The notes beneath the pieces are model-generated. The model had not been told where the DNA came from, did not search any database, and saw nothing but the letters and a program-made list of their open reading frames with translations. 64,000 bases of DNA from Martelella mediterranea (GTDB lineage Bacteria > Pseudomonadota > Alphaproteobacteria > Rhizobiales > Rhizobiaceae). The position numbers were made by a program, and so were the translations under genes. The stretch spans positions 1 through 64,000 of the forward strand of contig NZ_SMAR01000004.1 of assembly GCF_004342225.1 (NCBI RefSeq), given 5' to 3'. Positions 1 through 64,000 of this stretch are shown here, in pieces (positions within the stretch are counted from its first letter, which is position 1; the number at the start of each line of letters is the position of its first letter).

Positions 1-197
1 GGGGCGAGTTTGCCGCCGCCTTTCGGGCGACCCATGGGGCTCGGCTCCACAGAACCGGTCTCATCCAGCCGCTTCTGCAGCCGGACGGCCGTCGCCGCGG
101 AAATCGCAAACTGTTCGGCTGCAGCGCGCCGGGATTTGCCTTGTGCGATTGCATCCGTCACACGGCGACGGAGGTCAACGGAAAGAGCTCGGGTCAT
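1..197 (-). CDS. IS630-type transposase, N-terminal part (cut by window edge)
   Basis: The minus-strand reading starts at the ATG whose first base is 197 and runs off the left edge after about 65 codons. It begins MTRALSVDLRRRV and continues with a helix-turn-helix region (AAAEQFAISAATAVRLQKR) and the GRPKGG segment, a pattern I know from the N-terminal, DNA-binding half of IS630-family transposases. A purine-rich ribosome binding site (AAGGAG) lies just upstream of the start. The catalytic DDE half would lie to the left, outside the window, so I cannot tell whether the element is complete. Confidence 0.8.
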   Translation of the reverse strand, partial: MTRALSVDLRRRVTDAIAQGKSRRAAAEQFAISAATAVRLQKRLDETGSVEPSPMGRPKGGGKLA

Positions 198-342
198 CGG
201 AAATCTCCTTTGACACAGGGAATCACAAATCAAACCAAAACGGAATCCCATACGATTCATTCATCGCGCCTGACGCTCTAGAGCATTTCGCAGTCACATG
301 GAAACATCTGACGTCCGCGAAAATGTGTCAAAACAAAGAGAT

Positions 343-381
343 AGAGCGGTTGCGCGTTTCCATGAAAGGCGGAACCGCTCT
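343..381. repeat. Intergenic palindrome, Rhizobiales type
   Basis: AGAGCGGTT (343-351) is matched by its inverted copy AACCGCTCT (373-381), making a 9-bp stem around a 21-nt loop. A TCTAGAGCATTTC string sits about 60 bases to the left. Similar gagcgtttcc-type palindromes occur at 37265-37297. I read it as a dispersed extragenic repeat; it may also end transcription of the amidotransferase gene, although there is no long T run. The rest of 198-403 shows no gene. Confidence 0.5.
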
Positions 382-403
382 AACCCCGAGGTTGCTGCTT
401 CAA

Positions 404-1132
404 TCAGCTCGCTTCCGTGAAGACATGATCCAGAAAGCCGTCGAGCCAGGCTTTCAGCGCCCGGTCATGCAACATCCGTCCTTCCAGGTGCAGATGTCCC
501 GGCTGTGCTTTTGGCAAGGTAAAACGCTCTGCGCCGCGCACGACCCAGCTTTGCATCATCATCCGGGTCAGCTCGGCATGGAACTGGACGCCGTATGCAT
601 GCTTTCCATAGCGAAACGCTTGATTGGGGTAGAGGTCGCCCTCGGCCAGAAGGTCAGCGCCGTGCGGCAGCTCAAAGCCCTCACGATGAAACTGATAGAC
701 CATGGACGGCCATTTCATCATCAGACGACCATTACGCGTGGGGCGAATGGGATACCATCCGATCTCAACCGATCCGTCCTTATTGCCGTAAACATTGGCG
801 CCAAGGTGCCGGGCAAGCATTTGTGCCCCAAGGCAAATGCCAAGGAAAGGGCGGTTTTCTTTCAGCGGTATATCAACCCAGTTGATTTCGCGGCGAACGA
901 AATCTTCGTTGTCGTTGGCGCTCATCGGGCCACCAAAGATGACCGCACCACTATGATCTGCAAGTGTTTCAGGCAATTTCTGCCCGAGTGCCGGGCGACG
1001 GATATCAAGGGCGAACCCCTTCTGCATCAAGATCTGACCGACGCGTCCGGGGGTTGAGCGCTCCTGATGCAGCACGATCAGCATCGGTCTTCTGTGCTTA
1101 TTGATTTCCGGCGTCACCGGTGTCTCCTTCAT
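404..1132 (-). CDS. Class I glutamine amidotransferase (GMP-synthase-like)
   Basis: A 242-residue protein with the full glutaminase triad of class I amidotransferases: the nucleophile Cys100 in GICLGAQ, and His185 and Glu187 in QFHAEL. The GGPMSAND turn (67-74) would form the oxyanion region. It has no ATP-pyrophosphatase domain, so it is a stand-alone glutamine hydrolase of the type often labelled GMP synthase-like; the substrate is unknown. I chose the start at 1132 (MKETPVTP) rather than the longer 1171 start, because the longer one intrudes further into the upstream TerB gene. It still overlaps that gene by 35 bases, which points to coupled expression. Confidence 0.85.
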   Translation of the reverse strand: MKETPVTPEINKHRRPMLIVLHQERSTPGRVGQILMQKGFALDIRRPALGQKLPETLADHSGAVIFGGPMSANDNEDFVRREINWVDIPLKENRPFLGICLGAQMLARHLGANVYGNKDGSVEIGWYPIRPTRNGRLMMKWPSMVYQFHREGFELPHGADLLAEGDLYPNQAFRYGKHAYGVQFHAELTRMMMQSWVVRGAERFTLPKAQPGHLHLEGRMLHDRALKAWLDGFLDHVFTEAS

Positions 1133-1592
1133 CGTCCATCTGAGCGCGTTCGCGCGCAGCCTGTCTCTCAAGAACGCGCTCGCGACCTGAAACCCCGATC
1201 AGTTCAGAAATACGCCAGACGACATTGTCTTCCATTTCGTTTCGCTTTCCATCAGCATAAGCGATATCCCACAACAGCCCGATAAGCCGTACCCGCTGCT
1301 CTTCATCGAGATGTCGCTTCACATCCGAAGTAAAGCGATAAAAATCAACAGCTTCATTCCCGGCAGTTTCACCTGCTGCAATCAGCTCATCGAGCTTGCT
1401 GCCATGAAGGCTGTATTTTTCTTCGAGGAGGTCCTTGAGGCGACGCTGCTCACTTTCGCTGACGATACCGTCGGCTTCCATAACCTGATAGCAAAGTGCC
1501 ACAACTGCGACCCGCGCATCATCAGGCTTCTGATCTTTATGGCTGCTGTCGTCTCCGATCTCTTGGAGAAACCTGCTGATTCTATCAAACAT
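1098..1592 (-). CDS. TerB-like (tellurite-resistance-type) protein
   Basis: A 164-residue acidic protein. The layout resembles the alpha-helical TerB fold: an early VAVVALCYQVMEADG block followed by EEKY and IAYADGKRNEMED, with the acidic AD/DG pairs that in TerB bind metal. The tail after residue 140 is highly charged and probably disordered. The product is soluble and carries no signal peptide. Its 3' end overlaps the start of the amidotransferase gene, so the two are probably one transcript. Function in this lineage is unknown; the family name does not prove a role in tellurite resistance. Confidence 0.75.
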   Translation of the reverse strand: MFDRISRFLQEIGDDSSHKDQKPDDARVAVVALCYQVMEADGIVSESEQRRLKDLLEEKYSLHGSKLDELIAAGETAGNEAVDFYRFTSDVKRHLDEEQRVRLIGLLWDIAYADGKRNEMEDNVVWRISELIGVSGRERVLERQAARERAQMDDEGDTGDAGNQ

Positions 1593-1712
1593 ATATGTTC
1601 CCGTGTCTGGCGCGGTTTTAGCGATAAACTGAAATCTGGTCTTTCATATGGAAATAGATTATAATCAAGACACCGGTCAAATGACCGATTGGCAATAATC
1701 CCGTCAGACGAC

Positions 1713-3497
1713 TCAGAAGTAGCGATGCTTTTTTCGCTCGGCTTCGACGTCTTCGTCAGAGCTGACACCCGGATCGTCGGGCGAGCGACCGCCGAAAGGC
1801 GAGAGAACCGGGTCTTCCCGCTCATCATCCTGTTCGGTCTCAGGTTCGGCGGCTTCATCAGCTTTTATAGAAGGCTCTGACTTTTGTGATCTCTTCGTTT
1901 CCTCACTGTGATCGGGCTTTTCGGCAGACGAATGGTCCGGCGTATTTTCGGCTTCTGGAGCGGTCTCAGGCGTTTCGGTCTTCTTGGTTGACCGCTCCTG
2001 ATGTGGTTCACCGCTTTCAGGCTCAGTAGCTTCGGATTTCTCCGTGGTTTTGATATCGTGTTCAACGACTTTCGCCGTCTCTGGCTGCTTGTCAGACTTG
2101 GTTTCTTCAACCGTATCCTTGTCATCGCGCCTGGCACCACCGATCGGGGGGAGGCTTTTTAAGGCGGCATCAAGCCGGCTGGACGTACCTTCTTCCAAAG
2201 GTGTTTCCACTTCACCGTAAGGGGTCTTCCACTCGAAAACGTCGATTTTCCCGGTCGCAGGAGAGAACGGGCGCCAGTATTCGGAAACAAGACCGTCAGC
2301 CACCCATGTTGGGTCCCGTTCTGCCTTGAGTGCCTGCGCCATCCAGTGTCGAACGCGCCCCTGATCGCCGGTTTCGACCTCTTCAATATCAGCCAGTAGC
2401 AGGAATGCACTTTCCCGCGGAGCCATCCTGGCGGTTGCCTCCGCCTTCTGCCGGGCCTTGGAAAATTCGCGGGCGTCCAGTGCTGCACGGGCAACAAGCA
2501 GAAGGGACACCGGATTGTTGGGCTTGAGAGCTTCCAGTTTTTCCGCGCGTTTCAGCCGGTCGACAGCCGTATCGCCGCCTCGGGCACGAATATAAAGTGT
2601 ACCGATTTGCGGATGCGGCTCTTTCTTCCACACCATTTCCAGAACACCGGCAGATTTGCGCACATTGCCCTGCGCAAGATAAGCTTTCGCCGCGATGATG
2701 GCCGCGGGCTGAAAATCATCGCGCAGCTTGAGTGCCTGCAGCGCATCGGCTGCCGCCGCTTTCGGTTCGGTTTCCAGTTTGCTTTCTGCCCGCGCGGTTA
2801 AAAGAACAGCCTTCAGGCGCGCTGACTTTTGCTTGTTCGTGACTTTTGCGGCGCGTTGTTGATCCAGAAGCCGGATCGCGTCATCCCAGCGGCCCTGTCT
2901 CGTGCGTGTTTCCAGAGTGGCCTGTGCGGCCCATGCCAGATAGGGCGCCTTGTCGGCGGCCCGCTCGGCATATTGTTGTGCGGCTTCATCCGCGCCGAGA
3001 CGTTTGGCTTCCAGATAGAGACCACGCAGGCCCAGTTCTTCTGTCTCCGGATCTTCCGACATGGATTCAAACAGTCGGCGTGCGTCATCGTGATTGCCCG
3101 CAATCAGGGCCACTTGTGCATCCAGAACATGGATCAGCGGTTCCTGATCGGCTCTCAGAAGCGCATGTGCGCGGGTGCTCATTTTGCGTGCCAGCACCAG
3201 ATTTCCGGAACCGGCCGCGATCAGGCCCGTTGAGATCGCCTGATAACCCCGGTCGCGTTTACGCGCTCTGAAATAACGGCGCACACTGTTCGGCGATGTC
3301 CAGATGGCACTTATCAGCCACCAGATCACCATAACAGCCACAATCAGGGCAATCAGGAGCACAAGTGCGGTCGTCAGCGGCGTCTGGAACAGTTGTCCCT
3401 GCCATTGCAGTGAAAGTTCACCGGGGCGGTCGGCAAACCATGAGAAGCCGAGCCCGAAGGCCAGAACAATGATCGCGAAGAAAAGCAGTCTGAGCAT
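1713..3497 (-). CDS. hemY: HemY-type membrane protein with TPR region
   Basis: A 594-residue protein. Residues 1-22 and about 40-65 are hydrophobic and would form the two membrane spans of the HemY N-terminal domain; the motif SPNSVRRYFRARKRDRGYQAI follows at the membrane exit and is characteristic. The next 300 residues are alanine-rich helices of TPR type. The last 150 residues are a low-complexity acidic and lysine-rich tail (repeated ETEKS/EKPDHSEE-like runs). It lies in the order hemC-hemD-mitofilin-like-hemY, the usual Rhizobiales arrangement. This is not the Bacillus HemY oxidase; its biochemical role is unknown beyond association with tetrapyrrole genes. Confidence 0.88.
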   Translation of the reverse strand: MLRLLFFAIIVLAFGLGFSWFADRPGELSLQWQGQLFQTPLTTALVLLIALIVAVMVIWWLISAIWTSPNSVRRYFRARKRDRGYQAISTGLIAAGSGNLVLARKMSTRAHALLRADQEPLIHVLDAQVALIAGNHDDARRLFESMSEDPETEELGLRGLYLEAKRLGADEAAQQYAERAADKAPYLAWAAQATLETRTRQGRWDDAIRLLDQQRAAKVTNKQKSARLKAVLLTARAESKLETEPKAAAADALQALKLRDDFQPAAIIAAKAYLAQGNVRKSAGVLEMVWKKEPHPQIGTLYIRARGGDTAVDRLKRAEKLEALKPNNPVSLLLVARAALDAREFSKARQKAEATARMAPRESAFLLLADIEEVETGDQGRVRHWMAQALKAERDPTWVADGLVSEYWRPFSPATGKIDVFEWKTPYGEVETPLEEGTSSRLDAALKSLPPIGGARRDDKDTVEETKSDKQPETAKVVEHDIKTTEKSEATEPESGEPHQERSTKKTETPETAPEAENTPDHSSAEKPDHSEETKRSQKSEPSIKADEAAEPETEQDDEREDPVLSPFGGRSPDDPGVSSDEDVEAERKKHRYF

Positions 3498-3512
3498 GAT
3501 ACGGCCTCCTCC

Positions 3513-4943
3513 CTAGTTTGCCTGATCGGGCTGGCCGGCTTGTCCGGTCATGCTGCCAATGGCCTGTTGCAAGGTTTTGGCGACCAGTGTGTCGGCGGTA
3601 ATGCGGGCATTGAGCGCCGTTTCAAAGGAAGAGGAAACCTCTTTCGAAGCTGCCGGAAGTTTGTTCCATTCGTTTGCCGCTTTTTGCAGCTCACCGATTT
3701 TCAGATCATTTTCGATCCGGGCCACAATTGCCGGTGTGCTGTCGCCTTCAACGTTGCCAACCGGACGCACCGTGATCAGCCCTTTCGCGCTGCTGATGAG
3801 GCGCCTGACAACGCCCTCATCCTGCGCTGGCTGATCCGCCGCCCGGATGATGCTGTCTGCTAGCCCGGTGAACTGGCTTGTCAGCTGCTCGCGGGTCGGA
3901 ATGCCACTGGCGGCCATATCGGAAAGCTGCTGAAGCGCTGCGTCATCGGGCGAAACCTGACGATAGGTTTTAAGCTCGCGTGCAAAACTCCCGCCACGAT
4001 CAATCGCAGAACTTAGCCCGGCAGCAGCAATTGCACGGGCGACAATGAGGTCTTTGCCGGGTTGATCGATTTTCTTTTCAAGCGCGGCGATCTTGCCGTT
4101 GAGCTGATCTGCCTGAGACGAAAGACTGCCTTTCAGGTCTGATAGGCCAGATTGTAACGACTGGACTGTGCCGGTGTCGCTTGTCAGCGAAGATTTCAGG
4201 CTGGCAATCTCAGCCTCCAGATCCGAAACCGTTTTCTGCAGTTCGGGCGAGGCACCGCTTGCGCTGCCCGATGACGAAGCCGCTTTGCTGGCAGCCTCGC
4301 TGACGCTCTGGAGCTTCTTTTGAAGCGTCGCAACATCTTCCTGCAACTGTGACACTGCGGCGGCGCTGGCACTGGCCGCCTGATTCGAACCGGAAGCCAT
4401 GCCGTTAATCTGCTCGCGCAGCTCGTTCATGCCGCTTTCGAAGCGTGCTTCAATGCTGCCGTTTTGGGCGCCACCCAGAAGCCCGAATGATTGCAATACC
4501 AGGCCGCCAACAAGGACGACGGCGCCACCAGCTACGCCAGCGGCGAGAAGCGGTATCAGTCCCGCTTTGTTACGCTCCGGCTTTTCTTCCACGCTGGACT
4601 GCTGATCTAAGGTATCCTTATCCGCCGTTTTTCCGGCGTCCTGGTCTGCATCATGTTCGGAAGCCTGGGCTGGGCGCGCGTTTGACCTTTCGCTGCCAAC
4701 ATCATCTTCATCGGTGTCGCCTGAGGCCTCTTCCCGGTTGTCTTCGCTGCCATGTTCTTCATGGCGCTTGATCGCAGCTGCCACATCAGCCATGGCCGTT
4801 TTGACAGCTTCATCATTTTCTTTTGGCGCAGCGGGGCCGTCTGCTGATCCACTCGTATCCTGCGTCACATTTTCAGCAGATGTCTGGTGTTCCTCGTTGT
4901 TTTCTTGTTTTTTTGGCGGCTGTGACGGCGTGTCGGAAACCAT
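3513..4943 (-). CDS. Mitofilin-like / COG4223 membrane protein
   Basis: A 476-residue protein. The first 115 residues are charged and low in complexity, followed by one strong membrane span (GLIPLLAAGVAGGAVVLVGG) and a long coiled coil (about 160-290) rich in Ser, Gln and Ala. The C-terminal part resembles the mitofilin/COG4223 family found in alphaproteobacteria between hemD and hemY. I use the ATG at 4943 because it has the ribosome site AGAAGAGG just upstream; an in-frame ATG at 5048 would extend it into weak sequence. Mitofilin relatives shape inner membranes, so a structural role is likely but only inferred. Confidence 0.85.
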   Translation of the reverse strand: MVSDTPSQPPKKQENNEEHQTSAENVTQDTSGSADGPAAPKENDEAVKTAMADVAAAIKRHEEHGSEDNREEASGDTDEDDVGSERSNARPAQASEHDADQDAGKTADKDTLDQQSSVEEKPERNKAGLIPLLAAGVAGGAVVLVGGLVLQSFGLLGGAQNGSIEARFESGMNELREQINGMASGSNQAASASAAAVSQLQEDVATLQKKLQSVSEAASKAASSSGSASGASPELQKTVSDLEAEIASLKSSLTSDTGTVQSLQSGLSDLKGSLSSQADQLNGKIAALEKKIDQPGKDLIVARAIAAAGLSSAIDRGGSFARELKTYRQVSPDDAALQQLSDMAASGIPTREQLTSQFTGLADSIIRAADQPAQDEGVVRRLISSAKGLITVRPVGNVEGDSTPAIVARIENDLKIGELQKAANEWNKLPAASKEVSSSFETALNARITADTLVAKTLQQAIGSMTGQAGQPDQAN

Positions 4944-5053
4944 TGCTACCTCTTCTGCGCTTACTGCAACATAAGTTAGAGGGCAGAGTGCTTTTAGAAA
5001 AGGGTTTTGTTCAGGCGAAAACTTCAACCACGCGGTTAGACGTCGCAAATCGC

Positions 5054-5785
5054 CTATGTTTCGGCCAAAAGAGCAAGAAGTCTTGGCTCATCTGGGCTGT
5101 GGGCAATGGATATATTTGGCGAAAACTCAGCGGGAATAGCCTCTGCTACCTTCCGGCTGATGCACAGAAGGCGCATGCATTTTTCCGAAGAGGCGATATA
5201 CCGCATCACATTGAGCGAGAAAAAACGTTGAGCTGCAGCGCGGGAATAGAACAGAACGGCTGACGGCGATTGATCTCGCATCAGATTTTCAAGGTCATAC
5301 GCGGCATATTCAATCGGCTGCATGACGTAGACAGTCGCTGTCTCAAAATCGATTCCAAGCTGATGGAGCGTGTTTTCAAAGTCCGGAGCACGTGGACTTC
5401 CCGCCAGATAGAGAAGCGGAGAAGCGGCTGGGCTGGATGGCAGATATCCGGCAATGGTTCTGGCCAGCGACTGCCCGTCACCTTTGCCGGTGATGATATG
5501 GGTAAAACCGGTGCCGCGGGCAATGCACGCGGTGCGCTGCCCAACTGCGAAGACCGGTTTGTCTGCCAAAAAGGCGAGGCCCTCGCCAATGCTGAAGCCC
5601 GAAAGTGCTTCAGAACTGGTAATCGCAAGGGCCGACCAGTTGCGTCGCTTGAGAAAATCGAGCCGGGTGGCATCAAAGTGTTCTGGCTGAAACAGAGGCA
5701 GGCTGACCGGTTGATACCCCATGGCCGAAAGACGTGCACAGGTTCTGCGGGCTTTAGCCTCCGGCCGGGTCACCAGAACGCGCAA
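5054..5785 (-). CDS. hemD: Uroporphyrinogen-III synthase
   Basis: A 243-residue protein matching HemD in length and layout. It opens with VLVTRPE, then shows LAITSSEAL in the first domain, AVGQRTA before the linker, LYLAGSP at the start of the second domain and VLFYSRAAAQRFF later. HemD closes hydroxymethylbilane, with inversion of ring D, to give uroporphyrinogen III, the branch point to heme, siroheme and cobalamin. It follows hemC by 12 bases on the same strand, so the two enzymes of consecutive steps are co-transcribed. Confidence 0.93.
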   Translation of the reverse strand: MRVLVTRPEAKARRTCARLSAMGYQPVSLPLFQPEHFDATRLDFLKRRNWSALAITSSEALSGFSIGEGLAFLADKPVFAVGQRTACIARGTGFTHIITGKGDGQSLARTIAGYLPSSPAASPLLYLAGSPRAPDFENTLHQLGIDFETATVYVMQPIEYAAYDLENLMRDQSPSAVLFYSRAAAQRFFSLNVMRYIASSEKCMRLLCISRKVAEAIPAEFSPNISIAHSPDEPRLLALLAET

Positions 5786-5797
5786 ATCGACACTCCC

Positions 5798-6727
5798 TTA
5801 CGACCAGTCTTCGAAAAATCCGGAACCGGCACGCTCACGAAGCTTGTCTCCGGCCCATTTGCCGAGCTTGACGGCCTCTGTGCGCATGCCATCGGTCGCG
5901 ATATCGAAGGCTTTGCTGCCATCGGGCTTAAGAATCATGCCCGAAAATGACAGGCGCTCATTAAAACAACGGGCATAGGCGGCTATCGGCGTGCGGCAGG
6001 AGCCATCGAGAGCGGCCAGAAATGCCCGCTCACAGGCAACCGCATCGACAGTATCGCGGTCGTTTACCGGCGCCAGAAGGTCGCTGATGCGGCTGTCATT
6101 TTCACGCTGTTCGATGCAGATGGCCCCCTGCGCAGGCGCAGGCAGAAAATCGCGGACACTTAAAACTTCGGTGGCAACGTCATCCATACCAAGGCGCATC
6201 AGCCCGGCATTGGCCAGAAACGTTCCGTCCACCTGACCTTCTTTCAGTTTATTCAGTCGCGTCTGAACCGAGCCGCGAAACATCACGACCTCGATATCCG
6301 GGCGAAGACGGCGAATCAGGGCTTGTCGTCTTAAAGAGGACGAGCCGACCACCGCGCCTTCTGGCAGTTCGGACAACTTGTCGACCTTGCCGCCGATAAA
6401 GGCATCGCGTGGATCTGCACGCGGCAGAAATGTCGAAAGTGTGAGGCCAGCCGGCAGAACTGTCGGCATGTCTTTGGATGAGTGAACGGCAAAATCGAGT
6501 TCGCCGGAGAGAAGCTGGGCTTCCAGCTCTTCAGTGAATAGGCCCTTGCCGCCGATGGCTGAAAGCGGGCGATCGGTAATCCGGTCACCTTTTGTGGACA
6601 GAACCACAATTTCAAACATCTCCTGCGGCAGAGAGTGGGCTTGCATCAGCCGGTCGCGCGCTTCATAAGCTTGAGCCAGCGCCAGCGGGCTGCCGCGTGT
6701 TCCGATCCTGTAAGGTTTCGTTTGCAT
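5798..6727 (-). CDS. hemC: Porphobilinogen deaminase
   Basis: A 309-residue cytoplasmic enzyme. It shows the N-terminal [13 protein letters not shown], the HSSKDMP active-site region, GSSSLRRQA for substrate binding and, near residue 245, the dipyrromethane cofactor cysteine in [13 protein letters not shown]. HemC joins four porphobilinogen molecules into hydroxymethylbilane. It is the first gene of the minus-strand heme operon and is divergent from tsaD; only about 70 bases separate the two starts and must hold both promoters. Confidence 0.96.
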
Positions 6728-6799
6728 CCTGCTTCCACCATTGCTACCGCAAGCTCTCTAACTCCGATTGCGGCTGGCCGCAAACGATCGTCAGAACCG

Positions 6800-7900
6800 A
6801 TGGAAAAAAAGACACTCTTTCTTGGCCTTGAATCCAGCTGCGATGAAACGGCAGCCGCTGTCGTTGCGCGCTATCCGGATGGTCGTGGCGAGATCCTCGC
6901 CGATGTGGTTTTAAGTCAGCTGGAAGAACATGCTGCCTTCGGCGGTGTCGTTCCAGAGATCGCAGCTCGTGCGCATGTCGAGGCCATGGACAGGCTTCTG
7001 GCCGAAGCACTGCAAAAGGCTGAGGTGACACCGAATGCGCTTGATGGTGTTGCTGCAACCGTCGGGCCGGGGCTGATCGGCGGACTGATTGTTGGTGCCA
7101 TGACCGGCAAGGCCGTTGCCTATGCTGCGGAGAAGCCTTTTTACGGTATCAATCATCTGGAAGGCCATGCGCTGACCGCGCGGCTGACCGAGGGTGTTTC
7201 CTTTCCATATCTCATGTTGCTTGTGTCCGGCGGTCATACGCAGATCGTGCTGGTCAAAGGCGTGGGACGGTATGAGCGCTGGGGCACAACGATCGATGAC
7301 GCGCTCGGAGAAGCTTTTGACAAGACGGCGAAGCTTTTGGGTCTGGGGTATCCAGGCGGTCCGAATGTCGAGGCCGCGGCGAAGAATGGCGATACCAAGC
7401 GGATTGCATTGCCGCGACCGCTGAAAGGTGAAGCGCGGCTTGATTTCTCGTTTTCTGGTCTCAAAACGGCTGTTCGGCAGGCAGCGCAGGCCATGGCGCC
7501 GCTTTCTGATCAGGATATTGCAGATATTTGCGCAGCCTTTCAAAAAGCGGTTGCCGATACGCTGGAAGATCGTATCCGCCGCTCGCTGAAGCGCTTTAAG
7601 GATGAGCGACTGTCAAGCGAGAGTGAAATGCCCGCTCTCGTGGTCGCAGGTGGCGTGGCGGCCAACAGCGCTATTCGCCAGATGCTCACGGCGCTCTGCA
7701 ATCGCGAAGGGTTTTCCTTTGTCGCGCCGCCGGTGCGGCTGTGTACGGATAATGCGGTGATGATTGCCTGGGCAGGGCTGGAGCGGGCCGCCGCCGGGCT
7801 GCAAGATAATGATATGACGATGCCGGTGCGTTCGCGCTGGCCATTGGATCCATCCGCGACCGCGTTGATCGGTAGCGGAAAGAAAGGTGCAAAAGCATGA
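6800..7900 (+). CDS. tsaD: tRNA N6-adenosine threonylcarbamoyltransferase TsaD
   Basis: A 366-residue protein of the Kae1/TsaD family. It begins [17 protein letters not shown], has the metal-binding pair in [10 protein letters not shown], the [10 protein letters not shown] phosphate loop and the [10 protein letters not shown] segment near the end. TsaD transfers the threonylcarbamoyl group to A37 of tRNAs that read ANN codons. The start at 6800 places the [10 protein letters not shown] motif at the usual position; an upstream in-frame start at 6635 would overlap hemC. Its last bases overlap gpsA as ATGA, so translation is coupled. Confidence 0.97.
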
Positions 7901-8883
7901 GTGACGTCAAGAAAACCGTGGTCGTTGGATCCGGTTCATTCGGCACAGCGCTGGCAGCTGTTTTCGCGCTTGAAGGTGAAGACGAAGTCACACTTCTGGG
8001 GCGCAACGCCGTTTTGATGGAAATGCTGGCTGAAACCCGCGAGCACCCGAAAGCGCTGCCGGGTATAACACTCCCAAAGGCGCTTGATTTTACAATGGAT
8101 CCATCTGTTCTGGAGGCTGCCGATACCATTGTTCTGGCCGTGCCTGCACAGGCCCAGCGCGCCGCATCGCTCTACTATGCGCCATATCTTAACCCGGAAG
8201 CGGTCATTATTTCGGCTTCCAAGGGCATTGAACGGTCCACCGGCCGGCTGATTACCGATGTTCTCAATGAAACGCTGCCGCATCATCATGCCGGCGCGCT
8301 TTCCGGGCCCGGTTTTGCGATTGATCTGGCGCGCGGCAAGCCGATTGCCATGGCGCTGGCGTTCAGGAGCAGGGCGCTTGCGCGGGACACAGCAGAAATC
8401 CTGTCCGGACGAACGTTCCGCATTTACGCCTCTGGTGATCCTGTTGGCGTTCAGATTGGCGGCGCACTGAAAAATGTTCTGGCGATCGCCTGCGGCATTG
8501 TTGAAGGCGCCGAGCTGGGCGAAAGCGCGCGGGCGGCCCTGATTTCGCGTGGGCTGGCGGAAATGTCCCGGCTTGCTGTTGCTATGGGCGGGGAGGCCGA
8601 CACAGTGCGCGGCCTTTCAGGACTTGGTGATCTGGTGCTGACCGGTTCGTCGCGGCAGTCGCGCAATTTCCGTTATGGTGTGGCACTGGCTGAAGGCAAT
8701 TTCGACAGTGTGAACGCGGCACTGGTCGAAGGTGTTTACAGTGCCTCAGTCGCGAATGAGCTGGCTGCAGAACATGGTGTTCAGATGCCGATTTCAAATG
8801 CCGTTGCGCGCGTGCTGGACGGCAAGCTTGGCATTGCCGATGCACTCGATGAGCTGATGACCCGACCGATTACGACGGAATAA
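7897..8883 (+). CDS. gpsA: Glycerol-3-phosphate dehydrogenase (NAD(P)+)
   Basis: A 328-residue enzyme. The dinucleotide loop [16 protein letters not shown] is at the N-terminus. [15 protein letters not shown] and the catalytic lysine block [17 protein letters not shown] follow, then [10 protein letters not shown]. It reduces dihydroxyacetone phosphate to sn-glycerol 3-phosphate for phospholipid synthesis. It overlaps tsaD by four bases and is followed after 16 bases by the YciI gene, behind the ribosome site AGAGGAG. Confidence 0.96.
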
Positions 8884-8899
8884 AAGAGGAGAACCAAGA

Positions 8900-9193
8900 A
8901 TGCTATTTGCTGTTTTGTGTAAGGATAAGCCTGAACACATTCATCTCCGCATGGAAACCCGCCCGCGTCATCTGGAGTGGGTGGATGGGCTCAATGAAAA
9001 GGGCACGCTGAAAATTGCCGGGCCGTTTCTGGATGCGGAGGAAAAACCCTGCGGTTCCATGCTTCTGATCGAAGCCGTCGATCAGGCGTCGGCTGAAGCG
9101 ATTGCCGCTGAGGACCCTTACGGCAAAGCCGGGCTGTTTGAAAGTGTCGATGTCAAGTCCTTCAAGTGGCTCTATAATAATCCGGAGGCCTGA
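8900..9193 (+). CDS. YciI-like protein
   Basis: A 97-residue protein of the YCII family, a small ferredoxin-like fold. It opens MLFAVLCKDKP, has HLEWVDGLNEKG with the conserved histidine-aspartate region, then GPFLDAEEKPCGSMLLIEA and AEDPYGKAGLF. The biochemical function of most YciI proteins is not known. Its place between gpsA and the EVE-domain gene is conserved in Rhizobiales, and only five bases separate it from the next start. Confidence 0.9.
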   Translation: MLFAVLCKDKPEHIHLRMETRPRHLEWVDGLNEKGTLKIAGPFLDAEEKPCGSMLLIEAVDQASAEAIAAEDPYGKAGLFESVDVKSFKWLYNNPEA

Positions 9194-9198
9194 AACGC

Positions 9199-9633
9199 AT
9201 GGCATACTGGTTGTTTAAGTCCGAACCCTTCAAGTTCTCCTGGGATATGCTGAAAGCCAAGGGAAAGGCAGGCGAAGAGTGGGATGGTGTGCGCAATTAC
9301 CAGGCCCGCAACAATATGCGGGCGATGCAGATTGGCGACAAAGGCTTTTTCTATCACTCTAATGAAGGGCTGGAAGTCGTCGGAATTTGTGAAGTTTGCG
9401 CACTGGTGCATCACGACTCGACCACGGATGATCCGCGCTGGGAATGCGTCGATATCCGTGCCGTCCGGGATATGCCGAAGCCGGTGACGCTTAAGGATGT
9501 GAAGGCCAATCCGGCCCTCGCTGACATGTCACTTGTTACCTCGATGCGGCTTTCGGTTCAGCCGGTGAAGGAAGACGAATGGCTGGAAGTCTGCCGCATG
9601 GGCGGCCTCGACAACCCGCCGATGTCGGATTAG
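9199..9633 (+). CDS. EVE-domain protein
   Basis: A 144-residue protein that is nearly all one EVE domain, starting AYWLFKSEP. It continues with WDGVRNYQARNNMRAM and IGDKGFFYHSN, the segment that lines the ligand pocket, and ends near GGLDNP. EVE domains belong to the PUA-like fold and bind modified bases in nucleic acids; the ligand here is unknown. It is the fourth gene of the tsaD-gpsA-YciI-EVE run. Confidence 0.92.
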   Translation: MAYWLFKSEPFKFSWDMLKAKGKAGEEWDGVRNYQARNNMRAMQIGDKGFFYHSNEGLEVVGICEVCALVHHDSTTDDPRWECVDIRAVRDMPKPVTLKDVKANPALADMSLVTSMRLSVQPVKEDEWLEVCRMGGLDNPPMSD

Positions 9634-9664
9634 CCTGCCTGAAGTTTTTATCGGAGGCATGGTC

Positions 9665-9898
9665 ATGAACGGATATGAGCACGGTGGCGGTTTCTGGATG
9701 ATGGCCAACTGGGGCATCTGGCAGCTCGCGATTGCCTTTCTGATCTGGTGGCTGATTTTCGGCTGGCCGGTTGCTCGCATTCTTCGGCGCATGGGCTTTT
9801 CCGGCTTCTGGGTGCTGCTTTGTTTTGTGCCGCTCGGCAACATCATCGGGCTGTGGGTTTTGGCAACCACGCGCTGGCCGGGCGCTGAAAAAGACTGA
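9665..9898 (+). CDS. Small membrane protein, unknown
   Basis: A 77-residue protein with two hydrophobic spans (about 15-35 and 48-68) and a short charged end, rich in Trp and Gly. It has no motif I can name. I prefer the ATG at 9665 because GGAGG at 9653-9657 lies seven bases before it; the ATG at 9659 would be too close. It follows the EVE gene by 31 bases and may be the last member of that transcript. Confidence 0.6.
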   Translation: MNGYEHGGGFWMMANWGIWQLAIAFLIWWLIFGWPVARILRRMGFSGFWVLLCFVPLGNIIGLWVLATTRWPGAEKD

Positions 9899-9936
9899 GT
9901 TTTCTGCCGAATAACGAATAATTCTGCTTTCTTTTC

Positions 9937-10587
9937 ATGGACGACCGCAGCCGTTTTATTTTCGAAAATACCGATATCTTCGCACCGCCGCATGTGCCGG
10001 AAATCTGTTTGCGGCTGGCCAGCGAGGTGCATGACCTCTGGATGAAAACGGAGGAAGAGCTTGAGGAAATCGGACTGCCGCCGCCTTACTGGGCATTTGC
10101 CTGGGCCGGCGGGCAGGGGCTTGCGCGTTACGTCCTTGATCACCCCGAATGTGTGGCCGGAAAAAGGGTTGTTGATTTTGCTACGGGATCCGGTGTTGTC
10201 GCCATAGCCGCTGTGAAAGCGGGTGCAAAAAGTGTTCTGGCCGCTGACATTGACCACTGGTCCGGCTCTGCTGTCGGGATCAACGCAGCTTTGAATGATG
10301 TGGACGTGTCGTTCACCCGTGACAATCTGATGGACACCGTGCCTGACTGCGATGTGCTTCTGGCGGGTGATGTCTTCTATGACTCAGAGTGGGCAGACGC
10401 GCTGGTTCCCTGGTTTATGCGGCTTGAGGCGGCTGGTGTCACTGTTCTTCTGGGCGATCCCGGGCGTGCTTATTGTCCAAGAAAAATGCTGGAAAAGCAG
10501 GCGGAATATCAGGTGCCGGTGACCCGGATGCTGGAAGATTCGGAGATCAAGAAAACCACTGTCTGGCGATTCGCCCGAAAGATGTGA
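9937..10587 (+). CDS. Class I SAM-dependent methyltransferase (ETFB-lysine/Nnt1-like)
   Basis: A 216-residue soluble protein. The region PPPYWAFAWAGGQGLARYVL precedes the SAM loop VVDFATGSGVVAIAA; AADID binds the ribose, and LLAGDVFYDSEWA is the post-motif segment. This set matches the Nnt1-like family that includes the methylase of the electron transfer flavoprotein beta subunit, common in alphaproteobacteria. The protein substrate is inferred from the family only. It stands alone between the small membrane gene and the sdh operon. Confidence 0.85.
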   Translation: MDDRSRFIFENTDIFAPPHVPEICLRLASEVHDLWMKTEEELEEIGLPPPYWAFAWAGGQGLARYVLDHPECVAGKRVVDFATGSGVVAIAAVKAGAKSVLAADIDHWSGSAVGINAALNDVDVSFTRDNLMDTVPDCDVLLAGDVFYDSEWADALVPWFMRLEAAGVTVLLGDPGRAYCPRKMLEKQAEYQVPVTRMLEDSEIKKTTVWRFARKM

Positions 10588-10874
10588 GCCGTTTTGTCGC
10601 AGCTTAAATATGACTATTTAAATCATGTTAAGTCTTTGAAAATTAATAAATCTCAACTGAATCAGCAGCAGACGCCGCGCCTTCCCGGCTATTTCTCCCC
10701 GAAAGGGCGAAAAAGTGATTTTCGTCAAACCGATTAAATTGGTTTGCTGGGGTGAATGGGCTTGTCGGAAAGGCTTGTGGCGATTAAACCACAGTGAGCA
10801 TCGGCGCCACCCTGACTGTTTTGAAGTTGGGAGAGAGCACTCAAATGCGCCCTTTAAAACACTGTGAGGTTTTG
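10588..10874. promoter_or_regulatory. sdh upstream region with near-perfect dyad
   Basis: There is no gene in this stretch, which is AT-rich at 10600-10660. AAACCGATT (10727-10735) and AATTGGTTT (10737-10745) form a near-perfect palindrome with one G-T mismatch, which could be an operator for sdhCDAB. A possible alternative sdhC start at 10845 has a good GGGAGAGAG site, so a short leader or N-terminal extension is possible. I did not find a clear -35/-10 pair. Confidence 0.35.
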
Positions 10875-11264
10875 ATGGCCAACCCGACCAGCAACCGGCC
10901 CCTGTCGCCGCATCTTCAAGTTTATAGATTTATTCCCACCATGGCGATGTCGATCATCCACCGTATTACCGGTGCAGCGATGTATTTCGGCACGATCCTT
11001 CTTGCTGCCTGGCTGATCTCAGCTGCAATGGGCAAGGACGCATTTGATTGCGTCAACTGGTTCTTCGGATCATGGCTCGGGATTTTGATCCTGTTTGGTT
11101 ACACCTGGGCTCTCGTTCATCATCTTCTGGGTGGACTTCGCCATTTCGTCTGGGACTTTGGCCATGGACTCGGCAAAGAGTTCACGACCAAGATGGCGAT
11201 TGCGCTGCCCTTCGTGTCGGTCGCGGTCACGGTGGTCCTCTGGATCATCGGCCTTCTGGTTTAG
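10875..11264 (+). CDS. sdhC: Succinate dehydrogenase cytochrome b556 subunit
   Basis: A 129-residue protein with three membrane spans. RPLSPHLQVYRF and MSIIHRITGAAMYFG form the conserved N-terminal quinone-site region, and ALVHHLLGGLRHFVWD carries the heme-b histidine. It anchors SdhAB in the inner membrane. The start at 10875 matches family length and has GTGAGG upstream; an in-frame ATG at 10845 with a stronger ribosome site would add ten residues. First gene of sdhCDAB. Confidence 0.95.
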   Translation: MANPTSNRPLSPHLQVYRFIPTMAMSIIHRITGAAMYFGTILLAAWLISAAMGKDAFDCVNWFFGSWLGILILFGYTWALVHHLLGGLRHFVWDFGHGLGKEFTTKMAIALPFVSVAVTVVLWIIGLLV

Positions 11265-11275
11265 GAGAGAGCACA

Positions 11276-11656
11276 ATGGATATGCGTACACCGCTTAAAA
11301 AGGTTCGCGGCCTTGGTTCCTCAAAACAGGGCACCGAACATTTCTGGGTTCAGCGGCTGACGGCCGTCGCTCTCATTCCGCTGTTCCTGTTCTTCATCAT
11401 CTTTGTCATCGCCAATGCCGGCGCGTCTTATGAACAGGTTGTTGGCTCATTGACCAATCCGTTCGTCGCGGTCCTGATGGGGCTGATGGTGATTGCAGGT
11501 CTGATTCACATGCGGATCGGCATGCAGGAAATCATCGATGACTATATTCACAATGAGCCTTTGAAGCTTGCCGCTTTGATGGCCAATACATTTTTTGCAG
11601 TCCTGATCGGCGGGCTCTGTCTGTTCGCCATCCTGAAGATTGCGTTTGTGGGGTAA
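11276..11656 (+). CDS. sdhD: Succinate dehydrogenase membrane anchor subunit
   Basis: A 126-residue protein with three predicted membrane spans. It starts [19 protein letters not shown], followed by [16 protein letters not shown], and the second heme-side histidine lies in [20 protein letters not shown]. The ribosome site AGGAGAG precedes the ATG. Twelve bases separate it from sdhC, and the start of sdhA follows closely. With SdhC it holds heme b and the ubiquinone site of complex II. Confidence 0.95.
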
Positions 11657-11663
11657 CGAGCAA

Positions 11664-13502
11664 ATGGCACCTTCATCTTCCGAACAGAACGGCAAGGCCT
11701 ACGAATACGTTGACCACGCCTATGATGTGATTGTTGTTGGCGCGGGCGGTTCCGGTCTGCGCGCCACGCTGGGCATGGCCGAGCAGGGTTTCAAAACGGC
11801 GTGCATCACAAAAGTTTTTCCGACCCGTTCGCACACTGTTGCAGCGCAGGGCGGCATTGCGGCATCGCTCCAGAATATGACGCCTGACTGCTGGCAGTGG
11901 CACCTATACGATACTGTGAAAGGATCTGACTGGCTCGGCGATGTCGATGCCATGCAGTATCTGGCCATGGAGGCCCCTCAGGCTGTTTATGAGCTTGAGC
12001 ATTATGGTGTTCCCTTCTCCCGTAACGAAGAGGGCAAAATCTATCAGCGTCCGTTTGGCGGCCACATGCAGAATTATGGTGACGGACCGCCGGTTCAGCG
12101 CACCTGCGCCGCCGCAGACCGCACCGGTCACGCCATCCTGCATACGCTTTATGGCCAGTCGCTCAGGAACAATGCCGAATTCTTCATCGAATATTTCGCG
12201 CTTGATCTGATCATGAACGATGACGGTGTCTGCACCGGCGCTGTTGCCTGGAATCTCGATGATGGCACGATCCACCGATTCTCGGCGAAGATGGTTGTCC
12301 TGGCCACCGGTGGTTATGGTCGCACCTTCTTCTCCGCGACTTCGGCGCACACCTGCACCGGTGATGGCGCGGGTATGATTGCGCGTGCAGGCCTGCCCCT
12401 GCAGGATATGGAGTTCGTTCAGTTCCACCCGACTGGCATCTACGGCGCGGGCTGCCTGATTACTGAGGGCGCGCGCGGTGAAGGCGGCTACCTCACCAAT
12501 TCCGAAGGTGAGCGCTTTATGGAGCGTTATGCGCCGTCGGCCAAAGATCTGGCATCGCGTGACGTTGTCTCACGCTGCATGACGATGGAAATTCGCGAAG
12601 GGCGCGGTGTTGGTCCGAACAAGGATCATATCTTCCTGCACCTCGATCATCTTGATCCTGCCATTCTGGCTGAGCGTCTTCCCGGTATCTCGGAAAGCGC
12701 GCGCATCTTTGCCGGTGTCGATGTGACCCGCGAGCCGATCCCGGTTTTGCCGACCGTTCACTATAATATGGGCGGTATTCCGACAAACTACTGGGGCGAA
12801 GTGCTCAATGCCAATGCTGAAAATCCCGAGCGTGTCGCTCCCGGTTTGATGGCCGTTGGCGAAGCCGGATGCGCTTCTGTTCACGGGGCCAACCGCCTCG
12901 GCTCGAACTCGCTGATCGACCTTGTTGTTTTTGGACGTGCTGCTGCGATCCGTGCCGGACAGGTGATCGACCGCGAAAGCCCGATCCCGGCTTTGAATAC
13001 CGACGCCTGCGACAAGATCATGGAGCGTTTTGACAGCATCCGTCACGCAAACGGTTCGCAGCCAACTTCCGTGCTGCGTGACAAGATGCAGCGTGCCATG
13101 CAGGAAGATGCTGCCGTGTTCCGCACGCAGGAAACGCTTGAGCAGGGCTGCAAGCGCATCTCGGATATCTGGTCTGAGCTTCCGGATGTGAAGGTGACCG
13201 ACCGTTCGATGATCTGGAACTCGGACCTCGTGGAAACGCTTGAGCTTCACAATCTGATGGCATGCGCCATTACAACGGTCTATGGCGCCGAAGCGCGCAA
13301 GGAAAGCCGTGGCGCCCATGCCCGCGAGGATTATGTCGACGGGCCATTCTCCGGTCGTGATGATGAGAACTGGCGCAAGCATACGCTTTCGTGGGTGAGT
13401 GAAGCCGGTGAGGTGAAACTCGATTACCGCCCGGTTCATCAGGATCTGATCGCCGAGGGGATCGACATCAAGAAGATCGCGCCGAAAGCGCGCGTCTACT
13501 GA
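11664..13502 (+). CDS. sdhA: Succinate dehydrogenase flavoprotein subunit
   Basis: A 612-residue enzyme. The FAD loop [16 protein letters not shown] is at about 22-37; [13 protein letters not shown] carries the histidine that binds FAD covalently; [20 protein letters not shown] is part of the active site; and [11 protein letters not shown] is the late FAD motif. It oxidises succinate to fumarate in the citric acid cycle. I use the ATG at 11664; the in-frame ATG at 11640 lies inside sdhD. Third gene of the operon. Confidence 0.98.
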
Positions 13503-13518
13503 TCGAGAGGAACAGGAA

Positions 13519-14298
13519 ATGGTTGAATTCACGCTTCCCAAGAACTCAAAGATCAAGACGGGCAAAATCTGGCCAAAGCCGGAAGGTGCGTCCAATCTTC
13601 GCGAGTTCAAGATTTATCGCTGGAACCCGGACACGGGTGAGAACCCGAGCATCGATACCTATTATATCGACCTCGACAATTGTGGTCCGATGGTTCTCGA
13701 TGCACTGTTGTACATCAAGAACAATGTCGACCCGACCCTGACGCTTCGCCGGTCTTGCCGTGAGGGTATTTGCGGTTCGTGCGCGATGAACATCGATGGC
13801 ACCAACACACTTGCCTGCACAAAGGGCATGGACGAGATCAATGGCGCTGTGAAGATCTATCCGCTGCCGCATATGCCGGTGGTGAAGGATCTGGTGCCTG
13901 ACCTCAATAACTTCTACGCTCAGCATCGTTCGATCGAGCCATGGCTGAAGACAGTTTCCCCGCCGCCGGCGAAGGAGTGGAAGCAGAGCCATGAAGATCG
14001 TGTCAAACTGGACGGTCTTTATGAGTGCATTCTGTGTGCATGCTGCTCAACGTCCTGTCCTTCCTATTGGTGGAATGGTGACCGCTACCTGGGACCCGCT
14101 GTTCTTCTGCAGGCTTACCGTTGGCTGATCGACAGCCGCGATGAAGCAACCGGTGAGCGACTGGATAATCTGGAAGACCCCTTCCGGCTTTATCGCTGCC
14201 ACACGATTATGAACTGCACGCAGGCCTGTCCGAAGGGACTGAATCCGGCCAAGGCGATTGCCGGTATCAAAAAGATGATGGTCGAGCGCTCGGTCTGA
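13519..14298 (+). CDS. sdhB: Succinate dehydrogenase iron-sulfur subunit
   Basis: A 259-residue protein with three clusters. [16 protein letters not shown] plus the later LAC cysteine hold the [2Fe-2S] centre. [16 protein letters not shown] holds the [4Fe-4S] centre, with later cysteines in [18 protein letters not shown] completing the [4Fe-4S] and [3Fe-4S] centres. It passes electrons from SdhA to the membrane quinone site. It starts 16 bases after sdhA with AGAGGAAC upstream and ends the operon. Confidence 0.98.
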
Positions 14299-14316
14299 CC
14301 CGCAGCGTAAGGTTTG

Positions 14317-14345
14317 GTTGCCGAATTTTGTGTTTATTCGGCAAC
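14317..14345 (+). terminator. Stem-loop after sdhB
   Basis: GTTGCCGAA (14317-14325) pairs with TTCGGCAAC (14337-14345), a perfect 9-bp stem with an 11-base loop, placed 18 bases after the sdhB stop. No T run follows, so it may act as a transcript-stabilising hairpin or a weak or factor-assisted terminator. Confidence 0.55.
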
Positions 14346-14520
14346 AGTGCAGAGAGTGTTTTCGCAGAGGCGTCACAGAATTGTGGCGCCTTTCATCTTG
14401 TTGTATGGGCTTTTTCCCACTTTAATGACATGCAATGGAAGGCTGAAGGCGGTGTTTGCGACAGGCGTGGCAAAAGTCGGTTTGGGCCGCTAGGGCGCCA
14501 TGCATCCATTCGGATGCACA

Positions 14521-14601
14521 AAGGACGCTCTAACTTATTGAATCTACCCATCGTGCTTTCCGAAAATCGATTCTGATTTTCGGGCCGATGCTGTAGAGTT
14601 T
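14521..14601. repeat. Palindromic extragenic repeat of Rhizobiales type
   Basis: CATCG/CGATG arms (14549-14553 and 14586-14590) surround an inner perfect pair CCGAAAATC (14560-14568) and GATTTTCGG (14575-14583). Outer flanks GCTCTAA and TAGAGTT continue the symmetry. I recognise this string as a repeat seen many times in Brucella, Ochrobactrum and Mesorhizobium intergenic regions; that memory has not been checked. The remaining non-coding sequence at 14346-14705 shows nothing else I can name. Confidence 0.65.
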
Positions 14602-14705
14602 TGCTATCGGGGTTTCACCCTTGTTGCGCCAACTTTCTGCCCGATATGGTGGAGCAAGGTCGGCGACCGGGATTCGCCAAAGCGATTTTGAGGAGTAACG
14701 GCTTG

Positions 14706-15293
14706 ATGTTGAATAAGTATGTTTTCGTTGCCGCAATTGGTGCTGTGCTGGCCGTTAGCGGCTGTCAGCGTACCTCCTATTACAACAGCGGCCAGCCGGC
14801 TCAGTCGGCGCCACAGCCGTTGGCACCAGCACCCACAGGCCAGGTACAGAGCAATACACTGCCGCCGCCCTCTGGCAATGGAACATATCAGCCGGGACCT
14901 GTTCCCGGTGGAACGGCTTCTGCAGGCAATGCGCAGAGCCAGTTTCCTGCTGCCCCCTCTCAGCCGTCGACACCGGGTGGCATGGGTAATGTTTCTGCTC
15001 CCGCTGGCGCGCAGCAGATTTCCAGCTCCGCGCTTGTCGGTAGCTGGAAGGTTAATGAAGGCGGGGTTTCCTGCGATATGTTCCTGACGCTCACAAATCT
15101 TGGCGACGGTCTGCGTGGTGGCACACGCGGCTGTACCGGTTCACTGTCTTCGATGAAGTCATGGGGCATCAATGGCGATCAGGTGGTGCTGAACGACGCA
15201 AACGGCTATGCGATAGCCCGCCTATACAAGACGGCAGACAATCGGATCGAAGGAAACAACAGTTCAGGCCAGCAGGTTGTTTTGAGCCGGTAA
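14706..15293 (+). CDS. Omp19-like outer-membrane lipoprotein with protease-inhibitor (Inh) domain
   Basis: A 195-residue lipoprotein. A signal peptide ends in the lipobox VSGC, so the mature protein would start with a lipidated Cys at about residue 19. A long Pro/Gln/Ser-rich linker (20-110) leads to a C-terminal beta domain: LVGSWKVNEGGVSCDMFLT, then GCTGSLSSMKSWGINGDQVVL and a final QQVVLSR. The layout resembles Brucella Omp19 and the AprI/Inh family of metalloprotease inhibitors. GAGGAGT precedes the ATG at 14706. Inhibitory activity is inferred from the family. Confidence 0.82.
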   Translation: MLNKYVFVAAIGAVLAVSGCQRTSYYNSGQPAQSAPQPLAPAPTGQVQSNTLPPPSGNGTYQPGPVPGGTASAGNAQSQFPAAPSQPSTPGGMGNVSAPAGAQQISSSALVGSWKVNEGGVSCDMFLTLTNLGDGLRGGTRGCTGSLSSMKSWGINGDQVVLNDANGYAIARLYKTADNRIEGNNSSGQQVVLSR

Positions 15294-15304
15294 ATATGTC
15301 GAAT

Positions 15305-15330
15305 AAGGCCCCGGATTGGGGTCTTGTTTG
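15305..15330. terminator. Terminator between convergent genes
   Basis: AAGGCCCC (15305-15312) pairs with GGGGTCTT (15318-15325), with one G-U pair, and a T-rich GTTTGTTTG follows. It sits 12 bases after the lipoprotein stop and just before the end of the opposing glycosyltransferase gene, so it could serve the plus-strand gene. Confidence 0.65.
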
Positions 15331-15338
15331 TTTGATGA

Positions 15339-16478
15339 TCAAAAATGCGCTTCGGGCATGATGCGCTGGTAAGCCGAGAATTCATTATTCAGCATCGTCT
15401 CAATAGTGAATTTTTCGAGAACATTGCGCCGTCCGGCTTGCCCCATTTCGGCCAACGCGGCCGGGTCGGCGAGTGCGTTTTCAATGGCTGCTGCCATTGC
15501 GCTGGCATCAGCCGGGGGCACAAGATAGCCGGTTTGACCATCGATGACTGTTTCCAGGCTTCCGCCGTGTGCTGTCGCGATGATCGGAGTCGCCATGGCC
15601 TGTGCCTCGATCGCCACGCGCCCAAAAGCTTCGGGGCGCACCGACGATGATATCACAAGGTCTGCTGCCGCCATCACCGCAGGTATATCTCTTCGGCTTC
15701 CTGCCATGCAGACTCGATGATCAAGACCGCGTTCGCGAATCATTTCTCTGATATTTTCGATCACGCTTTCGACCCCGCTTCCGACAATCGCGAGCCGGAG
15801 ATCTCGCCGCGCACACAGATCAAGCGCTTCGACGAGATAGCGATGTCCTTTCCAGTCGGTAATGCGTCCGACAATGACAATAAGCGGTGCGTCTGGCTGA
15901 CCGCCGAGTTCCTGGCGAACGCGCCCTGTCTCCTCAGGCGATAAGAGCGCAGGATTGAATTGTTCCGGATCAACCCCGCGGCTGGCCACAATGATTCGTT
16001 CTGCCGGATACCCGTAAACCGAAATGATGTGATTGCGAATGAATGCGGAGTTGGCCACGACCAGCGACCCCTTCAGCATCACCTGATTATAGCGGCGCTT
16101 CCATTTGTTTTGGTGGCTGTAAACGCCGTGAAAGGTTGTCAGGAAATGCACATCCCGTCTGGCAAAGCGACAGGCAAGGTAGCCAGCCCAAGCAGGTGCG
16201 CGACTGCGGGCATGAACGATGTCAATCGCTTCACTGTCGATCAGGTGCGCCAGTCGTTTGGCGTTTGAGATGATCTTCAGCGGTGACTTTGAGCCGACCG
16301 GCATCGTTATGTGTTGGCTTTTGTCGCCCTTCAGAGCTTCAACAAGAGGTCCGCCAGTGCTCACGATGAAATTTTCTATGCCGCGCTGGCTCAGATAGTT
16401 GGCCATTTCAACTGTACCGCGTTCCACGCCGCCATCACCTAAGGCGGGCAGAAGCTGCAGGATACGCGGTGCATTCAT
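15339..16478 (-). CDS. Family 4 (GT-B) glycosyltransferase
   Basis: A 379-residue protein. The N-terminal LLPALGDGGVERGTVEMANYL is the acceptor-side loop of GT4 enzymes. IVGRITDWKGHRYLVEAL starts the donor domain, and the E-x7-E nucleotide-sugar motif lies in RPEAFGRVAIEAQAMATP. The start at 16478 has GGAGAAA upstream; longer in-frame starts up to 16565 lack it. The sugar and acceptor are unknown. With a second glycosyltransferase encoded divergently next door, a role in LPS core or other surface polysaccharide is likely but inferred. Confidence 0.88.
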   Translation of the reverse strand: MNAPRILQLLPALGDGGVERGTVEMANYLSQRGIENFIVSTGGPLVEALKGDKSQHITMPVGSKSPLKIISNAKRLAHLIDSEAIDIVHARSRAPAWAGYLACRFARRDVHFLTTFHGVYSHQNKWKRRYNQVMLKGSLVVANSAFIRNHIISVYGYPAERIIVASRGVDPEQFNPALLSPEETGRVRQELGGQPDAPLIVIVGRITDWKGHRYLVEALDLCARRDLRLAIVGSGVESVIENIREMIRERGLDHRVCMAGSRRDIPAVMAAADLVISSSVRPEAFGRVAIEAQAMATPIIATAHGGSLETVIDGQTGYLVPPADASAMAAAIENALADPAALAEMGQAGRRNVLEKFTIETMLNNEFSAYQRIMPEAHF

Positions 16479-16637
16479 GGTTTTCTCCGGTCTGCCTGAA
16501 TTCATATGCAAAGCGTTAGCAAGGGGGGCATGGCAGCGCAAGCGCGGGCGAATGTGACGCGGCAATTTACTTTGACACCTGTTCTCGATCCGCTATGAAC
16601 AGTCCAGAATTCAGATGATCCTGACAGGAGTGCCGGG

Positions 16638-17369
16638 TTGCAGACAGTTGTATGCATGAAGTGGGGACAGCGTTATTCCGCCGATTATGTGAACCGGCTC
16701 TGGTCCTCAATAAAGCGACACACAGTTCGGGAAACCCGGCTGGTCTGCTTTACCGACGATCCGTCGGGCGTTGATCCTGCTGTACAGTGTCATCCGCTTC
16801 CCGAAATCCGGATTCCTGATGAGATCGCCTGGTCGCCATGGCGCAAGCTTTCGCTTTGGCAGACACCGCTGGCTGATTTGTCGGGCGACGTCCTGTTTCT
16901 GGATCTCGACATCGTTATTACAGGCGCACTGGACCCGATGTTCGATTTCGCACCGGGCAAATACTGCGCCTGTGAAAACTGGACCCAGCCAGGGCAGGGG
17001 ATTGGCAATACCTCTGTTTTCCGCTGGAACGTTGGCGCCAATCCGCAGATTTTCCGTGATTTCGAGGCGGATGCCGAGCGTATCCGGAAAAAGTATCGTA
17101 TTGAGCAGGTTTATATTTCTGCAGAAATTGATGAGATGCTTTTCTGGCCTTCTGAATGGTGTGTCAGCTTCAAGCACACACTGATGCCGTCGTGGCCGCT
17201 TAATTTCTTTAAAACGGTAAAACTTCCTGAGAATACGAAAGTTGTTGCCTTTACGGGCAAACCGGACCCGGACGAAGCTGCGATCGGCAAGTGGCCGGTC
17301 GATGCATTCTGGAAGAAGCTTTACAAGTTTGTGCGTCCGACTCCCTGGATCGATGAATACTGGCAGTAG
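16638..17369 (+). CDS. Glycosyltransferase, GT-A type with DxD motif
   Basis: A 243-residue protein that begins at a TTG codon, chosen because GGAG lies seven bases upstream; an ATG at 16656 is the alternative. VVCMKWGQRY opens the fold, VLFLDLDIVI is the metal-binding DxD motif, and FRWNVGANPQIF and WPLNFFK follow. It resembles family proteins described as glycosyltransferases in rhizobial genomes. It is divergent from the GT4 gene; the 160 bases between them hold both start regions. Confidence 0.8.
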   Translation: MQTVVCMKWGQRYSADYVNRLWSSIKRHTVRETRLVCFTDDPSGVDPAVQCHPLPEIRIPDEIAWSPWRKLSLWQTPLADLSGDVLFLDLDIVITGALDPMFDFAPGKYCACENWTQPGQGIGNTSVFRWNVGANPQIFRDFEADAERIRKKYRIEQVYISAEIDEMLFWPSEWCVSFKHTLMPSWPLNFFKTVKLPENTKVVAFTGKPDPDEAAIGKWPVDAFWKKLYKFVRPTPWIDEYWQ

Positions 17370-17455
17370 ACACGCCGTCACCATGCCTTAAGGGGCAGCA
17401 GCTTTCCACGCCGGTCAAAGACGTGGCTGCTGGCATGTGCCGAAAATGGCAATTC

Positions 17456-18160
17456 TTACTCTTGTGCGTCGTTTTCGCTGCGACCTTTAAAGCCTTTGGC
17501 TAGCACAAACATCTCGACAGATTCTGAGCGTGATGCGGCTGGCTTAATATGTACAACCTGGCTGAAGTTCTGTTTCAGCATTGTCAGCAGGTCGTTCTCG
17601 GCGCCGCCCTGAAAGGTTTTGGCCAGAAAATGTCCGCCTTCTGCGAGCGTTTCGACAGCGAAATGCGCCGCCACTTCGCAGAGATACATTGTCCGCAGGT
17701 GGTCCGTCCGCTTGTGTCCGGTCGTAGGAGCCGCCATATCCGAGACAACCAGATCCGGCGGGCCGTCCAGCGCGTCACGCAGGAGGGCCGGGGCTTCGTC
17801 ATTCAGAAAGTCCATCTGAAAGAAGCGAACGCCTGGAACCGGTGCCATTTCCAGGAAATCGATGGCGGCCACGCGAACATCGTCATCTGTCGAATTGGTG
17901 ACCTTGGCTGCAATCTGTGACCAGCTTCCCGGCGCAGCACCGAGGTCGATAATCCGGCGTGCACCACGAAGAATATGGTGTTTCTCATCGATCTCAAGAA
18001 GCTTGTAGGCTGCACGTGCGCGAAAACCCTCGGTTTTGGCACGCTGAACATATGGGTCATTGATATGGCGCTCAATCCAACGGCGTGACGAGGCTTTCAG
18101 CTTCGACTTCTTGACCTTCTGACCGAGCTTTCTGCCAGTGCGTGTCGGTGTCTTTGCCAT
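17456..18160 (-). CDS. rlmE: 23S rRNA (uridine-2'-O)-methyltransferase RlmE (FtsJ/RrmJ)
   Basis: A 234-residue protein. RSRAAYKL-type residues (here [12 protein letters not shown]) give the first catalytic lysine; [11 protein letters not shown] is the SAM loop; [12 protein letters not shown] gives the catalytic Asp; AKTFQGG the second Lys; and [15 protein letters not shown] the Glu. Together these complete the K-D-K-E set. RlmE methylates U2552 of 23S rRNA, a late step of 50S assembly. The N-terminus is strongly basic ([12 protein letters not shown]), as usual in alphaproteobacteria. It follows the Ppx/GppA gene by eight bases. Confidence 0.95.
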
Positions 18161-18168
18161 GTCTGTTC

Positions 18169-19833
18169 TTAATCCTTGTTCTGCGCCTGCTGCTGCCCGT
18201 TATTATGGCGGCGACGCGGCCGGCGCCAGACGCCATCACGCATCATGAGGTCTGTCAGTATACCTTCACGCAGTCCACGATCGGCAACGCGCATGCGTGG
18301 TGCTGGCCAGCGACGCCGAATGGCTTCCAGAATAGCACAGCCCGCCAGCACAAGGTCTGCCCGGTCCGGCCCGATGCAAGGGTTTGCTGCGCGCCCGGCA
18401 AAATCCCATGACAGAAGCTTGTTCTGCATTGCCGATACTTCGTCGTTGGAAAGCCATATACCATCGACCTTTCGGCGATCATAGCGTGGCAGATCAAGAT
18501 GCACACCGGCGAGCGTTGTCACCGTGCCCGAGGTGCCGATCAGATGAAAGCCACTTTCTGCGGCGCTTTTTTCAATCGCCGGGCAGTTGAAGTCGCTCAA
18601 AAGACTTTCGACTTCGGAAACCATTTTTTCAAAGACGGCCGGTGTTACATCATGGCCGCCATAGCGTTCGGAAAGTGTGACGACGCCGACGGGCAGAGAC
18701 GTCCAGTGGGAAATATGATTGGCAATGCGTTGCGAGCGGTTTTCTCCCAGGCGAATCACGGCAATCTCGGATGATCCGCCTCCGATATCAAAAAGAACGG
18801 CTGCCCGGGTTTCCCTGCCAATCAAAGAGGCGCAGCTGGAAACGGCGAGTTTGGCTTCCGTTTCCCGGTTGATGATCTCAAGACTCAACCCGGTCTCACG
18901 GCGCACGCGGTTCAGAAACGCTTCGCCATTGTCAGCTGACCGGCAGGCTTCTGTTGCAATCAGGCGCATGCGCCGGACATTCCGGCCCTTCAGCTTTTGC
19001 GCGCACATGCCGAGGGCTTCAACGGCGCGGTCCATGGCCTCAGGCGACAGGCTGCCGGTCGCTGCCAGTCCTTCACCAAGACGCACAATGCGGGAAAAAC
19101 CATCAACCACACGGAATTGCTGATTACGAGTCGGTTGCGCAATCAGCAGACGGCAGTTGTTCGTTCCAAGGTCAAGCGCCGCATAAAGCGGTTTTCCACC
19201 ATAATCCGAGCGGCCGCGTCCATATTGCGGCATGCGGGGACGTTGGGATTGATGATCTGAAGCGGGTGGATTGACTGTCTGCGCTTCATGTGAACGCGAC
19301 GCGTCGTTCTTCACGGTCTGCCTGGGCTTGTCGTCACCTGCAGACGTTATGTTCTGTTCCGTATCCCTCGACTTGAGCGCAACGGCCTGCGATGGTCTGT
19401 TGTTGTGGCCGTTTCGCCGCCTGCGCCGTTTGCTTTTGCGCGGTGAGCCAGGCTGGTTCCTGCCAGTGTTAGTGCTATTCGCAACGGTATCGGTGGTATT
19501 CTGATTGTTATGGTCCGGCTTTGCGCCGGACGAGACTCCAGCCTGCGGCTGAAGATTCTGGCCGCGACGTTTTCCACGACGACGTTTCTTCCGCTTGCCT
19601 TTCGGGGGCGGATTGTCAGTTGCGCTCGCACCATCGGCCTGCGGTGCAGCAGCACCGCCGGGATTGGCGGAGACGTCGGCGGCCTTGTTTTTCCGGCCTC
19701 GCCGCGAACGACGGCGACCTGGCTTATCGCCAGTGAAGCCATCTGCTGTCCGCGCCCCGCCAACTGACAGCTTTTCGCTGTTCTGGGGGTCTGTCACTTT
19801 ATATTTCCACTGCGCCGCGCAAAATTTCGACAA
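18169..19833 (-). CDS. Ppx/GppA phosphatase with long basic N-terminal extension
   Basis: The C-terminal 340 residues form an Ppx/GppA fold: [16 protein letters not shown] (phosphate 1), [15 protein letters not shown] (phosphate 2) and [13 protein letters not shown]. These enzymes hydrolyse inorganic polyphosphate or pppGpp. About 190 residues precede this, very rich in Arg, Lys, Asn and Gln with several [10 protein letters not shown]-like runs, and probably disordered and nucleic-acid binding. The start is uncertain: an ATG at 19833 or a GTG at 19797 ([10 protein letters not shown]) with GGAAAT upstream. It is co-directional with rlmE, consistent with a ribosome or stringent-response link. 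Confidence 0.85.
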
Positions 19834-20074
19834 ATGCCGTCGATTTGCGACTGGGCACGATCATTTGTTTTCAAGTTGACGTAAGCATAGCAGCGCAGAA
19901 GCACGAGGCCAATGGGTTTTATATTCTCGCGTCCTTGAAGACCGTTTGTGATCAGTTTTGTGGTGCGATTCAGGGCATTTGGAACAAGATCAAAAAAAAA
20001 ATGAAAGCCCCTTGGCAAGAGCCGGTATTTTTGTTTATAAGCCCACCACACCAAACGGTGCGGCGCATCGTTGT

Positions 20075-20148
20075 TGGGGAATAGGTTAACGGTAGACCCG
20101 CGGACTCTGACTCCGTTAGTCCTGGTTCGAATCCAGGTTCCCCAGCCA
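20075..20148 (+). tRNA. tRNA-Gln (CTG)
   Basis: The acceptor stem TGGGGAA (20075-20081) pairs with TTCCCCA (20138-20144), followed by G and an encoded CCA. The anticodon stem GCGGA/TCCGT encloses loop CTCTGAC with anticodon CTG at 20107-20109, and the T arm contains GGTTCGAATCC. The acceptor sequence matches known bacterial tRNA-Gln. Its 3' end is immediately followed by an integrase remnant, so it is a likely old insertion site. Confidence 0.97.
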
Positions 20149-20197
20149 AATATATCTTCAAGTCATTGAAATAAAACACAGTTTCATCTGTGTGCTA

Positions 20198-20332
20198 TTG
20201 ATCCTGGCACTTACGGGCGCGCGGCGGGAAGAGATCGCTGGTATCAAGGCCGCCGTTTACCCGTTCGGCCGGATCGATCTGATCGAGGCCCTGCGCGCCT
20301 GGCTGCGTCAGCGCGGTATCGAAGCCGAGTGA
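20198..20332 (+). pseudogene. Integrase fragment beside tRNA-Gln
   Basis: A 44-codon piece reads LILALTGARREEIAGIK, which matches the region around the first catalytic Arg of tyrosine recombinases (TG.RR.EI). It then passes into GRIDLIEALRAWLRQRGIE, which I cannot assign, and stops. No start and no His or Tyr catalytic residues are present. It lies 50 bases after the tRNA and marks the left edge of the GC-rich nitrate block, so it looks like what is left of the enzyme that brought an island in. The second half may be a fused fragment of another gene. Confidence 0.5.
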
Positions 20333-20358
20333 TGCTCGGTGCACATCATGATCATCGG

Positions 20359-20390
20359 AAGGCGGGAGCGTTGATCCCGCCTTCTTCCGT
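20359..20390. terminator. Stem-loop terminator between integrase remnant and nsrR
   Basis: AAGGCGGGA (20359-20367) pairs perfectly with TCCCGCCTT (20375-20383) around a seven-base loop, with a short pyrimidine-rich tail CTTCCG. On the minus strand the stem lies 24 bases past the nsrR stop, so it may end nsrR transcription as well. Confidence 0.6.
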
Positions 20391-20406
20391 TCAAGCCTGA
20401 ACGACT

Positions 20407-20880
20407 CTAGTCAGAAAAGTCTGCCGCCATTCCGTCCCGTGAGGGTGAGGGGAAATCCGCTGAGCTGAACCCGAACGCTTCGGGAGACAGGACAATATCG
20501 GCGAGCGTGTAGCGGTCGAAGACGCTGAGGAAGGATGTGAGTGCTTCGTTCAGGATCGCCGGCAGCTTGCAGGTGTTTGTGACCACGCACTGGTTGCCGG
20601 TCGCAAAGCATTCGACAAGCGCGAAATCGGCCTCCGTTGAGCGGATTACCGCGCCGAGATTGATCCGCTCGGGCGGCAGTGCCAGCCGGAAACCACCGGA
20701 GCGACCGCGCACGCTGGCCAGATATCCGTGTCTGGTCAGTGCGTTCACGACCTTCATCAGATGTGTCTTCGAGATCGCATAGGCGGCCGATGTCTCTTCG
20801 ATGGTGATCAGTCGGTCGCCGGCGGATGCCGCATACATCAGCACGCGCAGCGCGTAATCGGAAAAGGTTGTCAGACGCAT
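20407..20880 (-). CDS. nsrR: Rrf2-family nitric oxide sensor repressor NsrR
   Basis: A 157-residue regulator. MRLTTFSDYALRVLMYAA and the winged helix (ISKTHLMKVVNALTRHGYL, RGRSGGFRLA) are typical of Rrf2. Three cysteines at 91, 98 and 104 (ECFATGNQCVVTNTC) match the iron-sulfur ligands of NsrR. NsrR represses nitric oxide-response genes until NO destroys its cluster. The target here is supported by neighbouring nnrU and nnrS and by an NsrR-like operator upstream of nnrS. I use the ATG at 20880 because the earlier start at 20931 adds unrelated residues. It is divergent from nnrU. Confidence 0.88.
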   Translation of the reverse strand: MRLTTFSDYALRVLMYAASAGDRLITIEETSAAYAISKTHLMKVVNALTRHGYLASVRGRSGGFRLALPPERINLGAVIRSTEADFALVECFATGNQCVVTNTCKLPAILNEALTSFLSVFDRYTLADIVLSPEAFGFSSADFPSPSRDGMAADFSD

Positions 20881-20969
20881 GGGCGCACTCCGTGGATGCT
20901 GTGGCGGCGGAACGCAGAGGACGCTCCGCATCCGGGTATTTTCCTGTTGCCGGTATTATCATATATCGA

Positions 20970-20980
20970 AAATGAATCTT
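20970..20980. promoter_or_regulatory. NsrR half-site in nsrR-nnrU intergenic region
   Basis: AAATGAATCTT matches one arm of the known NsrR operator (AAATGCATCTT type) at ten of eleven positions. The other arm is poorly conserved. It lies about 90 bases before nsrR and 29 before nnrU, so it may serve autoregulation or nnrU. Confidence 0.4.
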
Positions 20981-21008
20981 ATCTTTCGGCGGGAAACGGG
21001 ACCAAAAC

Positions 21009-21705
21009 ATGACGAATTTTCTGCTCGCGATTGTCGCTTTCCTGCTGGCCCATGTCATTCCGCCGGCGCCGCTCGTGCGGGCACGGCTGATTGCCCTGCT
21101 GGGGCGTCCTGCCTACCTCTTCGCCTATTCTTTTCTTTCGATCCTGCTTCTGGTCTGGATCATCGTCGCGGCCCGATCTGCGCCGATGATTTATCTCTGG
21201 TATCCAGCGCCCTGGCACAAAGGTGGTTCTCCATTCCTGAAAACCAAAAGTGTACCGGGCCGACCGCGATCACAGACCCCGAAAATGGGCGAAGCGTCGT
21301 TCGTGTGCCTCAAGTCGGGCTACGCCCTCCCTCCGACACACGAACGACGCAACGTCTCACCCAGATTGTCGCGGAATCTCATCTTGATTGTCGTGCCGCA
21401 CGCATATTCCGCCGAACGGGGATGTCGTATCGCTGATCCTGTTTGGCGGCATGGGGTTGCTCGCGCTTGCCGGAATACCTGTGCTCGACCGTCGTGCGCG
21501 CCGCCGGTTGGGCGATGGCGAGTGGGCGACGGTGCGCGCGCAAACCTCCGTTGTGCCATTTCTGGCGCTCATTGAAGGGCGCGCGCATCTGCGGATGGAT
21601 CGAGACTTCTGGCTCTGGACGGGCCTTGGGCTGGCCTTCTATGTCTGGTTTCTGTTGCAGGGACACCGTCTGCTGATCGGCGTCGATCCGATGGCCTGGT
21701 TGTAA
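21009..21705 (+). pseudogene. nnrU: nnrU, disrupted
   Basis: The first 70 codons (21009-21218) read as the N-terminus of NnrU, a NnrU/NnrS-linked membrane protein: LLAIVAFLLAHVIPP, RLIALLGRPAYLFAYSFLS, then YPAPW. The C-terminal half resumes in another frame at HIPPNGDVVSLILFGGMGLLAL (about 21397) and runs to the stop at 21705. About 175 bases between these parts do not encode the expected middle in any frame and contain a long inverted repeat. The total length is close to normal, so this looks like a replacement or an insertion with deletion. A functional product is unlikely. Confidence 0.75.
21220..21396. repeat. Palindromic element inside nnrU
   Basis: GCGTCGTTCGTGTG (21294-21307) is repeated in inverse at 21337-21350 as CACACGAACGACGC, a perfect 14-bp stem with a 29-base loop. 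The surrounding 175 bases have no similarity to NnrU in any frame. This could be a small dispersed repeat that inserted in nnrU, or a scar from recombination. I could not find a second copy in the window. Confidence 0.5.
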
Positions 21706-21710
21706 CCGTT

Positions 21711-22904
21711 TCAGCTGCGGGGCTTGAACAGCATCGGTCCGTAAACCATGCAGAAGCCGGCAAAGGCGAAAACCCACGCCAGACCGGCAAGGGGCATCAG
21801 CGTGAATGTCCAGCCCGGATTGAAAGCAGCCACAAGACGCAGGACCAGTGCGGTCATGATCGCCAGATAGATTGCCACGGTTGCCGGCGGTGCGGTCAGC
21901 GGATGGCCGGTGTGGCCGCGGCTGGCGCGGGTCATGATCGCAAGCGTCATGCCGCCGATGGCGCCGACGGTCCAGCAGTGGATTGCCGCACTTTCAGCGC
22001 CCCCATCGCCCGTAAAGGCAGCATAGCCGGCGAAGACGAAGCCGAGACTGACCGGCAGGAACGCCAGATGCAGAATGAAGACCAGCGGCTCGGCAAAGGT
22101 TTGCAGCGGTCGCCAGCGCCATTGCCGGAACAGGTTGAAGGCGCCGATGGCCATCAGAAGCAAGCCCAGCACCGGCTCTTCCATGGCAAATGCGGGAAAC
22201 ATGATCCATGCGCCGAGACCGGCGGCGCTCATCACCATCACGAACCGGTCGAATTCGCCGAAAGCGGGCGGCAGCGCCGGAGAACCCTGCTTCTTGAGCC
22301 AGTTCCGGGTGAAACTTGGAACAACCCGGCCGCCGATGATCTGGATCAGCATGATGACGAGGGCAATCGCGGCGCGTTCGGCATAGACAGACGTGCCGTA
22401 GCGGATGTTTTCGTAGTAGAACAGGACCTGCGTGGCGGTAAACAGCGAAAGGACCACGATCACCTTCAGGTTCCGCCAATTGCGTCCGGCCAGAATTTCC
22501 CGCGTCAGAAAACCGATCAGCGCCAGCGGAAAGGTGAGAGCCGCAAGATAGACAAGGGCGGGCGTCAGCGAGGCCGAAAAGGCGACGACAACACGCCCGC
22601 CAAGCCACAGGCCGAAGAGACCCACAAGCGGCCAGCCGACCACCGGCAGGCGGCCCGTCCAGTTGGGAACGGCGGTCAGAAGAAAGCCCGCGATGATCGC
22701 GGGAACATAGCCGTAAAGCAGTTCGTGGACATGCCATGCGACGGGCGCGAACATGCTCGGCACCTGGATAAAGCCCAGATACCAAGGCACCCAGAGCGCG
22801 ATCAGGAGGGCGGCATCAAGCGCGCCGAAAAGGAAGAAGGGTCTGAAGCCATAGCTGAAAATCGCCGGTCCCTGCCATGAGCGCTGTCTTGCCATTGTCG
22901 TCAT
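21711..22904 (-). CDS. nnrS: NnrS, heme- and copper-containing membrane protein
   Basis: A 397-residue protein with about twelve membrane spans. It begins near FSYGFRPFFLFGALDAA, has APVAWHVHELLYGY with the histidine pair near the second span, and TAVPNWTGR, typical of NnrS. NnrS protects cells against nitrosative stress and is part of the nitric oxide regulon; it binds heme and copper in the family founder. The stop is only six bases from the end of the nnrU pseudogene. A strong inverted repeat 53 bases upstream of its start matches NsrR sites. Confidence 0.93.
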   Translation of the reverse strand: MTTMARQRSWQGPAIFSYGFRPFFLFGALDAALLIALWVPWYLGFIQVPSMFAPVAWHVHELLYGYVPAIIAGFLLTAVPNWTGRLPVVGWPLVGLFGLWLGGRVVVAFSASLTPALVYLAALTFPLALIGFLTREILAGRNWRNLKVIVVLSLFTATQVLFYYENIRYGTSVYAERAAIALVIMLIQIIGGRVVPSFTRNWLKKQGSPALPPAFGEFDRFVMVMSAAGLGAWIMFPAFAMEEPVLGLLLMAIGAFNLFRQWRWRPLQTFAEPLVFILHLAFLPVSLGFVFAGYAAFTGDGGAESAAIHCWTVGAIGGMTLAIMTRASRGHTGHPLTAPPATVAIYLAIMTALVLRLVAAFNPGWTFTLMPLAGLAWVFAFAGFCMVYGPMLFKPRS

Positions 22905-22956
22905 TGTGTGTCTCGAAAGTCGTGTCGGGCGCGCAACGGCATGCCTGTCAGCGCCC

Positions 22957-22994
22957 GGATTAAAAGATATATTTAATATTCATCTTTTAATCCG
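22957..22994. promoter_or_regulatory. NsrR-type operator before nnrS
   Basis: CGGATTAAAAGAT (22957-22969) and ATCTTTTAATCCG (22982-22994) form a perfect 13-bp inverted repeat with a 12-base spacer. The inner sequence AAGATATATTTAATATTCATCTT matches the 11-1-11 NsrR consensus (AAGATGnATTT-n-AAATnCATCTT) in arms and spacing. It sits 53 bases upstream of the nnrS start on the minus strand, so NsrR would repress nnrS. The palindrome is longer than the consensus and could also be a hairpin. Confidence 0.72.
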
Positions 22995-23064
22995 AAGGTC
23001 AATTCGGCTTCGAGCAGATGGCGAATATGTCGCGCCCGATCAAAGGCGATCAGACCGGAAGGCA

Positions 23065-23769
23065 TCAGGTTTTCGGGTCGTCGATCAGCGGCGTCGGCTT
23101 GGCGAGCGTTTTCAGCGCCTTGATGTCGGTGAGCCGGATGGTCGTGCCGTCGACCTCGACGCCGTAGGGCTTCAGCGTGTTGAAGGCGCGCGACAGGTTT
23201 TCCGGCGTCATGCCGAGCAGAGAGGCGAGCGTGCGCTTGTCGTAGGGCAGGTCGAAGGTGCCGGAGCCATCGCCGAATTCATGGTCCTGGCGCAGCAGCA
23301 TGTTCGCCAGCCGTTCGACGGAACTGCGTAGTTTGAGGCCCTTGTGCTCCTTGATGACGTAGCGATAGCTGCCGGCCATCTCCAGCACCATCGCCCGGGC
23401 GAAAGCGTCGTCGAGCTCGAAGATCGAGCGGACGTCTTCCGACGGGATCAGCAGGATTTTCGAACGCGCCCGCGTGCGCGCCGACATCAGATAGACCGCA
23501 TCCTTCAGCACGGCGGCCAGAATGAAGGGGCTGACCGGATGCACCATCGCCATCGTCGCCTCGCGGCGGTTGGCATTGGCGTAAAGCTCGACGCAGCCTT
23601 CGATCACGACATAGAGGAAATCCGCCGGATCGCCCTCGTGAACGAGATCGAGCTGCGGCGGGAAGGTCTGCAGATAGGCCGCCTGCATCAGCGCCTCGAA
23701 ATTCTCCTCGCCCATGCTGTTGAACAGGCCGAGCGCCCGCACCTCGGGCAAATCGGATGACCGCATCAC
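23065..23769 (-). CDS. Crp/Fnr-family regulator, NarR-like
   Basis: A 234-residue protein with a cyclic-nucleotide-binding-like beta roll (about 20-120), a long dimer helix and a helix-turn-helix at about 178-205 (RTLASLLGMTPENLSRAFNTL). It has one cysteine only (Cys59), so it cannot hold the FNR iron-sulfur cluster. Placed directly upstream of and divergent from narK-narGHJI, it fits NarR, the Paracoccus activator of the nar operon that responds to nitrate or nitrite. An FNR-like box stands before narK. The NarR assignment rests on position and absence of cluster ligands. Confidence 0.75.
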   Translation of the reverse strand: MMRSSDLPEVRALGLFNSMGEENFEALMQAAYLQTFPPQLDLVHEGDPADFLYVVIEGCVELYANANRREATMAMVHPVSPFILAAVLKDAVYLMSARTRARSKILLIPSEDVRSIFELDDAFARAMVLEMAGSYRYVIKEHKGLKLRSSVERLANMLLRQDHEFGDGSGTFDLPYDKRTLASLLGMTPENLSRAFNTLKPYGVEVDGTTIRLTDIKALKTLAKPTPLIDDPKT

Positions 23770-23912
23770 ATCGCCTTGATTTTTTTCGTGTCTTCAATTG
23801 ATAAATTTAGCAGCAACAGCCGGCATCCGCAACAGGCCGATTTGACGATGATTTCAGCGCGGGAAGGCAATTGCGTCCGCGATACTTGTTTGTTCCGCGC
23901 CACCCGTCACCC

Positions 23913-23926
23913 TTGACTTAGGTCAA
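23913..23926 (+). promoter_or_regulatory. FNR/NarR-type box before narK
   Basis: TTGACTTAGGTCAA is a TTGAC-N4-GTCAA palindrome, close to the TTGAT-N4-ATCAA consensus of the Crp/Fnr family. It lies about 83 bases upstream of the narK start, a reasonable activation position if the transcript starts around 23967. It is the best candidate site for the adjacent NarR-like regulator and/or a chromosomal FNR. Confidence 0.6.
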
Positions 23927-24008
23927 CTTCGAGCACCTCCCAAACCTTCTAGCTCTCAGGCAGAATTTTCAATGAGCGGGCTTCCGCTCGAGCCTTAGGG
24001 GGCATTTC

Positions 24009-26684
24009 ATGTCTGCAGTTGACGGTGTTTCGCGAAACGACCAGCGTCGGGCGCTCTGTCTCAGCACGGTGGCGTTTACGGTCTGCTTCGCGGTCTGGAC
24101 GATCTTCGCCATCATCGGGGTCGAAATCAAAAGTGAACTCGGCCTCTCCGAAACCCAGTTCGGCATTCTGGTAGCGACGCCGGTGCTGACCGGCTCGCTG
24201 ACGCGGCTGATGCTCGGCATCTGGACCGAGCAGTATGGCGGACGGCTGGTGTTTCCGTTGCAGATGCTGCTGGCTGCCGCGGCGACCTTTCTTCTGACCA
24301 GCGCGACAACCTATCCGCTGTTTCTGCTGGCCGCTCTTGGCGTCGGCCTTGCCGGCGGTTCCTTCGCGGTTGGCGTCACCTATGTCTCGCACTGGTATCC
24401 GCCGGAAAAGCAGGGCACTGCGCTCGGCATTTTCGGCGCCGGCAATGTCGGCGCGGCGGTGACCAAATTCGGCGCGCCTTTCGTCATGGTGGCCTTCGGC
24501 TGGCAGGCGGTCGCCAATGTCTGGGCCTTCGCGCTTGCGGCGATCGCCGTCATCTTCTTCGTTTTTTCCAAAAATGATCCGGTGTTCGAGGCCCGCCGCC
24601 GCAGCGGAGCGAAAGCCACCACGGTCGCGGCCCAGCTCGCGCCGCTGAAGAACCTGCAGGTCTGGCGCTTCTCGCTCTATTATTTCTTCGTCTTCGGCGC
24701 CTTCGTCGCGCTGGCGCTGTGGCTGCCGCATTATTTGGTCGATGTCTATGGCGTCGATATCCGCACCGCGGGCATGGCGGCGGCCGCCTTCTCGCTGTCG
24801 GCCAGCCTGTTCCGCGCCTATGGCGGTCATCTCTCGGACCGGTTCGGCGCGCGCTCGGTGATGTACTGGACCTTCGGCTTCGCGCTGCTTCTGCTGTTCA
24901 TGTTGTCCTACCCGCCGACGAGCTACACGATCCATGCCAAGGGCGGCGACATAATCTTCTCGACGGCGATGAGCTTTGGCGCCTTCGTGCTGATGATCTT
25001 CTGTCTCGGCTTCTTCATGAGCCTCGGCAAGGCGGCGGTCTACAAGCATATCCCGGTCTATTATCCCGACAATGTCGGCTCGGTTGGCGGTCTCGTGGGC
25101 ATGATCGGCGGTCTCGGCGGCTTCGTCCTGCCGATCGTGTTCGGCACGCTGCTGGATCTGACCGGCGTCTACACCACCTGCTTCGCCTTCCTGTTCCTGC
25201 TTGTGCTCGTCGCCCTGACCTGGATGCATCTCTCCATCCGACAGATGGAGCGCCGCAACCGGACGACGACCGATACCTTGCCGGAACTGCCGGAATTCGA
25301 GGGGATGACGCCGAAGACGTCGGCGGCGACGCTCACCGAATGGAACCCGGAAGACAAGACCTTCTGGGAGCAGACCGGCCGGAAGGTCGCCAAGCGCAAT
25401 CTGTGGATCTCCATTCCCGCGCTGCTTCTGGCCTTTTCGGTCTGGATGGTGTGGTCGGTCGTGGTCGCGCGGCTTCCGGCCATCGGCTTCGAGTTCACCG
25501 ACGCCCAGCTGTTCTGGCTGGCGGCGCTGCCGGGGCTTTCGGGCGCCACGCTCAGGATCTTCTATTCCTTCATGGTGCCGATCTTCGGCGGACGTCTGTG
25601 GACCACGCTTTCCACCGCCTCGCTGCTGCTGCCGGCCATGGGCATCGGCTATGCCGTGCAGAACCCGGAAACGCCCTATCTGATCTTCCTCGTTCTGGCG
25701 CTTCTTTGCGGTCTCGGCGGCGGCAATTTCGCCTCGTCCATGGCCAATATCAGCTTCTTCTTCCCCAAGGCCGAAAAGGGCAATGCGCTCGCCATGAATG
25801 CCGGTCTTGGCAATCTCGGGGTCTCGGTCATGCAGTTCCTGGTGCCGGTGGTCATCACGATGGGCGTCTTCGGCGCGCTTGGCGGCGAGCCGCAGGTGCT
25901 GTCCGATGGCGGCAAGCTGTGGTTGCAGAATGCCGGCTTTGTCTGGGTGCCGTTCATCATCGCCGCCACCATTGCCGCCTATTTCGGCATGAACGATATT
26001 GCCTCGGCCAAGGCCTCCTTTGCCGATCAGGCGGTGATCTTCTCGCGCTTCCACAACTGGATCATGTGCATTCTCTATACCGGCACATTCGGCTCGTTCA
26101 TCGGCTATTCGGCGGGTTTCCCGCTGCTGATGAAGACCCAGTTCCCGGAGGTCAACGCGCTGTCCTACGCCTTCCTCGGCCCGCTGGTCGGCGCGCTGAG
26201 CCGGGCGGGCACCGGCTGGATTTCCGACCGTTTCGGCGGTGGACGGGTCACCTTCTGGACCTTCGTCGGCATGTTCGTCGCCGTCGTCGGTGTGCTGCAA
26301 TTCCTGCCGCAGGACGGGGTGGGTGACAATTTCTGGGCCTTCTTCGCCTGCTTCATGGCGCTGTTCTTCCTCACCGGCGTCGGCAATGCGTCGACCTTCC
26401 AGATGATCCCGGCAATCATGCGCCGCGAAGTGCCGCGCCTGATGCCGGAACTGGATGCGGGCGCGCTGCAGAAGCAGACGGACCGCGAGAGTGCGGCGAT
26501 CATCGCCTTCACCTCCGCGATTGCCGCCTATGGCGCATTCTTCATCCCCAAATCCTACGGCACCTCGATTTCGATGACCGGTGGACCGGACATGGCGCTG
26601 TGGGGCTTCGGCATCTTCTACGTCATCTGCGCCGTGCTGACCTTCTTCTACTACACCCGCCGCAATGCGCCGGTGCCCTGCTAA
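24009..26684 (+). CDS. narK: Fused NarK1-NarK2 nitrate/nitrite transporter
   Basis: An 891-residue fusion of two twelve-span major facilitator transporters. The first half (about 15-405) has GGSFAVGVTYVSHWYPPEKQG and GIFGAGNVGAAVTKFGAP; the second (about 460-885) has GGNFASSMANISFFFPKAEKG and NAGLGNLGVSVMQF. These are the nitrate-signature segments of the NarK family. In Paracoccus, the fused pair combines a nitrate/proton symporter, which starts import, with a nitrate/nitrite antiporter for steady exchange. It is the first gene before narG, 24 bases away. Confidence 0.95.
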   Translation: MSAVDGVSRNDQRRALCLSTVAFTVCFAVWTIFAIIGVEIKSELGLSETQFGILVATPVLTGSLTRLMLGIWTEQYGGRLVFPLQMLLAAAATFLLTSATTYPLFLLAALGVGLAGGSFAVGVTYVSHWYPPEKQGTALGIFGAGNVGAAVTKFGAPFVMVAFGWQAVANVWAFALAAIAVIFFVFSKNDPVFEARRRSGAKATTVAAQLAPLKNLQVWRFSLYYFFVFGAFVALALWLPHYLVDVYGVDIRTAGMAAAAFSLSASLFRAYGGHLSDRFGARSVMYWTFGFALLLLFMLSYPPTSYTIHAKGGDIIFSTAMSFGAFVLMIFCLGFFMSLGKAAVYKHIPVYYPDNVGSVGGLVGMIGGLGGFVLPIVFGTLLDLTGVYTTCFAFLFLLVLVALTWMHLSIRQMERRNRTTTDTLPELPEFEGMTPKTSAATLTEWNPEDKTFWEQTGRKVAKRNLWISIPALLLAFSVWMVWSVVVARLPAIGFEFTDAQLFWLAALPGLSGATLRIFYSFMVPIFGGRLWTTLSTASLLLPAMGIGYAVQNPETPYLIFLVLALLCGLGGGNFASSMANISFFFPKAEKGNALAMNAGLGNLGVSVMQFLVPVVITMGVFGALGGEPQVLSDGGKLWLQNAGFVWVPFIIAATIAAYFGMNDIASAKASFADQAVIFSRFHNWIMCILYTGTFGSFIGYSAGFPLLMKTQFPEVNALSYAFLGPLVGALSRAGTGWISDRFGGGRVTFWTFVGMFVAVVGVLQFLPQDGVGDNFWAFFACFMALFFLTGVGNASTFQMIPAIMRREVPRLMPELDAGALQKQTDRESAAIIAFTSAIAAYGAFFIPKSYGTSISMTGGPDMALWGFGIFYVICAVLTFFYYTRRNAPVPC

Positions 26685-26708
26685 TCGCCCGAAACAAAGG
26701 AACGGATC

Positions 26709-29700
26709 ATGTCTCTTCTCCTCGACCGCCTCAACTTTCTGGCACGCAAGAATGTCGACACATTCTCCGACGGTCACGGCGTCACCACCAATGAAAATCG
26801 CGATTGGGAGGACGCCTATCGCAAGCGCTGGCAGCACGACAAGATCGTGCGTTCCACCCATGGCGTGAACTGCACGGGCTCCTGTTCGTGGAAGATCTAC
26901 GTCAAGGGCGGGATCGTCACTTGGGAAACCCAGCAGACCGATTATCCGCGCACCCGGCCCGACATGCCCAATCACGAACCGCGCGGCTGTTCGCGCGGCG
27001 CGAGCTACAGCTGGTACATGTATTCGGCCAACCGGGTGAAATACCCGCTGATCCGGGCGCGGCTCCTGAAGCTCTGGCGCAAGGAGCGCGCCGACAAGAG
27101 CCCGGTCGCGGCCTGGAGCGCAATCCAAAACGATCCGGCAAAGCGGGCCGAATACATCAAGGTGCGCGGCCTCGGCGGCTTCGTGCGCGCCACCTGGGAC
27201 GAGGTCAACGAGCTCATCGCGGCGGCGAATGCCTATACCGCGAAGAGGTGGGGGCCCGACCGCGTCATCGGATTTTCGCCGATCCCGGCGATGTCGATGG
27301 TCTCTTACGCGGCCGGGTCCCGCTACCTGTCGCTGCTCGGCGGCACCTGCATGTCGTTTTACGACTGGTATTGCGACCTGCCGCCGGCCTCGCCGATGAC
27401 CTGGGGCGAGCAGACCGACGTGCCGGAATCGGCCGACTGGTACAATGCCGGATTCCTGATGCTCTGGGGTTCTAACGTGCCCCAGACCCGCACGCCCGAC
27501 GCGCACTTCTATACGGAAGTGCGCTACAAGGGCACGAAGTCGGTGGTCGTGTCGCCGGATTATTCGGAAGCCGCAAAATTCTCCGATCTCTGGCTGCACC
27601 CGAAACAGGGAACCGACGCGGCGCTCGCCATGGCGCTCGGCCATGTGATTCTGCGCGAATATCACCTCGACCGGAAGGTCGACTATTTCGACGATTACTG
27701 TCGCCGCTACACCGACATGCCGATGCTGGTGCGGCTGGTGAAGAAGGACGGCCGCCTCGTGCCGGAACGCTTCCTCCGCGCCTCCGATTTCAGGGACGGC
27801 CTCGGCGAGGCGAACAATCCCGAATGGAAGACGGTCGGCTTCGACGCGAAGACCGGCGATGTCGTCGCGCCGCGCGGGTCGGCGGGCTATCGCTGGGGCG
27901 AGAAAGGCAAGTGGAACCTCGAGCAGAAGGATGGCGCAGGCAGCGACATCGATCTGGTCATGAGCCTTGCCGAAAAGCATGACGGCGTCGAGGACGTCGC
28001 CTTTCCCTATTTCGGTAGCCGCGCGCATGACTATTTTGAGGGCACCGACCATGACGACGTTCTGGCACGCAAGGTGCCTGTTCGCCGTGTGGCGCTGGCA
28101 GAGGGCGAGGCGGTGGTTGCCACAGTCTTCGACCTGTTCGTCGCCAATTACGGCCTCGACCATGGCTTCGGCGGCGACAATGTCGCAAGCTCCTTTGACG
28201 ATGGAACGCCCTACACGCCTGCATGGGCGGAAAAGATCACCGGCGTTCCGCGCGAGCAGATCATCGCGACCGCCCGCGCCTTCGCGGGCAACGCTGAAAA
28301 GACCAATGGCCGTTCCATGGTCATTCTCGGCGCCGGTCTGAACCACTGGTACCACATGGACATGAACTACCGTGGTATCATCAACATGCTGGTGATGTGC
28401 GGCTGTATCGGCCAGTCCGGCGGCGGCTGGAGCCATTACGTCGGCCAGGAAAAGCTGAGGCCCCAAACCGGCTGGCTGCCGCTCGCTTTCGGACTCGACT
28501 GGCAGCGCCCGCCGCGCCACATGAACTCGACCTCGTTCTTCTACGCCCATACCGATCAGTGGCGCTACGAGACGGTGAAGGTCAACGAGCTGCTGTCGCC
28601 GACCGCGCCGGAAGGCCCGTGGGATGCGACGCTGATCGATTACAACATCCGCGCCGAACGCATGGGCTGGTTGCCATCGGCCCCGCAATTGCGCACCAAC
28701 CCGCTGGAGGTCGCCCGCGCGGCGGAAGCCTCGGGCCAAAAGCCTGCGGATTATGTCGCCGATGCGTTGAAATCCGGCACGCTTTCCATGTCCTGCGAGG
28801 ACCCCGACGCGGAGGAGAATTGGCCGCGCAACATGTTCGTCTGGCGCTCCAACCTGCTCGGCTCATCGGGCAAGGGGCACGAATATTTCCTGAAACACCT
28901 GCTTGGCACATCACACGGCCTGCTTGGCAAGGATCTCGGCGACGAGGGCCGTCAGGAGGTGAAGGAAGCCGTCTGGCATGACGAGGCGCCGGAAGGAAAG
29001 CTCGATCTGCTGGTGACCCTCGACTTCCGCATGTCGACCACCTGCGTCTATTCAGACATCGTTCTGCCGACGGCGACATGGTACGAGAAGAACGACCTCA
29101 ACACCTCCGACATGCACCCCTTCATCCACCCGCTGACCAGCGCTGCCGATCCGGCCTGGCAGTCGCGCTCGGACTGGGCGATTTTCAAGGGCATCGCAAA
29201 GACGTTTTCCGAGGTCGCGCCGGAAGTGCTGGGCGTCGAAAAGGATATCGTGCTGGTGCCGACCCTGCACGACACGCCCGGCGAACTGGCCCAGCCCTTC
29301 GATGTGAAGGACTGGAAACAGGGTGAAATCGACCCGGTTCCGGGCAAGACCATGCCGACGGTTGCCGTGGTCGAGCGGGATTATCCCAATCTCTACAAGC
29401 GCTTCACCTCCGTCGGCCCGCTTTTGGAAAAGCTCGGCAACGGCGGCAAGGGGATTTCGTGGAACACCGAGCATGAAGTTGGCCTCCTCGGCAAGCTGAA
29501 CGGCACGGTGACGGAAGAGGGGGCCTCAAAGGGCCGTCCGAAGATCGAGACCGATATCGACGCCACCGAGGTGATCCTGTCGCTTGCGCCGGAGACCAAT
29601 GGCGAGGTCGCGGTCAAGGCCTGGGAGGCGCTCTCGGTCATCACCGGGCGCGACCACACCCATCTCGCTCTTCCGAAAGAGGACGAAAAGATCCGCTTCC

Positions 29701-30452
29701 GCGATATCGTTGCCCAGCCGCGCAAGATCATTTCCTCGCCGACATGGTCGGGGCTGGAATCGGAGAAGGTCTGCTACAACGCCTGCTACACCAATGTCCA
29801 CGAGCTGATCCCGTGGCGGACTCTTTCGGGCCGTCAGCAGCTCTATCAGGACCATCTTTGGATGCGGGCCTTCGGTGAGGCCTTCTGCGTCTACCGCCCG
29901 CCGATCGATACCGGAACCGTGACGCCGGCAATCGAGGCGCGTCTCGACGGCCAGCCGCATCTGGTGCTGAACTTCATCACCCCGCACCAGAAATGGGGCA
30001 TCCACTCCACCTATACCGACAACCTCCTGATGCTGACGCTCAATCGCGGCGGCCCGGTGGTGTGGATTTCGGAGCCGGATGCCGCCCGCGCCGGCATCGT
30101 CGATAACGACTGGGTCGAGGTCTACAACGCCAACGGCGCGCTGGTCGCCCGTGCGGTGGTCTCGCAGCGCATGAAGGACGGCACGATCTTCATGTACCAC
30201 GCGCAGGAAAAGATCGTGAATACGCCTGGCTCGCCGCTGACCGGCCAGCGCGGCGGCATTCACAACTCCGTCACCCGCGTGATCCCGAAGCCGACCCACA
30301 TGATCGGCGGTTACGCCCACCAGGCCTACGGTTTCAACTACTACGGAACCGTCGGCGCCAACCGCGATGAATTCGTCGTCGTCCGCAAGCTCGAAAATGT
30401 CGATTGGATGGACGAGATCCCAAGCCTTGCTGGAAAGGAGGCCGCAGAATGA
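26709..30452 (+). CDS. narG: Respiratory nitrate reductase alpha subunit
   Basis: A 1,247-residue molybdoenzyme subunit. HGVNCTGSCSWKIYVKGG near residue 50 gives the His and Cys ligands of the FS0 [4Fe-4S] cluster. YCDLPPASPMTWGEQTDVPE contains the conserved Asp that binds molybdenum. WGSNVPQTRTPDAHF and MYHAQEKIVNTPGSP are further family motifs. It reduces nitrate to nitrite on the cytoplasmic side with electrons from NarH. No twin-arginine signal is present, as expected for the cytoplasm-facing enzyme. It overlaps narH by four bases (ATGA). Confidence 0.98.
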   Translation: MSLLLDRLNFLARKNVDTFSDGHGVTTNENRDWEDAYRKRWQHDKIVRSTHGVNCTGSCSWKIYVKGGIVTWETQQTDYPRTRPDMPNHEPRGCSRGASYSWYMYSANRVKYPLIRARLLKLWRKERADKSPVAAWSAIQNDPAKRAEYIKVRGLGGFVRATWDEVNELIAAANAYTAKRWGPDRVIGFSPIPAMSMVSYAAGSRYLSLLGGTCMSFYDWYCDLPPASPMTWGEQTDVPESADWYNAGFLMLWGSNVPQTRTPDAHFYTEVRYKGTKSVVVSPDYSEAAKFSDLWLHPKQGTDAALAMALGHVILREYHLDRKVDYFDDYCRRYTDMPMLVRLVKKDGRLVPERFLRASDFRDGLGEANNPEWKTVGFDAKTGDVVAPRGSAGYRWGEKGKWNLEQKDGAGSDIDLVMSLAEKHDGVEDVAFPYFGSRAHDYFEGTDHDDVLARKVPVRRVALAEGEAVVATVFDLFVANYGLDHGFGGDNVASSFDDGTPYTPAWAEKITGVPREQIIATARAFAGNAEKTNGRSMVILGAGLNHWYHMDMNYRGIINMLVMCGCIGQSGGGWSHYVGQEKLRPQTGWLPLAFGLDWQRPPRHMNSTSFFYAHTDQWRYETVKVNELLSPTAPEGPWDATLIDYNIRAERMGWLPSAPQLRTNPLEVARAAEASGQKPADYVADALKSGTLSMSCEDPDAEENWPRNMFVWRSNLLGSSGKGHEYFLKHLLGTSHGLLGKDLGDEGRQEVKEAVWHDEAPEGKLDLLVTLDFRMSTTCVYSDIVLPTATWYEKNDLNTSDMHPFIHPLTSAADPAWQSRSDWAIFKGIAKTFSEVAPEVLGVEKDIVLVPTLHDTPGELAQPFDVKDWKQGEIDPVPGKTMPTVAVVERDYPNLYKRFTSVGPLLEKLGNGGKGISWNTEHEVGLLGKLNGTVTEEGASKGRPKIETDIDATEVILSLAPETNGEVAVKAWEALSVITGRDHTHLALPKEDEKIRFRDIVAQPRKIISSPTWSGLESEKVCYNACYTNVHELIPWRTLSGRQQLYQDHLWMRAFGEAFCVYRPPIDTGTVTPAIEARLDGQPHLVLNFITPHQKWGIHSTYTDNLLMLTLNRGGPVVWISEPDAARAGIVDNDWVEVYNANGALVARAVVSQRMKDGTIFMYHAQEKIVNTPGSPLTGQRGGIHNSVTRVIPKPTHMIGGYAHQAYGFNYYGTVGANRDEFVVVRKLENVDWMDEIPSLAGKEAAE

Positions 30453-31987
30453 AGGTCCGCGCACAGATCGGCATGGTGTTGAACCTCGATAAATGCATCG
30501 GGTGCCACACCTGCTCCGTCACCTGCAAGAATGTCTGGACGAACCGCGAGGGCGTTGAATACGCCTGGTTCAACAATGTCGAGACCAAGCCGGGGATCGG
30601 CTTTCCCAAGGAATGGGAAAACCAGAAGAAATGGAACGGTGGCTGGGTCCGCAAGAAGAACGGCAAGATCGAGCCGAAGATGGGCGCCAAATGGCGCATC
30701 CTCGCCAAGATCTTCGCCAATCCGGACCTGCCGGAAATCGACGATTATTACGAGCCGTTCGATTTCGACTACGGCCATCTCCAGACCGCCGGCGAGAGCA
30801 AGACCATGCCGACGGCACGGCCGCGTTCGAAGCTGACCGGCGAGCGGATGGAGAAGATCGAATGGGGGCCGAACTGGGAGGAAATCCTGGGCGGCGAATT
30901 CGAGAAGCGCTCCAAGGACGTGAATTTCGAGGGCGTCGAGAAGGAAATCTACGGCCAGTTCGAAAATACCTTCATGATGTATCTGCCGCGCCTTTGCGAG
31001 CACTGTCTGAACCCCACCTGCGTGGCGGCCTGTCCATCAGGCGCGATCTACAAGCGCGAGGATGACGGCATCGTCCTGATCGACCAGGAGAAGTGCCGCG
31101 GCTGGCGCATGTGCGTCTCCGGCTGTCCCTACAAGAAAATCTATTACAACTGGAATTCCGGAAAATCGGAAAAGTGTATCTTCTGCTATCCGCGCATCGA
31201 GGCCGGACAGCCGACGGTCTGCTCGGAAACCTGCGTCGGCCGTATCCGTTATCTCGGCGTCATTCTCTACGATGCCGACCGGATTTCGGAAGCCGCCTCG
31301 ACAGCGAACGAGCTGGATCTCTATGAAGAACAGCTCAAGGTGTTCCTCGATCCGAACGACCCGGAAGTCATCGAACAGGCCCGCAAGGACGGCGTGCCGG
31401 AAGACTGGCTGAAGGCGGCGCGGAATTCGCCGGTCTACAAGATGGCGATCGACTGGAAGGTGGCCTTCCCGCTGCACCCGGAATACCGCACCCTGCCGAT
31501 GGTCTGGTATGTGCCGCCGCTCTCGCCGGTCCAGTCCGCCGCCGAAGCCGGCAAGCTCGGCCTCGATGGCGATATGCCGGATGTGAAGTCGCTGCGCATT
31601 CCAGTGCGCTACCTCGCCAACCTTTTGACGGCGGGCAAGGAGGAGCCGGTGGTGACGGCGCTGGAACGCATGCTCGCCATGCGCGCCTATATGCGTTCGA
31701 AAACCGTCGACGGGGTCGATGACAAGGCGATTGCCGAACGCGTCGGTCTCACCGGCCAGATGATCGAGGACATGTACCACGTGATGGCAATTGCCAATTA
31801 CGAGGACCGGTTCGTCATCCCAACCACCCATCGCGAGGTTTCCGAGGACGCTTACGACGTGCGCGGCTCCTGCGGCTTCTCCTTCGGCAATGGCTGCTCG
31901 GGCGGCAATTCCGAAACGGAACTCTTCGGCGCCGGCCGGCGCAAGGTGGTGCAGACGCCGACCGACATCTTCAAGGAGCAGGTCTGA
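30449..31987 (+). CDS. narH: Respiratory nitrate reductase beta subunit
   Basis: A 512-residue iron-sulfur protein. Cysteine groups are CIGCHTCSVTC, CEHCLNPTCVAACPSG, CRGWRMCVSGCPYKK and CIFCYPRIEAGQPTVC. The Trp in CRGWRMC replaces a fourth ligand, giving the [3Fe-4S] centre typical of NarH, plus three [4Fe-4S] centres. It passes electrons from NarI to NarG. The ATG at 30449 overlaps the end of narG; the stop overlaps the narJ start by one base. Confidence 0.98.
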   Translation: MKVRAQIGMVLNLDKCIGCHTCSVTCKNVWTNREGVEYAWFNNVETKPGIGFPKEWENQKKWNGGWVRKKNGKIEPKMGAKWRILAKIFANPDLPEIDDYYEPFDFDYGHLQTAGESKTMPTARPRSKLTGERMEKIEWGPNWEEILGGEFEKRSKDVNFEGVEKEIYGQFENTFMMYLPRLCEHCLNPTCVAACPSGAIYKREDDGIVLIDQEKCRGWRMCVSGCPYKKIYYNWNSGKSEKCIFCYPRIEAGQPTVCSETCVGRIRYLGVILYDADRISEAASTANELDLYEEQLKVFLDPNDPEVIEQARKDGVPEDWLKAARNSPVYKMAIDWKVAFPLHPEYRTLPMVWYVPPLSPVQSAAEAGKLGLDGDMPDVKSLRIPVRYLANLLTAGKEEPVVTALERMLAMRAYMRSKTVDGVDDKAIAERVGLTGQMIEDMYHVMAIANYEDRFVIPTTHREVSEDAYDVRGSCGFSFGNGCSGGNSETELFGAGRRKVVQTPTDIFKEQV

Positions 31988-32697
31988 TGAATATCGCGCT
32001 GAAAATCACCTCGCTGCTTCTGTCCTATCCGGAGAAGGAACTGCTGGATGAATTGCCGGAACTGAAGGCCGCGCTGGCATCCTCGGCGGTGCCGGAAGCC
32101 GTTGCTGTCGCTCTGGGTCGGCTGATCGACGACCTGACCGGCCGCGATCTCTATGAGGTCCAGGAGCGCTACGTCCATCTCTTCGACCGCACCCGCGCGC
32201 TGTCGCTGCATCTCTTCGAGCATATCCACGGCGAAAGCCGGGATCGCGGACAGGCCATGGTCGACCTGATGGCGCTTTACGAGACGGGCGGTTTTGAGAT
32301 CGACGCGAAGGAACTGCCGGACTACCTGCCGCTGTTTCTGGAGTTTCTCTCCACCCGCCCCAGGGCGGAGGCGGAAGACCTGCTTGGCCAGACGGCGCAT
32401 ATCATCGAGGCGATCGGCGAGCGGCTGAGGAAGCGTGAATCCGTCTATGCCTCGGCCTTTGCCACGCTTTCCTTGCTGTCATCGGCTGAGGCCGACCAGA
32501 AGCTTCTGAAGGAACTGATGGCCGCACCCGAAGACGATCCCGACGACCTCACGGCACTTGACCGCATCTGGGAGGAAGAAGCCGTCACCTTCGGCGGCAA
32601 CGCCGGCGAGGGCGCGTGCGGGCCGGACTGGCTTCGAACCCGCATGCGCGCTTCAGAGCGTCAACCCGGCGATGTCGCCGGTTCCGCACAGAACTAG
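31987..32697 (+). CDS. narJ: Nitrate reductase assembly chaperone NarJ
   Basis: A 236-residue helical protein of the TorD/NarJ family. LLSYPEKELLDELPELKAAL and LFDRTRALSLHLFEHIHGESRDRGQAM are typical. NarJ binds apo-NarG and guides molybdenum cofactor insertion and membrane docking; it is not part of the final enzyme. It starts inside the narH stop codon (TGATG) and ends ten bases before narI. Confidence 0.95.
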   Translation: MNIALKITSLLLSYPEKELLDELPELKAALASSAVPEAVAVALGRLIDDLTGRDLYEVQERYVHLFDRTRALSLHLFEHIHGESRDRGQAMVDLMALYETGGFEIDAKELPDYLPLFLEFLSTRPRAEAEDLLGQTAHIIEAIGERLRKRESVYASAFATLSLLSSAEADQKLLKELMAAPEDDPDDLTALDRIWEEEAVTFGGNAGEGACGPDWLRTRMRASERQPGDVAGSAQN

Positions 32698-32707
32698 GAG
32701 ACAGACC

Positions 32708-33427
32708 ATGTCAGCCTATCTCAACACATTGGTTTTCGGCATTTACCCCTATATCGCGCTCACGGTGCTGATCCTCGGGACCGTCATCCGTTATGACCGC
32801 GAACCCTATTCCTGGCGCTCCGGCTCGTCGCAACTGCTGCGGCGAAAACAGCTCATCTGGGGTTCGGTGCTGTTTCACGTCGGCGTGCTGGTCATCTTCG
32901 TCGGCCATCTCGTCGGGCTTTTGACGCCGATCTGGATCTTCGATGCGCTCGGCATCAGCCACGGGGCCAAGCAGTTGCTGGCCGTTGTCGCCGGCGGCAT
33001 TGCCGGGGTGATGGGCATCGTCGGCGCGACCCTGCTTGTCCATCGCCGGCTGTTCGATGCGCGGGTGCGCGCCGCCTCGACCTTCAGCGACACCATGATC
33101 ATCATCCTGCTCTGGCTGCAGCTCCTGCTCGGCCTCGGCACGATCCCGGTGTCGCTGCACCATCTCGACGGCCATGAAATGGTGAAATTCATGAGCTGGG
33201 CGCAGGGCATTTTCACCTTCAACTTCGCCGCCTCGTCCTACGTCGCCGATGCCGCGTGGATCTTCAAGGCGCATATTTTCCTGGGCCTCACCATCCTGCT
33301 CGTCTTCCCCTTCACCCGGCTGGTGCATATGCTGAGCGCGCCGGTGCGCTACATCTGGAGGCCGGGCTATCAGGTCGCCCGCCAGAAGGGCGATGGCTCG
33401 CGCATCAATGGCAAACCGGCGGAGTAA
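32708..33427 (+). CDS. narI: Respiratory nitrate reductase gamma subunit (cytochrome b)
   Basis: A 239-residue protein with five membrane spans. Heme ligands match the family: the histidines in GSVLFHVGVLVIFVGHLVGL and, near the C-terminus, in FKAHIFLGL and TRLVHMLSAP. It takes electrons from quinol and releases protons outside, passing electrons to NarH. The start at 32708 follows AGGAGACAG. Confidence 0.97.
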   Translation: MSAYLNTLVFGIYPYIALTVLILGTVIRYDREPYSWRSGSSQLLRRKQLIWGSVLFHVGVLVIFVGHLVGLLTPIWIFDALGISHGAKQLLAVVAGGIAGVMGIVGATLLVHRRLFDARVRAASTFSDTMIIILLWLQLLLGLGTIPVSLHHLDGHEMVKFMSWAQGIFTFNFAASSYVADAAWIFKAHIFLGLTILLVFPFTRLVHMLSAPVRYIWRPGYQVARQKGDGSRINGKPAE

Positions 33428-33433
33428 CGCGAA

Positions 33434-34333
33434 ATGGTCAATCTTTTCACACCGCAACAGCCGACGACCGCCGGCGCCGGACCCGGCAGCGGCTATCAGG
33501 CCGTCGATACGAAAATCCCGCCCAAGGCGCGGCCGGTGTTTTCCGAGATTTCCGTCAACGGCATCGCGATTGCCGAAAGCGCCATCCTTGCAGAGGCCCA
33601 GAACCACCCGGCAGACAATCCCGGCGCGGCGCTGAGGGCTGCGGCTGAGGCGCTCGTCATCCGCGAACTGCTGCTGCAAAAGGCCGCGGAAGAACAGGTG
33701 ACCGGCACGCCGGAGACAACCGCAGACGGGAAGACCGAGACCGCCGAGGATGCGGCAATCCGGGCGCTGATCGAGACAACGGTCGACGTGCCCTCTGCCG
33801 GCGAGGCGGAATGCCGCCGGTTCTACGACAACAACCGGGCCCGTTTCCGCTCGGAGCCGATCTTCGAGGCACGTCATATCCTGCTTGCCGCAGACCCGGC
33901 CGACGAGGCCGCCCGGCGGCAGGCGCGCGCCGAGGCGGAGCAGATGATTGCGGACCTTTCGGCTGGTGCCGTTGGTTTCAGTGAGCTGGCGCGGGCGCGC
34001 TCGGCCTGTCCATCAGCGCAACAGGGCGGCAATCTCGGCCAGCTTTCGCCGGGCAGTACCGTGCCGGAATTCGAGGCGGTGCTGATGCGGCTGCCGGAGG
34101 GCGAGATGGTCACCTCGCCAGTTGAAACCCGCTATGGCTTCCACATTATCCGCATGGATCGCCGGATCGAGGGCGCGCAATTGCCCTTCGAGGCGGTTAA
34201 GCCGCGCATCGCCGCCTGGCTGGAGGCCGCGTCATGGTCGAAGGCGGTGCAGCAGTTCATCGCCGTGCTGGCGGCGGAAGCCGAAATCGAGGGCATCGAA
34301 ATCGCCGGCGCCGATGGTCCGCTGGTGCAATAA
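33434..34333 (+). CDS. PpiC-type peptidyl-prolyl isomerase of the nar operon
   Basis: A 299-residue protein with a parvulin domain at about 140-240: ARHILLAADP, SACPSAQQGGNLGQLSPGSTVPEFE, then ETRYGFHIIRMDRR. The first 40 residues are low complexity and no signal peptide is seen, so it is probably cytoplasmic, unlike PpiD or SurA. A PpiC gene follows narI in Pseudomonas nar operons also, which suggests a role in folding or maturation of NarGHI. It starts six bases after narI. Confidence 0.85.
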   Translation: MVNLFTPQQPTTAGAGPGSGYQAVDTKIPPKARPVFSEISVNGIAIAESAILAEAQNHPADNPGAALRAAAEALVIRELLLQKAAEEQVTGTPETTADGKTETAEDAAIRALIETTVDVPSAGEAECRRFYDNNRARFRSEPIFEARHILLAADPADEAARRQARAEAEQMIADLSAGAVGFSELARARSACPSAQQGGNLGQLSPGSTVPEFEAVLMRLPEGEMVTSPVETRYGFHIIRMDRRIEGAQLPFEAVKPRIAAWLEAASWSKAVQQFIAVLAAEAEIEGIEIAGADGPLVQ

Positions 34334-34349
34334 GGCAAAGGGGTTTGTG

Positions 34350-34913
34350 ATGGTGGACGGAAAAGGAGCGATGGGTGAATGCAAGCCGCTGGGCTTCATC
34401 CCATTCTTGCAGGATGATGCCGCCGACCGCGTTCTCGAAGCGGTCGCGCGGCGGCTCGTGGCCAAGGGGCATCGCGTCGAAGGCTTCATTCAGCATGCCG
34501 AAAAGGATGAAGGCCAGTGCTGCGGCGCGGTCGATCTTGAGGACATCGCCACCGGCAGACGCTGGCAGATCATGCAGGCGCTCGGGGCCCATGCGCGCGG
34601 CTGCAGGCTGGATTTCAACGCGCTTTCGGACGCCGCTGTTTTTGCCGAGGGCCGGATCAGGACGCGGCCGGACCTCCTCATTCTCAATCGTTTCGGAAAA
34701 GGGGAAGAGCAGGGCGGCGGGCTGCGTTCGGTTTTCGAGGCGGCTTTCATGGCGGGTGTGCCGATCCTGACCTCGGTCAAGCAACCATATCTCGATGGCT
34801 GGGGGGCATTTTCAGGCGGTCTTTCTGAGCCTCTGCCGCCGGAAACCGACGCCGTTCTGCAATGGTGTTGTGACGCCATTGCCCGGGCGAGGCAGGTGCG
34901 CGATGCGGCATGA
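34350..34913 (+). CDS. DUF2478-type protein
   Basis: A 187-residue soluble protein. I recognise the DUF2478 layout: LGFIPFLQDDAADRVLEAVARRLVAKGHRVEGFIQH near the N-terminus, a D-L-E-D block, ILNRFGKGEEQGGGLR and AFMAGVPILTSVKQPYLDGW. The fold resembles P-loop nucleoside kinases, but I do not see an intact Walker A. Such genes occur beside molybdenum transport and nitrate reductase genes; the function is not known. It ends within the start of moaA (11-base overlap). Confidence 0.72.
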   Translation: MVDGKGAMGECKPLGFIPFLQDDAADRVLEAVARRLVAKGHRVEGFIQHAEKDEGQCCGAVDLEDIATGRRWQIMQALGAHARGCRLDFNALSDAAVFAEGRIRTRPDLLILNRFGKGEEQGGGLRSVFEAAFMAGVPILTSVKQPYLDGWGAFSGGLSEPLPPETDAVLQWCCDAIARARQVRDAA

Positions 34914-35931
34914 ACGCACGATAGAAGGGGCCGTACCGCGCCCGCTGGTCGACGGCTTCGGTCGGACCGCGACCTATCTCCGGCTTTCGGTGACGGATCG
35001 CTGCGACCTGCGCTGCACCTATTGCATGTCCGAGAACATGACGTTTTTGCCGCGTCGTGAAATCCTCGACCTTGAGGAACTTTACCGGCTGTCCCGCATC
35101 TTCATGGCGCGCGGGGTGCGCAAGATCAGGATCACCGGCGGCGAGCCGCTAGTGCGCAAGAACATCATGGCGCTGTTTGCCATGCTCGGCGCGGATCTGA
35201 AGCGCGGCATGCTCGACGAGCTGACGCTGACGACCAATGGCACGCTGCTGGACCGCTACGCGGAGGCGCTGTTTGCCCACGGCGTGCGCCGGGTCAATGT
35301 CTCGCTCGACACGCTCGATCCCGAGCGCTATCAGGCGATCACGCGCTGGGGCCGCATCGAGCGGGTCTTTGCCGGCCTGGCGGCGGCGCAAGCGGCAGGC
35401 CTCAGGGTCAAGATCAATGCGGTCGCGATGCGCGGCGCCTTCGAGCAGGAGGTGGACGACCTGATCCGCTTTACTCATGAACGGGGCATGGACCTGACGC
35501 TGATCGAGGAAATGCCGCTTGGCGAAGGGCGGCATGACCGCCGGGAGAGTTTTCTGTCGCTTTCGCAACTTCGAAACACACTTTCGAAGCGCTGGACGCT
35601 TCAGCCGCTTGCCTTGAAAAGCGGTGGTCCGGCGCGTTATGTGCGGGTCGCGGAAACGGGCGGCATTCTGGGGTTCATCACGCCGCTTTCCTGCGGTTTT
35701 TGCGCCGCCTGCAATCGCCTGCGCGTCAGCGCCACCGGCGATCTTTACACCTGCATGGGTGACGAAGGCCGGGTCGGTCTCAGGGATGCGTTGCGAACGA
35801 GTGACGACGATACGCCGGTCGATGCGCTGATCTCGCGCGCGGTGGCGATGAAGCCCGAGGGACATGCCTTTTCGATTGCGAAGACCCGAGTCGAGGGCAT
35901 CGGGCGGACGATGTCCGTGCTAGGAGGATGA
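34903..35931 (+). CDS. moaA: GTP 3',8-cyclase MoaA
   Basis: A 342-residue radical SAM enzyme. CDLRCTYCM (about residues 32-40) holds the SAM [4Fe-4S] cluster; RITGGEPLVRKN binds SAM; SCGFCAACNRLRVS with a later Cys in LYTCMG holds the second cluster; and the C-terminal Gly-Gly is present (SVLGG). It makes the first intermediate of molybdopterin from GTP. Being inside the nar operon, it adds cofactor capacity when nitrate respiration is on. Two bases separate it from mogA. Confidence 0.95.
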   Translation: MRHERTIEGAVPRPLVDGFGRTATYLRLSVTDRCDLRCTYCMSENMTFLPRREILDLEELYRLSRIFMARGVRKIRITGGEPLVRKNIMALFAMLGADLKRGMLDELTLTTNGTLLDRYAEALFAHGVRRVNVSLDTLDPERYQAITRWGRIERVFAGLAAAQAAGLRVKINAVAMRGAFEQEVDDLIRFTHERGMDLTLIEEMPLGEGRHDRRESFLSLSQLRNTLSKRWTLQPLALKSGGPARYVRVAETGGILGFITPLSCGFCAACNRLRVSATGDLYTCMGDEGRVGLRDALRTSDDDTPVDALISRAVAMKPEGHAFSIAKTRVEGIGRTMSVLGG

Positions 35932-35932
35932 G

Positions 35933-36454
35933 ATGCTGATCGTTGCACTGACCATTTCCGATCGCGCCAGCCGTGGCGAATATGAAGATCAAAGCGGCGC
36001 CATGATCGAAACCTGGCTGGCGGAGACCGTCACGTCACCCTATGCGCTGAACCGCGTCATCATCCCGGACGGCGTCGCCTCGGTGCGGGATACGCTGACG
36101 GAGCTCTGCGACACTGTTCGCGCCGACCTGATCCTCACCACTGGTGGCACGGGCCCTGCGCCCCGCGACGAGACGCCGGAGGCGATGCTGGCTGTAATGC
36201 AGAAGGAACTGCCGGGCTTCGGCGAACTCATGCGGCGCATCAGCCTGGAACAGGCGCCGACCGCCATTCTCTCGCGCCAGACCGCCGGCGTGCGCGGAAA
36301 AAGCCTGATCGTCAACCTGCCGGGCCGCCCGGCCTCGATAAGGCTTTGCCTTGATGCGGTTTTCCCGGCGGTCCCCTATTGTCTCGACCTAATCGGCGCC
36401 GGCCGGATCGAGACCGATCCGGCACGGATCAAGGCGCACCGGCCGCCGGGCTGA
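35933..36454 (+). CDS. mogA: Molybdopterin adenylyltransferase (MogA/MoaB family)
   Basis: A 173-residue protein. LTISDRASRGEYEDQSG is the N-terminal motif and LILTTGGTGPAPRDETPEAM is the GTGxxxRD active-site region. GKSLIVNLPGRP closes the fold. It activates molybdopterin by adenylation before metal insertion. MoaB proteins share this fold, so the label between MogA and MoaB is not certain, but the RGEYED segment favours MogA. AGGAGG precedes the ATG. Confidence 0.88.
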   Translation: MLIVALTISDRASRGEYEDQSGAMIETWLAETVTSPYALNRVIIPDGVASVRDTLTELCDTVRADLILTTGGTGPAPRDETPEAMLAVMQKELPGFGELMRRISLEQAPTAILSRQTAGVRGKSLIVNLPGRPASIRLCLDAVFPAVPYCLDLIGAGRIETDPARIKAHRPPG

Positions 36455-36481
36455 AGTCGGTCATAAAAAGGAGCTTAAGAC

Positions 36482-36973
36482 ATGAGAGGACGTCCCGCGC
36501 CGGAGCGCACCGTGATCATCGACGGCAGGCCGCTTCCCGAGGTTCTGGACGAGGCGATGATCCGCGATGTCGTGCACGGCTTTTACGACCGGATTCGCGA
36601 GGACGCGCTGCTCGGGCCGGTGTTCAACAGCCGCATCGCCGCCGATGACTGGCCGCGCCATCTTCAGCGCATGTGCGATTTCTGGTCGGCGACGCTGTTG
36701 CGCACCGCGCGCTATCAGGGCCGCCCGCTGCCGCCGCATCTGGCGATCCCCGACATCGAGGAACGGCATTTTCACCGCTGGCTGCAGCTTTTTGCCGAAA
36801 CCGTGGATGCGACCTGCCCGGAAGAAGTGGCGTCGCTGTTTCTCGACAGGGCCATGCGGATTGCCCATTCCTTCCGTCTGGCGATCGGTTTTCATCGCGG
36901 CGAGGATACGACGGGGCTCTGCCCGATTGGGTATGCCGATCTTGCCCGCCCGGCAAACGAGGCGAAACCATGA
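36482..36973 (+). CDS. Group III truncated hemoglobin
   Basis: A 163-residue globin. MIRDVVHGFYDRIREDALLGPVFN gives the B helix with its Tyr-equivalent region; DFWSATLLRTARYQGRPLPPHL is the E-F segment typical of group III; and HFHRWLQLF carries the proximal His. Group III globins bind oxygen and NO. Its place within the nitrate block suggests NO scavenging during nitrate or nitrite reduction, which is inferred. AAAGGAG precedes the start; it overlaps the next gene by four bases. Confidence 0.9.
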   Translation: MRGRPAPERTVIIDGRPLPEVLDEAMIRDVVHGFYDRIREDALLGPVFNSRIAADDWPRHLQRMCDFWSATLLRTARYQGRPLPPHLAIPDIEERHFHRWLQLFAETVDATCPEEVASLFLDRAMRIAHSFRLAIGFHRGEDTTGLCPIGYADLARPANEAKP

Positions 36974-37260
36974 GCGCCCAGGAAACCGGGACCTTCATCG
37001 AACGCAATGCGGACGGCCAGTTCGAAATCGGCGCGGAGCGGCTCGCCCGCCGCTTCGGCCTTGGCGTCGATGATCTGCGCGCGATGACGGCGCGCGGGCA
37101 GGTGCGGTCTTCGGTGGAACGCGGCGACGGCGAGGATGCGGGGCGCTGGCGTCTCTCCTTCCGCATCGGCAATCGCCGCTGGCGGCTGACCGTGCGCGAG
37201 GATGGTATGATCGAGGACGACGAGTTCACCATCGTCTCGTCTGGCGGGCGGTCGGCCTGA
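36970..37260 (+). CDS. DUF6522-type protein
   Basis: A 96-residue protein. Its body RLARRFGLGVDDLRAMTARGQV, ending in WRLTVREDGMIEDDEF, matches the DUF6522 layout as I recall it: a beta-rich domain often found with nitrate or NO genes. No function is known. It is joined to the hemoglobin gene by an ATGA overlap, so the two are translated together. Confidence 0.65.
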   Translation: MSAQETGTFIERNADGQFEIGAERLARRFGLGVDDLRAMTARGQVRSSVERGDGEDAGRWRLSFRIGNRRWRLTVREDGMIEDDEFTIVSSGGRSA

Positions 37261-37264
37261 GCGC

Positions 37265-37297
37265 TAAAGCGTTTCCAGGAAAAGCGGAAGCGCTCTA
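37265..37297. repeat. Intergenic palindrome between convergent genes
   Basis: AGCGTTTCC and GGAAGCGCT form an imperfect inverted repeat around AGGAAAAGC. The AGCGTTTCC/GCGCTCTA words also occur in the palindrome at 343-381. It lies between the DUF6522 and DUF488 stop codons and may act as a two-way terminator. Confidence 0.5.
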
Positions 37298-37822
37298 TTG
37301 CGAACGGCCAGTTTTCTTGTGCGAGGGCTGTCCGTCGGCTTCGGGATCTGCCGGCTTGCCGCTGTCGTCGCGACGTTCCGTTCCCAGCCAGGCCGGGTCC
37401 AGCTCGTGCAGAAAACAGGGCGGGGACGACACTTCCACCGCGTCTTCGTCCGGCTGATCCGTCTCGGCGTGGCGGCCGCTCCTTTCCGCGATGACGGCCG
37501 CGAGGACCCGCGCGTGGTTGATGCATTCGTCGCGGGCGGCATAGAGCAAGGTCACGGTGTGTTTCTCGCTCCTTGCGCAAAGCTCATCAAGCGCGGCGAT
37601 TTCCGCAAGCTCCGCGCGATAGCGCCGTTGAAAATCCTCCCACCGGTCTTTTCTGTGCGCGAACCATTTGCGCAGGTCGCCTGAGGGCGCGACCTCCTTG
37701 GCCCAGAGATCGACGCAGGCCTTGTCCTTTGCAAGGCCGCGCGGCCAGAGCCGGTCCACGAGAACGCGCAGGCCGTCCGCCTGGTCGGGTTCGGCATAGA
37801 CCCGTTTGATCTTTACCGGCAT
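37295..37822 (-). CDS. DUF488-type protein with C-terminal extension
   Basis: A 175-residue protein. The first 120 residues match DUF488: IKRVYAEPDQADGLRVLVDR, LWPRGLAKDKACVDLWAKEVAPS, RKWFAHRKDRWEDF and the closing VTLLYAARDECINHA. A further 50 residues carry CFLHELDPAWLG and a charged end. The family's activity is unknown. It is on the opposite strand to the nitrate genes and may not belong to their regulon. The start at 37822 gives the conserved MPVKIKRVY opening. Confidence 0.8.
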   Translation of the reverse strand: MPVKIKRVYAEPDQADGLRVLVDRLWPRGLAKDKACVDLWAKEVAPSGDLRKWFAHRKDRWEDFQRRYRAELAEIAALDELCARSEKHTVTLLYAARDECINHARVLAAVIAERSGRHAETDQPDEDAVEVSSPPCFLHELDPAWLGTERRDDSGKPADPEADGQPSHKKTGRSQ

Positions 37823-37914
37823 CGCGCTGTCATCCTCCCTTGTGGCAGCCCGCCTCCACAATTCGGCGGTCGGGCTTGAAAGTCGCCGCGTGTCGGACTA
37901 TCGTTGAACCTATC

Positions 37915-38006
37915 AATGTCCAATGGCGGGCATTCCATCGCAAAGCTGCGGATCCGAGAACCGTTTCCTTGAAAGGGAGCGCTTCGAACGATGCCGCGGC
38001 TTTTTT
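37915..38006 (+). promoter_or_regulatory. NasT (ANTAR) antitermination leader before nasA
   Basis: Hairpin P1: AATGTCC (37915-37921) and GGGCATT (37928-37934) around loop AATGGC. Hairpin P2: ATCGC (37937-37941) and GCGGAT (37948-37953, one bulged G) around loop AAAGCT. Both six-base loops have A at position 1 and G at position 4, the known ANTAR recognition rule. The right arm of P2 overlaps the left arm of a terminator: AAGCTGCGG (37943-37951) with CCGCGGCTT (37994-38002) and a T run to 38006. P2 and terminator cannot form together, so NasT binding would allow read-through into nasA. Confidence 0.78.
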
Positions 38007-38115
38007 GTTTTCATTTTAGACAGCGAGGAAAGCCGATGCCACCCCGGCCTATGATCCATTCTGCGCGTCATTTCCGGTACCCGTCAATCGTCCCTCTTCA
38101 AGGCGGGGGGCGGCG

Positions 38116-41100
38116 ATGGGCGTAGAGACCGTCAAAAGCATCTGTCCCTATTGCGGCGTCGGCTGCGGCGTGGTGCTCGATGTCGAGGACGGGCGGATTG
38201 TCCGGCTTTCCGGCGACAGGGAGCATCCTGCCAATCGCGGGCGGCTGTGCACCAAGGGCAAGACCGCGCATGAGGCCATCTCAGCGCTGGGCCGTCTCGA
38301 AACAGCGCTGGTCCGGCGGGAGGCGGATGTTGTGCCCGCAACCGCGTCTATCGAGACCGCCATCGCCGAGACGGCGCAGCGTTTGCGCGCCATCGCCGAT
38401 GAACACGGGCCGGACGCGGTTGCGCTCTATGTCTCCGGCCAGATGTCGATGGAGGCGCAGTATCTCGCCAATAAGCTCGCCAAGGGTTTTCTGCGCACCC
38501 GCCACATCGAATCCAATTCCAGGCTGTGCATGGCAAGCGCCGGCTCCGGCTACAAGCTGTCGCTCGGCGCGGACGCGCCGCCGGGTTCTTATGACGATAT
38601 CGAGAAGGCCGATCTGTTTCTGGTGATCGGCTCGAACATGGCCGATTGCCACCCGATCCTGTTTCTCAGGATGATGGACCGGATGAAACAGGGCGCAAAG
38701 CTGATCGTCGTCGATCCACGCCGCACGGCCACCGCCGAGAAGGCCGATCTGCATCTCGCGCCGAAACCCGGATCCGACCTCGCGCTGCTGAACGGCATCC
38801 TGCATCTGATCGTCGAAGCGGGCGGCATCGATCAGGCCTTTATCGACGCCCACACAGACGGCTGGGAGGGTATGCCCGCCTTTCTCGCGGACTATCCGCC
38901 GGAGCGGGTCGCGGCCATCACCGGTCTCACCGTGGAGGACATCAGGGCGACTGCCGACATGGTGCTTGCCGCCGGCGAATTCATGACGTTCTGGACCATG
39001 GGGTTGAACCAGTCGGTCCAGGGCACGTTCAACACCAATGCGATCTGCAATCTGCATCTGGCCATGGGAAAAATCTGTCGCCCGGGCAGCGGACCCTTCT
39101 CGCTGACGGGCCAGCCGAATGCCATGGGCGGGCGCGAGATGGGCTATATGGGGCCGGGGCTGCCGGGGCAGCGTTCGGCGCTGGTGGAGGTTGGCCGGCG
39201 CTATTGCGAAGAGCAGTGGGGACTTGCAGCCGGCACCATCCGCGCCGAGGAAGGCACCGGTACCATCGCCATGTTCGAGGCGATGGCGGCGGGCGCGATC
39301 AACGCCGCCTGGATCATCTGCACCAATCCTGTCGCCAGCGTCGCCAACCGCAAAACGGTGACGGCGGCGCTTGAGAGCGCCGAATTCGTCGCGGTGCAGG
39401 ATGCCTATGCCGAGACCGAAACCACGCCTTACGCCGATATCCTCCTGCCGGCGGCGGTCTCCTTCGAGGCCGATGGCGTCATGGTCAATTCCGAGCGCAA
39501 CATGGCGCTGACGGCGGCGGCAGCGAAGCCGCCGGGCGAGGCGCTGCCGGACTGGCAGATCATCGCGAAAGTCGCCTGCGCCATGGGCTATGAGGCAGCC
39601 TTCACCTATGACAGCGCAGCGGAGGTTTTCGAGGAAATCCGGCAGTTTTCCAACGCCGCGACGGGCTACGATATTTCCGGCGTCACGCATGAACGACTGC
39701 GGGAAGGCAGCATCCAGTGGCCGGCATCCGAGACCGGGCAAGCCACGACGCGCAATCCGATCCGCTACCGCGCGCCTGACAGAGGATTGACATTCGCCAC
39801 CGAAAGCGGTCGGGCGAAGTTATGGCCGCGGCCGCATGCCGGTCCGCGCGAAATGCCGGATGGCGACTATCCGTTCATTCTCAATACTGGCCGGCTGCAG
39901 CACCAGTGGCACACGATGACCAAGACCGGCAAGGTCGCCCGGTTGAACAAGCTCAATGCCGCGCCGTTCGTCGAGATCAACCCGGCCGATGCGGCGGCGC
40001 TTGCGATCGGCGAGGGTGACCGGGTTTCGGTTTGCTCGCGCCATGGCATGGCGATACTGCCTACCATCGTGACCGACCGGGTTTCGCCGGGCGCGCTGTT
40101 TGCGCCGTTTCACTGGAACGATGTGTTCGGCGATGATCTGGCGGTCAATGCGGTGACCGGCGATGCCGTCGATCCGATATCGCTCCAGCCGGAGTTCAAG
40201 GTGACGGCGGTTGCGCTCGCCCGCGTGGCGGCGGCGGAGCCCGATGCGCCGGTGGTTGCGCGGGGCAAGGTCGAGGCCGTGCCGGTGTTGGCGGAAGGCA
40301 AGGACGCGCAGCCGGACCCGAACCCGTCAAGGCCCGGTGTCTCCGTGTTATTCGCCTCGCAGACGGGGACTGCCGAAATGGCGGCCGCCGATCTTTGCGA
40401 CGCGCTTGGCGCGGCGGGGTACCGCGCGGCATTGCGTCCGCTCGACGCGGTCTCGCCGCATGACCTTGCGACAAAGGAGCCAGTACTTTTCATCGTCAGC
40501 ACCTTCGGCGATGGCGATCCGCCCGATCATGCGGACGATTTCTGGGCGGCGCTCTTGCGCGAGGATGCGCCGCGACTGGAGGACCTCAGCTACGCCGTGG
40601 TGGCGATGGGCGACAGTTCCTATGATCAATTCTGCGGCTTCGGCCGGAAACTGGATGACCGGCTCGAAGCGCTCGGCGGCGTGCGTCTGGCGGCATGCCG
40701 CACGCTGGATGCGGGCGAGGAGGGGGACGCGGTTTCAGCGGCGATGGCCGCTCTTTCCGGGTCTTCGAATGGCGTCTCGGCTTCGGCTGAAACCGCCGTC
40801 CGATCCAATGGGCGGAAACCGCCGCAGACCGTTGCGGCCAGGCTCAGCGTCAACCGGCTTTTGAGCGGGTCCGGCAGCGCCAAGGAGGTGCGCCAGTTCG
40901 GCTTCCGGGTCGATGGCGCGGCGGATTACGAGGCGGGCGACGCGCTTTCCATCATGCCGCGCAACTGTCCCGAGCTTGTCGAGGAAATCCTGACCTCTCT
41001 GCAATTGCCGGCGGAAACGCCGATTTCCGGCATCAACGGCCACGATATCGGCATTGGGGAGGCATTGCGCGATCATTTCGAGATCGGTCAGCCGCATCCG

Positions 41101-41925
41101 GATTTCCTAAAATGGTGGGCGGATTTCAGTGGCCATGAAACGCTGAAGGCGCTGACAAATTCGGCCGACCGGAAAGCCCTCAATGACTGGCTGTGGGGTC
41201 GGCAGATCGCCGACATTGTCGCCATCGCGCCGAAACCCGTCGACGGGCAGGCGTTCTGCGACCATCTGAAAAAGCTCAAGCCGCGGCTCTATTCGATTGC
41301 CTCCAGCCCGAAGGCGAGCCCGGATGAAATTCACCTGACGGTTTCGGTGCTGCGCCATGCCCGCCATGGCAAAAGCCGCAAGGGCGTCGCCTCGGCGTTT
41401 CTGGCGGACAGGGCGGCGGCCGAGCCGGTGCGTGTTTCGGTGAAGAAACAGGCGCATTTCCGCCCGCCCGCCGATCCAGACACCCCGGCAATCATGGTCG
41501 GCCCGGGCACCGGCATCGCGCCTTTCCGCGCCTTTTTGCAGGACCGGGAGGCGGCAGGCGCGGGCGGGGCGAACTGGCTCTTCTTCGGCGAGCAATCGCG
41601 TGACAGCGGCTATTATTATCGCGACGAAATCGAGGCCTGGCTGAAGGGCGGGTTGCTGACCCGCTTCGACACCGCCTTTTCGCGCGACCAGGCGGAGAAG
41701 ATCTATGTCCAGCACCGCATGGCGGAAAACGGGCGCGAAATCTGGAACTGGCTGGAGGAGGGCGCGCATTTTTATGTCTGCGGCGATGCCAGCCGCATGG
41801 CGAAGGATGTGGATGCAGCACTTCGGGCGATTGCCGAGACCCATGGCGGGCTTTCGCAAGCGGCCGCCGAAGGCTACGTTAAGACGCTCGTCCGGGAAAA
41901 ACGCTATATGCGCGATGTCTACTGA
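38116..41925 (+). CDS. nasA: Assimilatory nitrate reductase fused to flavodoxin/NADPH reductase
   Basis: A 1,269-residue cytoplasmic enzyme. Residues 1-700 form a molybdopterin oxidoreductase with the [4Fe-4S] ligands Cys10, Cys13, Cys17 and Cys45 (CPYCGVGCG, then RLCTKGK), [14 protein letters not shown] and [10 protein letters not shown]. From about 740 a flavodoxin domain begins ([14 protein letters not shown]), followed by an FAD/NADPH module as in sulfite reductase alpha ([39 protein letters not shown]) to the end. It would reduce nitrate to nitrite directly from NADPH without a separate reductase gene. The start has a purine-rich GGCGGGGGGCGG upstream. Confidence 0.93.
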
Positions 41926-41946
41926 ACCTATTGCGGAAGCCGCCTC

Positions 41947-42537
41947 ATGAACACCAGTGATCTGGCGATCCTTGTCATCGATGAAAACGCGATCCGCGCC
42001 GCCATTATCCGGGACGGCCTGCTCAAGGCCGGCCACCACAATGTGACCGTGGTCGAGGAACTGGTCGGCGTCGCCCGCCCGATCGAGCGCTTGTCGCCGG
42101 ACGTGATCGTGATCGACATCGAAAACCCCAATCGGGACATGCTCGAAAGCCTGTTCGTGCTGTCGCGCACGGTGAAAAAGCCGATTGCGATGTTCGTCGA
42201 CCGGTCCGATGCCGAAACCATCCACGCCGCCGTGGAGGCCGGGGTTTCGGCCTATGTCGTCGACGGGCTGAAGCAGGAGCGGGTCAAGCCGATCCTCGAC
42301 ATGGCGATCTCCCGTTTCAACGCCTTTTCGCGCATGGCGCAGGAGCTTGAGGCGGCGAAGAGCCAACTCGAAAACCGCAAGGTGGTCGACCGCGCCAAGG
42401 CGCTTTTGATGAAATCGCGGGGCATGGACGAGGAAAAGGCCTATGCGCTGCTGCGGCGCACGGCGATGGATCAGAACCGCAAGATTGTCGATGTGGCGCA
42501 AAGCCTGATCATGACGTTCGAGATGCTGGAGAGATGA
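41947..42537 (+). CDS. nasT: ANTAR-domain antiterminator NasT
   Basis: A 196-residue protein. The N-terminal receiver-like domain (ILVIDENAIRAAIIRDGL, VIVIDIENPNRDM) is followed after a coiled linker by the ANTAR domain at about 135-195: LENRKVVDRAKALLMKSRGMDEEKAYALLRR. ANTAR domains bind paired RNA hairpins and prevent termination. NasS holds NasT inactive without nitrate. The two leaders at 37915-38006 and 43899-43979 are its likely targets. It overlaps nasS by four bases. Confidence 0.94.
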   Translation: MNTSDLAILVIDENAIRAAIIRDGLLKAGHHNVTVVEELVGVARPIERLSPDVIVIDIENPNRDMLESLFVLSRTVKKPIAMFVDRSDAETIHAAVEAGVSAYVVDGLKQERVKPILDMAISRFNAFSRMAQELEAAKSQLENRKVVDRAKALLMKSRGMDEEKAYALLRRTAMDQNRKIVDVAQSLIMTFEMLER

Positions 42538-43760
42538 AGATGCAGGACCTTTCAATCGGATTTGTGCCGCTTCTCGACAGCGCCATCGTTCTGGCGGCGG
42601 AGGCGAAGGGCTTTTTCGTCGAGGAGAGGCTGAATGTCCGCCTCACCCGGGAAACCTCGTGGAGCGCGATCCGCGACCGGCTGGCCGTCGGCAGTCTGCA
42701 GGCGGCCCATGTGCTGGCGCCGATGCCGATTGCCGCCAATCTCGGCCTGTTTCCGCTGGCGCCGAAACTGATGGCGCCGATTGCGCTCGGGCTCGGCGGC
42801 AATGCGGTGACGGTGTCGGCGGGGCTCGGCGCTGCGATGGAAGCGGAGGGCGATGAGAGCGATCTTGACCCGGCCAAAGCCGGTGCGGCGCTGAAACGCG
42901 TGATTGCGGCGAGAAAGGCTGAAGGCCTGCCGCCGCTGCGTTTCGGGGTCGTCTACGTGTTTTCCGGGCATAATCTCGAACTGCGCTACTGGCTGGCGGC
43001 CAACGGCATCGACCCGGACCGGGATATCGAGATCGTGGTGCTGCCGCCGCCCTTCATGCCGGATGCGGTGGAAGCCGGGCGGATCGACGGTTACTGCGCC
43101 GGCGAGCCGTGGAACACGATTGCCGCGCGGCGCGGGGCGGCGCGGATCGTCACCGTCAAGGCGAAGATCTGGCGCTCCAGCCCGGAAAAGGTGCTGGCGC
43201 TGCCGGCCGATTTCGTGGAGGCCAACGAGGAGACCGTGGCGGCGTTGCTGCGCGGGCTCTACCGGGCCTCGCAATGGGCGGCCGCGCCGGAAAACCACCC
43301 GGAACTGGCCGCGATCCTCGCCGAGCCGGGCCATCTCGATGTCGACCGGGCGATGCTCGAGCCTCTGTTCTCCGGAACGCTGGCGATCAGCGACAAGGCG
43401 CAAACCACGGTCGAGGATTTCTTTCTGACATCCGCCAAGGCCGCGACCTTTCCCTGGCAGAGCCATGCACTGTGGTTCTACAGCCAGCTTGTGCGCTGGG
43501 GGCTTTGCGATCATTCGGCCGAAAACGCCGAGATCGCGAAAATGAGCTATCGGCCGGATATCTATCGCAAGGCGCTCCAGCCGTTGCACACGCCCTTGCC
43601 GGGGGCCAGCCTGAAGGTGGAAGGCGCGTTGAAGGCGCCGACGCCGGTGGGGGCGAGCGCCGGCGGTCTCATCCTCGGTCCCGACGGCTTTTTCGACGGG
43701 CAGACCTTCGATCCCGATCAGGTGGGTGCCTATATCGATAAGCAGAAGGCGGCGATCTGA
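42534..43760 (+). CDS. nasS: Nitrate sensor NasS (NrtA-like)
   Basis: A 408-residue protein of the NrtA/CmpA substrate-binding family: [47 protein letters not shown] and IDGYCAGEPWN. It has no signal peptide, so it stays in the cytoplasm, which separates it from the transporter NrtA downstream. NasS binds NasT and releases it when nitrate is bound. The pair is co-translated (ATGA overlap). Confidence 0.93.
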   Translation: MKMQDLSIGFVPLLDSAIVLAAEAKGFFVEERLNVRLTRETSWSAIRDRLAVGSLQAAHVLAPMPIAANLGLFPLAPKLMAPIALGLGGNAVTVSAGLGAAMEAEGDESDLDPAKAGAALKRVIAARKAEGLPPLRFGVVYVFSGHNLELRYWLAANGIDPDRDIEIVVLPPPFMPDAVEAGRIDGYCAGEPWNTIAARRGAARIVTVKAKIWRSSPEKVLALPADFVEANEETVAALLRGLYRASQWAAAPENHPELAAILAEPGHLDVDRAMLEPLFSGTLAISDKAQTTVEDFFLTSAKAATFPWQSHALWFYSQLVRWGLCDHSAENAEIAKMSYRPDIYRKALQPLHTPLPGASLKVEGALKAPTPVGASAGGLILGPDGFFDGQTFDPDQVGAYIDKQKAAI

Positions 43761-43772
43761 GCCCGTATTTTA

Positions 43773-43789
43773 TGCGCCTTTCGGGTGCA
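43773..43789 (+). promoter_or_regulatory. NtrC-type site before nrtA
   Basis: TGCGCC-TTTCG-GGTGCA matches the TGCACC-N5-GGTGCA NtrC consensus with one mismatch. It lies in the nasS-nrtA intergenic region, about 230 bases upstream of nrtA and upstream of the antitermination leader. NtrC control of nitrate uptake under nitrogen limitation is expected. I could not find a convincing sigma-54 -24/-12 pair downstream; the best (around 43841-43858) has the wrong spacing. Confidence 0.55.
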
Positions 43790-43847
43790 TTTGCATAAAT
43801 TTTAGTCTGTTTTCCGATTCATACATTTTTTATGCAAAAATCTGCCG

Positions 43848-43870
43848 ATGCCGCTTGTCTGAAGCGGCAT
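43848..43870 (+). promoter_or_regulatory. Perfect hairpin upstream of the nrtA leader
   Basis: ATGCCGCTT (43848-43856) and AAGCGGCAT (43862-43870) form a 9-bp perfect stem with a five-base loop. It lies 29 bases before the first ANTAR hairpin. It may be part of the leader RNA fold or a protein site. Confidence 0.45.
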
Positions 43871-43898
43871 AGTGTGTTTCCATAAGCCTCAAGAATTC

Positions 43899-43979
43899 GG
43901 TGCCCAATGGAGGGTGCCAGGCAACGCCGCCAACGCAATCGCGCCACAACTGGCACGAGGACCGTTAGGCGGCTTTTTT
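43899..43979 (+). promoter_or_regulatory. NasT (ANTAR) antitermination leader before nrtA
   Basis: Hairpin P1: GGTGCCC (43899-43905) and GGGTGCC (43912-43918) around loop AATGGA. Hairpin P2: GGC (43920-43922) and GCC (43929-43931) around loop AACGCC. Both loops have A1 and G4. P2's right arm lies within the terminator's left arm GCCGCC (43926-43931), which pairs with GGCGGC (43968-43973) before a six-T run (43974-43979). The design equals that of the nasA leader, so NasT should release both operons together. P2 is short (3 bp) and is the weakest part. Confidence 0.75.
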
Positions 43980-44016
43980 CGTTTTTCCGACATTCCCGAT
44001 CCATTTGGAGGACGCC

Positions 44017-45390
44017 ATGCGCCATTTCCTTTGCTCCGTCACCATGCTTTGTTCGCTCGCCGTCACGGCCGCGAGCGCCCATGCCGAAATGCTGTTTCCG
44101 GAAAAGGACGAACTGACCATTGGCTTCATCAAGCTGACGGACATGGCGCCGCTGGCAATTGCCAAGGAGATGCATTTTTTCGAGGATGAGGGCCTATACG
44201 TGACGCTTGAGGCGCAGGCGAACTGGAAGGTCCTGCTCGACCGGGTGATCACCGGCGAGCTCGACGGCGCGCATATGCTGGCCGGCCAGCCGCTGGCGGC
44301 AACCATCGGCTATGGCACCGAGGCGCATATCGTCACGCCGTTCTCGATGGACCTCAACGGCAATGCGATCACGGTCTCCAATGCGGTCTGGGTTCAGATG
44401 AAGGAAAACATTCCTGCTGGCCCCGATGGCAAGTCGCTACACCCGATCAGCGCCGATGCGCTGAAGCCGGTGGTCGAGGCCTACAAGGCCGAGGGCAAGC
44501 CGTTCAAGATGGGCATGGTCTTCCCGGTCTCCACCCATAATTACGAACTGCGCTACTGGCTGGCGGCCGGCGGCATCAATCCCGGCTATTACTCGCCGGG
44601 CGATATTTCCGGCCAGATCCAGGCCGATGCGCTGCTTTCCGTCACCCCGCCGCCGCAGATGCCGGCGACGATGGAAGCGGGAACCATCGATGGCTACTGC
44701 GTCGGCGAGCCGTGGAACCAGGCGGCCGTGTTCAAGGGCATCGGTGTGCCGGTCGTCACCGATTACGACATCTGGAAGAACAATCCGGAAAAGGTGTTCG
44801 GCCTGACAGAGGAATTCACGCAAAAATATCCGCAGACGACGCTGGGTCTTACCAAGGCGCTGATCCGCGCCGCCATGTGGCTCGATGAAAACAACAACGC
44901 CAATCGCGAGGAAGCGGTCAAAATCCTGTCGCGGCCGGAATATGTCGGGGCGGATGCCGAGGTGATCGCCAATTCGATGACCGGCACCTTCGAATATGAG
45001 AAGGGCGACACGCGCCTGGCTGCGGACTTCAACGTCTTTTTCCGCCACTACGCTACCTATCCCTATTATTCCGATGCCGTCTGGTACCTGACGCAGATGC
45101 GCCGCTGGGGCCAGATCGCCGAGCCGCAGCAAGACGGCTGGTATGACGAGGTCGCACGCTCGGTCTATCTGCCGGATATCTATCTGGAGGCCGCCCGCCA
45201 GCTGATCGACGAGGGCCATGCCACGGAAGCCGACTTCCCGTTCGACACCGACGGCTACAAGCCCGCAACAAACGAATTCATCGACGGCGTGACCTATGAC
45301 GGCCGCCATCCCAACGCCTATCTCGAAAGCGTTCCAATCGGACTGAAGGGGGAAGAGATTATCGACGGCAACAAGATTGCCGGACGCTGA
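44017..45390 (+). CDS. nrtA: Nitrate ABC transporter substrate-binding protein
   Basis: A 457-residue protein. A Sec signal peptide (hydrophobic [16 protein letters not shown], cut near AHA-E at about residue 23) exports it to the periplasm. [56 protein letters not shown] and [13 protein letters not shown] are NrtA/NasF family segments. I use the ATG at 44017, five bases after GGAGG. It starts the nrtABD-nirBD-cysG transcript behind the NasT leader. Confidence 0.95.
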
Positions 45391-45431
45391 GCGCGATTGA
45401 CACCAGCACGGACAGGAAAGGCTCAGACGTT

Positions 45432-46508
45432 ATGACCATTGCCACAGACCTGATGGACCCCGAAATCGCCGCCCGGCGCGAACGGCGCATCGCCCGGATC
45501 AACCGGGCGGGCAAGGTGCTCGCCCCGTTCGGCCTCGGCTTCGTGGTGCCGCTCCTGAAACTCGCCGCCGGCGACACGCCGTCGGAACAATGGGCGGATC
45601 TGAAGCAGATGCTGCTTGTGCCCATGATCGGCATTCTGGCGTTTCTGGCGGCCTGGGCATTCCTGGCGCCGAAGGTCCATACCTCGCTCGGCGCGATCCC
45701 CGGCCCGGCGGCGGTGTTCCAGCAGGCCGAGGTGCTGATGGACGATCATTTCGCTGAACGGCAGAAGGCCGAGGAATTCTACGCCCGGCAGGACGAGCGC
45801 AACCAGATGTTGATCGCCGAAGGCTATGGCGACCGGGTGAAGGTGCGGCCCTATACCGGCAAGCCGACCTATCTGGACCAGATCTGGACCTCGCTGCTGA
45901 CGGTCGCGCTCGGTTTCTTCATCGGCACGGTGATTGCCGTTCCGGTCGGCATAGCCTGCGGGTTGTCGAAGACCTTCGAGGGCGCGATCAATCCGCTGAT
46001 CCAGCTGTTCAAGCCGGTCTCGCCGCTCGCCTGGCTGCCGATCGTGACCATGGTGGTGGCAGCGCTTTACGAAAGCCAGAACGACCTTCTGCCAAAGTCG
46101 ATGGTGATCTCGGCGATCACGGTAACGCTCTGTTCCATCTGGCCGACGATCATCAACACCGCCCTTGGTGTCGCTTCCATTGATCGCGATCTCGTCAATG
46201 TCGGCAAGGTGCTGCAGCTTTCCACCTGGACGACGATCCGCAAGCTGGTGCTGCCGTCCTCGCTGCCGCTGATCTTCACCGGCATGCGGCTTTCGCTCGG
46301 TGTTGGCTGGATGGTGCTGATCGCCGCGGAAATGCTGGCCCAGAACCCCGGCCTCGGCAAATTCGTCTGGGACGAGTTCCAGAACGGCTCCTCGGATTCG
46401 CTCGCCCGCATCATCGTCGCGGTGATCACCATCGGCCTGATCGGCTTCTTCCTCGACCGGGTGATGTTCGCGCTGCAGACCGCCTTCACCTATTCGGCGA
46501 ACCGGTAA
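45432..46508 (+). CDS. nrtB: Nitrate ABC transporter permease
   Basis: A 358-residue protein with six or more spans. The first 60 residues are an N-terminal extension with one span (about 55-75), then the permease domain: [22 protein letters not shown]-like segment near 150, [10 protein letters not shown], and the EAA-loop equivalent near [17 protein letters not shown]. It forms the membrane channel with the ATPase encoded next. Seven bases separate it from the next start. Confidence 0.93.
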
Positions 46509-46515
46509 GGAGGGC

Positions 46516-48282
46516 ATGATGAACAGCATTCTTCAGCTCAAAAACGTCGAAAAAGGCTTTGGCGAAGGCCTCAAGCGCAACCCCGTGCTTTCCGATATTT
46601 CGCTCGATGTGCACGAAGGCGAATTCATCGCGATCCTCGGTTTTTCCGGGGCGGGCAAGACGACGCTGATGTCGATGCTCGCCGGTCTGGAAAAGCCCGA
46701 CAGCGGGGAAATTCTGTTTCGCGGCGCGCTGGTGGAAGGCCCGTCGCCGAAGCGCGGGATCGTGTTCCAGAACTATGCGCTGATGCCCTGGCTTTCGGTG
46801 GAGGCCAATGTGCGGCTCGCCGTCGACGCCGTGCATCAGGACAAGTCGGCAAAGGAGCGGGCCGCGCTCGTCGACTGGTATGTGGCGATGGTTGGTCTGA
46901 AACATGCCCGCGACCGCAAGCCGTCGGAGCTTTCCGGCGGCATGCGCCAGCGCGTCTCGGTCGCCCGCGCGCTCGCCATGCAGCCGGACCTGCTGCTGCT
47001 TGATGAGCCGCTGTCCGCGCTCGATGCGCTGACCCGCGCAAAGCTCCAGGACGAGCTTGCCGATATTTCGCAGAAAGAGAAGAAGACCATCATCCTCGTC
47101 ACCAATGATGTCGACGAGGCCATTCTTCTGGCCGATCGGATCGTGCCGCTGACGCCCGGCCCCAACGCCACTTTCGGCCCGTCCTTCGATGTGAACATTG
47201 CCCGGCCGCGCGAGCGTGCGGCAATGAATTCCGACCCGGATTTCATCCGGCTTCGCTCGGCTGTCACCGAATATCTGATGGATGCGGGCCTCGGCGCGAA
47301 GCCGGAAACTTCCCGTGTCGATGCTCTGCCGAATGTCGTCCCGATTTCCATCAAGTCGACCTCGAAACCGTTGCCCGCCGTCTATAGGGAGAAAGCGCAG
47401 TCGGCGATCGAGACCGGCTATGTCGAGTTTTCCAACGTCACCAAGATCTACCCGACGCCCAAGGGCCCGCTGACGGTCGTCGATGGCTTCGACCTGAAGA
47501 TGAAGAAGGGCGAGTTTATCTCCATCATCGGCCACTCCGGCTGCGGAAAGTCCACGGTCCTGTCGATGGCGGCGGGGCTCAACCCGATCAATGCCGGGGG
47601 CATTATTCTCGATGGCCGCGAGATATCCGGCGCCGGGCCGGATCGTGCCGTGGTGTTTCAGGCTCCCTCGCTGATGCCCTGGCTGACGGCCCGCGAAAAT
47701 GTCGCGCTCGGCGTAGACCGGGTCTATCCCAAGGCAAGCCCCGCCGAACGGCGCGATGTCGTCGAATATTATCTCGAGCGCGTCGGTCTTGGCGATGCGA
47801 TGAACCGTGCGGCGGCCGACATGTCGAACGGCATGAAGCAACGCGTCGGTATTGCCCGTGCCTTCGCGCTGTCGCCAAAGCTCTTACTGCTCGACGAGCC
47901 CTTCGGCATGCTCGACAGCCTGACCCGCTGGGAGCTGCAGGAGGTGCTGATGGAGGTCTGGTCGCGCACCAAGGTCACCGCCATCTGCGTGACCCATGAT
48001 GTTGACGAAGCCATTCTCCTGGCCGACCGGGTGGTGATGATGTCGAACGGGCCGAACGCCCGCATCGGCAATATCATGGAGGTCGACCTGCCGCGCCCGC
48101 GCTCTCGGAAAGCGCTGCTCGACCACCCGGATTATTACGCCTACCGCGAGGAACTGCTGGAGTTTCTCGAAGCCTATGAGGGCGGCGCTTCGCCCGCCGA
48201 GGAACAGCTCGCCGCCATCAGGCAGAAGCGCGACCAGCGCATCAGCCGGCAGACCTGCAACAAACGCGTCGCAGCGGAGTAG
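46516..48282 (+). CDS. nrtD: Nitrate ABC transporter ATPase with two nucleotide-binding domains
   Basis: A 588-residue protein with two complete ABC ATPase units. Unit one (1-260): Walker [10 protein letters not shown], signature [10 protein letters not shown], Walker [14 protein letters not shown]. Unit two (about 300-560): [20 protein letters not shown] and [12 protein letters not shown]. In cyanobacteria NrtC is an ATPase joined to an NrtA-like domain, and NrtD is a single ATPase. Here two ATPases are joined instead, supplying both from one gene. The second signature SNGMKQ lacks the usual SGG, so the two sites may not be equal. GGAGG-like bases precede the start. Confidence 0.92.
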
Positions 48283-48287
48283 ACATC

Positions 48288-50735
48288 ATGGCCCAGAAAC
48301 TTGTCATCATCGGAAACGGCATGGCCCCCGGCCGCATGCTCGAAGAGCTGTTCGAGCGCGCCCCCGGCCTCTATGACGTCACCATCTTCAACGCCGAACC
48401 GCGGGTGAACTACGACCGCATCATGCTGTCGCCGGTGCTTTCCGGTGAAAAGACCTATGAGGATATCATCATCCATGGCGATGACTGGTATGAAGCCCAT
48501 GGCGTGACGCTGCATCGCGGCGCGAAGGTTTCGAAGATCGACCGGGAGGCGAGGACCGTGACCGCCGAAAACGGCGTCACCGCATCCTATGACCGGCTGG
48601 TGATCGCGACCGGTTCCTCGCCCTTCATCATCCCGGTGCCGGGCCACGATCTGCCCGGCGTGCTCGCCTATCGCGACCTCGATGATGTTGAGAAGATGCT
48701 GAAGATCGCCGAGGGGCACGGCCATGCGGTGGTCATCGGCGGCGGGCTTCTGGGCCTTGAAGCGGCCTACGGGCTGAAGCAGCGCGGCATGAGCGTCACG
48801 GTACTGCACCTGATGGACACGATCATGGAGCGCCAACTCGATCCGGCCGCCGCCTATCTTCTGGAAAAGGCGCTGGACGAGCGGGGCATCGAGATCATCA
48901 CCAAGGCCAATACCAAACAGATTCTCGGGAGTGGCAAAGTTGAAGGCGTTGAGCTGGAGGATGGCCGCATCATCTCCGCCGATATGGTGGTGATGGCGGT
49001 GGGCATCCGCCCGGCGGCAGGATTGGCGAAGGAGGCCGGACTTGAGGTCAATCGCGGCATCGTCGTCGATGATGGCATGGCGACCTCCGATCCGTCGATC
49101 TTCGCGCTCGGCGAATGCGCGGAGCATCGCGGCACCTGCTACGGTCTCGTCGCGCCGCTTTATGAGAGTGCTTCCGTGCTGGCCGACCGGCTTGCCGGCG
49201 GCGCGGCGGAATACAACGGCTCGCATGTCAACACCAAGCTGAAGGTCACCGGCATCAAGCTGTTTTCCGCCGGCGATTTCGCCGAGGGGCCGGACCGCGA
49301 GGAGGTGGTGCTGCGCGATGCCACGCGCGGCGTTTACAAGCGCGTGATCCTGCAGGATAACCGGGTGATCGGCGCCGTGCTTTATGGCGACACCGCCGAT
49401 GGCGCCTGGTATTTCGACATGCTGAAGCGCGGGACGGACGTTTCCGAAATGCGCGAGACGCTGATCTACGGCCAAGCCTATCAGGGCGGTGCTGCGGCCG
49501 ATCCGGCAGCGGCCGTCGCGGCGCTTCCGGATGACGCGGAAATCTGCGGCTGCAACGGCATCTGTAAGGGCAAGATCGTCTCCGCGATCAAGGACAAGGG
49601 GCTGACCTCGCTCGACGATGTCCGCGCCCACACCAAGGCCTCGGCGTCGTGCGGCACCTGCACCGGGCTGGTCGAACAGCTGATGGCGCTGACGCTGGGC
49701 GATGCCTATAACCCCGCCGCCGTCCAGCCGGTCTGCGGCTGCACCGATCTCGGCCATGACGGTGTGCGCCGCCTGATCCGCGCCAAGGGGCTGAAGACCA
49801 TTCCCGCCGTGATGCAGGAGCTTGAATGGAAAACCTCCTGCGGCTGCGCCAAATGCCGCCCGGCGCTCAATTACTATCTCGTCTGCGACTGGCCCGGCGA
49901 ATATGCCGACGACTATCAGTCGCGCTTCATCAACGAGCGCGTTCACGCCAATATCCAGAAGGACGGCACCTATTCGGTGGTGCCGCGCATGTGGGGCGGT
50001 GTCACCTCATCGAAGGAGCTGCGCGCGATCGCCGATGTCGTCGACAAATACGAGATCCCGACCGTCAAATGCACCGGCGGCCAGCGCATCGACATGCTGG
50101 GCGTGAAAAAGGAGGACCTGCCGGCGGTCTGGGCCGATCTCGGCAAGGCGGGCTTCGTCTCCGGCCAGGCCTATGCCAAGGGCCTGCGCACGGTGAAGAC
50201 CTGCGTCGGCAGCGATTGGTGCCGCTTTGGCACGCAGGATTCCACCGGTCTGGGCATCCGCCTTGAAAAATTCATGTGGGGCTCGTGGACGCCGGCCAAG
50301 CTGAAGCTCGCCGTTTCCGGCTGCCCGCGCAACTGCGCCGAGGCCACCTGCAAGGATATCGGCGTGATCTGCGTCGACAGTGGCTTCGAAATCCATTTCG
50401 CCGGTGCGGCCGGGCTGGAAATCCGTGGCACGGAAGTGCTCGGCCTGGTCAGGACCGAGGGCGAGGCGCTGGAGCATATCGTGGCGCTCACCCAGATGTA
50501 TCGCGAACAGGCGCGCTATCTGGAGCGCATCTACAAATGGGCAAAGCGCATCGGCTATGACGAGGTGCGCGCCCAGATCATGGACGATGCCGAAAAGCGC
50601 AAGGCCTATTTCGAGCGCTTCGTCGAAAGCCAGAAATACGCCCAGGTCGACCCGTGGTCGGAGCGTGTCTCCGGCAAGGACAAGCACGAGTTCAAGCCGA
50701 TGGCCGTGGTCGGGCATCCCGAACCGGCGGAGTGA
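48288..50735 (+). CDS. nirB: Nitrite reductase (NADH) large subunit
   Basis: An 815-residue enzyme. The FAD/NAD domain (1-390) starts LVIIGNGMAPGRMLEE with a second loop AVVIGGGLLGLEAAYGL. Two BFD-like [2Fe-2S] regions follow (CGCNGICKGKIVSAI with CGTCTGLVEQL, then CGCTDLGHDGVRRLI). The C-terminal siroheme-[4Fe-4S] domain has TVKTCVGSDWCRFGTQ and SGCPRNCAEATCKD. It reduces nitrite to ammonium in six-electron transfer. It starts five bases after the ATPase gene. Confidence 0.97.
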   Translation: MAQKLVIIGNGMAPGRMLEELFERAPGLYDVTIFNAEPRVNYDRIMLSPVLSGEKTYEDIIIHGDDWYEAHGVTLHRGAKVSKIDREARTVTAENGVTASYDRLVIATGSSPFIIPVPGHDLPGVLAYRDLDDVEKMLKIAEGHGHAVVIGGGLLGLEAAYGLKQRGMSVTVLHLMDTIMERQLDPAAAYLLEKALDERGIEIITKANTKQILGSGKVEGVELEDGRIISADMVVMAVGIRPAAGLAKEAGLEVNRGIVVDDGMATSDPSIFALGECAEHRGTCYGLVAPLYESASVLADRLAGGAAEYNGSHVNTKLKVTGIKLFSAGDFAEGPDREEVVLRDATRGVYKRVILQDNRVIGAVLYGDTADGAWYFDMLKRGTDVSEMRETLIYGQAYQGGAAADPAAAVAALPDDAEICGCNGICKGKIVSAIKDKGLTSLDDVRAHTKASASCGTCTGLVEQLMALTLGDAYNPAAVQPVCGCTDLGHDGVRRLIRAKGLKTIPAVMQELEWKTSCGCAKCRPALNYYLVCDWPGEYADDYQSRFINERVHANIQKDGTYSVVPRMWGGVTSSKELRAIADVVDKYEIPTVKCTGGQRIDMLGVKKEDLPAVWADLGKAGFVSGQAYAKGLRTVKTCVGSDWCRFGTQDSTGLGIRLEKFMWGSWTPAKLKLAVSGCPRNCAEATCKDIGVICVDSGFEIHFAGAAGLEIRGTEVLGLVRTEGEALEHIVALTQMYREQARYLERIYKWAKRIGYDEVRAQIMDDAEKRKAYFERFVESQKYAQVDPWSERVSGKDKHEFKPMAVVGHPEPAE

Positions 50736-50745
50736 GGAGCCCATC

Positions 50746-51081
50746 ATGAGCAGTGATTTCATCGCCATCGGCCATATCGACGACATCCCGCAACGCGGCG
50801 CGCGCTGCGTCAACACCGCTTTCGGCCGCATCGCGGTGTTCCGCACCGCAGAAGACGAGGTCTTCGCCATCGACGACCGCTGCCCGCACAAGGGCGGGCC
50901 GTTATCGGAAGGCATGGTGCATGGCAGGGCCGTGACCTGCCCCTTGCATAACATGGTGATTTCGCTGGAAAGCGGCACGGCGCAAGGCGCGGATGAGGGT
51001 GAGGTGCAGACCTATCCTGTTCGTGTCGAAAACGGCCGCCTCTCGATCGCGCTTTCGGCGCTCCCGATGGCGGCGGAATAG
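50746..51081 (+). CDS. nirD: Nitrite reductase (NADH) small subunit
   Basis: A 111-residue Rieske-fold protein. CPHKGGPLSEG and CPLHNM give the C-x-H and C-x2-H ligands, so this NirD should bind a [2Fe-2S] cluster, whereas some NirD proteins lack the ligands. It partners NirB. GAGGAG precedes the start, and cysG begins ten bases after the stop. Confidence 0.94.
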   Translation: MSSDFIAIGHIDDIPQRGARCVNTAFGRIAVFRTAEDEVFAIDDRCPHKGGPLSEGMVHGRAVTCPLHNMVISLESGTAQGADEGEVQTYPVRVENGRLSIALSALPMAAE

Positions 51082-51091
51082 GGTAGGGAAC

Positions 51092-52567
51092 ATGGCCACC
51101 GCACGCGCAAAAACACCCGCCCGCATGGAGGACCTCGCCGTCCTGCCGCTGTTCTTCCGGCTGAAGGGCAAGGCGGTGCTGGTCGCCGGGGGCAGTGATG
51201 CCGCCGCCTGGAAAGCCGAACTTATGGTTGCCGCCGGGGCCGACGTCACGGTCTTTCTGGGCCGCGAGGCCGCCGACGAGGCGCTGCTTGCGCTCGAAGC
51301 CCATGGCCGGGTGCGGCTTTCCGGCGCGCACTGGTCGGCCGCCGACTGGACGGTGTTTGAGCTGGCGCTGGGTGATTGCGAGAACGACGCTGAGGCGCAG
51401 GCCTTCCGGGCAAGGGCGAAGGCGGAAGACGTACCGGTCAATGTCATCGACAAGCCGGGCTATTGCGACTTTCAGTTCGGCTCGATCGTCAACCGCTCGC
51501 CGGTCGTGGTCGGCATTTCCACGGACGGTGCCGCGCCCATCCTGGGACAGGCGATCCGGCGGCGGATCGAAACGCTGTTGCCGAAGGCGCTTGCCGAATG
51601 GGCGGGGCTTGCCGCCTCCCTGCGTGATGCCATCGGCCAGAAGCTGAAACCGGGCGGCCCGCGCCGCTCCTTCTGGGAGCATTTCGTCGATCTGAGCTTT
51701 TCCGGACAGTCCGGCCCCGACGAGGCTGCGGCCGACCGGCTTCTGGCGCGTGCGACGAAGATCGCGGCATCGCCGCAAACCGGCAGCGTCACGCTCGTCG
51801 GCGCCGGGCCGGGCGATCCGGAACTCCTGACGCTGAAGGCCATGCGGGCGCTGCAATCGGCCGACGTCATCCTGTTCGACGACCTGATTGCGCCGGACAT
51901 CCTCGAACTGGCGCGGCGCGAGGCGAAGCGCATGCTTGTGGGAAAACGCGGCGGACGCACAAGCTGTCGGCAGGGGGATATCAACCGGATGATGCTCGAT
52001 CTGGCGCGGGCCGGAAAGCGCGTCGTCCGGCTGAAATCGGGCGACCCCTCGGTCTTCGGGCGGTCCGGTGAGGAAATTTCCGCCCTTCGCGAAGCGGGCA
52101 TCCCGGTCTCCGTCGTCCCCGGCATTACCGCCGCAAGCGCGCTTGCCGCCGGCACCACCACCTCGCTCACCCACCGCGACTGCGCCCAGTCGGTACGCTT
52201 CGTCACCGGGCACTCGAAAAAGGGCGCGTTGCCGGAGGATATCGACTGGCGCGCCATCGCCGACCCGACGACCACGACAATGTTCTACATGGGCGGCCGC
52301 ACCGCCGATGAGATAAGCGCCCGATTGATTGCGGAGGGACTCTCGCCCGAAACCCCGGTCCTGATCGCCGCCAACATCAGCCGCCCGGATGAAAAACGCT
52401 GGCACGGCACGCTGACAAGGCTGGGCGAGGGCATGAAAGAAATCGGCTACGACAACCCCGTCTTGTTCGGAGTCGGCAAGGTCTTCGAAAGGAAGGAGGC
52501 CTTGGCGGAAGCGATAGGTGATGCGCGGGTTTTCTCTCATCCCTGCCGGGCTTATCTGCGTCAATAA
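51092..52567 (+). CDS. cysG: Siroheme synthase CysG (trifunctional)
   Basis: A 491-residue fusion. The N-terminal half (about 15-220) is a precorrin-2 dehydrogenase/ferrochelatase: FFRLKGKAVLVAGGSDAAAWKAE, NVIDKPGYCDFQFGSIVNRSP. The C-terminal half (about 230-480) is uroporphyrinogen-III methyltransferase: VTLVGAGPGDPELLTLKAM, RLKSGDPSVFGR and VVPGITAASA. It makes the siroheme needed by NirB. It is the last gene of the assimilatory operon; the substrate comes from the HemCD pathway. Confidence 0.95.
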   Translation: MATARAKTPARMEDLAVLPLFFRLKGKAVLVAGGSDAAAWKAELMVAAGADVTVFLGREAADEALLALEAHGRVRLSGAHWSAADWTVFELALGDCENDAEAQAFRARAKAEDVPVNVIDKPGYCDFQFGSIVNRSPVVVGISTDGAAPILGQAIRRRIETLLPKALAEWAGLAASLRDAIGQKLKPGGPRRSFWEHFVDLSFSGQSGPDEAAADRLLARATKIAASPQTGSVTLVGAGPGDPELLTLKAMRALQSADVILFDDLIAPDILELARREAKRMLVGKRGGRTSCRQGDINRMMLDLARAGKRVVRLKSGDPSVFGRSGEEISALREAGIPVSVVPGITAASALAAGTTTSLTHRDCAQSVRFVTGHSKKGALPEDIDWRAIADPTTTTMFYMGGRTADEISARLIAEGLSPETPVLIAANISRPDEKRWHGTLTRLGEGMKEIGYDNPVLFGVGKVFERKEALAEAIGDARVFSHPCRAYLRQ

Positions 52568-53175
52568 GGAAGGCCGTACTCAGGACTTTGGCTTTTGCCG
52601 CCGATCAGGATGGAAGGGCTATCGCGTCCCGATTGATACAAGAGACCGAGCCGCGATATGCAACGCAGGGGCGAAAGCTCGCCAACTGATATGGGCAACT
52701 CCAGAGATCGCAGCATGCCTTGAACCAGTCGATGACAGCACAGAGATAGACAAAGCCTCGCGCCATCGGCACATACGGCTTTCTTCGGCACTTCATCATG
52801 GTGGCGGCGCAAATCCAGAAGCATAACCAGGCAGCCATCGTGTTCGATGAAGCAGATGTTCTGATCATCGCCGGCAAGCAGGTCGATTACTTCGGGCAGA
52901 AAGGCCGGATTGTCCACAGACATGATGCGGTTGCCATGTTCATCCAGAATACAGCCGGACACCCCGAAAGCTGGCAGAGCTTTAAAGAAAAACTGCTGAA
53001 TCTCGATGTGATGACGAGCGTCACGTATGGACGAGCTGTCCTCGCTCCAGCGCTGCGGTAACGCCTGAGGGGTGAGGCTGCGGGGTATCTTCGTAAGCCG
53101 CGAAAGATGTCGCCTGAGAGCATCGCGTGTTGTCGTCCTGACGGTGACAATCAATAAAAACGAGCCGACGGTCAA
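52561..53175 (-). CDS. Hypothetical protein at island/prophage junction (doubtful)
   Basis: A 204-codon reading frame on the minus strand that ends seven bases inside the end of cysG. The middle (about 55-125) looks protein-like, for example GVSGCILDEHGNRIMSV and LAGDDQNICFIEHDGCLVMLLDL, but the N- and C-terminal thirds do not. I cannot assign a family. It could be a broken gene at the right edge of the GC-rich block, or chance. A start later than 53175 is likely if real. Confidence 0.3.
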   Translation of the reverse strand: MTVGSFLLIVTVRTTTRDALRRHLSRLTKIPRSLTPQALPQRWSEDSSSIRDARHHIEIQQFFFKALPAFGVSGCILDEHGNRIMSVDNPAFLPEVIDLLAGDDQNICFIEHDGCLVMLLDLRRHHDEVPKKAVCADGARLCLSLCCHRLVQGMLRSLELPISVGELSPLRCISRLGLLYQSGRDSPSILIGGKSQSPEYGLPY

Positions 53176-53426
53176 TAAATCAGGCAGAAATGTGGTGAAG
53201 AAATATCATTGATTCGAGGTATTTGTTGCAAGGCGACGTTATTTTAAAGGGGGAACCATGTCTTGCGGGCGGCGTGCGAGATCAGTTCAGTGCTGTCATG
53301 CATGATCGGAAATGCCCGGAGAAAAGGGGCTCACCGAAGCCGATGCTGGCCGTTGTCTTTTTTTGACATGAAAACGTCAAATACCCGTTGACTTAAACCG
53401 CGGAGCCTCTTAAACGAACCCTCGTT
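53176..53426 (+). promoter_or_regulatory. Non-coding junction with tRNA-Leu promoter
   Basis: No convincing gene is present. TTGACT (53388-53393) and TTAAAC (53410-53415), 16 bases apart, make a good sigma-70 promoter ending 11 bases before tRNA-Leu. Upstream, TTTGAC (53362-53367) and GTCAAA (53376-53381) form a short inverted repeat of unknown use. Confidence 0.6.
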
Positions 53427-53513
53427 GCCCAGATGGCGGAATTGGTAGACGCGCCAGCTTCAGGTGCTGGTACTCGCAAGGGTGTGGAGGTTCGAGTCCT
53501 CTTCTGGGCACCA
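53427..53513 (+). tRNA. tRNA-Leu (CAG)
   Basis: An 87-base gene. The acceptor stem GCCCAGA (53427-53433) pairs with TCTGGGC (53503-53509), followed by A and an encoded CCA. The anticodon stem CCAGC/GCTGG encloses TTCAGGT with anticodon CAG at 53461-53463, and a long variable arm (TACTCGCAAGGGTGT region) marks a class II tRNA. The integrase gene ends eight bases after it, so its 3' part is the likely phage attachment core (attL). Confidence 0.97.
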
Positions 53514-53521
53514 ATCGCTTT

Positions 53522-54607
53522 TCAAGATTTTGATATCTTTGCGCTTTTCGCGCTAAATCCCTCACTGGAAGTAGGGTGAGGGGCTAGAACGTTCCCCAAC
53601 TGTTCGGAAACGATGCGTGACGACTTGACGCCAAGGCGGGCGCGGTCAGCGCCTTTGGTGTAGATTTCTGCTTGTTTCGAGCTGGTCCAGCCGAACTGAC
53701 TCATCAGTTCATGGGCTGTCGCACCGCCATTCGCGGCAAGCGTGGCCGCAAGTTTTCTGAGGCCGTGGGTGTTCTTCTCTAGGCCCGCCTCGCGGGCCGC
53801 ATCTCCAAACCAGTTTCCGAATCCCGGAACCGAAAATGGTGTGCCATATTCGGTTGAGAGGAAAAACAAGCCCTTCGACGGTGTGGCAGCAATCAGGTCG
53901 ATAACGCGTTGCGGCAGTTCGACCGTGATCTGTGCGCCGGTTTTTTTTGTGCGCATGGTGAGCGTGTTGCCGTTCAGATGCTGGCGACCGACCCGGCAAA
54001 GGTCGGAGCGGCGCAGTCCGGTGTGAAGCGCCAGCTCCAGCGCGAGCCGTTGCTTCGTGCCGATTGGCCAGCGGCTACAGAAGCGCGCGACATCATCGAC
54101 CGTCCATGCAGGGAAGCCATCGGAGCGGAAGCGGATTTTCTCGACGCCGATGCAGGGGTTTTCGTCCATATGCCCATTGCGCACTGCCCATTTGCACAGT
54201 CCGACCATGGCTTTCAGATAGTTGCCCGCTTGAGCTGGTGTGGCGCTGCGATCTTCCATGCCGTTTTCGACCGCGCGTTTCGTTATCATTGAGAAAGGCA
54301 TGTCGCCTGCCTTCTCAGAAATATGCTTGAAGATATTGGTGCGCTGGCGATGTGTAGCCTCGCTCAACTTCATCCAATCGCCGCTTTCTTTATAGCGGTC
54401 GATCAGCCAGCGGATTGAGCGCGGATCTGCCCGTCCGGGTTTGGGCAGCGGTTCGCCTTTCAGGCATGCCTCATAGGCCTTGCGGAATGTCGGGTCGTTC
54501 AGGTCTGGCAGGCGGGTGCGTGGACCTTTGCCGATACGGAAGTAGAAGACAACGCGGCCATGCCGGGTCTTTTGCTTGACGACATAAAGGGGCAGTTTGC
54601 GTGGCAT
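53522..54607 (-). CDS. Tyrosine recombinase (prophage integrase)
   Basis: A 361-residue site-specific recombinase. The catalytic region shows LHTGLRRSDLC (Arg199 or Arg200), THGLRKLAATL (His281 and Arg284), FGWTSSKQAEIYTK with Trp307 and the nucleophile Tyr316. The N-terminal 60 residues are a basic arm and the core-binding domain spans about 65-160. It would integrate and excise the prophage at tRNA-Leu. Its 3' end faces the tRNA, the common layout. Confidence 0.94.
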   Translation of the reverse strand: MPRKLPLYVVKQKTRHGRVVFYFRIGKGPRTRLPDLNDPTFRKAYEACLKGEPLPKPGRADPRSIRWLIDRYKESGDWMKLSEATHRQRTNIFKHISEKAGDMPFSMITKRAVENGMEDRSATPAQAGNYLKAMVGLCKWAVRNGHMDENPCIGVEKIRFRSDGFPAWTVDDVARFCSRWPIGTKQRLALELALHTGLRRSDLCRVGRQHLNGNTLTMRTKKTGAQITVELPQRVIDLIAATPSKGLFFLSTEYGTPFSVPGFGNWFGDAAREAGLEKNTHGLRKLAATLAANGGATAHELMSQFGWTSSKQAEIYTKGADRARLGVKSSRIVSEQLGNVLAPHPTSSEGFSAKSAKISKS

Positions 54608-54614
54608 GGTTAAA

Positions 54615-54785
54615 TCAAAGTCTCAGTTCATGGTTGCTGTCAATCGCGCCGTTTTGCTCCGGCTTTTTCGGAGAGACGCCATAGCGGTTGCCATCGCGCT
54701 CGATCCAGCAATCGACGCCCTCGTCTCGTGCGATCTTCGCCATGCGTTTCCACTCTGCCGTTCTGACGATTGCTGGCGCTGTCAT
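54615..54785 (-). CDS. Small prophage protein, possibly excisionase-like
   Basis: A 56-residue protein starting MTAPAIVRTAEWKRMAKIARDEG. It is basic, with one Trp-rich stretch (CWIERDGNRYGVSP). The ATG at 54785 has GGAAGC upstream; a longer start at 54824 would overlap the previous gene. It sits seven bases before integrase on the same strand, the usual place for a small factor helping excision, but I see no clear helix-turn-helix, so that role is only a guess. Confidence 0.6.
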   Translation of the reverse strand: MTAPAIVRTAEWKRMAKIARDEGVDCWIERDGNRYGVSPKKPEQNGAIDSNHELRL

Positions 54786-54804
54786 GTTCTTGCTTCCTTC
54801 ATCA

Positions 54805-55350
54805 TCATCGCTTCCATGCGTCAAAATCTTTGACCATCGCGCGCCAGCGCGCGGCGGCTTGGCGGTCTTTGTTCAAGTCTGCGCGGCTGGCGATCATCAG
54901 CGCCTTGCGCGCTGCATCCGTCACGCGTTCGTCTGTCAGCGGCCTTGCAACACCATGGCGGGCTTCCATGAAGGCTTTGAATGCCGGTTCCGAACACTTC
55001 ATTGCGCATTCAGCCGCGTAATCCTTCGCCGGGCTGCCACCCTTTTCTTCAAGCTTGAGGCGCAACGCATTCAGATCGGCGTTCTGGCGCTCCGTCAGCT
55101 GCTTGAGCGCATCCACCATGCGTATGAGCTGCGCGGGGATTTCTGCGTGCTTCAAGAGCAATTCCCGGTTCGCTGTCGGGCATGTGTGCGGCACGGATGC
55201 CATGACCTCAGTTTCAGCCGGGTCCATGCCGTCTGTTTCGAGGTGAAGGCCTGCCGTATCCGACGAAATCTCTTTAACCGGCGCGGCGCTGATGACCAGT
55301 GCACGGATCCGCTCCAGCCGTTCTTTGGCAGAAGTTTGCGGCCTGTTCAT
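54805..55350 (-). CDS. Hypothetical prophage protein
   Basis: A 181-residue soluble, helical, charged protein. It has KQLTERQNADLNALRLKLEEKGG, which may be a coiled coil, and AFMEARHGVARPLTDERVTDAARKALM. No family known to me. It starts at the base after the TCA of the upstream 58-residue gene (TGAATG on the minus strand), so the two are coupled, and it precedes the small gene and integrase in the same direction. Confidence 0.7.
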   Translation of the reverse strand: MNRPQTSAKERLERIRALVISAAPVKEISSDTAGLHLETDGMDPAETEVMASVPHTCPTANRELLLKHAEIPAQLIRMVDALKQLTERQNADLNALRLKLEEKGGSPAKDYAAECAMKCSEPAFKAFMEARHGVARPLTDERVTDAARKALMIASRADLNKDRQAAARWRAMVKDFDAWKR

Positions 55351-55527
55351 TCAAACGTTCATCGAGGCCGCGAGAGCGGCTTCATATGTCATCAACTGTT
55401 GCACCAGCGTGAAAATGAGTAGGGGTGCGCCGCACAGAATAGCGAACGAGCTTGCTCTTTTAAGGAACTTGCAGTCCGACACGGTCAGTGGGCGGGTTGG
55501 TCGAAAAATGAGATTATGATCGGTCAT
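55351..55527 (-). CDS. Small membrane protein (58 aa)
   Basis: A 58-residue protein MTDHNLIFRP...AALAASMNV with one clear membrane span (FAILCGAPLLIFTLVQQL, about 29-46). GTGAGGAC precedes the ATG at 55527. Its stop directly adjoins the ATG of the 181-residue gene. This is likely a real small lysogeny gene, easy to miss because of its length. Confidence 0.6.
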   Translation of the reverse strand: MTDHNLIFRPTRPLTVSDCKFLKRASSFAILCGAPLLIFTLVQQLMTYEAALAASMNV

Positions 55528-55690
55528 TTGTCCTCACAAACAGTTTCAAGCCACGACTGCTGGTGCGTCCGTTGAGGCGAGGCTATTCTCTTCCTTCCCA
55601 AAGGTTACGCGCCGCTACCGGAAGAGGGGGCGGGGAAAACCGGCAGCGGCACTTCTTCAGGCTGGGGAATAAGCCTGACTGGGATATAGG

Positions 55691-55737
55691 ATGCAATACG
55701 CATCCATTTTGTGTCAACAAAAATATGCAAAACGAAT
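55691..55737. promoter_or_regulatory. Promoter/operator of the integrase cluster
   Basis: On the minus strand TTGACA (55717-55712) is a good -35. ATGCAATACGCAT (55691-55703) has the ATGC-N5-GCAT symmetry also found before cro, and lies in the -10 region. A second, imperfect copy ATGCAAAACGAAT is at 55725-55737. I see no clear -10 at the ideal spacing. The sites suggest the CI-like repressor also controls integrase. The rest of the 55528-55825 gap shows no gene. Confidence 0.5.
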
Positions 55738-55769
55738 TAATTTAGATTCCGTATATGTCAGACAGACAA

Positions 55770-55796
55770 CAAAAAAGCCCGGACATGGCGGGCTTT
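55770..55796 (-). terminator. Terminator after the DUF1828 gene
   Basis: AAAGCCCG (55774-55781) and CGGGCTTT (55789-55796) pair perfectly with a seven-base loop. Read on the minus strand, the A run at 55770-55776 becomes TTTTTT after the stem, an intrinsic terminator about 30 bases past the DUF1828 stop. Confidence 0.85.
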
Positions 55797-55825
55797 GAAG
55801 TTGCTTCGGTTGCCGTTGGCTGTAT

Positions 55826-56629
55826 TTATGCAGCCACCTTACTTATGCGGTTCAAGCTTAAAATAGCCTCTTTCTCAGTCCCTCGAAAATAACGCGTCTG
55901 AAGCCCCTCATTTATCGCTCGTTGGAAACGGCGATCGCCAATAGATTGTATTTTTCGAGTATCTTCAATCAAGGCTACGGAACATAGGCGATTGTCTTGA
56001 CTCCGCGCTTCTATTTCACGGTGCAGTAGTTCAGCCTCGAGGAATTGGGTGGAACTGTTCACCAAAAAAACGCCAATAGTGCGTCGCCCCTCTTGTTTTG
56101 GGGTTAGTACGATGTCAGATGGATAGTCTTCATAACCCTTGGAGACGAAAGCTTTCAGTTTGATCGAAAACGCATCAGAAAGTTCAGCCTGAATAGCCTC
56201 CGTCGCATCTTCTTTGAATGTTGAGCGAACCATATCACGCGTCAGCTTTTCAAGGCTACGCATACGAAGCAATGCGGACAAAAATTTAATTGCGGCGCTT
56301 CCAGATTGATCTTGGGGGAGTGGATTTGTTCTGATCTCGTTGCTGGTCTCATCCCAGTATGCGTCTGCTTCTGACAGGATTGTATCCATAAGTGCGCGGC
56401 GTTGTCCGGATTCTATGTCTATGCCCGATGCAATCAGGTGTGGAAGGAATTCACCATCGTCTTCGAAAACCAGGCCATCGTCAGTTATAGTTGCGTAAAA
56501 CCCAAGGTAGTCCCCAGAATCATCAAAAAAGGGGGAGTTGATTGCAAACCCGCTGGGAACTGCGCGCACGGAAATAGCATCCGTGAAAGCGGAATGGAGC
56601 GCCGATGATAGATTTTGCTCCGTTTTCAA
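55826..56629 (-). CDS. DUF1828/DUF1829-type protein
   Basis: A 267-residue soluble protein. The N-terminal 100 residues (AISVRAVPSGFAINSPFFDDSGDYLGFYATITDDG-type pattern, then FEDDGEFLPHL) match DUF1828; the C-terminal half (DIVLTPKQEGRRTIGVFLVNSSTQFLEAE-like and RFQRAINEGLQTRYF) resembles DUF1829. Function unknown. It is less GC-rich than the neighbours. It overlaps the gene upstream (ATGA) and lies between integrase and repressor, where prophages keep accessory or defence genes. Confidence 0.75.
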   Translation of the reverse strand: MKTEQNLSSALHSAFTDAISVRAVPSGFAINSPFFDDSGDYLGFYATITDDGLVFEDDGEFLPHLIASGIDIESGQRRALMDTILSEADAYWDETSNEIRTNPLPQDQSGSAAIKFLSALLRMRSLEKLTRDMVRSTFKEDATEAIQAELSDAFSIKLKAFVSKGYEDYPSDIVLTPKQEGRRTIGVFLVNSSTQFLEAELLHREIEARSQDNRLCSVALIEDTRKIQSIGDRRFQRAINEGLQTRYFRGTEKEAILSLNRISKVAA

Positions 56630-57084
56630 AATAGTGTTCCCTGAACGAACGTAATTCTAAAATGATCGGCTGCGAGTCGCCAGAAAATCTCCGGCGTGGT
56701 TGCTCGACGACGGGTTGACCTTTGTCTGGATGCGGCTGCCGGAATGCGAATTAATCCACCAATGCTAGTTGGGCCATCTTCGATGCCGCTTCTTTCGCAA
56801 TGGGCATGAATATGGATGCCGGGGTGGTTTCCATGGTCTTCAAATCGGCTAACAACCGAGGCTCCGCTCTCCGTTGATAAAATCAGCCAAGCTTTCCAAT
56901 TGTCCTTTTGCTCATTGACACGGCAGAGAAGAATATATTCCTTTTCTCCGTCCGTGGCTACTGCACTCCGCCATTTCCATGCTGGGCCAATATTTAGTGA
57001 TTTTTTATATAACCCACCGGTGAACTTCGGTCCGATTGGGCCATCGCGCCAACCGGTGTCTGATTGTTCGGATTTTTTTTGCAT
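56626..57084 (-). CDS. Partner of the DUF1828 gene, hypothetical
   Basis: A 152-residue protein starting MQKKSEQSDTGWRDGP. WKWRSAVATDGEKEYILLCRVN and KAWLILSTESGASVVSRFEDH precede a striking GIHIHAHCERSG run with three histidines and a Cys, which could bind metal. The last 40 residues are basic (SRQRSTRRRATT). I do not recognise the family. It is translated with the DUF1828 gene through a four-base overlap, so the two are likely one module. The start at 57084 is chosen over 57105 only on protein likelihood. Confidence 0.65.
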   Translation of the reverse strand: MQKKSEQSDTGWRDGPIGPKFTGGLYKKSLNIGPAWKWRSAVATDGEKEYILLCRVNEQKDNWKAWLILSTESGASVVSRFEDHGNHPGIHIHAHCERSGIEDGPTSIGGLIRIPAAASRQRSTRRRATTPEIFWRLAADHFRITFVQGTLF

Positions 57085-57139
57085 GATAAGTTTTCGAACG
57101 CGCATACAAACTTACTCCGATCCTTTTTACCCTTCCACT

Positions 57140-57754
57140 TTATGCCGGAAAATCGAACATGGTGCGACGCACGCGGCCGATAATGGTCAATGGCCCCTTT
57201 GGGTAAATTGTCTTGTGCTCACGATTGGTCGTCTCCGGCTCCAAGCGTTCCGGGTCTTTTCGATAGCGCTTATAGGTGGCATCGCCGTCCTCTGTGCGAA
57301 CCACGTAAAAACCGCCATCGATTGCTTCGCGCTCGCGGCGGTTGACGAAAATGATTGATCCCGGTGGCGAAAACAAATCCATGGAATCGCCCTCAACTTT
57401 AAGGGCGATCCAATCTCCTGCCGGAAGCCCGCCAGCGGGAATGCTGATAAAGTCATCGGATGGCACATAGCCATTCGGCTCAGTCAGGTGTCCGGCGCTG
57501 ACAAAAGAAATAAGTGGAACGGCAGGTCCTGGCTGTTCACCCTGACCTGTCAGGAGCCATGCTTCGCTGACGCGAAAAGCCTTGGCATATTTTGACGCAG
57601 CTCGGCCAATGCCGCGAATACCTTGTTCGTGCTGCTTATAGGTCGCGTAAGACCAGCCAAAATAATCGACGGCCGCCTTCGCAGTTTTAAAACCGCGTTC
57701 TTTGCGTGCCTCTTCCAGGCGAATTGCGGGCGCTGGTCTGTCATCAAAGGTCAT
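57140..57754 (-). CDS. CI-like phage repressor (S24 family)
   Basis: A protein of about 204 residues. The N-terminal helix-turn-helix is at about 10-65 (FKTAKAAVDYFGWSYATYKQHEQG). The C-terminal S24/LexA-type domain has the Ser in VEGDSMDLFSPPG and the Lys in DGDATYKRYRKD, so it could cleave itself on DNA damage. I use the ATG at 57754; an ATG at 57769 is also in frame but lies inside the operator at 57757-57769. It is divergent from cro. No strong ribosome site precedes either start, so it may be leaderless. Confidence 0.9.
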   Translation of the reverse strand: MTFDDRPAPAIRLEEARKERGFKTAKAAVDYFGWSYATYKQHEQGIRGIGRAASKYAKAFRVSEAWLLTGQGEQPGPAVPLISFVSAGHLTEPNGYVPSDDFISIPAGGLPAGDWIALKVEGDSMDLFSPPGSIIFVNRREREAIDGGFYVVRTEDGDATYKRYRKDPERLEPETTNREHKTIYPKGPLTIIGRVRRTMFDFPA

Positions 57755-57756
57755 AG

Positions 57757-57817
57757 CTGCAAAATGCATAATTTTTGGCTGCGTTTCGACTTGACTGAAA
57801 TGGATGCGTTATGCATA
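57757..57817. promoter_or_regulatory. CI/Cro operators and cro promoter
   Basis: Two 13-base sites share the ATGC-N5-GCAT pattern: CTGCAAAATGCAT (57757-57769, one mismatch) next to the repressor start and ATGCGTTATGCAT (57804-57816) before cro. The cro promoter reads TTGACT (57791-57796) with TATTTT (57815-57820) 18 bases later, so the second operator overlaps the -10 element. The same sequence is at 55691-55703. Confidence 0.65.
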
Positions 57818-57826
57818 TTTTCGGGC

Positions 57827-58048
57827 ATGGAAAACCAAGTTGACATCAAAGCGTTGCGTGAGCGGATCGGCTGGACGCAAGCACAACTGGCCGAATGGCT
57901 AGGCGTTGCGCAGGGAAGCGTTTCGCGCATGGAGACCAAAGGTCGTGTGCGTGGGCCCACTATGCGGTTGTTGAAAACACTCGCTGCCGAACAGAGGCCC
58001 GATGACGTGCCGCGCCCCGTGGCCAATGCGCCGGAGGTTGCGGAATGA
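57827..58048 (+). CDS. Cro-like regulator
   Basis: A 73-residue protein that is one helix-turn-helix: LRERIGWTQAQLAEWLGVAQGSVSRMETKGRVRGPTMRLL. It faces away from the repressor and would start the early operon and block repressor synthesis. The ATG at 57827 is set by the domain length. It overlaps the next small gene (ATGA). Confidence 0.88.
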   Translation: MENQVDIKALRERIGWTQAQLAEWLGVAQGSVSRMETKGRVRGPTMRLLKTLAAEQRPDDVPRPVANAPEVAE

Positions 58049-58134
58049 AAGCGGCCTTTTCGGCGGTTGAGCAACATGCAGGCGGCTTTGTTTTCCCGGC
58101 TGACCATCACTCCAGTGAATTGGAGGCGGAATGA
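58045..58134 (+). CDS. Very small early gene (29 aa)
   Basis: A 29-residue frame MKAAFSAVEQHAGG...ELEAE. It overlaps cro by four bases (ATGA) at its start and the next frame by four bases (ATGA) at its end. The start comes seven bases after GGAGG inside the cro end. Chained overlaps on both sides make translation likely, but the product is unknown. Confidence 0.4.
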   Translation: MKAAFSAVEQHAGGFVFPADHHSSELEAE

Positions 58135-58292
58135 TCATCCGAATGCAAAGTTCATCCAGCACGAGCGAGCATATTTCCTTTTTCCTGCGGCATTCGTGCC
58201 ACGGCGCTGGCTACAATGCAGATATAGCGTCGCATTCAGCCGGTCGCAGTGAATGCCTTCTCCAAAATCATTCCTATAGTGAGGTGCTTTGA
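58131..58292 (+). CDS. Small early gene (53 aa)
   Basis: A 53-residue frame MIIRMQSSSSTSEHISFF... rich in Ser and His. It overlaps the frame before it (ATGA) and shares one base with the ATG of the next gene (TGATG). TTGGAGGCGGA lies just before the start. No recognisable domain. Confidence 0.4.
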   Translation: MIIRMQSSSSTSEHISFFLRHSCHGAGYNADIASHSAGRSECLLQNHSYSEVL

Positions 58293-58780
58293 TGCAGCGT
58301 TTGCTTGCTCAAAAGGCCGTTGATGGCCTGCGTGAGGCATCCCGTCGTGCCGTCGTCCAAGGTGGTGGGCCGGAACGTTTTCAATATGTCACGCGGCTCA
58401 ATCAGAGCCAGCTTTCGAAATGCTGGATCTGTGATCCCAGCCGGAAAAATCAGCTTGTTATGGCTGTCGATGTCGCGGTCGAGGCGGACATGGAGGCGGG
58501 CGCGCCGGTCATTCTTGGCGAAATGGCGCGGCTGGAAGGCTACCGGCTTGAGCGGGAAGACTTTGAAGAGGCGGGCAAGGGCGGCCTTGGTATTGCCGAT
58601 ATCGGTACGTTTCAGGCGGCTTTTCATGCCCTGTCGCAATCGATGATGGATGCGGCAGCCGATGGACATGTTGATGCGCGTGAGGCTGCCGACATCCTCG
58701 AACATTTCGCGAAGTTTCTTCGTGTCGCGCATGCCGTCGAGTGCAAGGCCCATGACTGCGATGATGGGGGCGAGGTGTGA
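58292..58780 (+). CDS. Prophage early protein, possibly CII-like
   Basis: A 162-residue helical protein. The end (FHALSQSMMDAAADGHVDAREAADILEHFAKFLRVA) has a helical pattern with alanine and a DGHVDAREAAD calcium-loop-like string. A pair of cysteines (SKCWICDPSRKN) could bind metal. It may belong to the phage regulatory CII-like group found after Cro in Rhizobiales prophages; that is from memory of layout, not a firm match. An in-frame TTG at 58289 precedes the ATG. Confidence 0.6.
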   Translation: MQRLLAQKAVDGLREASRRAVVQGGGPERFQYVTRLNQSQLSKCWICDPSRKNQLVMAVDVAVEADMEAGAPVILGEMARLEGYRLEREDFEEAGKGGLGIADIGTFQAAFHALSQSMMDAAADGHVDAREAADILEHFAKFLRVAHAVECKAHDCDDGGEV

Positions 58781-58950
58781 TGAAGCCGAACGACACCAAG
58801 CCTCAGACCGCTTCCAGCCGCTGCCGGATCATTTCCAGCTGCGGCTTTACCTTTTGCCTGACTTGTCACGGCAATGACTACGACGACCGCCCGTTTGTCT
58901 GCGGTTCAAATCCACAAAATTCAAAGGAGCGCGCGCATGAACACGCATGA
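58780..58950 (+). CDS. Small cysteine-rich protein (56 aa)
   Basis: A 56-residue frame starting [17 protein letters not shown]. Cysteines fall in [12 protein letters not shown] and a later VCG, a pattern that may hold zinc. It starts in the stop of the previous gene (TGATG) and ends 14 bases into the next gene. Too short for family assignment, but the coupling supports it. Confidence 0.45.
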
Positions 58951-59299
58951 CGATTCCTATGATCCGATGGCCGTTGCCGGGCAGGATCGCACTGAAGAAA
59001 ACCGCAAGGTCCGGAAAGATGTGAAAGCGGGTGGCCCGAATGTTGCGCGTGATCAACTTCGCGCCTTCATCGAGCGGGTTGAGCGGCTGGAAGAGGAAAA
59101 GTCGACAATCGCTGATGATATCAAGTCGGTTTACAGCGAGGCAAAGGCCAGCGGTTTTGACACCAAGGCCATGCGCAAGATCGTCCGGATTCGCGGTCAG
59201 GATGAGCAAAAGCTGGCTGAAGAAGAGGCGATCCTTGATAGCTACAAGGCCGCTCTTGGCATGTTGCCACTGTTTGAAAACGACGGTGGTGCGGCATGA
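58937..59299 (+). CDS. GapR-like / DUF2312 protein
   Basis: A 120-residue protein. The C-terminal 80 residues match the GapR (DUF2312) pattern: [39 protein letters not shown]-type, then [12 protein letters not shown] and [15 protein letters not shown]. GapR coats overtwisted DNA ahead of forks and polymerase and is chromosomal in alphaproteobacteria. This one has about 37 extra N-terminal residues and is in the phage early operon. GGAG (AAAGGAGCG) lies upstream of the ATG at 58937. Confidence 0.88.
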
Positions 59300-59658
59300 G
59301 CGACAACCATATGAAAGAAATCGCGCGTCTTCGCGATGCCTGTGACGAAAAAGAAGAGCGAATCCGGCAGCTGGAAGCGGAGATCACACGGCTTGATGAC
59401 ATGGCGGAAGCCATGCGCTTCGGCCTGACACCAACAGAGCTGAAACTCTGGGCGATGCTGAAGCGGCGTGGTCGCGTCGACCGGCAGGCGATTTACACGG
59501 TGATTTATGGTGACAGAGCAGATGGCGGCCCGAAGCCGAAAACCATCGACGTGCTGATGTGCAAGCTTCGCCATAAGGTTCAGCCGCTCGGCTATCAGGT
59601 TGAGAGTTCCTATGGCCATGGCTGGCGGCTGGTGTCGCCGAAAGGTGGTGCGGCATGA
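59296..59658 (+). CDS. Winged-helix DNA-binding protein (OmpR C-terminal type)
   Basis: A 120-residue protein. A coiled coil (residues 5-35, [19 protein letters not shown]) joins a winged-helix domain: [44 protein letters not shown] and [10 protein letters not shown]. This is the effector fold of OmpR-type regulators without a receiver. It overlaps the genes on both sides by ATGA. It may regulate phage transcription; the target is unknown. Confidence 0.8.
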
Positions 59659-59936
59659 GGGCGGCGCGCATCACTAAAGTTATCTGCCCGGAATGTGGTG
59701 GTCAGGGCTACCTTTCAGAGCGAAAATTGCGGTGCGCGATGTGTTGCGGGAATGGCCGTGTGAGCGTCTGCGATGCACGTCAGCATGCAATTTCATGTCG
59801 GAAAGCTGCGGATCGGCTCGGGCCGGGAACGCTTTATCGCGCCCGCCGTCAGAGGCTCTATCAGGTTGCCGAATGGGTCTTTGAAACCATCGGCGAATTG
59901 CCGCCATGGCGGCGCCACCGGGAGGCAGAGGGATGA
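59655..59936 (+). CDS. Small zinc-ribbon protein (DnaJ-like CxxCxG repeats)
   Basis: A 93-residue protein. CPECGGQGYLS and CAMCCGNGRVSVC form two CxxCxGxG-type units, as in the DnaJ zinc-binding domain. The rest is helical. Such small proteins occur in phage early regions; role unknown. It begins in the stop of the winged-helix gene (ATGA). Confidence 0.7.
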   Translation: MRAARITKVICPECGGQGYLSERKLRCAMCCGNGRVSVCDARQHAISCRKAADRLGPGTLYRARRQRLYQVAEWVFETIGELPPWRRHREAEG

Positions 59937-59961
59937 TCATCATTTTGATGGAGGCTTTGCC

Positions 59962-60795
59962 ATGAGCGAAATGCCTTATGTGCGGTTCTATATGTCTGAC
60001 TGGCTTTCGGCCACGCGTGGCATGAAGGCGGCGGAAATGGGCGTGTACTTCACGCTGCTGGCGCTGATGTATGAGCGCGGTGAGCCGCTGACCGAAAACC
60101 ATGAGCGGCTGGCGCGGCAATGCGGGTGCACCAAAAAGGTGTTTTCGCAATACCTCGATGTGTTTGTCGATGACGGCAAAATCATCCGGGTTGAGGGCGG
60201 CCTCTGGAACCGGCGCGTGGAAAAAGAATTTCAATTTCGCGAAAAAAGTTCAGAGCAAGCAAAAGAGGCTGCAAAAAATCGCTGGGAAAAATCCAATAAA
60301 AACAATGACGATGTTATGCGACCGCATAGCGACCGCAATGCGGATGCAATGCTAAAGCCAGAAGCCAGAGTTAAGAAAGAAAGTGTTCCTAAAGGAACAC
60401 AAAAGAAATCGGCTAAATCTGCCCTCTGCGAAGTGCTTTCACCCGACATCGCCGATGCCGTGATCGAGCACCGCAAAGCGCTGCGCAAGCGGCTTTCGGT
60501 GCATGCGGCTGAGCTGCTTGCCCGACAATTTGCCCAGATGCCGGATCCAGACAAGGCGGCTGAAACGATGATCGGTCGGGGCTGGCAGGGTTTTGAGCCG
60601 GGCTGGGTGGCCGAACGCCCGAAGCAGGCGGCCAGAGCCTCGCCGGGCAAGCCTTCTCGCAGCGAGGAAATCAGAGATCACAATCAGCGCGTTCGAACGG
60701 GTTTGCGCAAACGGATGGGGCAAAGCGATGACAACGAAAATGGCAACATTATCGACATCAGCCGGGGAGATTGGTCAGTTGCGCGAAGCGGTTAA
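59962..60795 (+). CDS. DUF1376 protein, probable phage replication initiator
   Basis: A 277-residue protein. The N-terminal 100 residues match DUF1376: PYVRFYMSDWLSATRGMKAAEMGVYFTLLALMY and CGCTKKVFSQYLDVFVDDGKI. A basic linker (about 120-160) and a C-terminal helical region with ELLARQFAQMPDPDKAAETM follow. DUF1376 resembles the N-terminus of phage replication proteins such as O and DnaT-like proteins, so I infer initiation of phage DNA replication. GGAGG precedes the ATG at 59962. Confidence 0.8.
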   Translation: MSEMPYVRFYMSDWLSATRGMKAAEMGVYFTLLALMYERGEPLTENHERLARQCGCTKKVFSQYLDVFVDDGKIIRVEGGLWNRRVEKEFQFREKSSEQAKEAAKNRWEKSNKNNDDVMRPHSDRNADAMLKPEARVKKESVPKGTQKKSAKSALCEVLSPDIADAVIEHRKALRKRLSVHAAELLARQFAQMPDPDKAAETMIGRGWQGFEPGWVAERPKQAARASPGKPSRSEEIRDHNQRVRTGLRKRMGQSDDNENGNIIDISRGDWSVARSG

Positions 60796-61231
60796 ACCGG
60801 CCAACGATCATCAGGCCGATATCATGCTGGACAAGCTGATGGACCGGGGTTTCGTGGTGCCGGATAGCGTGAACCCGGATGAAGCGGGCGAGTATTATGC
60901 GGAAGTGCTGCGGGGCAAACCCATCGGTGCGATGCGTCGGGTGTTCGACAATCTTCGGTTTGGTCGCTATCCGCGCTATCAGTCCTTTCTGCCGAAACCG
61001 GCTGAGCTTTCAGCGCTGATCGATGATGCCGCAAAGCATGACCGGGAAATGCTGCGGCTGGAGCGGGAAAAGGAGGAACGGGAGCAGGAACGTCTGGAGG
61101 CGCAGAAGCGACGGAAACTTACCCCGGAAGAGCAAGAGCGGCGGAGCGAAAAGGTTCGGAAAGCCGTAGCAGAGCTGGCGAAATCAGTGGCTGAGCAGTC
61201 ACGCGGTGGAGGCGATGATGACGAAAGCTGA
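60728..61231 (+). CDS. Hypothetical early protein, possible helicase-loading partner
   Basis: A 167-residue protein, mainly helical, with EYYAEVLRGKPIGAMRRVFDNLRFG and a long charged coiled coil at 105-150 (LRLEREKEEREQERLEAQKR). It overlaps the DUF1376 gene by 68 bases in another frame. That position after an O-like gene would fit a P-like partner, but there is no sequence evidence for that. The start at 60728 is chosen because the earlier in-frame ATGs lie deep in the DUF1376 gene. Confidence 0.6.
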   Translation: MTTKMATLSTSAGEIGQLREAVKPANDHQADIMLDKLMDRGFVVPDSVNPDEAGEYYAEVLRGKPIGAMRRVFDNLRFGRYPRYQSFLPKPAELSALIDDAAKHDREMLRLEREKEEREQERLEAQKRRKLTPEEQERRSEKVRKAVAELAKSVAEQSRGGGDDDES

Positions 61232-61949
61232 AGACCGCAAAGCCGTTCGCAGAGCTTTCCTGAAATTCTATCGCCAGTGGCCCACCTATGGCGAGGACAG
61301 TGACGAACGCGCCTTTGCCGAATGGCAGGCTTTGACGGCTGAAGAGCGTGATGCTGCAACTTCGATGCTTTCAGGCTTCCTGACGTTTGAGGCGATGCAT
61401 GGTCGGCAGGTAAAATTTGCCGCCAGCACCTACCTGAAGGATCGCCGCTGGCAGGGTGTGCCGGAAGGGCTTTCCAGTGCATATGGTCCCGTGAATGCTG
61501 CGACTTATGGCAAGGCATGGATGGCTGAACGGTTTGCGCGGCTTGGTGCACCGTGTGCCCGGTTGCCGTCGCTGACACGGTTTCAGGAATGGGAAATCCG
61601 GCAGGGGCATGTGGACCGGAATGCGTTGTGGCTTGAGCGCAAGCGCAAGATGGGCTGGCCGCACGTCAACGCGATGCATGAACAGGCCGTGGTTCAGCCT
61701 GCCAAAGGCGCACGGGTTTCGCCGGAGATCGCGCTTTTAGGTTCTGCTTTTGAGGCGGTGCGTGTCGGCAGCGATGAATGGGAAGCATGGAAGCACGAAC
61801 ACGCTGAACGCGGCTGGCCGTGGCTGCCTGACACCGGTCGGCATGAATGGGTCTATTTCCCGCGCCTTGATGGGGGCAAGCCTTCCGATGCCTTGTCGGC
61901 ATTCTTCGAAAAGCTTGAGCACATGCAGGGCAGGGAGGCAGCTGAATGA
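61218..61949 (+). CDS. Hypothetical phage early protein
   Basis: A 243-residue soluble protein rich in Trp and Arg. FLKFYRQWPTYGEDSDERAF opens it, AASTYLKDRRWQGVPEG follows, and WVYFPRLDGGKPSDALSAFF lies near the end. I recall similar proteins in Rhizobiales prophages beside DUF1376 genes, but know no function. GGAGG at 61208-61212 favours the ATG at 61218 over 61215. It overlaps the NusG-like gene by four bases. Confidence 0.65.
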   Translation: MTKAEDRKAVRRAFLKFYRQWPTYGEDSDERAFAEWQALTAEERDAATSMLSGFLTFEAMHGRQVKFAASTYLKDRRWQGVPEGLSSAYGPVNAATYGKAWMAERFARLGAPCARLPSLTRFQEWEIRQGHVDRNALWLERKRKMGWPHVNAMHEQAVVQPAKGARVSPEIALLGSAFEAVRVGSDEWEAWKHEHAERGWPWLPDTGRHEWVYFPRLDGGKPSDALSAFFEKLEHMQGREAAE

Positions 61950-62581
61950 CAGAGCAGCGGCATATCGGAGATCAGTTCAATGGCCGCTTGCCGGTGGATT
62001 TTGAACAGCGCATGCGACAGATCAGATTTACGCACCGGCCTGCACTTGCCAAGCGGGCCGAAAGTGATTCGGAATGGATGGTCGCCTGTGTGCGCAGTGG
62101 CCGGGAAATGGATGTGGAAAAGGCGCTTTCCGATGCTGGTGTTGAGGCGATTGTTCCGATCCGGAAGGGCAAGGAACGGCGACGCCGGAACAAGGTGATC
62201 CCGCCTCAAAACGAGGTTTTGATGAGCGGATATGTGCTGTTTCGATGCTGCTATTCCGTCGAGGCAATGAGCGGGCTTTTGAGCTTTGAGCATGTCGTTG
62301 ATGTGCTTGGCGGGTGGGAAAAGCCGTTCACTGTCAACCATGAAAAAGTCAGGAATATCATGCAGAAAGCGCATGATGGGCGGTTTGATTATGAGCGGGT
62401 GTCTCAGGTGAAGGTCGCTGCCGGTGACAAGGTTCGGATTGTGGAAGGCTTGTTCGCCGGGCTGATTGCAGAGGTGATGACACCGAATGGCAAGGGCAAA
62501 GGTGACGTTGTGGTCGAGGTCGATATGTTCGGTCAGAAGACACCGACAATTTTACCTCTTGCAATTCTCGAAAAACTGTGA
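61946..62581 (+). CDS. Phage NusG-like transcription antitermination factor
   Basis: A 211-residue protein with the NusG layout: an N-terminal extension of 40 residues, an NGN-like domain (EWMVACVRSGREMDVEKALSDAGVEAIVP, then PPQNEVLMSGYVLF) and a C-terminal KOW domain (VAAGDKVRIVEGLFAGLIAEVM, VEVDMFGQKTPTILPLAILEKL). NusG proteins bind RNA polymerase and adjust pausing and termination. It is the last gene of the early operon and stands before a gap with a terminator and the HNH/terminase genes, so it may drive late transcription. That role is inferred from position. Confidence 0.85.
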   Translation: MTEQRHIGDQFNGRLPVDFEQRMRQIRFTHRPALAKRAESDSEWMVACVRSGREMDVEKALSDAGVEAIVPIRKGKERRRRNKVIPPQNEVLMSGYVLFRCCYSVEAMSGLLSFEHVVDVLGGWEKPFTVNHEKVRNIMQKAHDGRFDYERVSQVKVAAGDKVRIVEGLFAGLIAEVMTPNGKGKGDVVVEVDMFGQKTPTILPLAILEKL

Positions 62582-62818
62582 ATTTATTTGTGCCAACGGA
62601 TGACCGGTTCTTAGTGCGGCACGGCTAGCGCGCCCGGTTACCAGCCCTGACGATAGCCAATAGGCAACGCGATTCAGGGTCAGTGCGTAAGCTATGTCTT
62701 CTCTCCATTTATTAGCGTATAATCGAAAGCGTAAACGCAAGACGGGTGCGCCGTATTGTTGTTTGCTATCGTATGAGGCGGGTCGTGAAAGCGATCCGCC
62801 TTTTTGCGTTTAGGGTAG
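62582..62818 (+). promoter_or_regulatory. Early-late intergenic control region
   Basis: No gene fits here. TATAAT (62718-62723) is a perfect -10, but the matching -35 position (62695-62700, TGTCTT) is poor, so a late promoter aided by a regulator is possible. A terminator stem follows at 62776-62801. Confidence 0.45.
62776..62805 (+). terminator. Intrinsic terminator between early and late genes
   Basis: AGGCGGGTCG (62776-62785) pairs with CGATCCGCCT (62792-62801), one G-U pair, six-base loop, then a T run to 62805. It lies between the early operon and the HNH gene; late genes would need read-through or the promoter before it. Confidence 0.85.
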
Positions 62819-63229
62819 ATGGTCAAATCCCCGAAATCATTCAGGCCTGCCGGAGCGCCAACGCGAAAGCAGCAACGCCAACGGGCCGATGACCGGCGCG
62901 GCAGCGCTGCCAGTCGCGGTTATAACCGGCGATGGTCAAAGGCGCGCGATACGTTTCTGGCGCATCGGCCCTTGTGTCTTGGCTGTCAGGCCGTGGGCAG
63001 GGTGACAGCAGCGCGTGTTGTCGATCACGTTGACCCGCACCACGGCGATCCGGAGAAGTTCTGGAACACGGCGATGTGGCAACCATGCTGCAAGTGGCAC
63101 CATGACCATGTGAAGCAACGGCTCGAAGTCATGTACGAGCGCGGCCAGATCGGCATTGAAAGCCTCTGGCTGAACAGCGAACGCGCCAAGGCGATTACCT
63201 CGGGCCTGATGGCAGAACCTGCCGAATAG
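62819..63229 (+). CDS. HNH endonuclease (packaging-associated type)
   Basis: A 136-residue protein. RGYNRRWSKARDTFLAHRPLCLGC, then VVDHVDPHHGDPEKFW and CCKWHHDHVKQR, give the HNH core with CxxC-type zinc ligands. HNH proteins next to small terminase genes assist genome cutting at cos sites in HK97-like phages. The start ATG is at 62819, 18 bases past the terminator stem. It is the first late gene seen here. Confidence 0.9.
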   Translation: MVKSPKSFRPAGAPTRKQQRQRADDRRGSAASRGYNRRWSKARDTFLAHRPLCLGCQAVGRVTAARVVDHVDPHHGDPEKFWNTAMWQPCCKWHHDHVKQRLEVMYERGQIGIESLWLNSERAKAITSGLMAEPAE

Positions 63230-63389
63230 GCAGGGGGGTGGGTCTGGTTCTTGAGGGCTGACGGCGTGGACCGGCGGCCTAATCAGGAAAATTCCGGCGC
63301 GATATTTTTGGCGATAACTTTTTTTTCTGTACCGGGGAGACGGGACGTTTCCAACGCTTGCCGGTGCATGTCTGAAGGATGGCGAACCC
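63230..63389. other. Spacer between HNH and terminase, possible cos region
   Basis: 160 bases with no gene. It has a G-rich start (GGCAGGGGGGTGGGT), the word CCGGCGG and an eight-T run. In HK97-like phages the cos site often lies between HNH and terS. I cannot locate a cut site from sequence alone. Confidence 0.35.
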
Positions 63390-64000
63390 ATGGGCAGACG
63401 TAAAGACAATCCTCTTGAACAGGCGGCGAAGGGGTTTCCCGGTCGTCGCAAAGGCAAAGTCGAGAAAGAAATCGAGGCGGTCGTGACCTCTGTCGATGAC
63501 GATGCCACACGAAGTGGCGATCCATTCCCGCTGCCAGCGCTGTTTCAGAAGCAGCCTGCTTATTGGAAACATGCCGCCAGTCTCTGGCGTGAGCTTTCAG
63601 TGGTTCTGGCGGCGACCGGGCGGCGCAAGCCTGCCTATCGGGCAGCACTCACGCGCTATTGCATCTGGACGCAGCTTTACATGACCACGGCTGAACAGCT
63701 TCGAAAGGATCTGCCGCGCGGCGGAACCACGGTGAAGGTCAAAAAGGGCGATGGCAACGAGGTCCATCGAACCCATCCCGGCCTCGAATTTATGGCGAAA
63801 GCCGAAACGCAGCTGAGGCTGCTTGATAGCGAATTCGGTCTGACCCCGATGCGGGATCAGGATCTCATGAAACTTGAAACCTTCAATGCAGGGCAGGGCC
63901 GGTTGCCGTTTGACGCTCCGAACGGTGGCGGGCGTGAGCGCGGCGATGACATGCCGGTTGATGACCCCATGGGGATTATGAACGACGATGGACGCCTCCC
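63390..64000 (+). CDS. Phage terminase small subunit, P27 type (cut by window end)
   Basis: Open from the ATG at 63390 through the window end, 203 codons visible with no stop. It starts MGRRKDNPLEQAAKGFPGRRKGK and contains FQKQPAYWKHAASLWRELSVVL, RRKPAYRAALTRYCIWTQLY and RLLDSEFGLTPM, which match P27-type small terminase proteins. It recognises phage DNA for packaging. GAAGGA precedes the start by twelve bases. The large subunit should follow to the right. Confidence 0.85.
   Translation, partial: MGRRKDNPLEQAAKGFPGRRKGKVEKEIEAVVTSVDDDATRSGDPFPLPALFQKQPAYWKHAASLWRELSVVLAATGRRKPAYRAALTRYCIWTQLYMTTAEQLRKDLPRGGTTVKVKKGDGNEVHRTHPGLEFMAKAETQLRLLDSEFGLTPMRDQDLMKLETFNAGQGRLPFDAPNGGGRERGDDMPVDDPMGIMNDDGRL

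Follow-up and report, generated by a model that had tools for sequence, protein, structure and literature searches.

The nitrate genes of this Martelella mediterranea locus stand behind two leaders, one before nasA and one before nrtA, which raises the question of whether both answer to the same regulator. The window, i.e. the whole stretch of DNA that was analysed (64 kb), contains the following genes of the locus:

38116..41925, plus strand: nasA, 1269-aa fusion of a nitrate reductase and a CysJ-like flavoprotein reductase
41947..42537, plus strand: nasT, receiver-like and ANTAR domain, 196 aa
42534..43760, plus strand: nasS, nitrate-sensor-like NMT1_2 protein, overlapping the end of nasT
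44017..45390, plus strand: nrtA, nitrate transporter substrate-binding protein
45432-46508, plus strand: nrtB
46516-48282, plus strand: double-ATPase nrtC
48288..50735, plus strand: nirB, nitrite reductase large subunit (TIGR02374, 900 bits)

Both domains of NasT score above the cut-off (PF03861, 72.0 bits; PF00072, 34.9 bits), and nasT is the single ANTAR gene found in the Martelella genome. The first-pass annotation had proposed one NasT encoded between two operons; the single regulator stands, but the pair nasT-nasS is not separate, as it begins 21 bases after nasA. NasS matches PF13379 and inspection of its N-terminus by eye only revealed no signal peptide, while that of NrtA looks signal-peptide-like, also by eye. 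The nrtA start is placed at the ATG at 44017, which is preceded by GGAGG; the open reading frame listing begins at the TTG at 44005. Both leaders are very probably opened by one nitrate-responsive protein, NasT, and we are confident that these two cis-acting ANTAR antitermination leaders constitute the NasT regulon of the Martelella genome. The features on which this reading is based are:

37876..37904, plus strand: sigma70-like promoter of the nasA leader (TTGAAA, 17 nt, TATCGT; 9/12 matches in the scan)
37915..37934, plus strand: P1 hairpin of the nasA leader, AATGTCC[AATGGC]GGGCATT, 7 bp, loop AATGGC
37938..37951, plus strand: P2 (antiterminator) hairpin of the nasA leader, CGC[AAAGCT]GCG at 37939-37950, loop AAAGCT
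37942..38006, plus strand: intrinsic terminator of the nasA leader, overlapping P2, T6 at 38001-38006 (folds, covariation)
43773..43789, plus strand: TGC-N11-GCA palindrome upstream of the nrtA leader, NtrC-like site candidate
43855..43883, plus strand: weak promoter candidate of the nrtA leader (TTGTCT, 17 nt, TTCCAT; by eye)
43899..43918, plus strand: P1 hairpin of the nrtA leader, GGTGCCC[AATGGA]GGGTGCC, 7 bp with two G-U
43920..43931, plus strand: P2 (antiterminator) hairpin of the nrtA leader, GGC[AACGCC]GCC, 3 bp, loop AACGCC
43926..43979, plus strand: intrinsic terminator of the nrtA leader, GCCGCC...GGCGGC, T6 at 43974-43979, overlapping P2 (folds, covariation)

The pairs of hairpins with six-base loops, all four starting with A and having G as their fourth base, are exact to the base as first described. 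In both leaders, sequence and folds likewise confirm that P2 reaches into the left arm of a terminator with a T tail: in each, the 3' arm of P2 and part of its loop are common to the terminator left arm. The P2 of the nasA leader has an extra outer T-G pair (37938-37951), and its terminator is formed by the arms AGCTGCGG...CCGCGGCT, followed by the T6. A simple terminator scan lists neither terminator because their loops exceed the 3-8 bases that it allows. The promoter candidate of the nasA leader is kept in 7/8 aligned sequences (window and L002-L007, not L008) and transcription is expected to start a few bases 5' of P1. The simple promoter scan lists no promoter for the nrtA leader. The TGC-N11-GCA palindrome, a candidate NtrC site, is present in 7/8 aligned sequences (window and L002-L007). 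A perfect palindrome detected by scanning (43848-43870) was considered as the nasS terminator and dropped because relatives do not keep it as a palindrome.

Fold predictions are consistent with a competition between P2 and the terminator. The whole leaders fold better than their shuffles (z = -2.6 and -2.7), although the P1-P2 part alone does not (z 0.3 and -0.4). The terminator folds reach -38.4 and -39.4 kcal/mol, versus -25.8 and -29.6 kcal/mol when P1 and P2 are enforced. In both leaders, the nascent RNA up to P2 is predicted to form both hairpins already; in the nasA leader, this fold also pairs the first and last bases of the P2 loop. Overlap, energies and terminator covariation thus indicate that P2 is mutually exclusive with a U-tract intrinsic terminator in both cases.

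The combination of elements is unlikely to arise by chance. A strict pattern was defined (both hairpins of the form C[A..G..]G, with no fewer than 6 bp in P1 and 3 bp in P2 and with loops 15-24 apart; terminator stem of at least 6 bp overlapping P2, followed by T4), and the two nitrate leaders are its only matches on both strands of the window. A covariance model trained without Martelella rows (R2) also places them on top in the window, where the best match after them has E 0.066. In the whole 4.3 Mb genome they take the two top ranks (6.4e-6 and 1.3e-3), the next match having E 0.52 among the best 150 candidates scored. No Rfam 15 family matches either leader: the window gives only two tRNAs, and the leader regions one chance match each at E up to 10.

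One may ask whether these hairpins are simply the tops of two terminators of an ordinary, constitutive kind that end upstream transcripts, their loops being alike by common descent or chance. Strong terminators do end both leaders, and that of nrtA comes after nasS. Nevertheless, we regard this explanation as extremely improbable, as 100 dinucleotide-shuffled versions of the 64 kb contain no match to the strict pattern, and as P1, which is not part of the terminator, is kept with compensatory changes in relatives. Covariation in homologous leaders, set beforehand as the test of the proposal, was recovered in the alignments and in the covariance model. P1 and P2 are paired in 97.3% of cells, a percentage that, like the invariance of the two loop letters in alignment A1, is built in because the pattern used to collect leaders demands both. 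There are 24 cells changed on both sides (45 distinct cores), and none of 500 shuffles, which do not keep relatedness, is as high on either measure (shuffled mean 4.5 double-change cells). Three of the seven P1 pairs and one of the three P2 pairs changed on both sides. The terminator is paired in 95.3% of cells with 32 double-change cells (37 leaders), again with 0/500 such shuffles as high. Two other counts are not clearly above shuffles: pairs with a double change (70/500 as high for P1/P2, 73/500 for the terminator) and further pair types (40/500 and 410/500, respectively). In a control with the loop letters left free, position 1 of the P1 loop is A in 75/76 loci and position 4 is G in 75/76, which also argues against ordinary terminators. 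The best-scoring P2 register of the same control has them in only 27/76 and 30/76 loci, respectively, because in many Mesorhizobium rows the alternative CAG[GCAAAG]CTG scores as well as or better than GGC[AAAGCT]GCC. Without the letters the P2 register is thus ambiguous in many loci, and its assignment relies on the known motif together with the covariation of its outer pair.

The short P2 of the nrtA leader had been singled out as the weak point. This objection was dropped: 69 of the 85 canonical leaders have a 3-bp P2, which is the rule, and the nrtA form satisfies the published minimum of 3 bp for hexaloop-hairpin stems (PMC3369931). A leader of the canonical kind follows nasS in 77/78 evaluable relatives, the sole failure of the collecting pattern being L027. 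The leader before nasA is less universal, as 3/9 evaluable pre-nasA loci (L008, L009 and L010) fail the strict form. Only the nrtA leader might then be a working NasT target, the nasA leader being in decay. The lack of a canonical P1 in the pre-nasA leader of Xanthobacter would fit such a decay: L009 and L010 keep P2 and the terminator and not the canonical P1. L008 has G at position 1 of the P2 loop. Yet this seems very unlikely, since the nasA leader is canonical and nearly unchanged in 6/7 Martelella-group loci with nasA before nasT (L002-L007, not L008) and outscores the nrtA leader in both covariance models.

The distribution of the element tracks that of ANTAR genes, a further argument against ordinary terminators. 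In the family sample, the element occurs in 28/101 genomes, all of them within the 62 that have an ANTAR gene (Fisher p 8.8e-8), and 28/30 elements lie within 3 kb of such a gene; the other two are the nasA leader studied here and, in G064, a distant element. At least two elements per genome are found in 11/13 Martelella genomes (the other two have none) and are uncommon in the wider samples (2/101 genomes of the family sample, 12/397 of the order sample). Two plasmid stretches with a fused NasA (L177, L178) gave no R1 match. Extra weak R1 matches in G108 and G317 (L175, L172) are not close to any of the seven window genes and are probably due to chance.

The kind of switch is already known, namely ANTAR antitermination by NasS-NasT, and the Martelella pair is a further example of it. 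With the ANTAR dual-hexaloop leaders (EutV/eutP, NasR/nasF, AmiR/amiE; Ramesh 2012 PMC3369931, Stewart and van Tilbeurgh 2012 PMC3369936) it has in common two hairpins whose six-base loops have A first and G fourth, stems of at least 3 bp and an intrinsic terminator whose left arm overlaps P2; it differs in its stem sequence, its nas genes and the lack of an Rfam 15 match. According to the accounts of Paracoccus denitrificans (PMC3795266, PMC5424462), where binding of NasT to the leader and NasT-dependent control were demonstrated by experiment, nasT, nasS and a hairpin leader before the structural genes are also present, but nasTS comes first with a single leader between nasS and nasA, whereas in Martelella nasA and its own leader precede nasTS and a second leader follows nasS. 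In Bradyrhizobium, a rhizobial relative, one NasT also serves several separate transcription units: its control of two of them is reported from experiment (PMC4724949), and the regulon is described as comprising narK-bjgb-flp-nasC, nirA and nosR, with nasC and nirA about 2 Mb apart (PMC4724949, PMC6759348), whereas the Martelella units flank nasTS. It counts against a direct extrapolation that, in Bradyrhizobium, the NasT hairpins predicted in front of narK did not translate into activation in denitrifying conditions. By analogy with these relatives, NasT would bind both Martelella leaders and both would respond to nitrate in a NasT-dependent manner. Without nitrate, NasS would hold NasT and the longer terminator would beat P2, so that transcription would stop before nasA and before nrtA. 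Once NasS binds nitrate or nitrite, the freed NasT would bind the P1 and P2 hexaloops and hold P2 as antiterminator, and read-through would let the polymerase enter leader-nasA-nasT-nasS and leader-nrtABC-nirB. A compact regulon of two leaders and one regulator would be a clean case for studying an ANTAR protein shared between targets.

The gene order raises the further question of whether the regulator is behind its own leader. The nasA leader probably controls nasT-nasS too, because these genes follow nasA by 21 bases and the simple scan gives no sign of a promoter of their own; regulator synthesis is thus probably part of the loop, judging from gene order. Leaky read-through of the nasA leader could supply a little NasS-NasT, and nitrate would then raise enzyme and regulator together. 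The stronger proposition that read-through of its own NasT-dependent leader is the sole source of NasS-NasT, a positive feedback checked by the co-made NasS, is one that we entertain tentatively, at slightly less than an even chance. If true, the feedback could give a sharp nitrate threshold or a memory, unlike the NtrC-driven nasTS of Paracoccus. A similar arrangement is described for Pseudomonas aeruginosa amiEBCRS, with a leader before the enzyme gene and with sensor and ANTAR regulator in the same operon, behind the regulator's own target leader; it differs by its amide signal, AmiC-AmiR and the order amiC before amiR (PMC3795266, PMC3369936). Alternatively, nasT-nasS could be expressed from their own promoter within the nasA coding region, in which case there would be no feedback and a constant regulator, and the leaders would still be NasT targets. 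We consider such a promoter somewhat less likely than not. In other relatives nasT-nasS precede the leader and, within 350 bases 5' of nasT, the only locus without a preceding nasA to have the hairpin pair is L023, where it lacks a terminator; the Paracoccus nasTS is also described as having its own NtrC-controlled promoter. Against this stand the 21-base gap and the lack of a sigma70-like site near nasT in the scan, a weak silence because the same scan finds no site before the nrtA leader either. Synonymous-site conservation gave no sign of an internal promoter near the end of the nasA coding region, which is weak evidence: fourfold-degenerate sites of the last 40 nasA codons are not unusually conserved (12/17 variable in six sequences). 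The same locus would be useful for asking whether autoregulation through its own leader alters the response.

The comparative set also contains a second leader type, in which a hairpin is inserted in the linker. Its model (R3) found nothing convincing in the Martelella genome (best E 0.017), and matches at E up to 0.05 amount to noise because 67/101 genomes have one. As the two leaders of the window have no match in Rfam 15, the 85 canonical leaders together with this second type could help to seed an RNA family, and the set bears on the possible distance between the two hexaloops.

The nas locus reads, on the forward strand, leader 1, nasA, nasT, nasS, leader 2, nrtA, nrtB, nrtC and nirB. The positions and loop sequences that the first-pass annotation had claimed for the leaders before nasA (leader 1, 37915-38006) and before nrtA (leader 2, 43899-43979) match the window sequence exactly. 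Each leader holds two hairpins with six-base loops (P1 and P2), the second overlapping the left arm of a T-tailed terminator.

37876-37904, forward strand: sigma70-like promoter of leader 1 (TTGAAA-17-TATCGT, from a scan)
38116-41925, forward strand: nasA, a molybdopterin nitrate reductase fused to a CysJ-like flavoprotein
41947-42537, forward strand: nasT, sole ANTAR gene of the genome
42534-43760, forward strand: nasS
43773-43789, forward strand: TGC-N11-GCA palindrome upstream of leader 2, conserved in 7 of the 8 sequences aligned
43855-43883, forward strand: weak candidate for the leader 2 promoter, the sole one, found by eye
48288-50735, forward strand: nirB

A strict device pattern (P1 and P2 of at least 6 and 3 bp, each with a loop C[A..G..]G, the loops 15-24 apart, and a terminator stem of at least 6 bp that overlaps P2 and is followed by T4) matched only leaders 1 and 2 when both strands of the window were searched; it had no match in 100 shuffles of the 64 kb that preserve dinucleotides. 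Two covariance models of the P1-P2 element were run on the whole genome, the best 150 candidates being scored. R1, made from 45 distinct cores with both window leaders in its training set, gave the leaders E-values of 3e-6 and 7e-5 and the next candidate 0.86; R2, made from 38 cores with seven Martelella-group rows excluded, recovered the same two (6e-6 and 1.3e-3; next 0.52), the next best within the window standing at 0.066. The folding stability of the whole leaders is unusual (z = -2.6 and -2.7); that of the P1-P2 portion alone is not (z = 0.3 and -0.4).

Conservation was studied in the best 80 NasT loci, 78 of which extend beyond nasS. The canonical leader is present downstream of nasS in 77 of the 78 evaluable loci and upstream of nasA in six of nine. 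The exception after nasS, L027 (about 12010-12105), has the same form with the P2 loop GAAGCC, and L008 has GAAGCT before nasA (about 5780-5866); with G at position 1, both are natural variants at the first position of the P2 loop. Before nasA in the Xanthobacter loci L009 (about 5735-5820) and L010 (about 5785-5872), P2 (GGC[AAAGCC]GCC) and its overlapping terminator are kept, and the upstream hairpin is without the canonical loop with A at position 1 and G at position 4 (A1/G4), i.e. there is no canonical P1.

Covariance in homologous leaders, which the first-pass annotation had proposed as a check, was found. Standard pairs fill 97.3% of the P1/P2 pair cells in the 45 distinct cores, and 24 cells show a change in both partners (mean in shuffles, 4.5); most of this signal is gone when the partner is shifted by 1-3 columns. 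In P2 it is the outer pair that covaries (GGC/GCC, CGC/GCG, AGC/GCT), and the terminators of 37 leaders are 95.3% paired, with 32 double changes. The number of pairs with a double change is not clearly above shuffles (70 of 500 as high for P1/P2, 73 for the terminator), nor is that of further pair types (40 and 410 of 500). Part of the conservation signal is built in, because the collecting pattern demands pairing and A1/G4; the 78 loci were therefore searched again without any demand on loop letters. The device was then found in 76, with A1 in 75 and G4 in 75 of their P1 loops. For the P2 loop (A1 in 27 and G4 in 30 of 76 loci) this search is not decisive, since in many Mesorhizobium rows the register CAG[GCAAAG]CTG scores as well as or better than GGC[AAAGCT]GCC; the P2 register is taken from the known motif and from covariation of the outer pair. 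The competing register is possible after nasS in L016, L018-L021 and many other Mesorhizobium rows.

Two earlier views have to be revised. The 3-bp P2 stem had been regarded as the weak point of leader 2; by the pattern's count, P2 has 3 bp in 69 of 85 leaders and 4 bp in 16, and a published definition of ANTAR leaders asks for a stem of at least three bp (PMC3369931). In addition, nasT and nasS had been placed as a separate unit between the operons. In fact, nasT begins 21 bases after nasA and no internal promoter was seen for it (sigma70-like scan and synonymous-site conservation, weak tests), so NasT probably promotes read-through into its own gene. In the best 80 relatives, scanned over 350 bases upstream of nasT, leaders preceding nasT, either directly or with nasA in between, were seen only in the Martelella group with its order nasA-nasT-nasS; in Xanthobacter, the leader before nasA-nasT is present in altered form. 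A regulator lying within the operon that it controls is already known from amiEBCRS (PMC3795266, PMC3369936). The sigma70-like promoter would begin the RNA just 5' of P1 of leader 1; it is kept in the window and in its nearest NasT loci, L002-L007 (all Martelella except L005, labelled Marinicella sp. W31 and falling in the same group), and not in L008.

When the nascent RNA is folded up to P2, both hairpins are already formed, and in the nasA leader the first and last bases of the P2 loop are also paired. When the right arm has been transcribed, the terminator becomes the more stable fold by about 10 to 13 kcal/mol; P2 would be retained only with bound protein, following the published ANTAR model in which the protein holds P2 (PMC3369931, PMC3369936, PMC8934654). 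In Paracoccus, nitrate is described as freeing NasT from NasS, NasT then binding the nasA leader (PMC3795266), and growth on nitrate requires hairpin I of that leader (PMC5424462). Nitrate induction of two Bradyrhizobium units about 2 Mb apart requires NasT (PMC4724949). A simple reading is at odds with Bradyrhizobium narK, which rises in a nasT mutant under denitrifying conditions despite its predicted NasT hairpins (PMC6759348). The NasS-NasT leader system is of a known kind, and the locus is a further member with an uncommon gene order; no report on the Martelella nasT locus or its leaders was found in the open-licence literature searched.

The association of element and regulator holds across genomes. 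In a family sample of 101 genomes, an ANTAR gene is present in 62 and the RNA element in 28; every genome with the element also carries an ANTAR gene (Fisher p = 8.8e-8). Of 30 elements, 28 are no more than 3 kb away from the strong ANTAR match, which 48 of the genomes have (E up to 5e-18). An R1 match is absent from 20 of these 48, all of which were inspected: three have the canonical (type-1) leader (L183, L196, L198), 12 a second leader type with terminator by a strict pattern, L184, L186 and L197 the second type by a relaxed pattern alone, to which the terminator does not belong, L188 the hairpins with the T tract absent, and L187 no leader by strict or relaxed patterns. A leader of the ANTAR kind therefore accompanies NasT in 43 of 48 genomes by strict patterns or model, and in 46 with relaxed patterns included.

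At least two elements are present in 11 of 13 Martelella genomes, in two of the 101 family genomes (G000, G064) and in 12 of 397 genomes of an order sample, 54 of which have any element. Nine of the genomes with several elements were inspected. The second leader lies 3' of transporter genes, 1.4-1.7 kb upstream of nirB, in G116, G236, G384 and G416; it precedes a distant nirB in G287, G438 and G473 and a distant nrtA copy in G064, and no nas gene is near it in G317. Given these varied layouts, the splitting of the NasT regulon over two leaders probably arose more than once. Layouts unlike that of the window (before nrtA plus 1.4-1.7 kb before nirB, distant nirB, distant nrtA copy) are seen in L163, L164, L165, L166/L167, L168, L169, L170/L171 and L173/L174.

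The second leader type was found in 15 NasT loci of the family (L179-L182, L184-L186, L189-L195, L197; e.g. L192:6753-6813), 3' of a nasS that is divergent in most of them. It consists of P1 with the loop AA.G.., a linker with an extra hairpin, and P2 of the form GAC[A..G..]GTC, overlapped by a terminator in the 12 loci that pass the strict pattern; the loops are 35-48 nt apart, against 11-16 in type 1. P1 and P2 are paired in 97% of cells, P2 being invariant as fixed by the pattern and 10 cells of P1 changing on both sides. The linkers fold better than their own shuffles (mean z -2.0; 12 of 15 below -1). EutV antitermination in vitro was lost when the linker was made 20 nt longer (PMC8934654), so an inserted hairpin drawing the loops towards each other would be a plausible arrangement. 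No description of such leaders was found in the open-licence literature searched. Upstream, a sigma54-like TGGCA(C/T)-N5-TTGC was seen by eye in 12 of 15 loci, with none in L186 and L197 and L185 left out.

Upstream of leader 2 in the window, the TGC-N11-GCA palindrome may, by inference, be a candidate NtrC site, and inverted TTTGCATAAA and TTTATGCAAA (43785-43845), partly conserved in Martelella, are a possible site for a further regulator. Bifunctional nitrate reductase/CysJ-like proteins are annotated in other bacteria too, and full-length relatives of the fused nasA are found in Burkholderia, Novosphingobium and Streptomyces plasmid records. Of 103 order genomes that match nasA, the window's own is the only one to align over the full length. 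Martelella radicis DSM 28101 has two nasA-nasT-nasS-nrt-nirB clusters on separate contigs (L004, L006), each with both leaders, and G108 of the Martelella set, which appears to be this genome, has four strong elements.
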